From: Kofleriaceae bacterium
GTDB taxonomy: Bacteria > Myxococcota_A > Polyangia > Haliangiales > Haliangiaceae
DNA: 32,730 nt
Direction: 5' to 3'
Assembly (NCBI GenBank): GCA_018057825.1
Contig: JAGPCY010000061.1
Location: 1-32,730, forward strand
Shown here: piece after piece, positions 1 to 32,730 of the stretch
Position numbering within the stretch: position 1 is the stretch's first letter
How the letters are laid out: every line of letters begins with the position of its first letter
Program-made: the position numbers and the translations under genes
The notes under the pieces: model-generated
Database searches by the model: none
Told to the model about the DNA's origin: nothing
Seen by the model: the letters and a program-made list of their open reading frames with translations, nothing else

Positions 1-33
1 TTCGCGAACATCACGGTCGCCGCCGTCGCGTGA
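1..33 (+). CDS. C-terminal tail of an unidentified protein (partial)
   Basis: The first frame reads FANITVAAVA and then TGA at 31-33. A strong hairpin follows 23 nt later (57-77), as expected after a gene end. Only ten residues are visible, so no family can be assigned. The real gene would lie upstream of the window. Confidence 0.35.
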   Translation, partial: FANITVAAVA

Positions 34-56
34 CGACCGCCCCGGTCCGCCGCCCA

Positions 57-77
57 GCGCGTGCCTCCCGCACGCGC
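57..77 (+). terminator. Hairpin after the partial gene
   Basis: GCGCGTGC (57-64) pairs perfectly with GCACGCGC (70-77) around a CTCCC loop. There is no T-tract, so this is terminator-like rather than a classical intrinsic terminator. Nothing else is recognisable in 78-197. Confidence 0.4.
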
Positions 78-197
78 CGTCGCGGCGTGGCCGATCCGCT
101 GGTTTTGCCGCCACCGCGCCCCGTCGCCCCCGCCCCTCGCCCGGCCCGCCGCGCCGGCCGCGCCCCGCCCGCCACGCCTGCCTCCCCAAACGACCCC

Positions 198-300
198 CGG
201 TTCGGCCGCCCCCCGGTTCGGCCGCCCCCGGTTCGGCCGCCCCCCCGGTTCGGCCGCCCCCCCGGCCGCCCGCGGCCGCCCCTCCCGCGGTTCGGCCGCC
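198..300. repeat. Imperfect tandem repeat CGGTTCGGCCGCC
   Basis: The 13-mer CGGTTCGGCCGCC occurs five times, starting at 198, 214, 229, 246 and 288. C-rich linkers of varying length separate the copies, giving a period of about 15-17 bp. All frames are open but Pro/Arg/Gly-rich and look noncoding. It runs directly into a short hexamer array. Confidence 0.75.
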
Positions 301-301
301 C

Positions 302-330
302 GGTCTCGGCCTCGGTCTCCGTCTCGGTCT
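302..330. repeat. Short hexamer array (CTCGGN orientation)
   Basis: About five CTCGGN-type units (GGTCTC, GGCCTC, GGTCTC, CGTCTC, GGTCT). This is the smallest of the seven hexamer arrays in the window and lies 90 bp upstream of the pyruvate kinase-like gene. Confidence 0.75.
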
Positions 331-407
331 AGCGCTCACTGCTTCCTCCCTCGCCACTGTCGCCGGGGCTTCACCGCGCGGTGACCGCCGCGCCACCGAG
401 CGCGCGT

Positions 408-413
408 CATGCT
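408..413 (+). promoter_or_regulatory. -10-like hexamer CATGCT
   Basis: CATGCT ends 6 nt before the ATG at 420. The same hexamer sits at 9731-9736 (8 nt before its gene) and on the minus strand at 32287-32292 (6 nt). There is no Shine-Dalgarno sequence, so a leaderless transcript is likely. This favours the ATG at 420 over the in-frame GTG at 381. Confidence 0.35.
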
Positions 414-419
414 GTCACC

Positions 420-2273
420 ATGACCACCCTGGCCGCGCTGCGCGAGTCGATCGGTGCCCTGGAGCGCGAACTGCTCGACGCCACCGACCAGGTCGAGGCC
501 CGCGTGGCCCAGGTCGCTCCACGGTATCGCGCGAGCGCTCGCAACTTCGCGCACTACGTCAGCGTCCGTCAGCACGATCTGCGAGCGCTCCAGCTCGGCC
601 TGCTCGGCCACGGCCTGTCGTCGCTGGGCCGCCTCGAGGGCCACGTCGTCGACGCGATCGCCCAGGTCCGCCAGCGGCTCGACGACGCGCTGGCGGCGCC
701 GCGCCACGGTGCCGGCGAGGACCTCGCCGACCACGCGCCGAGCTGGGACCAGGCCCAGCGCCTGCTGCACGCGCATACCCAGGCGCTCCTCGGGCCGCGC
801 CCGGCCGGCCGCCACGTATACGTGATGGTGACCGCGCCGTCGTCCGACGAGGTCGACGACGGCTGGTGCGGTCGGCTGCTCGACGCCGGCATGAACTTGC
901 TGCGCATCAATGCCGCCCATGAGGACGAGGCGGCGTGGACACGGATCGTCACCACCGCCCGGGCGACGGCGGCGGCGCGCCAGGTGCCGCTGCGCATTGC
1001 GGTCGATCTGCCTGGGCCGAAGTTGCGCACGGTCATGCTGACCGCCGGCCCCCGAGTCGTGAAGTGGAAGCCGGCGAAAGACGCGCTGGGTCGGGTGGTG
1101 GCGCCGCGCATGATCGCGCTGCACTCCGCGGCCGTCGGCGCCGCGACCGCCGACGGGCTGGCGGTGCCGACCTCGATCTGGGCCACGCTCGCCGCCGGTG
1201 ACCAGCTCACCGTGCGCGATGCCCGCGGCAAGCGCCGAGTGGTGCGGGTGGTGGAGCGCGGCGACGCCAACGGTCGCGGCGAGGTCGACGCCACCACCTA
1301 CGTCACGCCCGGGGCGCAGGTGTGCGTGACCCGCGTTGACCGCGTCTACGCCGAGTTCACGATCGTCGACGTGCCGGCCCGGCGCGCGCGCCTTGAGGTC
1401 GCGGTCGGTCAGACCTTCGCCGTGGTTGCCGAGGGCACGCCGGTCCCCGACGGGATGCCGGGGATCGGCTGCACCCTGCCCGCGGCGCTGGCCGGACTGA
1501 CGCTCGGCCAGCGCGTGCTGTTCGACGACGGCCACCTGGAGACCGAGGTAGTGGCGATCGAACCTGGCCAGGTGCAGGTCCGGGTCACCCATGCGCCGGG
1601 CGGGCGATTCCGGCTGGCCGCCGAGAAGGGCATCAACCTGCCGGACAGCGAGCTGCCCTTGCCGCTGTGCTCGGCCGACGACGAGCGGGCGCTGGCGTTC
1701 GCGGCGCGCCACGCCGATCTGATCGACGCCTCGTTCGTCCGCGGGCCCGAGGACGTCCACGAACTGCACCGCCGCCTGGTGGCCCTCGACGCCGAACGAG
1801 TCGGGCTGGTGCTCAAGATCGAGACCGCGGGCGCCTTCGCGCGCCTCCCCGCGATCCTGCTGGCCGCGCTCGAGCGCGCGCCGGTCGGCGTGATGATCGC
1901 GCGCGGCGACCTGGCGATCGAGAGCGGGTACCAGCGCCTGGCCGAGCTGCAGGAGGAGATCCTGTGGCTGTGCGAGGCCGCCCACGTGCCGGTGATCTGG
2001 GCCACCGAGGTGCTCGATCAGCTCGCGCGCACCGGCCGGCCGTCGCGCGCCGAGGTCACCGACGCCGCGATGGCGGTGCGCGCCGAGTGCGTGATGCTCA
2101 ACAAGGGCCGCTACGTCGCTGAGGCGGTGGTCGCGCTCGATGACATCCTGCGACGGATGGAGCAGCACCAGTACAAGAAGCGCGCCCTGTATCGCCGCCT
2201 ACACCTGGGTTGGCCTGAGGGGGGGCGGCCTGAGGACGGTTGGCCCGTGGGGGGGCGGTCCGAGGGGGGATGA
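420..2273 (+). CDS. Pyruvate kinase-like protein with N-terminal extension
   Basis: 617 residues. About 130 N-terminal residues are Ala/Arg/Leu-rich and helical-looking and do not resemble pyruvate kinase. The kinase barrel follows: DLPGPKLRT (196-204), GINLPD (404-409), LKIE (465-468, the catalytic-type Lys), RGDLAIE (495-501), TEV (529-531) and RAEVTDAA (543-550). The usual SGETA after 'ML' is replaced by NKG (561-563). The C-terminal allosteric domain is missing, and the protein ends in a Gly/Trp/Pro-rich tail. In the family these residues bind PEP, divalent metal and ADP in glycolysis. Loss of SGETA and of the C-terminal domain makes ordinary pyruvate kinase activity uncertain, so a PK-fold enzyme or regulator is the safer name. 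An in-frame GTG at 381 would add 13 residues. The protein has no signal peptide and is probably cytoplasmic. Confidence 0.82.
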   Translation: MTTLAALRESIGALERELLDATDQVEARVAQVAPRYRASARNFAHYVSVRQHDLRALQLGLLGHGLSSLGRLEGHVVDAIAQVRQRLDDALAAPRHGAGEDLADHAPSWDQAQRLLHAHTQALLGPRPAGRHVYVMVTAPSSDEVDDGWCGRLLDAGMNLLRINAAHEDEAAWTRIVTTARATAAARQVPLRIAVDLPGPKLRTVMLTAGPRVVKWKPAKDALGRVVAPRMIALHSAAVGAATADGLAVPTSIWATLAAGDQLTVRDARGKRRVVRVVERGDANGRGEVDATTYVTPGAQVCVTRVDRVYAEFTIVDVPARRARLEVAVGQTFAVVAEGTPVPDGMPGIGCTLPAALAGLTLGQRVLFDDGHLETEVVAIEPGQVQVRVTHAPGGRFRLAAEKGINLPDSELPLPLCSADDERALAFAARHADLIDASFVRGPEDVHELHRRLVALDAERVGLVLKIETAGAFARLPAILLAALERAPVGVMIARGDLAIESGYQRLAELQEEILWLCEAAHVPVIWATEVLDQLARTGRPSRAEVTDAAMAVRAECVMLNKGRYVAEAVVALDDILRRMEQHQYKKRALYRRLHLGWPEGGRPEDGWPVGGRSEGG

Positions 2274-2411
2274 CCGAGGGCTGAGCGCGCCGCGGTGGCT
2301 GCCCGAGTGGCCGCGTGTCCACGGCGACGACAGCGCGGCGTCGGCGACCATCGCCAACTGTGGACGATCCTGAGGCGTCACCGCGGCACGTGACTTGCTC
2401 CAGCGGGCGCC

Positions 2412-3818
2412 ATGTCGCGCTGGCTCGCCGCCTTGTTCCTGGTCCCCTGGTTCGGTTGCGCCGACGACGGCCTGGACGATGCCGACGGCGCGCTTCGCGA
2501 TGGCTCGGCCGAGGCGGTCGGCGTCCTTCGGTTCCTGAACAGCCCGGCGGCCGACGTCGCGACCCTCGACGACGGCGCCGCCCTCGACGCCCGGGCGGCC
2601 CGCAACATCGTCGGCCATGTCCGCGGCCCCGACAGCCTGCTCGGCACCGGCGACGACGACCTCCTCGAGACCATGGCCGAGCTCGACGCCATCCCCCAGG
2701 TCGGGCCGGCGACGATCGCCCGGCTCTTGACGTACGTCGAGTCGATCGGCGGCGTGCCGCGCATCCAGATCGAGGGCGTGTGGCTGACCGCCGCCGAGGC
2801 TGCGGCGATCGTCGCCGCCGCCAACGGCGCGTCGCTGGCCGAGCTCGATGACGACGCCGGCCTCGACGCCCGGGCCGCCCGCGGGCTGGTCGAGCGTCGC
2901 CCTCACGCCGACCTGGCGGCGGTGGCCGCGGTGCCCTACGTCGCGACCGCCGCCCTCGAGCGCCTGCGGCGCTGGGCGCCGACGTGGTCGGCACCGACCG
3001 AGGTCACCTGCCACCCCGGCTTGCGCGCCGGCATGCGGGCCTGCGTCGAGGCCCAGGTCGCCGACGGCGCGAGCCTCGCCGACGCCGAGCTCGCGTGCGG
3101 CGACGCCGAGGCCCTCGGTCCGGTGTTCGATGCGGTGTGCGCCGGTCCGCTGGGCGCGCCGTTCTGCGGCCTGCCCTTCGAGACGTTCTATACGGTGCAC
3201 GTCCCGCCGTGCGTCGCGGCCCTGGCCGACGAGCTGGCAGGCCTGTGCGTCGGCGACGCCGATTGTGGAGGCGCGCCGCGCCGGTGCTGGGGCACGGTCA
3301 ACGACGGCTCGACCCAGCTCGGCGTGTGCCAGGACCTCCGCAGCGTGCCCGGTCAGGGCGACCCGTGCTCGGCGACCCGCGCGTGTGGCGCTGGCCTGGT
3401 GTGCGCCGGGTTGTCGCTGTGGCCCGACGGGATCTGCGTCAGCGCGTGGATGACCGGCAGCTTCACGATGGACGTGCCCCAGGTCATCGCGGCGAGCGCC
3501 GGCGCCACCGCGACCGCCGCCGTGATCGTCCACGGCCTGGCCACCGTCCCCCTCGACGTATGGGTCGACCTCGACGTCCGCGGCGTCGACCCGCGGCGCC
3601 TCCGGGTCTGGCTCGAGAATCCCCAGGGCCAGCGCGCCAGCTTGTGGGACGGCGCCACCGACGGCGGCACCATCCCCGCGCGCCTGCTGCCGCGGCCGGG
3701 CGTCGCCCACGACGAATACGTGAACGGCGCCTGGCGGGTCGGGGTCGAGACCACCGCCGCGGGCACCGCCGGCACCCTGCACGCGGTCACGGTCCACGTC
3801 ACCAGCCAGTGGGACTGA
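2412..3818 (+). CDS. Exported protein with HhH-like repeats and C-terminal P-domain
   Basis: 468 residues. It has a short hydrophobic leader ending in FGC (Cys16), then an Asp-rich stretch typical of lipoproteins of this group, although the lipobox is weak. Two related segments (about 45-115 and 139-190) each carry LD(D)xAxLDARAAR followed by a helix-hairpin-helix-like stretch, for example IPQVGPATIARLL. The middle (about 200-345) is Cys-rich and probably disulfide-bonded outside the cytoplasm. The last 120 residues resemble the P/Homo-B domain of proprotein convertases, with a jelly-roll pattern (VDLDVRGVDPRRLRVWLENPQG) and a WRVGVET strand. In myxobacteria P-domains are often attached to secreted proteases, but no protease domain is present here. 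The likely role is a surface-binding or structural lipoprotein. The substrate is unknown. Confidence 0.75.
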   Translation: MSRWLAALFLVPWFGCADDGLDDADGALRDGSAEAVGVLRFLNSPAADVATLDDGAALDARAARNIVGHVRGPDSLLGTGDDDLLETMAELDAIPQVGPATIARLLTYVESIGGVPRIQIEGVWLTAAEAAAIVAAANGASLAELDDDAGLDARAARGLVERRPHADLAAVAAVPYVATAALERLRRWAPTWSAPTEVTCHPGLRAGMRACVEAQVADGASLADAELACGDAEALGPVFDAVCAGPLGAPFCGLPFETFYTVHVPPCVAALADELAGLCVGDADCGGAPRRCWGTVNDGSTQLGVCQDLRSVPGQGDPCSATRACGAGLVCAGLSLWPDGICVSAWMTGSFTMDVPQVIAASAGATATAAVIVHGLATVPLDVWVDLDVRGVDPRRLRVWLENPQGQRASLWDGATDGGTIPARLLPRPGVAHDEYVNGAWRVGVETTAAGTAGTLHAVTVHVTSQWD

Positions 3819-3929
3819 CGCCAGTCGGTGGCGCCGCCCCGCAGGCCCCAGACCGGCCAGCGAAGTGCCTGATTCTGCTCAGGGTCCGGGCCCTTCGCAC
3901 CCGGCATGCAAGCCGATTTGAATCACCCC

Positions 3930-3961
3930 GGGGCCGATTAAAAAAATCGCCCCAATATTTT
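3930..3961 (+). terminator. Hairpin plus AT-rich tail after the P-domain gene
   Basis: GGGGCCGATT (3930-3939) pairs with AATCGCCCC (3945-3953) with one bulged C around a five-A loop. AATATTTT follows. This is the most AT-rich spot in the left part of the window and the best intrinsic-terminator candidate for the plus strand. Confidence 0.5.
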
Positions 3962-3966
3962 AAGCT
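3961..3966 (+). promoter_or_regulatory. -10-like TAAGCT facing the next gene's 3' end
   Basis: TAAGCT lies in an AT-rich patch and ends 6 nt before an ATG at 3973, matching the start-site pattern of other genes here. The only frame behind it is a 68-codon, Arg-rich frame (3973-4179) that overlaps the minus gene by about 125 bp. It could drive a small protein, an antisense RNA, or nothing. Confidence 0.25.
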
Positions 3967-4051
3967 CGGCGCATGGATGCCCGGGCAGTTGGGCGCTGGC
4001 ACGTAACCGACGCTCGCCGGGCGGTGCGGCGCCAGACCGAGGATCGGCGGG

Positions 4052-5515
4052 TCAAGGCGGCGTCAGGGGCAGCCCGAAGAAGTCGAAGAAGTCGCGCAGG
4101 TGATCGCGCAGGTCGTCGGTGTGGCCGTTGTGGCTCTCGTAGCCCCACGTCCCGACGTGGCCGTACCAGCTATCCTTGACGCACGAACCGTAGCCGTGGA
4201 CGCCGACGCCGTAGCTGATGAAGCTCGCCGCCCGCGACACCGCGGTGCCCTTGCCGCGGGCCAGCACCCGGCTCGCGGTCTTGAACAGGACGTCGACGCG
4301 ATCCTTGGCGGTGAGGTACGGCCGCGGGGTCGCCTCGACGAGGTTGGCGAAGGTGTCGCCACGCCGCCCGGGCGAGTTCCAGGTCACGCCGACGTTGGGC
4401 CCGCTGGCCGAGCTGCTGTAGTTGAACGTCAAGCCGTTCGGCCCCAGGGTCAACGTCCCGATGCCCGGCACCGTGACGTTCAGGTTGATCTGCAGCCCGT
4501 TGATCGCGCGCGAGATCTGGACCGCGCGGTTGATCTGCACCTGCTGGTTGACCGAGTAGTTGCCGAAGCCGACCACCTCGGCGTTGGCGCCGGCGGTCAG
4601 CCCGCGCACCAGGTGGGTCCAGCCGTCGAGGTACAGGTGCCCGGTGTTGTGGAGCGCGGCGCCACAGGCATTGGCGCAGTCCGAGCCCCACACCGGGTAC
4701 TGGATCGGCACCCCGCTGATCACCAGGGGCACCAGGGCCTTCAGCTCGCGACAGCGGAGCTGCATGGTCATGGCGATCTGGCTCTCGACGAGCTGGCTAT
4801 CGATCTCGGTGGCGCCGCCGAAGATCGAGTTGCCGGTGCGGTTGACCTTGACCCACTGCGAGGCCTCGGGTCCCTGGGAGCCCTCGCGCCACAGGTGCCG
4901 GCGCACCATCCAGTACAGGTTGATGCCGCGCTCCGGCATCGGGGTCGTCTGGGTCGCCAGGACGCACGCGCAGGTGCCGACGTCGGCCGCGGTCAGCGGC
5001 ACGGTCCGCGGGCTGCCGCCGACGCGTTCGATCGCGCTGCCGTCGGCGGTGCGCACCCGCGCCGCCCCACCGTCGGTCCGGAACTGCAGCGCGTAGGCCG
5101 CGAACTCCTCGGCCAGCTCGGGGTAGCGCGCCGGCAAGAGCGTCGGCACGTCGCGCGGGGAGGCGGTGCGCGCCAGCTCGGCCAGCGCGGCCTCGAGCTC
5201 GACCGAGCCGACGATCGCGCCGGTGGTGCGGAGGCTGGGCGAGGGCGGCGGCGGCGCGCTGTCCTCCGCGGTCTGTTCGGCCTCGGCCAGCTCCTCCGGC
5301 GTCAGGTCGTCGAGGGTCTGGGCCTGCTCCTCGGGCGTGATGATGGCGTCGCCACCGGTCGGCTCGGGCGCCAGCACGATGGCGCCAGCGATGACGCGGC
5401 CGTCGTCGGCGCGCAGGCCGGGCGCCGCCAACCCGATCGCCAGGACCGCGGCCAGCGCGGCGACCGGGCGAACCCCCGGGCGAGACATGTACTTCCGAAT
5501 ACCGATCTTGATCAC
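4052..5515 (-). CDS. Unrecognised secreted protein
   Basis: 487 residues, not recognised. The GTG start at 5515 is chosen because AGAGGAG lies 8 nt upstream. The in-frame ATG at 5488 lacks that support. The N-terminus is a signal peptide with a long basic n-region, a hydrophobic core (about 17-32) and a likely cut near LRADD. Residues 40-90 are acidic and Gln/Pro-rich. The rest is Asn/Gly/Thr-rich with repeated beta-strand-like stretches (QVQINRAVQISRAINGLQINLNV) and scattered cysteines, including CACV and CANAC. The end is aromatic and charged (DDLRDHLRDFFDFFGLPL). It is probably periplasmic, surface-located or secreted. No catalytic motif could be identified. Both neighbours lie more than 200 bp away, so it is probably transcribed alone. 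Confidence 0.7.
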   Translation of the reverse strand: MIKIGIRKYMSRPGVRPVAALAAVLAIGLAAPGLRADDGRVIAGAIVLAPEPTGGDAIITPEEQAQTLDDLTPEELAEAEQTAEDSAPPPPSPSLRTTGAIVGSVELEAALAELARTASPRDVPTLLPARYPELAEEFAAYALQFRTDGGAARVRTADGSAIERVGGSPRTVPLTAADVGTCACVLATQTTPMPERGINLYWMVRRHLWREGSQGPEASQWVKVNRTGNSIFGGATEIDSQLVESQIAMTMQLRCRELKALVPLVISGVPIQYPVWGSDCANACGAALHNTGHLYLDGWTHLVRGLTAGANAEVVGFGNYSVNQQVQINRAVQISRAINGLQINLNVTVPGIGTLTLGPNGLTFNYSSSASGPNVGVTWNSPGRRGDTFANLVEATPRPYLTAKDRVDVLFKTASRVLARGKGTAVSRAASFISYGVGVHGYGSCVKDSWYGHVGTWGYESHNGHTDDLRDHLRDFFDFFGLPLTPP

Positions 5516-5523
5516 GTTGAATA

Positions 5524-5530
5524 CTCCTCT
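5524..5530 (-). promoter_or_regulatory. Strong Shine-Dalgarno AGAGGAG
   Basis: AGAGGAG on the minus strand is 8 nt from the GTG at 5515. It is one of only a few clear ribosome binding sites in the window and decides the start of the secreted protein gene. Confidence 0.7.
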
Positions 5531-5875
5531 AGAAACGTGGCAATGGACTGCCGCACCGTCGAGAACATCTCGACGACGGGGCGATGCCGACGGCCGGAAC
5601 TGGCCACGACATCTCGAGCCCAGTTAAGACAGACTCGCGAGCATCGCGATAGCAGATAGTTCCGCCGCGCGAACGTGCGACGCCGTGCGACGACGGGTGT
5701 GTCGGCGACAAGCGACGTGGTCGCAGCCCGCCAGGCCCGCGGATCTCAACGCCGCGCCGGCGACGCGACGCCGTCGCACCTGACCACGCGCGGGGGAGGC
5801 GAATACTTGCGGTCGTCGCGCGCGAGGTCGCGGGGTCGCGCCGGTCGCGCCGGCGGTCGCACGTGGCCGCAGCTA
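5531..5875. other. Noncoding region upstream of the secreted protein gene
   Basis: No credible gene. A 7-bp hairpin, CGTCGAG (5557-5563) / CTCGACG (5569-5575) with an AACAT loop, lies in the probable 5' leader of the minus gene. A relatively AT-rich patch (about 5622-5663) with ATCGCGAT could hold its promoter, but no clear -35/-10 pair is visible. From 5676 to 5875 only GC-rich sequence is seen. Confidence 0.4.
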
Positions 5876-8800
5876 TCAGCGGCGGCGCGGCTGCGACGGC
5901 GCGGTCGGCCAGGTCGCGAACATCCGCGCGAAGGCGGTCGGCGCGATCACGCCGCGGCTGGCCAGGACCTGATCGGCGGCGGCCAGCGCGGCCCCATCAC
6001 CGTCGAGCTCGGCCCGACGGCGGCGCGCCAGCGCGCCGATCGCGATCATGTCGGTGGCGTCGGCGTCGGCGGCGGCGCCGTCGAGCAACGCGCGAGCTCG
6101 CGCCGGCCGGTCGGCCAGCACCTCGATCGCGGCCAGGATGAGGCGCACGAAGGCGCGCAGGTAGGGCGCGCGGACCCGGGCCAAGGGCGCGATCGCCGCG
6201 CGCGCCGCGGCGCCATCCCCGCGGGCGATCGCGGCGCGGGCCAGCAGGTATCGGGTCTCGGTGCGCACCGCCTCGACGTGGGCGAAGGCCGGGCCGGCGA
6301 ACGGCGCGATCTGCGCGGCGGCCGCGGCCACGCCGTCGGCGTCGTCCTGGTACAGCGCCAGCTCGAACAGGCCGCGCACCCGGAACCAGTGCTGGAGGTG
6401 CAGCCCATCGCCGGGCGGCGACCAGATCTCGGGCGTGAGCTCGGCCCGGGCCCGCAGCGGATCGTCGGCCGCCAGCCACACCACGTTGCTCGACCACTGC
6501 AAGCTGGCGGCGGCGTAGCGATCGCCGCGGCGGTTGGCGTCGCGCAGGTACTCGCGCTGCCGCACCGCCAGCTCGCGGTAGTCGCCGTGGCGCCGCAGCG
6601 CGAACGCGATGAACAGCCGGACGTGGTTGAGCTCGGCCGCGGTGCCGACCGAGCGCTCCCGCAGCGCCACCTCAGCCTCCGCTAGCGTGGCGATCGCGTA
6701 AGCGTGGCGGCCCGCGAAGAACTCGACGATGCCATCGGCGCAGCGCGCCCACGCCACCAGGAACTGGCTGTCGCACGCCCGGGCCAGCGCCGCCGCCCGC
6801 GTCACCGCGCGGCGCGCCAGCGGCACCCGGCTGCCGCTCGAGCCGAGGTACATCGCGTGGTAGGCCAACGCGTAGGTGACGCGGCGCCGATCGCCCAGGC
6901 GCAGCGCGACCAGGAGCGCCCGGGCCTGAAACGCTGCGCCGGCCAGGACCTCGACCATGCCCAGGCCGAGGGACGCGGTGCGATAGACGTCGAGTCGCAG
7001 GTGATCGATCGACGGCGCGTCGGGCGTGCGGCGCGGCGTGAAGTGGGTGCCGCGGAGCATGGTCCGGAACCACGACCAGGCCAGCCGGCGCTTGGCGGCG
7101 CCGATCGTGCGCGGGGTGTCCTCGCCGATCGCCGCCAGCACCTCGTCGAGGAGCGCCCGACCGGCGGCGACGTGGCCGCTGACCAGGAGCTCGTGGGCGG
7201 CCTGGCGACGGCAGCGCGCGGCCAGCGCGGGCTCGGCGCCGTCGGCGGCCGCCAGGTAGACCTGGGCGGCGGCGTGGCCGCGACCGGCGTAGCCCAGGGC
7301 CTCGGCGCGGGCGATCAGGATCGCGCGGCGGGCGTCGTCATCGTAGGTGCCCATGCGCAAGGACGCCGCCCACAGATCGGCGGCCAGCTCGAAGGCCAGG
7401 GCGTCGCTGGCCCGCCGCGCCGACTCCGCGGCCAGCTCGGCGGCGTGGGCCAGGGCGCCGGCGGCCTCGAGGTGGCGGACCACCAGGAGCGGCGCCTGCT
7501 CGACCGCGGGCGAGGCCAGGAGCGCGGCGGCCAGCCGCTGGTGGTGGCGCCGCCGACGCGCCAGCGGGATCCGCGCGACCACCGCCTCGCGCACCCGGTC
7601 GTGATATGGCTCGACCGGATCGTGGCTGCGGGTGCCGCCGGTGCGGACCAACCAGGTCGCGCGCAGGCGATCGAGGGCCTTGGCCAAGGCCCGGCGGTCG
7701 AGCGCGAGCGCGGTGCCGATCACGCCCTGGGGCGCCGGCCCGCCTGCCACCGCGACCATCTCGAGGACGCGCTGGGCCGTGCGCTCCATGCGCGACACCC
7801 GTCCCCACAGCGCCTCGTCGAGGCGGGCCACCGCGCCGGCGCTGTGACGGACCAGCTCCTGCAGGAACAGCGGGTGGCCGTCGGCGTCGTCGACCAGGGC
7901 GTCGGCGTCGGCGGCGCGCTCGGGGGCCAGCAAGCTGATGAGCGCCCGGCCCTCGGCGGCCGACAGCCGGGCCAGGGCGAGGGTGTCGACCGGCGCCGGC
8001 AGCGCCAGGCCGGGCCCGCCGTCGCGCCGGTGGGTGAGCAAGAGCAAGATCGGCGGCGCCGACGCCGGCTCGACGATCTCGCCGAGCAACGCCAGGCTGT
8101 CGCTGTCGGCCCACTGGATGTCGTCGATGACCACGACCAGGGGGTGCTGTTGCGCCAGGGCCGCCAGGAGCTGGCGCAGGCCGCGAAACGCGCGCGCGCG
8201 CAGCTCGATCGGACTGTCCGGCTTCCGGACCGACAGACGGGCGATCGCCGGGACCCGGCGCAGCACCGGGAACGTGCGGGCCACGGCCTCGACCTCGGGG
8301 GTGAGCAGGAGCGCCACCTCGATCGGATCGCGGCGCAACAGCTCGCGGACCAACGCGTCGACCACGCCGTCGATGCCCTTGAACGGCACCGACTCGCGCT
8401 CGTAGCAGCGCCCGGTCAAGACCCGGACGTCGGGGGCCCGCGCCTCGGTGCGCTCGATGAACGCGTGGACCAGGGCGCTCTTGCCCATCCCCGAGGGGCC
8501 TTCGATGCACACGGTCCGGGCCTGCCCCGCGCGGACGTCGACCAGCGCCGCGTCGAGCGCCGCCAGCTCCGCGGTCCGGCCGACGAACGGTGGCGCGCGT
8601 TCGGCGATCGGCGCGGCGCGGGTCGACAGCCGGGAGACGATCTCGGCGGCGGTCGGGCGGCGCGCCGGCTCGAGGGCGAGCAGCTCGTCGCACAGCCGCG
8701 CCAGATCCGGCGGCACCGGCCCGTAGCGGGCCACCGGCGGCGCCGCGACCTGCTGCTTGCGCAAGAGGATCTCGATCGCGCGGCCCTCGAACGGCAGCCG

Positions 8801-15776: not shown

Positions 15777-17563
15777 AGGTGCCCGGTCAGCTTGAGCTTG
15801 TTCTTGGCCGCCTTGGCCAGCTTCGAGCGCGGCCGCTCCTCGATGATCCCGCCCAGCAGCTCGGCGCCCAGCTCCTGATCGCCACCGTCGGGCGACTCGA
15901 GCAGCCGGAAGCCCAGGCCGTAGATCTCCTCGTCGGAGACGTCCTTGTCCTTGGCCAGCTTCTTGGCCACCGCGTAGCCCGCGCGGGCCAGGCGGCCGAA
16001 CTGCGCGAGCACCGGATCGTCGGCGTGGGACGCCCGCAAGATCGCGTTGCCCGCGACGGTCAGGCCGAGCACGGCCAGGAAGAACCGGGCGTCGTCATCG
16101 ATCGCGGCGTCGAGATCGGCGCGGGTGCGCAGGAGCGGCTTGAGCGCGGCGAAGGCCTCGGCCGGCTTGCCGGCCTTGCGCAGGCGGCGCGCGTAGTCGA
16201 ACAGGAGCTCGACGTGGCGGGCCGGCGCGACCTCGGACAACAGCTCGGTCAGGACCCGCTCGAGGAGGATGGCGTCGGCGTCGGCCTTGCCCTTGCTGTG
16301 GCGCTCGAGGTGGGCGGCGGCCGCCGCCGCCAGCTCATCGAGCGCGACCCCCGAGATGTGGCCGCGGTGGGCGCGCAAGGCGCCGGCGTAGCGACGCGCG
16401 ACCTGTTCGTCGGTGGTGGCCAGGAGCGCGCGGGTCAGCGGCAGGACCGCCTCGGGCGCCTTGGCCAGGCCGCGCGCCGCGGCGTCGCGGGCGGTGACGT
16501 CGTCGCCGCCCAGGGCGTCGACCAGGGCCTTGACCGCGCCGGCGCCGCCGCCGGCCGGCAGGCGCTCCATCGCCAGCTTCTGCGCCGACGGGTTCTTCGA
16601 CTTGGCCAGCGCGGCGAACGGCTTGGCCAGCTTCTCGGGGATGCGGGCGCCGCGCAGGGTGTCGATCGCGGTCTGGGCGATCCCGAGATCGTCGCCGTCG
16701 GCGTACTCGATCAGCGCGGCGATCGCGGCCTCGGTACCCTTGGCCTCGGCGTGGGCGACGATGCGGCGGAGGGCGGCGATCGCCGCGAACCGCACCGGGC
16801 GCGGCTGCTCGGGATCGGCCTGGGCCACCAGCAAGGCCTGCGACTGCGGCCGGGCCAGATAGCCGAGCAGGCGCAGGAGCCCGGTGTGCTCCGCGAGGAG
16901 CGGCGCGACCGAGGGGTCGCGGGTCGGATCGGCGGGCGGCGCCGCGACCTTGGCGGCCTTGGCCTTGCCCTTGACCGGCGCCGCGCCCTGCTCCTTGGCC
17001 ACGCGGGCCAGCTCCTTGTGCAGGCGCTTGCCGCTGTCGCCGACGCGGCCGCTGGCCGCCTTGTAGACCAGCTCGGCCAGCTTGTCGTCGCCGGCGTCGA
17101 GCTCGTGGCGGACGAGCTGCAGCACCTGCTCGCCGAGCTCGTGATCGGCGAGCTGGTCGAGGAGCGCGTCGATCGCCGCGGCGGTGCCGCGCCGGACCAG
17201 GAGCTGCGCGATCACGCGACGCGCGGCGACCGGGCCATGGCCCAGCTCCTTGCGCAGCGCCGCCTCGGCGCCGGCGCCGTTGGCGGCGAGGAGCTCGGCG
17301 GCCCGCTCGGCCAGGGCGTCGTCATCGCGCTTGAGGATCGCGACCAGGTGTGGGCCGAGGCCGGTCGCGCCGTGATCCACCAGGGCCTCGAGGGCGAGGC
17401 GACGCACCACCGGATCGACGTCGGCGAGGCGCGCGATCAGGCCGGCCTCCACCGCGTCGTCGCCGCGCCCGACCGCGGCCAGCACCGTCACCGCCGCCGC
17501 CCGCAGCTCGACCCGATCGTGCGCGAGGAGCCCGATGACGGCTCCGCCCAGGTTCTTGGCCAT
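15767..17563 (-). CDS. HEAT-repeat protein
   Basis: 598 residues, no signal peptide, built almost entirely from Ala/Leu-rich helix pairs of about 30-40 residues. Examples are LRAAAVTVLAAVGRGDD, VRRLALEALVDHGATG and ARRVIAQLLVRRGTAAAIDAL. These match HEAT or PBS-lyase-type repeats, which form curved scaffolds for protein binding. A charged Lys/Ala-rich linker (near PVKGKAKAAKVAAPP) separates two groups of repeats. The C-terminal part looks TPR-like, ending SKLAKAAKNKLKLTGHLDD. The ATG at 17563 (MAKNLGG) is chosen because the frame upstream is not protein-like. Probably a cytoplasmic adaptor; partner unknown. It is divergent from the acidic protein gene at 17754. Confidence 0.82.
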   Translation of the reverse strand: MAKNLGGAVIGLLAHDRVELRAAAVTVLAAVGRGDDAVEAGLIARLADVDPVVRRLALEALVDHGATGLGPHLVAILKRDDDALAERAAELLAANGAGAEAALRKELGHGPVAARRVIAQLLVRRGTAAAIDALLDQLADHELGEQVLQLVRHELDAGDDKLAELVYKAASGRVGDSGKRLHKELARVAKEQGAAPVKGKAKAAKVAAPPADPTRDPSVAPLLAEHTGLLRLLGYLARPQSQALLVAQADPEQPRPVRFAAIAALRRIVAHAEAKGTEAAIAALIEYADGDDLGIAQTAIDTLRGARIPEKLAKPFAALAKSKNPSAQKLAMERLPAGGGAGAVKALVDALGGDDVTARDAAARGLAKAPEAVLPLTRALLATTDEQVARRYAGALRAHRGHISGVALDELAAAAAAHLERHSKGKADADAILLERVLTELLSEVAPARHVELLFDYARRLRKAGKPAEAFAALKPLLRTRADLDAAIDDDARFFLAVLGLTVAGNAILRASHADDPVLAQFGRLARAGYAVAKKLAKDKDVSDEEIYGLGFRLLESPDGGDQELGAELLGGIIEERPRSKLAKAAKNKLKLTGHLDD

Positions 17564-17740
17564 GGCCCGAGGCTCACACCGCCAGGCCCCGGAACGCAAG
17601 CCGCGGCCCGACCAGGCGATCGTCGGCTCCTGGCCCCAACCAGCGAGAATCACATGGGGAGACCGCGTCAGAGTGGTCACGAAATTGCCGCTCTGGAGGG
17701 GAGAAAAACCCCCGCGCGGCCGTATTCTGGGAGCAACTCT

Positions 17741-17745
17741 GGAGG
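17741..17745 (+). promoter_or_regulatory. Shine-Dalgarno GGAGG
   Basis: GGAGG lies 8 nt before the ATG at 17754 and fixes this start. It is one of the few genes here with a clear ribosome binding site. Confidence 0.65.
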
Positions 17746-17753
17746 CGCGCCCC

Positions 17754-18824
17754 ATGGACCGCAAGCACGACGATACCGAGCTGGATACCCCCGCCGTCGA
17801 GACCGAGGCGCCGGTCGAGACCGGTCCCCACGACGCCATCATGGCGCGGGTCCACGCGTTGACCGCGGCCGACCACGAGGCCCTCGCGCGCTACATCCAC
17901 GACTTCCCGCAGCTCCGCGACGAGATCCTCGCCTGGGCCAACCAGCACCTCGGCAACCACGTCGTCCAGCAGGCGCTGGGCACGATGCCCGAGGCCGCGG
18001 CCGAGGCCAAGGAGGACGAGGCCTTCGCCGACGAGGTCATGGCGCAGATGGGCCGTGACAAGGACGACGCCGAGTTCCAGGCCTACATGATGGGCGCGAT
18101 CGCCGCCACCGACCGGGTGCGCGGTGGCGTCGCCGATCCAACCTACGATCCCAACGCCGAGGAGCGGCAGCTCGAGCTGGCGCCCGGCCAGTGCGAGGCC
18201 TACTTCACCGGCTACATGTCGGTCCGTCCCGAGGACGTCAAGCCGATCCAGGACGAGGGCGTGGCCACCGAGGAGGAGGGCGAAAAGCAAGAGGTGGTGG
18301 CCGCCGTCGAGCAGATGACCGAGGACGACAGCGCGCTCCTGGGCGCCACGATGGCTGAGCACCCCGAGGCCCGGGCCGAGATCATGGCCGAGGCGATGCC
18401 GGTGGTCGGCGAGGCGGTGGTCGCGGAGGCGGTGACGATCGAGACCGAGGAGGTCAAAGAGGAGCCTGCGGCCGAGGTCGCCGTCGAGGCCGAGGCCGCC
18501 GAGGCCGAGGTCTCCGAGGAGACCGACGAGAAGCCGACCCACTCGCGCAACTGGGTGCGCGGCGCGCAGCGCTACAACGCCCGCCACAGCGAGATGGTCG
18601 CCGAGTTCGTCCAGCTCACCGGCGCGCCGGTCGCCGAGGACGGCACCGTGGACCCCAACTTCGTCGCCGCCTGGCAGACCGAGAACGGGGTCTCCCCCGA
18701 CGGCCGGATCGGGCCGCTGACGGTCACCGCGGCGCGCGAGGGCGCGAACAACAAGCCCAAGGTCACGCCGGCGCTGGTCGAGTCCTGCATCGACAACCCG
18801 CTCGACAACGCCTGCCTGGCCTAG
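17754..18824 (+). CDS. Acidic protein with duplicated 40-residue segment and peptidoglycan-binding-like end
   Basis: 356 residues, very rich in Glu/Ala/Val, no signal peptide. Two 40-residue segments, 36-75 and 188-227, align without gaps and share 13 identities, including Thr2, Asp5, Leu9, Pro17, Arg20, Glu22-Ile23, Ala25, Ala27, Gly32, Val35-Val36 and Ala39. An acidic low-complexity stretch (about 228-260) follows. The C-terminal region (about 275-330) resembles a PG_binding_1 domain: three helices with an NGVSPDGRIGPLTVTAA motif. Proteins with this mix are seen near contractile-injection-type or surface systems in related bacteria, but no such genes are present in this window. Function is unknown. 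The start is set by GGAGG. Confidence 0.7.
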   Translation: MDRKHDDTELDTPAVETEAPVETGPHDAIMARVHALTAADHEALARYIHDFPQLRDEILAWANQHLGNHVVQQALGTMPEAAAEAKEDEAFADEVMAQMGRDKDDAEFQAYMMGAIAATDRVRGGVADPTYDPNAEERQLELAPGQCEAYFTGYMSVRPEDVKPIQDEGVATEEEGEKQEVVAAVEQMTEDDSALLGATMAEHPEARAEIMAEAMPVVGEAVVAEAVTIETEEVKEEPAAEVAVEAEAAEAEVSEETDEKPTHSRNWVRGAQRYNARHSEMVAEFVQLTGAPVAEDGTVDPNFVAAWQTENGVSPDGRIGPLTVTAAREGANNKPKVTPALVESCIDNPLDNACLA

Positions 18825-18916
18825 TCGGACGCGGCGGCTCGACGGGCGAGGGAGAGCGGGCCCAGGGCGGCGGGACGGCGGGAGGAGAGGTGGCGCGGGG
18901 AGGCTCGCGCGCGGGA

Positions 18917-18939
18917 TGAGCGCTCGCGCAGGGCGCTCA
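18917..18939 (-). terminator. Hairpin overlapping the stop of the ABC permease gene
   Basis: TGAGCGC (18917-18923) pairs with GCGCTCA (18933-18939). The second arm contains the complement of the permease stop codon. No T-tract follows, so this is a weak terminator candidate. Confidence 0.3.
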
Positions 18940-19806
18940 GCTCGTGATGTCGCGGCGGCGGAACAGCCACCAGCCCAGGGCGAACAGCCCGAAGGTGAGG
19001 CCGGCGCACCAGGTGACGTCGGTCCACCAGCGATCGTGATCGACCGTCGAGCCGGCCGGGTGGTACCAGCGGTACAGCTCGTGCCAGAAGTTCATGTGCC
19101 GGGTCGGCAGCGCGTCCTTGAAGGACTCGCCCATGATCTGATCGGGTAGGCGCTGTAGCACCGACGAGATGAAGAACCCGCCGAGCGTGCCGACGTGGGC
19201 GATCACCGGGTTGTCGGTCACCGCGGACACGCACAACGCGCAGGCCACCACCAGCGCGAGCGACGCGCCGACGCCGAGGCAGGCCAGGGCCATGAGCTTG
19301 GGCCAGTCGTCGGCGGCGACCACCCACGGGCCCTGGCTGCGGAACTCCCAGATGTAGACCAGGAGCGAGCCGCCGCCGTAAGCGACGTGGCCGACCAGGA
19401 GCGCCAGGCCACACAGGAACACGACCATGAGCTCGAGCCAGACCAGGCTGGCCACCGCCTTGGCGAGGTAGATCGCGGTGCGCGACGGCGGCCGCAAGAG
19501 CAAGGCCCTAAGCGTGCCGTCCTTGCTCTCGCCCGCGAGCTGACTGCCGGCCAGGGTCGCGGCCACCAGCGGCAAGAGCGCGAAGAAGCCGATGTTGAGG
19601 ACGAAGTTGGCGAAGAACGGCCCGTTCAGATACTGCTCGGGATCGAGCTGCAGGCCCTGGATGCGCTTGCCCTTGTACTGGGTCCACTCGAAGCCGATCA
19701 GCGACACCACGGTGAAGACCAGGCACAAGACGAAGCCGACGTAAGACGCCGGACGCCGGGCCAGCTTCCACAGCTCCCACCGCACCAGGCGCGCGACCGC
19801 GGTCAT
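18937..19806 (-). CDS. ABC-2 type exporter permease
   Basis: 289 residues. It starts with a short cytoplasmic stretch (RLVRWELWKLARRP), a hallmark of ABC-2 permeases, then about six membrane segments: SYVGFVLCLVFTVVSLIG, FFALLPLVAATLAG, LELMVVFLCGLALLVGHV, LMALACLGVGASLALVVACALCV, a weaker one (VIAHVGTLGGFFISSVL) and the last (CAGLTFGLFALGWWLF). The motif GESKDGTLRALLLRPPSR is typical of the coupling region. Its ATG overlaps the end of the ATPase gene by 4 nt, so the two form one translationally coupled operon. Substrate unknown; relatives export antibiotics, lipids or copper-linked factors. Confidence 0.9.
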   Translation of the reverse strand: MTAVARLVRWELWKLARRPASYVGFVLCLVFTVVSLIGFEWTQYKGKRIQGLQLDPEQYLNGPFFANFVLNIGFFALLPLVAATLAGSQLAGESKDGTLRALLLRPPSRTAIYLAKAVASLVWLELMVVFLCGLALLVGHVAYGGGSLLVYIWEFRSQGPWVVAADDWPKLMALACLGVGASLALVVACALCVSAVTDNPVIAHVGTLGGFFISSVLQRLPDQIMGESFKDALPTRHMNFWHELYRWYHPAGSTVDHDRWWTDVTWCAGLTFGLFALGWWLFRRRDITS

Positions 19807-20699
19807 GCCGCCTCCGCGCTGCCGACCAGCTCGACGAAGACCTCCTCGAGGGTCGGGGCCTCGGGCGCGATCTCATCGACCTCGACGCCGGCCGCGACCA
19901 GGCGCGCCACCAGCGGCGCGGCCTCGGCGCCGACGACGTGGATCAACCCCGGCTCGGCCTCGCGCGCCGAGGCGCCGTCGCTGGCGATGGCCAGCGCGCG
20001 CTCGGTGGGGCGGGCCCGCAAGCGCAGGCGATGCCGCCCGGCCAGGAGCGCCGCGACCTCGCCCTCCCAGCGCTTGCGACCGCGGGCGATGATCGCGGCG
20101 CGGTTGCACACCTGCTCGACCTCGACCAGGAGGTGGCTCGACAAGACCACGGTGAGGCCGTCGTCGGTGGCCAGGCTGCGGATCAGCTCGCGCATCGTGC
20201 GGATGCCCATCGGGTCGAGGCCGTTGGTCGGCTCGTCGAGGATGATCAGCTCGGGGCGCGGCAGGAGCGCGGCGGCGATCGCCAGCCGCTGCTTCATGCC
20301 GTGGGAGTAGACCCGGGCCGGATCGTCGGCGCGATCGCGCAGCGCGACCCGGTCGAGGACCTCGTCGATGCGCGCCGCGGTCACGCCGCCCGACAGATCG
20401 GCCAGCATCCGCAGGTTGTCGCGCCCCGACAGGTACGGGTAGATCGACGGCGACTCGACGATCGCGCCGATCCGTCGGAGGACCGCGCGGTCGCTGGGCG
20501 GTCGCCCGAACAGCTCGACCCGGCCGCTGGTCGGCCGGACCAGGCCGAGGAGCATGCGTAGGGTCGTGCTCTTGCCGGCGCCGTTGGGGCCGAGGAAGCC
20601 GTAGACGTCGCCGGGCTCGACCGCGAGCGACAGCCCATCGACCACGGTGCGCGTGCGGTAGCGCTTGGTCAGCTCGAACGCGGCCAGCACCGCTGCCAT
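19803..20699 (-). CDS. ABC transporter ATP-binding protein
   Basis: 298 residues. Walker A GPNGAGKST (37-45) and Walker B LIILDEPTNGLD are intact, followed by the switch His in SSH. The signature motif is YSHGMKQRL instead of LSGGQ, a common variant in the CcmA/DrrA-like exporter group. The last 70 residues form the accessory domain ending TLEEVFVEL, also typical of this group. It energises the permease encoded next (4-nt ATGA overlap). The start at 20699 (MAAVLAAFEL) is the only one near the conserved N-terminus, and TACACG ends 6 nt upstream. The upstream extension of the frame is Arg/Pro-rich and not protein-like. Confidence 0.93.
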   Translation of the reverse strand: MAAVLAAFELTKRYRTRTVVDGLSLAVEPGDVYGFLGPNGAGKSTTLRMLLGLVRPTSGRVELFGRPPSDRAVLRRIGAIVESPSIYPYLSGRDNLRMLADLSGGVTAARIDEVLDRVALRDRADDPARVYSHGMKQRLAIAAALLPRPELIILDEPTNGLDPMGIRTMRELIRSLATDDGLTVVLSSHLLVEVEQVCNRAAIIARGRKRWEGEVAALLAGRHRLRLRARPTERALAIASDGASAREAEPGLIHVVGAEAAPLVARLVAAGVEVDEIAPEAPTLEEVFVELVGSAEAA

Positions 20700-20705
20700 C
20701 GCGGT

Positions 20706-20711
20706 CGTGTA
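20706..20711 (-). promoter_or_regulatory. -10-like TACACG before the ABC operon
   Basis: On the minus strand TACACG ends 6 nt before the ATG at 20699. No Shine-Dalgarno is seen. Weak alone; supported by the same spacing elsewhere. Confidence 0.25.
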
Positions 20712-20797
20712 GCGCACTTGCCGCCGGCGCGCACCTCGGCGCCGCCACTGCGTCAACCCGGCGAGGGGTTTCGGTCGCGGCCCGCCCGGACCGGCCT

Positions 20798-20803
20798 TAG
20801 CAT
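20798..20803 (+). promoter_or_regulatory. -10-like TAGCAT before the small lipoprotein gene
   Basis: TAGCAT ends 6 nt before the ATG at 20810. No Shine-Dalgarno is present. Confidence 0.35.
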
Positions 20804-20809
20804 AGCGGC

Positions 20810-21415
20810 ATGCGGACCTTCCCCGTCGCCCTCCTTCTGGCCTCGACCACGGCGTGTGGGACGTACTCGCTGGTCCGACCGGCCGACACGCTGCCGGCCG
20901 GCCGCGTCGAGCTCGCCGCGGGCTTGGCCGCATCCCAGCTCGGCGAGGCCAACACGATCCTCCACGGCGCGGTCGGGATCACCGACGACGTCGAGGCCTA
21001 CATCCACAACGAGTTCCTGAACACCTACGGCGAGGTCCGCTACGGGATCCTGCACAGCGCCACCGACGACCTCGGCCTGGCGGTTGGCCTCGGGTTCGGC
21101 CGCGCGATCACGCTGGTGTCGGCGATCGGCGACGAGCTCGACTCCGACAGCGCCGACGGCGGCGCCGCCGCGGTCGCCAGCGCCACGATCGGCAAGCGCT
21201 GGGACTCGATCGAGCTGGCGGTCGGCAACCGCACGTTCGTCCAGACCGGCAACGCCTTCCTCATGTCGTCGACCCGGGCCCAGGCCCGCTTCGGCGTGAG
21301 CCGCAGCTTTGGCCTGCTGATCGAGGCCGGCGGCACCGTCCACGCCCCGACCGAGGCCCTCGACGCCTCGCTCTTCATCGGCGAGGGCTCGCTCGGGCTG
21401 TGGGTCGGGTTCTGA
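20810..21415 (+). CDS. Small outer-membrane-type protein, possible lipoprotein
   Basis: 201 residues. The leader MRTFPVALLLASTTAC ends in a Cys (Cys16) that could be lipidated, although the lipobox (STTAC) is weak. The rest is beta-rich with repeated strands (GRVELAAGLAASQLG, LGLAVGLGFGRAITLV, ARFGVSRSFGLLIEAGGTV) and ends in GSLGLWVGF, a terminal Phe as in outer-membrane barrels. No named family is recognised. The gene is divergent from the ABC operon and converges on the VWA lipoprotein gene with a 24-bp gap. Confidence 0.65.
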   Translation: MRTFPVALLLASTTACGTYSLVRPADTLPAGRVELAAGLAASQLGEANTILHGAVGITDDVEAYIHNEFLNTYGEVRYGILHSATDDLGLAVGLGFGRAITLVSAIGDELDSDSADGGAAAVASATIGKRWDSIELAVGNRTFVQTGNAFLMSSTRAQARFGVSRSFGLLIEAGGTVHAPTEALDASLFIGEGSLGLWVGF

Positions 21416-21439
21416 TCGGTTCTGGTCGGTCCTGATCGC

Positions 21440-22405
21440 TCAGCGCGGGGCGCGGCCGATGGGCGGGAAGTTCTGGCAGGCGGTGTCGAAGAGCTCGAGC
21501 GCGTCCGACAGGCCGACGGTCAGGTCGCCGACGCAGATCGACGACAAGACCGCGTTGGCCGGGCCGGCGGAGGACGCGAACTGCGCCAGGCGCTCGGCGT
21601 AGTCGGCGTCGCCGAAGGTCGAGCTGCAGTCGCCGGGGCCGGCGCCGGCGATGATCGCGGTGGCCCACCGCCCACGCTCGCCGGTGAGCTGGTCGAGGAA
21701 CGTGACGTAGTTGGCCGGCGGCTCCATCTGCGACTCGCACAGGAACTCGCTGAACCCGAGCGTCACGGTCTGCTCGTAGGAGCAGTCGTTCTCGTCGGTG
21801 AGCATGACGACCGCGAGCAGCGCGTCGGGGCGGCGAAAGCCGGCGTTGGTGCCGTCGGCCACGCGATCTTCGAAGGCCGCGCGCATGGCCGCCAGCGGCA
21901 TCTCGTCGGACGGGCCGCTGGTGCCGACGTTGGCGGCGCAGGCGAAGGCGGCGGCCGGGTTGGGATCGCCGAGCTGGAGCCAGCGCCGCGGCAGGTTGCA
22001 GCCGGCCGGCTGCAGCATCGCGCCGTTGTCGCCGCCGTCCTGAGTATTGGGGATGACCGGACCGCCGGGGAACAGCGCCTGGTTGTAGGTGAAGTCCATC
22101 CCGGTGGTGGTGATCGCGACCCGGTAGTCGAGCCCTGAGGCCTCGATCACCGAGATGAACTGCGGGAAGTTGGTGGCCAGGTTGGCCTGCTCCTGGGCCA
22201 TCGACCCGGAGTTGTCGACGACGAACAGGATGTCGATCTTGGCGCAGCCCTCCTCCTCGCCGCCACCGTCGCCGGTGGACACGAAGGCGTCGACCCGGGC
22301 GTCGACCAGGGTGTCATCGTCGTCGTCGCTGGGGCCCGAGCCCGTCGGGCCGCAGGCGGCGGTGAGAAGACAGAGCGCGAGGGCGAACGTGGTGCAGCGC
22401 AGCAT
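21440..22405 (-). CDS. VWA-domain lipoprotein
   Basis: 321 residues. The lipoprotein signal ends in TAAC (Cys18), followed by an Asp-rich tether (DDDDDTLVDARVDAF). A von Willebrand A domain follows with a complete MIDAS start, DNSGS (Asp64, Ser66, Ser68). Further on come the MLTDENDCS strand, which supplies another metal-contact-type Asp, and several Cys. The fold normally binds divalent metal and protein ligands, so a surface adhesion or binding role is likely. The start at 22405 is supported by AAAGGA five nt upstream (22411-22416) and by the signal peptide. TACTGT (minus strand, 22433-22438) may be the -10 box, giving a short ordinary leader. Confidence 0.85.
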   Translation of the reverse strand: MLRCTTFALALCLLTAACGPTGSGPSDDDDDTLVDARVDAFVSTGDGGGEEEGCAKIDILFVVDNSGSMAQEQANLATNFPQFISVIEASGLDYRVAITTTGMDFTYNQALFPGGPVIPNTQDGGDNGAMLQPAGCNLPRRWLQLGDPNPAAAFACAANVGTSGPSDEMPLAAMRAAFEDRVADGTNAGFRRPDALLAVVMLTDENDCSYEQTVTLGFSEFLCESQMEPPANYVTFLDQLTGERGRWATAIIAGAGPGDCSSTFGDADYAERLAQFASSAGPANAVLSSICVGDLTVGLSDALELFDTACQNFPPIGRAPR

Positions 22406-22410
22406 GATGG

Positions 22411-22416
22411 TCCTTT
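22411..22416 (-). promoter_or_regulatory. Shine-Dalgarno AAAGGA
   Basis: AAAGGA on the minus strand is 5 nt from the ATG at 22405, which decides between this start and an upstream in-frame alternative at 22462. Confidence 0.5.
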
Positions 22417-22486
22417 GGGTCCCCCGGCGCGGACAGTAGCGGGGGCACGCCACCGCGGACAAGCGCGAACCGCGGAGGCGGGGGCC

Positions 22487-22763
22487 CCGAGGCCGAGGCC
22501 GAGGCGGAGGCCGAGACCGAGGCCGAGGCGGAGACCGAGGCGGAGGCCGAGACCGAGGCGGAGACCGAGGCGGAGGCCGAGACCGAGGCGGAGACCGAGG
22601 CCGGAACCGGAACCGGAACCGGAACCGGAACCGGAACCGGAACCCGAGACCGAGACCGAGTCCGAGACCGAGTCCGAGACCGAGACCGAGGCCGAGACCG
22701 AGACCGAGGCCGAGGCCGAGACGGAGGCCGAGGCCGAGACGGGAGGCCGAGACCGAGGCCGAG
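22487..22763. repeat. Hexamer array GAGNCC with GGAACC sub-block
   Basis: GAGGCC/GAGACC/GAGGCG units with an uninterrupted run of GGAACC units (about 22598-22644) in the middle. The array ends exactly at the base before the stop codon of the MFS gene (22764-22766). Together with the short leader of the VWA gene it fills the whole gap 22406-22763. Confidence 0.92.
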
Positions 22764-24047
22764 CTACGCCAGGGCCGGCTCGCCGTCGACGGCGGCGACC
22801 GGGGTCGGGGTCGGGGCCGCCACCTCTCCGGGCACGAGCAGCCGGCGCAGCGCCACGACCGCCGCCGACATCGCGATCAGGCCGAGCCCGACCACCAGCA
22901 TGACCACCGACGACAGCTTCCAGCCGGTGCGCGACGCCAGCTCGGGGATGCCCCACGGCACGAAGGCCGCGAGCAGCGCGCCGACGTGATAGACGACGCC
23001 GATCGCCCGGGCCCGGACGTGCTCGGGGAACAGGCTCGTCACCAGGACCGGGGTGACGCCCGAGTAGCCGGCCCCCAGCGCGCCGCCGAGCACCGCGCCC
23101 AGACCGACCAGCCCGGGCGCTGCGCCGACGAAGAGCGGCAAGGCTGGCAGCATCAGGAGCGCCGGCGCGACCAGGGCGGCGATGATGCCGTAGCGATCGG
23201 CGATGATCCCTGCGCACACCACGCCGACCAGCATGCCGACCTGGAACCAGACGACGTTGATGAAGGCGGCCTGATCGGACAGGCCGAGCTCGGTGAGCTG
23301 GATGAGCGTGTGGCTGGTGGTGAGGCCGTAGTACACGACGAAGCCCAGGGCCATCACCAGCGAGCCGAGGAGGATGCGGTTGCGCACCGCCGGCACCAGC
23401 AGATCGCGGATCGCGCCGGTCGAGGCCGCGCGGACCTCGGCGCGGTTGTGCTCGTCGGGCACCATCCACCGGATCGGGATGACCAGGAGCGCCGGCGCCA
23501 TCGCGATCAAGAACATCGCCCGCCAGCCCCAGGCCGGCACGACGAAGTAGGCGGTGGCGGCGGCCATCAAGAAGCCGATCGGCCAGCCGGCCTGCAGGAG
23601 CCCCGAGGCGATCTTGCGGCTGCGCGGCGGGAACGCCTCCATCGCCATCGCGGTGCCAGCCGCCCACTCGGCGCCCATGCCGAAGCCGAACAACGTGCGG
23701 AAGATCAGCACCCAGGTGAAGCTGGGCGCGAAGTAGATCGCGGCGTCGAAGGTCGCGAACCACACGAGCGACAGCATGAGCGGCAGCTTGCGGCCCCAGC
23801 GATCGGCCATCCAGCCGGCCACGGCGCCGCCGGCCAGACGGACCAGGAGCGTCAACGTCAGCGAGCCGGCGACCGCGGCGATGCCGACGCCGAACTCCTT
23901 GGCGATGTGCGACATCACCAGGATGTAGATGGTGAAGTCGAAGGCATCGAGGACCCAGCCCACCCACGCGGCCGCGAACGAGGACCACTGGCCCCGCGTC
24001 GGCTCCTTCCACCACGGCATCGGCTTGGCTTGAACCTGCGTCGTCAT
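22764..24047 (-). CDS. MFS transporter, probable metabolite:proton symporter
   Basis: 427 residues with about twelve membrane segments. The first helix has WVLDAFDFTIYILV, typical of the sugar/carboxylate (sialate, lactate, aromatic acid) branch of the major facilitator superfamily. The loop motif between helices 2 and 3 is GWMADRWGRKLPL, and a second copy (AGIIADRYG) marks the second half. Helix 4-5 contains GFGMGAEWAAG, also characteristic. The family takes up small organic acids with protons across the inner membrane. The exact substrate cannot be read from sequence. The ATG at 24047 is preferred to a TTG at 24083 because an MTTQ start sits directly before the conserved N-terminus. Its upstream region is unusually AT-rich. 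Confidence 0.9.
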   Translation of the reverse strand: MTTQVQAKPMPWWKEPTRGQWSSFAAAWVGWVLDAFDFTIYILVMSHIAKEFGVGIAAVAGSLTLTLLVRLAGGAVAGWMADRWGRKLPLMLSLVWFATFDAAIYFAPSFTWVLIFRTLFGFGMGAEWAAGTAMAMEAFPPRSRKIASGLLQAGWPIGFLMAAATAYFVVPAWGWRAMFLIAMAPALLVIPIRWMVPDEHNRAEVRAASTGAIRDLLVPAVRNRILLGSLVMALGFVVYYGLTTSHTLIQLTELGLSDQAAFINVVWFQVGMLVGVVCAGIIADRYGIIAALVAPALLMLPALPLFVGAAPGLVGLGAVLGGALGAGYSGVTPVLVTSLFPEHVRARAIGVVYHVGALLAAFVPWGIPELASRTGWKLSSVVMLVVGLGLIAMSAAVVALRRLLVPGEVAAPTPTPVAAVDGEPALA

Positions 24048-24054
24048 GGGCAGG

Positions 24055-24151
24055 CTTGTAGCGATTCTGTTTGTGCGATGCAACAGAATTCTATGCTGCG
24101 TGGCGGTATATGCTTGTATCTAAACAATATTTTGTGCGGCATCGCAGCATA
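24055..24151 (-). promoter_or_regulatory. AT-rich promoter/operator region of the MFS gene
   Basis: This is one of the most AT-rich stretches in the window. TACAAG (minus strand, 24055-24060) ends 7 nt before the ATG at 24047. A 9-bp inverted repeat, TATGCTGCG (24092-24100) / CGCAGCATA (24143-24151), flanks an AT-rich core. Two similar boxes occur at TTTGTGCGATGC (from 24070) and TTTTGTGCGGCATC (from 24130). The set looks like a regulator-controlled promoter, but no regulator gene is adjacent. Confidence 0.4.
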
Positions 24152-24189
24152 AGACGGCCCCAGGCCGGCGCCCAACGGGGCAAGCCTCC

Positions 24190-24363
24190 GGCCTCGGTCT
24201 CGCCCTCCGCCTCGGCCTCGGTCTCGGTCTCGGTCTCGGTCTCGGACTCGGACTCGGTCTCGGACTCGGTCTCTGCCTCTGCCTCGGCCTCTGCCTCGGC
24301 TTCGGCCTCGGTCTCGGACTCGCCCTCGGCCTCGGCCTCGGTCTCACCGTCTCTGCCTCTGCC
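24190..24363. repeat. Hexamer array CTCGGN, degenerate
   Basis: CTCGGT/CTCGGC/CTCGGA units mixed with CTCTGC and CTCGCC variants, more degenerate than the other arrays. It lies between the MFS upstream region and the 3' end of the dikinase-like gene. The 61 bp from 24364 to 24424 show nothing recognisable. Confidence 0.9.
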
Positions 24364-24424
24364 GCGAGGCGCGCCCGTGTGAGGCAGATCCGGGCGCACG
24401 CCCGAAGCGCAGCGAGGAGTGCAA

Positions 24425-26485
24425 TCAACGAAGGGCCGCGAACGGATCCGGATACGGCCGGGCCTGCTTGATGTACAGGGTCGGCGTGCCGGGGGTCAGC
24501 TCGTCGTCGAACTTGAAGTCGACCTCGAGGCCGTAGAAGCCGGTGTTGCCGGCGGCCGGACCGTAGGCGGCGCTGAACCGCTGGTGGATCGTAGCCAGCG
24601 CGGTGCCGAGGTCGTAGAGCTGACGCGCGGTCAACACGGTCGTGCCGGCCGGGATGATCGACGAGTGGGCGAGGTACGAGGTCGGCTGGTTGGGCTGGCT
24701 GTAGTAGTAGAGGAGCTGGTCGCTCTGCACGCCGGGGGGTGGCGCGACGACCTCGAACTCGCCGCCGCGCTGGACGTTGATGTAGAAGGCCGGGTCGAGC
24801 CCGGAGGCATCGAACGGGTTGGCGGTGACCGCGACGCCGTTTGCCTCCTCGGCCTCGAAGTTCGGGTGGACCAGGATCGCCATGCCGAGCGAGTGGTGGT
24901 CGACGCGGTAGTACGCGCGCTCCTCGAAGGTGCGAAACAGCCAGGCGTCGGCCCACACGTTCTTGACCGCGTCGGCGACGTCGAGCCAGTCGGCGGTCCG
25001 CCCCGAGTACGAGTTGTAGCAACCGGCGCAGGGAAAGCCGTCGAGGTCTTCGCTGTTGGAGCTCGAGCGGAAGCGCAGCTTGGCCACCCCGGGGAACTGG
25101 GCGATCTTGGCGGTCAGCGCGGCCTGGAACCCGGCGTCGAGGGGCGTCGCCATCATGTCGGCGTGGAGCGCGCGCAGCGCGGTGTCGCGGGCAAGGGCGT
25201 CGCTCTGGAAGGTCGGGTCGGCCAGGAGCGCGTCGACGCGATCGTAGAAGCCGTTCGCGCGCATGAACTGGTCGTAGAAGTAGATCGGGATCGCGAAGCC
25301 GTTCTTGATCGGCACGCCGGACGTCTGGTAGAGGACCGAGTAGTTGGCGGCCTTGCCGCCGAAGGCTCGCAGCGACGCCTTGATGACGTCGAGCAAGGTC
25401 TGGCCCCCGGTCGGCGCGGCGGTGACCGCGGCGATGTCGGTGATCTGGGTGACCGACAGATCGATCGTCGGCAGCACGATCGGCTCGGGGGCGTGGGCCG
25501 CCCACCACGCCTCGGCCTCGGCCTGGGTCGCGGGCTCGATGGTCCAGGCGTCGGCGGTCACGGTCAGCTTGGCGAGCTGGCCCTCGAGCGCGCGCAGGGC
25601 GGCGTTGGTCTGGGCGCCGCGCAGCCCCATGTTGGGCGAGCCGCGGTTGCGCGACAGCACGTTGATGTGCGACAGCGGGGTCTGGAACGCCTCGGTGATG
25701 ATGCCCTGCACGACCGAGATGTCGTTGGGCGCCGAGTCGAGCACCACGAGGTCCTGGTACGACAGGTACTCGGTCTCGAGGGCGGCGGCGGTGGTGAAGT
25801 GGACGCGGCCGTAGGCGACCCCGAGGGACAGCGGCTGGAAGTCGATGCCGGCGTAGAGCTCGTCGGTGGTGATGATCGGCACCGCGGCGGCGTCGAGGCC
25901 GGCGGCGACCGTGGTCTGGGCCTCCGACGTCGGATGAAACGCCAGGGCCGGTCCGAAGTAGGCGGCGTGCTTCACCGCCAGGAACAGCTTGGTGATCATC
26001 TCGGCCGACGCGGTGTCGTAGGGCGCCAGCTCGAGCACCCAGCGATCGGGCTGCTCGTAGTAGGTGACCGCGGCCAGGAGGAACCGACGATCGGGCGCGA
26101 AGTACTCGCTGGTGTTGAACGAGGCCAGGGACCCGACCGTCGGCAGGCCGTTGCCCGACAGGTGGGTCGAGACGTACTCGTAGTGGATCTCGAAGCGCAC
26201 CGTGTTCATGAAGTGCAGGGCGTCGCCGCCGGCCTGGTCGAGGACGACCTTGACCGACTTCGAGCCCGGCAAGGTGGCGTCGAGGGGCTGCGAGGCCAGG
26301 GCCGCGTAGTCGGCCTGACAGGTGATCGTCGCCAGGGCGTCGGGGGCCTCGCCGGCGATCTGGCAGGCGCCCTCGGTGACCTGGAACGCGTCGGGGCCAG
26401 CGTCGACGGTGACGCCGGTATCGTCGCCGCCACACGCGGCCAGCGCGACGACCACCAGCGCGCCCAGGGAGCGCAGCGCGCGCAT
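24425..26485 (-). CDS. Exported lipoprotein with dikinase-type His and PEP/pyruvate-binding domains
   Basis: 686 residues. The lipoprotein signal ends in ALAAC (Cys18) and is followed by GGDD. Residues 20-230 match no known domain I can name. A His-domain segment (268-281) reads QTPLSHINVLSRNR, like the phosphohistidine motif of glucan water dikinases and PEP-utilising enzymes; His273 is the candidate. A nucleotide-binding domain follows: FGGKAAN (375-381), NGFAIP (395-400), RFRSSSNSEDL (471-481) and a C-terminal LYIKQARPY (670-678), all standard PPDK_N landmarks. The His-before-ATP-domain order is that of glucan water dikinase rather than PEP synthase. Family members phosphorylate glucan, pyruvate or water. 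ATP is normally absent outside the cytoplasm, so the present role is uncertain. The ATG overlaps the upstream stop by 1 nt (TGATG), showing translational coupling. Confidence 0.82.
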   Translation of the reverse strand: MRALRSLGALVVVALAACGGDDTGVTVDAGPDAFQVTEGACQIAGEAPDALATITCQADYAALASQPLDATLPGSKSVKVVLDQAGGDALHFMNTVRFEIHYEYVSTHLSGNGLPTVGSLASFNTSEYFAPDRRFLLAAVTYYEQPDRWVLELAPYDTASAEMITKLFLAVKHAAYFGPALAFHPTSEAQTTVAAGLDAAAVPIITTDELYAGIDFQPLSLGVAYGRVHFTTAAALETEYLSYQDLVVLDSAPNDISVVQGIITEAFQTPLSHINVLSRNRGSPNMGLRGAQTNAALRALEGQLAKLTVTADAWTIEPATQAEAEAWWAAHAPEPIVLPTIDLSVTQITDIAAVTAAPTGGQTLLDVIKASLRAFGGKAANYSVLYQTSGVPIKNGFAIPIYFYDQFMRANGFYDRVDALLADPTFQSDALARDTALRALHADMMATPLDAGFQAALTAKIAQFPGVAKLRFRSSSNSEDLDGFPCAGCYNSYSGRTADWLDVADAVKNVWADAWLFRTFEERAYYRVDHHSLGMAILVHPNFEAEEANGVAVTANPFDASGLDPAFYINVQRGGEFEVVAPPPGVQSDQLLYYYSQPNQPTSYLAHSSIIPAGTTVLTARQLYDLGTALATIHQRFSAAYGPAAGNTGFYGLEVDFKFDDELTPGTPTLYIKQARPYPDPFAALR

Positions 26486-27291
26486 CACGGCACCAACGCG
26501 AAGCAGTAGAACCCGCCGTAGCCGCCGCCTGAGCCCACGGTGTTCGAGGTCGGATCGGGCGGGCCCATCTCGATGAGCGAGACGCCGGGTGCGCAGCCCG
26601 ACTCGATGAGCGACGACATCCACGAGTTGATCTGCCGGTTGGTGCTGTCGCGCGGCCACGAGTGCCCGACCCGGGGCTCGCCCTCGAGGGCCTCGTTGCC
26701 GGCGTTGGCGGTCCAGTCGAGGCAGGTCCGGGTCGGCCCCTCGAACTGCCCGGCGGCGTTGGCGCCGGTCAACATGTCGTGGTTGTCGACGTCACCGGTC
26801 AGGTCCGGATCGTGATTGGGGACGCCGTCCTCGTTGGGGAAGTCGTTCTTGATCGCGGCGTCGCCGTTCTGCGGGCGGATGAACATGAGGGAGGCCAGGT
26901 CCGGCGCGAGCAGGCGACCGTTGCGGTCGTACCAGGGCCCCGGGCCGATCCGATCGATCGGGTGGACGACGTTGCCGGCGCCGTCGTCGGACGCGGCCAG
27001 AAACGCCCGCCACGGCTTGCCGCCGGCGCCCGGCATCGACCGCTCGGCGATCGTCGCGCACAGCTTGTCAGCGCCGCGCAGCCCGGCGCCCGGACCGGTC
27101 TCGCCGAAGCGCAGGTCGCCGCCGAAGCCCAGCGGGTTGTTCGACAGCTCCTGCAGCGCGCGCAGGCTGGTGACGAAGAACGAGAAGTTCGGCAGGGGCG
27201 CGTCGACCGCAGCGTCGGCGGTGGCGGCGTCGTCGGAGCCGCACCCGGTGAGGGCGACGGCGGTGGCACAGGCGAGGACGGTTCGGCGCAT
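26485..27291 (-). CDS. Lipoprotein with endostatin/C-type-lectin-like domain
   Basis: 268 residues. The lipoprotein signal ends in LTGC (Cys17), then an Asp/Ala-rich tether. The rest resembles the collagen NC10/endostatin fold, a C-type-lectin-type domain: GLRGADKLC near residue 71, WRAFLAASDDGAG, RIGPGPWYDRNGRLL, HDMLTGANAAGQF, TCLDW, and a final YGGFYCFAL. Conserved Cys at the family positions suggest two disulfides. Bacterial members are thought to bind ligands at the cell surface; none are known enzymes. The gene is in an operon: 86 nt follow the upstream lipoprotein gene, and its stop overlaps the dikinase-like start. GAGG lies about 4 nt before the ATG. Confidence 0.72.
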   Translation of the reverse strand: MRRTVLACATAVALTGCGSDDAATADAAVDAPLPNFSFFVTSLRALQELSNNPLGFGGDLRFGETGPGAGLRGADKLCATIAERSMPGAGGKPWRAFLAASDDGAGNVVHPIDRIGPGPWYDRNGRLLAPDLASLMFIRPQNGDAAIKNDFPNEDGVPNHDPDLTGDVDNHDMLTGANAAGQFEGPTRTCLDWTANAGNEALEGEPRVGHSWPRDSTNRQINSWMSSLIESGCAPGVSLIEMGPPDPTSNTVGSGGGYGGFYCFALVP

Positions 27292-27317
27292 GGGACCTCA
27301 GGGCGAGAGCGGCGGAC

Positions 27318-27356
27318 GGCGCGGTAGCGCCAGGAGCGGAGCGCGGGCAGCCCGCG
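27318..27356. other. Two small hairpins in the operon gap
   Basis: GGCGC-GGTA-GCGCC (27318-27331) and CGCGGG-CAG-CCCGCG (27342-27356) lie in the 86-nt gap between two lipoprotein genes. They could attenuate or stabilise the operon mRNA, but in such GC-rich DNA short stems can also arise by chance. Confidence 0.25.
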
Positions 27357-27377
27357 GGAGATCGAGACGACGCGGCG

Positions 27378-28361
27378 TCAGCCGCAGGTGAGGTCCGACT
27401 GGCAGGTGGCGGGCGGCGTGCAGTCCTCGTCGCCATCGCACGAGATCACGCCGGGCACCGTGACCGGGCGCTCGATCTCGGAGCCGATCATCAGGTCGAC
27501 TCGGCCGGCGGTGGTGAGCGCGCTGCCGACCGCGCGGCGCTCGAGGATCACGGTCGGGAACCCGGCGGCGCCGAGGTCGAGGAGCTCGGTCACCATGGCC
27601 GCGCTCAGGGTCAGCGCGCCGTCGTCGGCGGTGGTGCACTCGATCTTGCCCTTGCTGCCGCCGTGGTGGCTGATGTCGAGCTTGAGGAAGATCTCGGTGG
27701 CGCTGCCACCGGTCGGCGGGGTCCAGGTCAGGTCGAGGGGGGCGTCGCGGGCCAGGTCGCGATCGGGGTTGGTGACGACCAGGGGCGCGATCGCGGTGGC
27801 GCTGATCGAGAACGCCGGGGTGAAGCTCGAGCCGGTGGCGGTGATCGCGATCGTGTCGCCGGCGGCGAACCCGGGGTACGCCAGCGAGATGGTGCCGGGC
27901 ACCTGGTAGGTGCGGATCGTCGAGCTGGGGAAGACCAGGTCGAAGCTGGTCGCGCCGGTCGAGGTGCGGACGCCCGACAAGGTCACGGTGCCCACGTCCT
28001 GTTTGACCGCGTAGGGCTCGCAGGTGTTGTCCGCGACGCACACCGCGGTGCCGCCGCAGGCCGGCGTGCAGAACGGCACCCGCGGCTTGAGCAGGCGACA
28101 GTCGCCGGCGGTGGTCGCGACAACCCAGGCCACAGCCTCGGGCGGGACCTTGTCGTTGACCACGCCGACCACCGAGGTGTACGGGGGCTCAGCGTCGACC
28201 AGGCTGACCACGAAGCTGCCGACCAGGACGGCGGGATCGCCGAGCATGGCGTCGGGCCCGGGGGCATCGACCGCCGCGCCGCCGTCGTCGCCGCCACAGG
28301 CGGCCGCGGGGAGAGCGAGGGCGAGGGCGAGGGCGAAAGACAGGCAGAGGTGGTGGTGCAT
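27378..28361 (-). CDS. Hypothetical lipoprotein, first gene of the operon
   Basis: 327 residues. The signal (LCLSFALALALALPAAAC) gives Cys22, followed by GGDDGG and an Asp/Pro tether. The mature part is beta-rich and Thr/Ser-rich, with Ig-like strands such as GTISLAYPGFAAGDTIAITATG and LDLTWTPPTGGS. Cys clusters lie near the start (CTPACGGTAVC, CEPY) and at the very end (CDGDEDCTPPATCQSDLTCG), the latter like a short EGF- or DUF-type Cys motif common in myxobacterial lipoproteins. No family name can be assigned. It is the first gene of a three-gene lipoprotein operon. TAGGCG (minus strand, 28368-28373) ends 6 nt before its ATG. Confidence 0.72.
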   Translation of the reverse strand: MHHHLCLSFALALALALPAAACGGDDGGAAVDAPGPDAMLGDPAVLVGSFVVSLVDAEPPYTSVVGVVNDKVPPEAVAWVVATTAGDCRLLKPRVPFCTPACGGTAVCVADNTCEPYAVKQDVGTVTLSGVRTSTGATSFDLVFPSSTIRTYQVPGTISLAYPGFAAGDTIAITATGSSFTPAFSISATAIAPLVVTNPDRDLARDAPLDLTWTPPTGGSATEIFLKLDISHHGGSKGKIECTTADDGALTLSAAMVTELLDLGAAGFPTVILERRAVGSALTTAGRVDLMIGSEIERPVTVPGVISCDGDEDCTPPATCQSDLTCG

Positions 28362-28367
28362 CAGGAT

Positions 28368-28373
28368 CGCCTA
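28368..28373 (-). promoter_or_regulatory. -10-like TAGGCG before the lipoprotein operon
   Basis: On the minus strand TAGGCG ends 6 nt before the ATG at 28361. The divergent gene at 28500 has its own signal, so 28362-28499 holds two back-to-back promoters. Confidence 0.25.
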
Positions 28374-28486
28374 GGAGGAGCATCGTCGCCCACCGGGCGC
28401 CGACGGTCGATCGAAACCGGAGGCCGAGGGCTGGCGGACGCTGACCGAGTCGCGACCCCCGGTCGCGCCCGAAGGTTAAACTTTGC

Positions 28487-28492
28487 TACCCT
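28487..28492 (+). promoter_or_regulatory. -10-like TACCCT before the GLV-repeat lipoprotein gene
   Basis: TACCCT ends 7 nt before the ATG at 28500. GAGGAG touches the ATG directly and is too close to act as a Shine-Dalgarno site, so a leaderless or nearly leaderless mRNA is likely. TAAACT at about 28477 is an alternative -10. Confidence 0.35.
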
Positions 28493-28499
28493 CGAGGAG

Positions 28500-29180
28500 A
28501 TGTGCGCCTCGCCACGCCTCGCCGAGCGCCGAGCCGCGCTCGGGCTGGTCGGGCTGGTCGGGCTGGTCGGGCTGGTCGGGCTGGTCGGGCTGGTCGGGCT
28601 GGTCGGGCTGCTCGGGGCCTGCGGCGGCGGCGACATGGGTCGCGACGGCGCCCGCGAGCGGATCACGCCGGCGCCCGAGGCGCCGCCAGCGCCAAGGCCA
28701 GCAGCGACCGCGCCAAGCGCGCCCGGGGCCACCGTCCCCGACGCGCGACCGCGGCCGACCGACACCTGCCCCGACCCCCTGGCCGGGCGCTGGCACGCCC
28801 GCCGCTACGCCGATGGCGAGTGGCTCGAGCACCGGGTGATGTTGACCCGGCGAGGTGGTGACCTCGCGTGCGCGCAGGAGTTCCGCTCGTGGCACGGCGG
28901 CCCCGGCGAGGTGACGCCGCCGCCCTGCCCCGACGGCGGCCGGACGTTCTTCCAGGCCCGGCTGCGGTGCGAGGCGACCGAGCGGCCGAGCGGCGACCTC
29001 GACGTGCGCAGCGTGGAGCTGCTCGATCGCCAGGTCCACTGTGGGGGCAAGGTGCCGCGGTACAACTTCGATCACTTCCAGGGCGCCCTCGAGGGCAACC
29101 AGTGGGACGCGGTCAACGACGACGGCGTCGACGACGTCGGGCAGCCGTACCGGTTCCACCGGGTGAGCTGCGAGCCATGA
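28500..29180 (+). CDS. Lipoprotein with tandem-repeat signal peptide (paralogue A)
   Basis: 226 residues. The signal peptide core consists of seven Gly-Leu-Val triplets plus Gly-Leu-Leu (15-38), ending in GAC (Cys41), so the hydrophobic stretch is unusually long. A Pro/Ala linker follows, then a domain of about 130 residues: DPLAGRW, DGEWLEHRVMLTRR, FRSWHG, PCPDGGRTFF, DLDVRSVELLDRQ, YNFDHFQGALEGNQWDAVN and FHRVSC. It is clearly homologous to the next gene, whose ATG overlaps this stop by 4 nt. The domain is not recognised. The even spacing of Cys suggests disulfides, so it is probably periplasmic or surface-exposed. Function unknown. Confidence 0.75.
   Translation: MCASPRLAERRAALGLVGLVGLVGLVGLVGLVGLVGLLGACGGGDMGRDGARERITPAPEAPPAPRPAATAPSAPGATVPDARPRPTDTCPDPLAGRWHARRYADGEWLEHRVMLTRRGGDLACAQEFRSWHGGPGEVTPPPCPDGGRTFFQARLRCEATERPSGDLDVRSVELLDRQVHCGGKVPRYNFDHFQGALEGNQWDAVNDDGVDDVGQPYRFHRVSCEP
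28542..28613 (+). repeat. 9-bp tandem repeat coding for the signal peptide core
   Basis: Seven identical GGGCTGGTC units (28542-28604) and one variant, GGGCTGCTC (28605-28613). Since 9 bp is three codons, copy-number changes keep the reading frame and alter only the length of the hydrophobic core. Confidence 0.95.
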
Positions 29181-29746
29181 CCGAGCGAGCGCGCGCGCGG
29201 CTCGCGGTGGGGGTCGCCCTGGCGCTGGTCGGATGCCGCGGCGCCACCGACGACGGCTGGGAGCCGCCGCGGCGGAGCGCCGGGGTCACGCGCGACGCCG
29301 CGAGCGACGCCCGCGGGTCTGGCGGCTGTCCCGATCGCCACGCCGGCCTGTGGTCGGCGCTGTACTGGGAGGACGGCCAGTGGCAGGAATACCGCGTCGA
29401 GCTGCGCCGCACCGCGACCGGCCTCGACTGCCTCCAGGTCAGCTACGCCTGGTTCGCCGATCGGAGCCAGGTCGAGCGGCCGCGCTGCACTGACGGCCAG
29501 CCGGCGATGAACGTGACCACCTTGCGGTGCGTCGCGGTCGAGCTGCCGGACGGCCTCGAGGTCGCGTCGCTCGAGCAGCTCACCCGCCGCCACACCTGCG
29601 ACGCGGTGACCAGCGGCTACACCTTCGACACCTTCGGCGGTCCGGTCGAGGGCAACACCTGGCGCGCGATGAATCGCACGACCAGCGGGGCCGGCGAGCC
29701 GGTCGAGCAGCGAGTGGTGTTTCGGCGGCTGAGCTGCACGCCGTGA
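29177..29746 (+). CDS. Lipoprotein paralogue B
   Basis: 189 residues. The lipoprotein signal (MTERARARLAVGVALALVGC) gives Cys20. The domain repeats the pattern of paralogue A: GLWSALYWEDGQWQEYRVEL, PRCTDGQ, TLRC, DGLEVASLEQLTRRHTC, YTFDTFGGPVEGNTWRAMN and FRRLSC. Identity is moderate, so the duplication is old. The ATGA overlap with paralogue A implies co-transcription and coupled translation. The stop codon is followed at once by a hexamer array, and reading through it in the same frame would add an (Glu-Thr/Ala)n tail. Function unknown. Confidence 0.75.
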   Translation: MTERARARLAVGVALALVGCRGATDDGWEPPRRSAGVTRDAASDARGSGGCPDRHAGLWSALYWEDGQWQEYRVELRRTATGLDCLQVSYAWFADRSQVERPRCTDGQPAMNVTTLRCVAVELPDGLEVASLEQLTRRHTCDAVTSGYTFDTFGGPVEGNTWRAMNRTTSGAGEPVEQRVVFRRLSCTP

Positions 29747-30057
29747 GAGACCGAGACCGAGGCCGAGGCCGAGTCCGAGACCGAGACCGAGGCAGAGTCC
29801 GAGGCCGAGGCCGAACCCGAGACCGAGGCCGAGACCGAGGCCGAGACCGAGACCGAGGCCGAGTCCGAGACCGAGGCCGAGGCCGAGGCCGAGTCCGAGT
29901 CCGAGACCGAGGCCGCGACCGAGTCCGAGACCGAGGCCGAGGCCGAGGCCGAACCCGAACCTGAACCCGAACCCGAACCCGAACCCGAACCCGAGGCCGA
30001 GGCCGAGGCCGAGTCCGAGGCGGAGGCCGAGGCGGAGGCCGAGACCGAGGCCGAGGA
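29747..30057. repeat. Hexamer array filling a convergent gene gap exactly
   Basis: 51 consecutive hexamers in perfect phase (29747-30052) plus GAGGA. 39 are GAGNCC with N = A, G or T, never C. Most others are GAACCC-type, including a run of seven (29951-29992). The array begins directly after the TGA of the plus gene and ends at the base before the TAG of the minus gene. Confidence 0.97.
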
Positions 30058-32280
30058 CTACGGCGCGGCGGGGGCCGGGGCGGTGAGCTCGAAGTTCTCG
30101 AGGGCGTTGTCGAGCTCGACCCGGGCATCGAGGCGCTTGGCCTCGAGATCGGCGAGCTGGGCGCCGAGCTTGTTGCCTTCGGAGGCGAACTCGTCGAGCT
30201 GCCGGGTCCACTTGGCGCGCTGCTCGCCGGCCGCCGGGTTCTTGGCGATCGCGCGCAGGTTCTCGCGCAGCTCGTTGGCGCGCTGATCGAGCTGATCGCG
30301 CTTCTGGGTCAGGCCGCGGAGCTGCTCCTCGAGCTTGGCCACGGTCCGACGCAGATCGACGATGGGCTTGAGCTTGCGCTTGGCGTCGGCCGGCAGCTTG
30401 GCGTCGACCAGCAAGCGATCGAGGAGCGCGATCGCCGGCTCGTTCCAGATCGAGAGCTGGCTGCGGCTCGGGGTCTGCTCGACGACGGTGAGCTTGCCCT
30501 CGCGCTGCCCAGCCGGCACGGCCAGTCGCAGCAGGTAGGCGTTGGGCAGATCCTCGGTGCCGTCGGGGCGCGGGGTCAGGCTGTAGTTGCCGCCGGCCTT
30601 GTCGTGGCGGATGAGGGTGGTGAAGCCGCCGTCGAGGGTCAGGGCCTTGACGGTGTACGTGGTCGAGCGGCGCGAGAAGGTCTCGACCTCGAGGACGCCG
30701 CGCGACATCTTGACCAGGCGCATCTCGTCGTTGTCGTAGCCGCTGGTGGTGTTGACGATGAGGCCAGGCTCGACCGCGAACGGGATGGTCGCGCTGGTGC
30801 CGGCGCCGACCGTCTCCGACAGACCTTCGCCGACGAAGCTGCCGCCGGCGTAGATCCCGATCGGGCCGGGCTCGAGGACGAACGGCGTCGAGTTCTTGAA
30901 CCGCACTACCCGGTACGGGTTGTACGGATAGCCGGGGCCGGCGCCGCCGGGGCGGTACAGGAAGGCCTCTTCGCCCTCGACGTCGGCGTTGACGATCGCG
31001 ACCATCGTCGAGGTGCCCTCGGGCACGGTGACCCGCTCGCCCAGCTCGAAGCGGGTCTGGCCGGCGACGGTCTCGGCCCGGGCCTGGGCCACGGTCGAGC
31101 GGCGCAGGGCGTCGGCGTCGAGGGCGAGATCCTCGCGGGCGAACTCGCCGTCGTCGAAGCCGCTGGCCAATCCGCCCAGCGCGCCGGACTCGTCGGCCGC
31201 CCAGTCGGCCTCCTCGCGCTCGACCGCCGCCGAGCGGGAGCGGCCGGTCGGCCCCGAGGCCTTGGGCGCGGCCGAGGGCCGTCGAGGGGACGGCGCCGCG
31301 GCCGCCGGTGGTGGCGCCGGGGCCGGCTCGGGCAGGTAGGTGGTCTCGCCGACCGCGGCCACCGCCTGGCGCTGGATCCCGACGCCGGTCATGTCGGGGC
31401 GCTCGACCTCGCGCGGCGTGTGAAGATCGTAGCGAAACGCGATCGGCGCGCCCGAGGTCAGCGCGAGCTGGACCTGCTCCCACTCCTCGCCGCTGGTGTT
31501 GTCCACCACCGCCCAGGCCTGCAGGAGGGCCTGGCCCTTGCCGTCCTTGGGCAGCACCACGCGGTAGGTCGGCTTCCACATCGGCGCCGCGACCACGTAG
31601 CTCACCAGGAGATCGTGCGACGCCGCGCCGACCAGGCGGATCGACACCTCGACCTGCTGGAACATGCCCTCGCCGGCCGAGGCGTCGAGCGAGCGGTTGA
31701 ACTGCATCGCCAGGTCGCCGTCCTCGAGGGTCAGGCCGCGCACCGTCGACAGCTTGACCACCCGCAGGGCATCGCCGTCGAGCAAGGTCACCCGGTGATC
31801 GTTGCGCGGCGGGTGATCGTCGTGGTCGGCCGGATCGACGAGCTGCTCGACGAGCGCGATGCGGCCGTGGACGCGGCCGTCGTCGGTCGATAGCGTGACC
31901 ATGCTGCCGCGCAGGGAGTCGAGGACCTGAGCCAGGCTGCCCTGCCCCGGCCGCAGCGTCGCCAGCGCGGCGTTGGCCCAGGTCTGCGGGTCGAGGGGCA
32001 TCGACACGCTGACCGCGCGCCCGCTGGTGCGCTCGACGACGGTCAGGCTCTTCAGCAGATCGTTCACCTGATCCTTTCGGACCTTGATCGTGAGGAGATC
32101 GCCGCTGACCCGACCGGCGCGCTCGAAGTAGCCGACGCCGTTGCGGTACAGAACGACCCGATCGAGGCCGAGCGGGCTGTCGGTGGTGGGGTAGCGGAAC
32201 CGCCGATCGCCGCCGCACCCGACGAGGGTGGTGGCAGTCAGCGCAGCGACGAACAGCGACCGGCGTAGAGCGGCGGACAT
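30058..32280 (-). CDS. DUF4139 (mucoidy inhibitor A-like) lipoprotein
   Basis: 740 residues. The lipoprotein signal ends in LVGC (Cys22). The N-terminal part contains [19 protein letters not shown] and [11 protein letters not shown], typical of DUF4139/DUF4140 proteins. The central DUF4139 domain has [13 protein letters not shown] and [24 protein letters not shown] Pro/Ala/Ser-rich insert (about 305-360) splits it. The C-terminal hundred residues are a long coiled coil ([18 protein letters not shown], then [18 protein letters not shown]). The family is linked to the envelope and is named after a mucoidy inhibitor, but its molecular function is not established. The start at 32280 is set by the signal peptide and by CATGCT 6 nt upstream. 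Confidence 0.88.
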
Positions 32281-32286
32281 GCCGCG

Positions 32287-32292
32287 AGCATG
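32287..32292 (-). promoter_or_regulatory. -10-like CATGCT before the DUF4139 gene
   Basis: On the minus strand CATGCT ends 6 nt before the ATG at 32280. It is identical to the elements at 408-413 and 9731-9736. Confidence 0.35.
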
Positions 32293-32328
32293 CGACCCGG
32301 TCGGCGCCGCGTCCACTGCCGAGGACGG

Positions 32329-32370
32329 TCACTTGAACGGATTGGATCCGGTGAAGTGCTCGACGGTGTT

Positions 32371-32373
<3 letters not shown>
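32329..32373 (-). pseudogene. Possible C-terminal remnant of a gene cut by a hexamer array
   Basis: On the minus strand this reads [14 protein letters not shown] and then TGA at 32329-32331. That looks like an ordinary protein end. Upstream it enters the hexamer array in a Val-Ser frame and meets TAG at 32386-32388. It may be the tail of a gene whose body was replaced or pushed away by the array, or a chance frame. Confidence 0.2.

Positions 32374-32730
<357 letters not shown>

Follow-up and report, generated by a model that had tools for sequence, protein, structure and literature searches.

The window (the whole stretch of 32,730 nucleotides analyzed here) carries, on its minus strand, a cassette of three genes, all encoding lipoproteins, in the order P0006, P0002 and, third, the dikinase-like P0001. 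The P0001 reading frame runs from an ATG at 26485 to a stop ending at 24425, and its start shares a 4-base overlap (ATGA) with the stop of the upstream gene, so that P0001 is probably translated within an operon. The encoded protein is built, in order, of a lipoprotein signal, an N-domain, a phosphohistidine swivel domain, and a PPDK_N/ATP-grasp domain:

24425..26485, minus strand: lipoprotein dikinase-like protein P0001, 686 aa (open reading frame and translation, PPDK_N match, homologs)
26432..26485, minus strand: signal peptide, residues 1-17, and lipid-accepting C18 (LAAC followed by GGD; sequence, homolog lipoboxes)
25844..26380, minus strand: N-domain, residues 36-214, likely acceptor-binding, with H101 and the C41-C56 pair (AlphaFold model, conservation, cysteine pairs)
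25481..25843, minus strand: phosphohistidine swivel domain, residues 215-335, with H273 at 25667-25669 (structural matches, PpsA alignment, conservation)
24446..25456, minus strand: ATP-grasp (PPDK_N) domain, residues 344-680 (Pfam, hhalign, structural match)
Minus strand: ATP-grasp ligand codons, K378 at 25352-25354, R473 at 25067-25069, E654/D656 at 24518-24526, Q674 at 24464-24466, R676 at 24458-24460
26485..27291, minus strand: second cassette gene P0002, 268-aa lipoprotein (weak DUF1554 similarity, neighborhoods)
27378..28361, minus strand: first cassette gene P0006, 327-aa disulfide-rich lipoprotein with no Pfam family (neighborhood, co-occurrence, conserved Cys)

The dikinase motifs named in the initial annotation are present where it had placed them, namely H273 within TPLSHINV, RSSSNSEDL at residues 473-481, and KQARPY at residues 673-678, and the His domain indeed precedes the ATP domain. 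PPDK_N (PF01326) matches P0001 with E 1.9e-20 and 73.9 bits, above the Pfam cut-off of 27, and hhalign pairs the ATP domain with that of E. coli PpsA at 99.4%. In an AlphaFold model made with nine homologs (mean pLDDT 78.5, with low confidence at residues about 550-620, within the ATP-grasp part), the ATP-grasp domain matches AMPPNP-bound RPH over 292 residues at 2.7 A, with a Z of 27.4. The positions that align on known ligands of E. coli PpsA are K378, R473, E654/D656 (the acidic pair), Q674, and R676. In RPH, Lys22, Arg117, and Thr136 are required for transfer and the Mg-contacting Glu297 is dispensable (PMC4844700); the places of the first three are taken in P0001 by K, R, and Ser, the Ser/Thr match being made by inspection of alignments. 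The modeled swivel region (pLDDT 70-95) resembles RPH (5fbu; Z 11.7 over 101 residues) and the Enzyme I N-terminal domain (1zym; Z 10.5 over 109 residues, matched by residues 215-333 of P0001). While hhalign places H273 in register with E. coli PpsA His421, the sequence match of the His domain by itself is weak (1.6% probability against one PpsA sequence), and the assignment of this domain is therefore carried by the structural match. P0001 thus contains the elements of a PPDK/PEPS/RPH-type core, comprising (i) the Lys, the Arg, the acidic pair, the Gln-x-Arg, and the carrier His, and (ii) a swiveling beta/beta/alpha His domain.

H273, K378, R473, Q674, and R676 do not vary among the aligned copies (42 of 42, then 85 of 85), and neither do E479 and D480 among the 85 homologs. 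The probability that five pre-named sites would all be invariant by chance is about 3e-8, given 21 invariant columns among 609 and ignoring relatedness. The acidic pair that would bind Mg is always D/E; at P0001 residues 654-656 (24518-24526), 80 copies have the D-x-E of the family and five have E-x-D, such that five copies differ per position. No ATP ligand, the point on which the initial annotation had staked its reading, is missing from P0001 or across the family. This conservation is a mark of selection on the site and does not establish ATP as the donor; the best reading of alignments and model is that P0001 has a PPDK_N-family dikinase core, catalytically competent by prediction.

Of the two cassette partners, P0002 resembles DUF1554 (PF07588), a resemblance only, at 18.7 bits against a cut-off of 27.5. 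In P0006, 11 cysteines (the lipid Cys and 10 besides) are each shared by at least 18 of 19 sequences. P0006 relatives adjoin a dikinase, on either side, in 18 of 26 neighborhoods. Of the 282 genomes, 61 have P0006 relatives, and in 53 of these a close dikinase is found as well (Fisher P 8e-37, uncorrected and ignoring relatedness). P0006 lies within 4 kb of 37 of the 75 close dikinases, and many of the others are at contig ends or on other contigs. P0002-family genes lie near a dikinase in about ten neighborhoods, and P0002 relatives occur in 20 of the 282 genomes, only one of which (G057) has no close dikinase. Both proteins probably bind or present the acceptor, or anchor the complex. The nearest relative, from the same genus (G281; L054:4695-8282), carries three P0002 genes in tandem, with the partner on one side of them and the dikinase on the other.

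The N-domain, which likely binds the acceptor, comprises about 180 residues that fold confidently when modeled alone (AlphaFold pLDDT 86), and its H101 is invariant in 85 of 85 copies and also kept in the Streptomyces homolog described below. It has no confident match in the PDB (best Foldseek E 0.33; best VIA Z 4.6, to PPK1, and 4.4, to the phosphohistidine phosphatase PHPT1). PPK1 and PHPT1 were rejected as relatives, since these Z values are within the chance range, as was the LolA_3 family, the sole Pfam match to the N-domains of nine homologs, at E 0.18. A domain without a confident fold match is compatible with an exported nucleotide- or metabolite-sensing protein, in which the dikinase core would bind nucleotide and switch conformation outside the cell, with no phosphate transfer to a substrate. 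Outside the cytoplasm there is normally little free ATP, and the cassette partners appear to resemble surface binding proteins, both of which would suit a sensor. A sensor would, however, need neither the carrier His nor the swivel domain, yet H273 is kept in all 85 copies with all phosphate ligands, and we consider such a role unlikely. The invariance of these phosphoryl-carrier and phosphate-contacting residues likewise disfavors the suggestion of the initial annotation that the protein had been recruited for binding.

A second alternative retains phosphotransfer, but with another donor (PEP, polyphosphate, or a phospho-metabolite) or in the reverse direction, from the phosphate of an extracellular compound to AMP. 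PPDK chemistry is reversible, and the best N-domain matches, although insignificant, are PPK1 and a phosphohistidine phosphatase. These scores do not rise above chance, however, and the nucleotide-contacting residues of P0001 are ordinary, whereas they would be free to drift if the donor were not a nucleotide; we therefore hold this alternative to be quite improbable and retain the forward, ATP-dependent dikinase.

The N-terminus of P0001 reads MRALRSLGALVVVALAAC followed by GGD, which is a lipoprotein signal with lipobox LAAC and C18, as initially annotated. Export signals were scored by regular expression and reading by eye, and a lipobox was recognized in 77 of the 82 copies examined, with a Sec/SPI-like signal in one more. 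Among the first-set homologs with intact 5' ends, these are 38 of 39 and 1 of 39, respectively, and in the further set, 39 of 43 have a lipobox, whereas the other four (L086, L087, L090, and L091) have a longer N-terminal extension ahead of the dikinase, possibly lamin-tail-like. The lipobox Cys signal of a bacterial lipoprotein is, as judged from sequence, conserved across homologs; considered for the +2 sorting rule, its +2 residues are mixed among copies (G, S, A, D, and K). From these signals we infer that P0001 is extracytoplasmic. Because the signals resemble Sec lipoprotein signals and contain no typical Tat motif, export as unfolded chains via Sec, whose substrates cross the membrane unfolded, is expected. 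Moreover, 40 of 42 copies have another Cys no more than 28 residues from C41, and the remaining two are without C41. C486 and C489 are both present in 12 copies and both absent in 30, though the 12 in question are the nearest relatives, and a single event could account for them. The cysteine pairing supports an oxidizing compartment, which disulfides would fit.

That P0001 might act in the cytoplasm, or be phosphorylated there before export, with the lipoprotein signal merely parking the protein, is in keeping with the nearest signal-less homologs, on Streptomyces plasmids, which share the architecture. It is opposed by signals in 78 of 82 copies, by the expected unfolded Sec export, by the paired cysteines, and by the export of the partners as well, and we judge it very unlikely; the earlier proposal of action before export is disfavored on the same grounds of signal type and cysteine pattern. 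The central claim of the initial annotation, an intact dikinase on an exported lipoprotein, held in every test run.

At E 1e-20, 104 of the 282 Myxococcota genomes sampled have homologs, many of them full-length. Several of the genomes are fragmented or MAG-like, and both the co-occurrence and the invariance statistics ignore phylogeny. The genome of the window holds five homologs, on contigs C33, C12, C8, C31, and C57, all with export signals, of which four are lipoboxes and that of the C57 copy is Sec/SPI-like. The C12 copy is also adjoined by a partner gene. Sampling was essentially of Myxococcota, and coverage beyond the phylum consisted of one contig scan and a plasmid tblastn. The scan of genome contigs yielded eight loci, whose titles read Myxococcota/Myxococcales or simply proteobacterium/Deltaproteobacteria MAGs, and the tblastn gave only two Streptomyces homologs and a Peptoclostridium ATP-domain match; a PADLOC search returned nothing. 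A degenerate relic or annotation artifact, with dikinase motifs by descent only, has nothing in its favor beyond the paradox itself and is already contradicted by residues that stay invariant across 85 copies, many of which share no more than about 30-50% identity with P0001, with frames open in nearly all homologs listed, so that we give it almost no credence. Since nearly all Myxococcota copies keep both the export-and-lipid-anchor signal and every catalytic residue, the alignments point to an uncharacterized family that would use ATP outside the cytoplasm.

P0001 has in common with PEP synthase and PPDK the PPDK_N domain, the phospho-His motif, and the invariant Lys/Arg/Gln/Arg, but it is without their C-terminal PEP/pyruvate region and ends about 10 residues after QARP. 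Assignment as a PEP synthase (TIGR01418) was rejected at 46.7 bits against 739.75, from the ATP domain only, and as a rifampin phosphotransferase at 43.6 bits against 999, with a differing domain order; all NCBIfam scores are far under their cut-offs (at most 57 bits, where at least 598 is required). According to the accessible text of two reports (PMC4844700, PMC12167813), RPH and HpeHI/CreHI/PpsAB resemble P0001 in their ATP-grasp (the Z of 27.4 being to RPH), swivel His domain, non-pyruvate acceptor, and ATP ligands; unlike P0001, HpeHI is split into two proteins, and that text describes no export signal for any of these enzymes. RPH is ordered as ATP-grasp, acceptor domain, and His domain, whereas in P0001 the His domain is ahead of the ATP domain, and no match was found between the N-domain and the RIF-binding domain of RPH. 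GWD and PWD have an N-region, a His domain, and an ATP domain at the C-terminus. The likeness to glucan-water dikinase initially proposed stands as an analogy of order only, the comparison with GWD having been one of domain order; no carbohydrate-binding module (CBM) was recognized among Pfam matches with E up to 1. GWD and PWD are also dikinases with a non-pyruvate acceptor (PMC7569903), but they are plastidial, whereas P0001 is a bacterial lipoprotein with an N-domain of only about 180 residues.

The Streptomyces plasmid homolog (PEP/pyruvate-binding domain-containing protein) has the same three domains in the same order and the same catalytic residues, with 28% identity over nearly the full length; unlike P0001, it has no signal peptide and no C41/C56 pair. 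Because signal-less and exported versions both retain the core, the exported branch resembles a small-molecule or glycan dikinase that has been relocated. On the two plasmids (L052:4547-9227 and L053:4541-9368), an ATP-grasp ligase-like protein, the signal-less homolog, and an MFS transporter are arranged in an operon-like manner with a PAS-domain gene divergently upstream, an arrangement that resembles a set for small-molecule biosynthesis or resistance. To our knowledge, phosphohistidine dikinases are known only as intracellular or plastidial enzymes. Our search of the open-access literature, where absence proves little, found no direct report of exported dikinases, of PEP/pyruvate-binding lipoproteins, or of extracellular ATP use by predators.

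On balance, we favor P0001 as a probable catalytically competent, membrane-anchored dikinase working outside the cytoplasm, in which phosphate would pass from exogenous ATP to H273 and on to an acceptor at the N-domain. Judging from the conserved residues, Mg-ATP would be bound in the ATP-grasp domain via K378, R473, E654/D656, Q674, and R676; the beta-phosphate would be transferred to H273 on the swivel domain, releasing AMP and Pi; and the swivel domain would then swing to the N-domain, with its invariant H101, where the phosphate would be handed to an acceptor, probably other than pyruvate. ATP supply is the strongest objection to an extracytoplasmic dikinase, and no donor-supply gene was found for it. 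The donor ATP would probably be exogenous, e.g., from lysed neighbors or prey; many Myxococcota are predators, for which ATP from lysed cells may be plentiful. More broadly, and with slightly less than even confidence, we propose that Myxococcota possess an extracytoplasmic branch of PEP-synthase-type dikinases that is lipid-anchored, disulfide-stabilized, and often encoded in a three-lipoprotein cassette, and that would use outside ATP to phosphorylate an extracellular compound or surface glycan via an undescribed acceptor domain. If true, ATP would be spent on purpose outside the cytoplasm by a family in over a third of the sampled Myxococcota genomes, with a new acceptor domain and two uncharacterized partner lipoprotein families on offer.

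Elsewhere in the window, hexamer tandem arrays (CGAGAC, CCGAGG, GCCTCG, and similar) of 27-60 copies, mostly intergenic, lie at 10518-10725, 22487-22763, 24184-24345, 29747-30056, and 32371-32730, and one sits just downstream of the P0001 gene. A 147/159-base unit is repeated in tandem at 13211-13833 (about 3-4 copies, 87-95% matches), and a 752-aa reading frame at 30058-32316 on the minus strand, whose start resembles a lipobox (LVGCGG), matches DUF4139.
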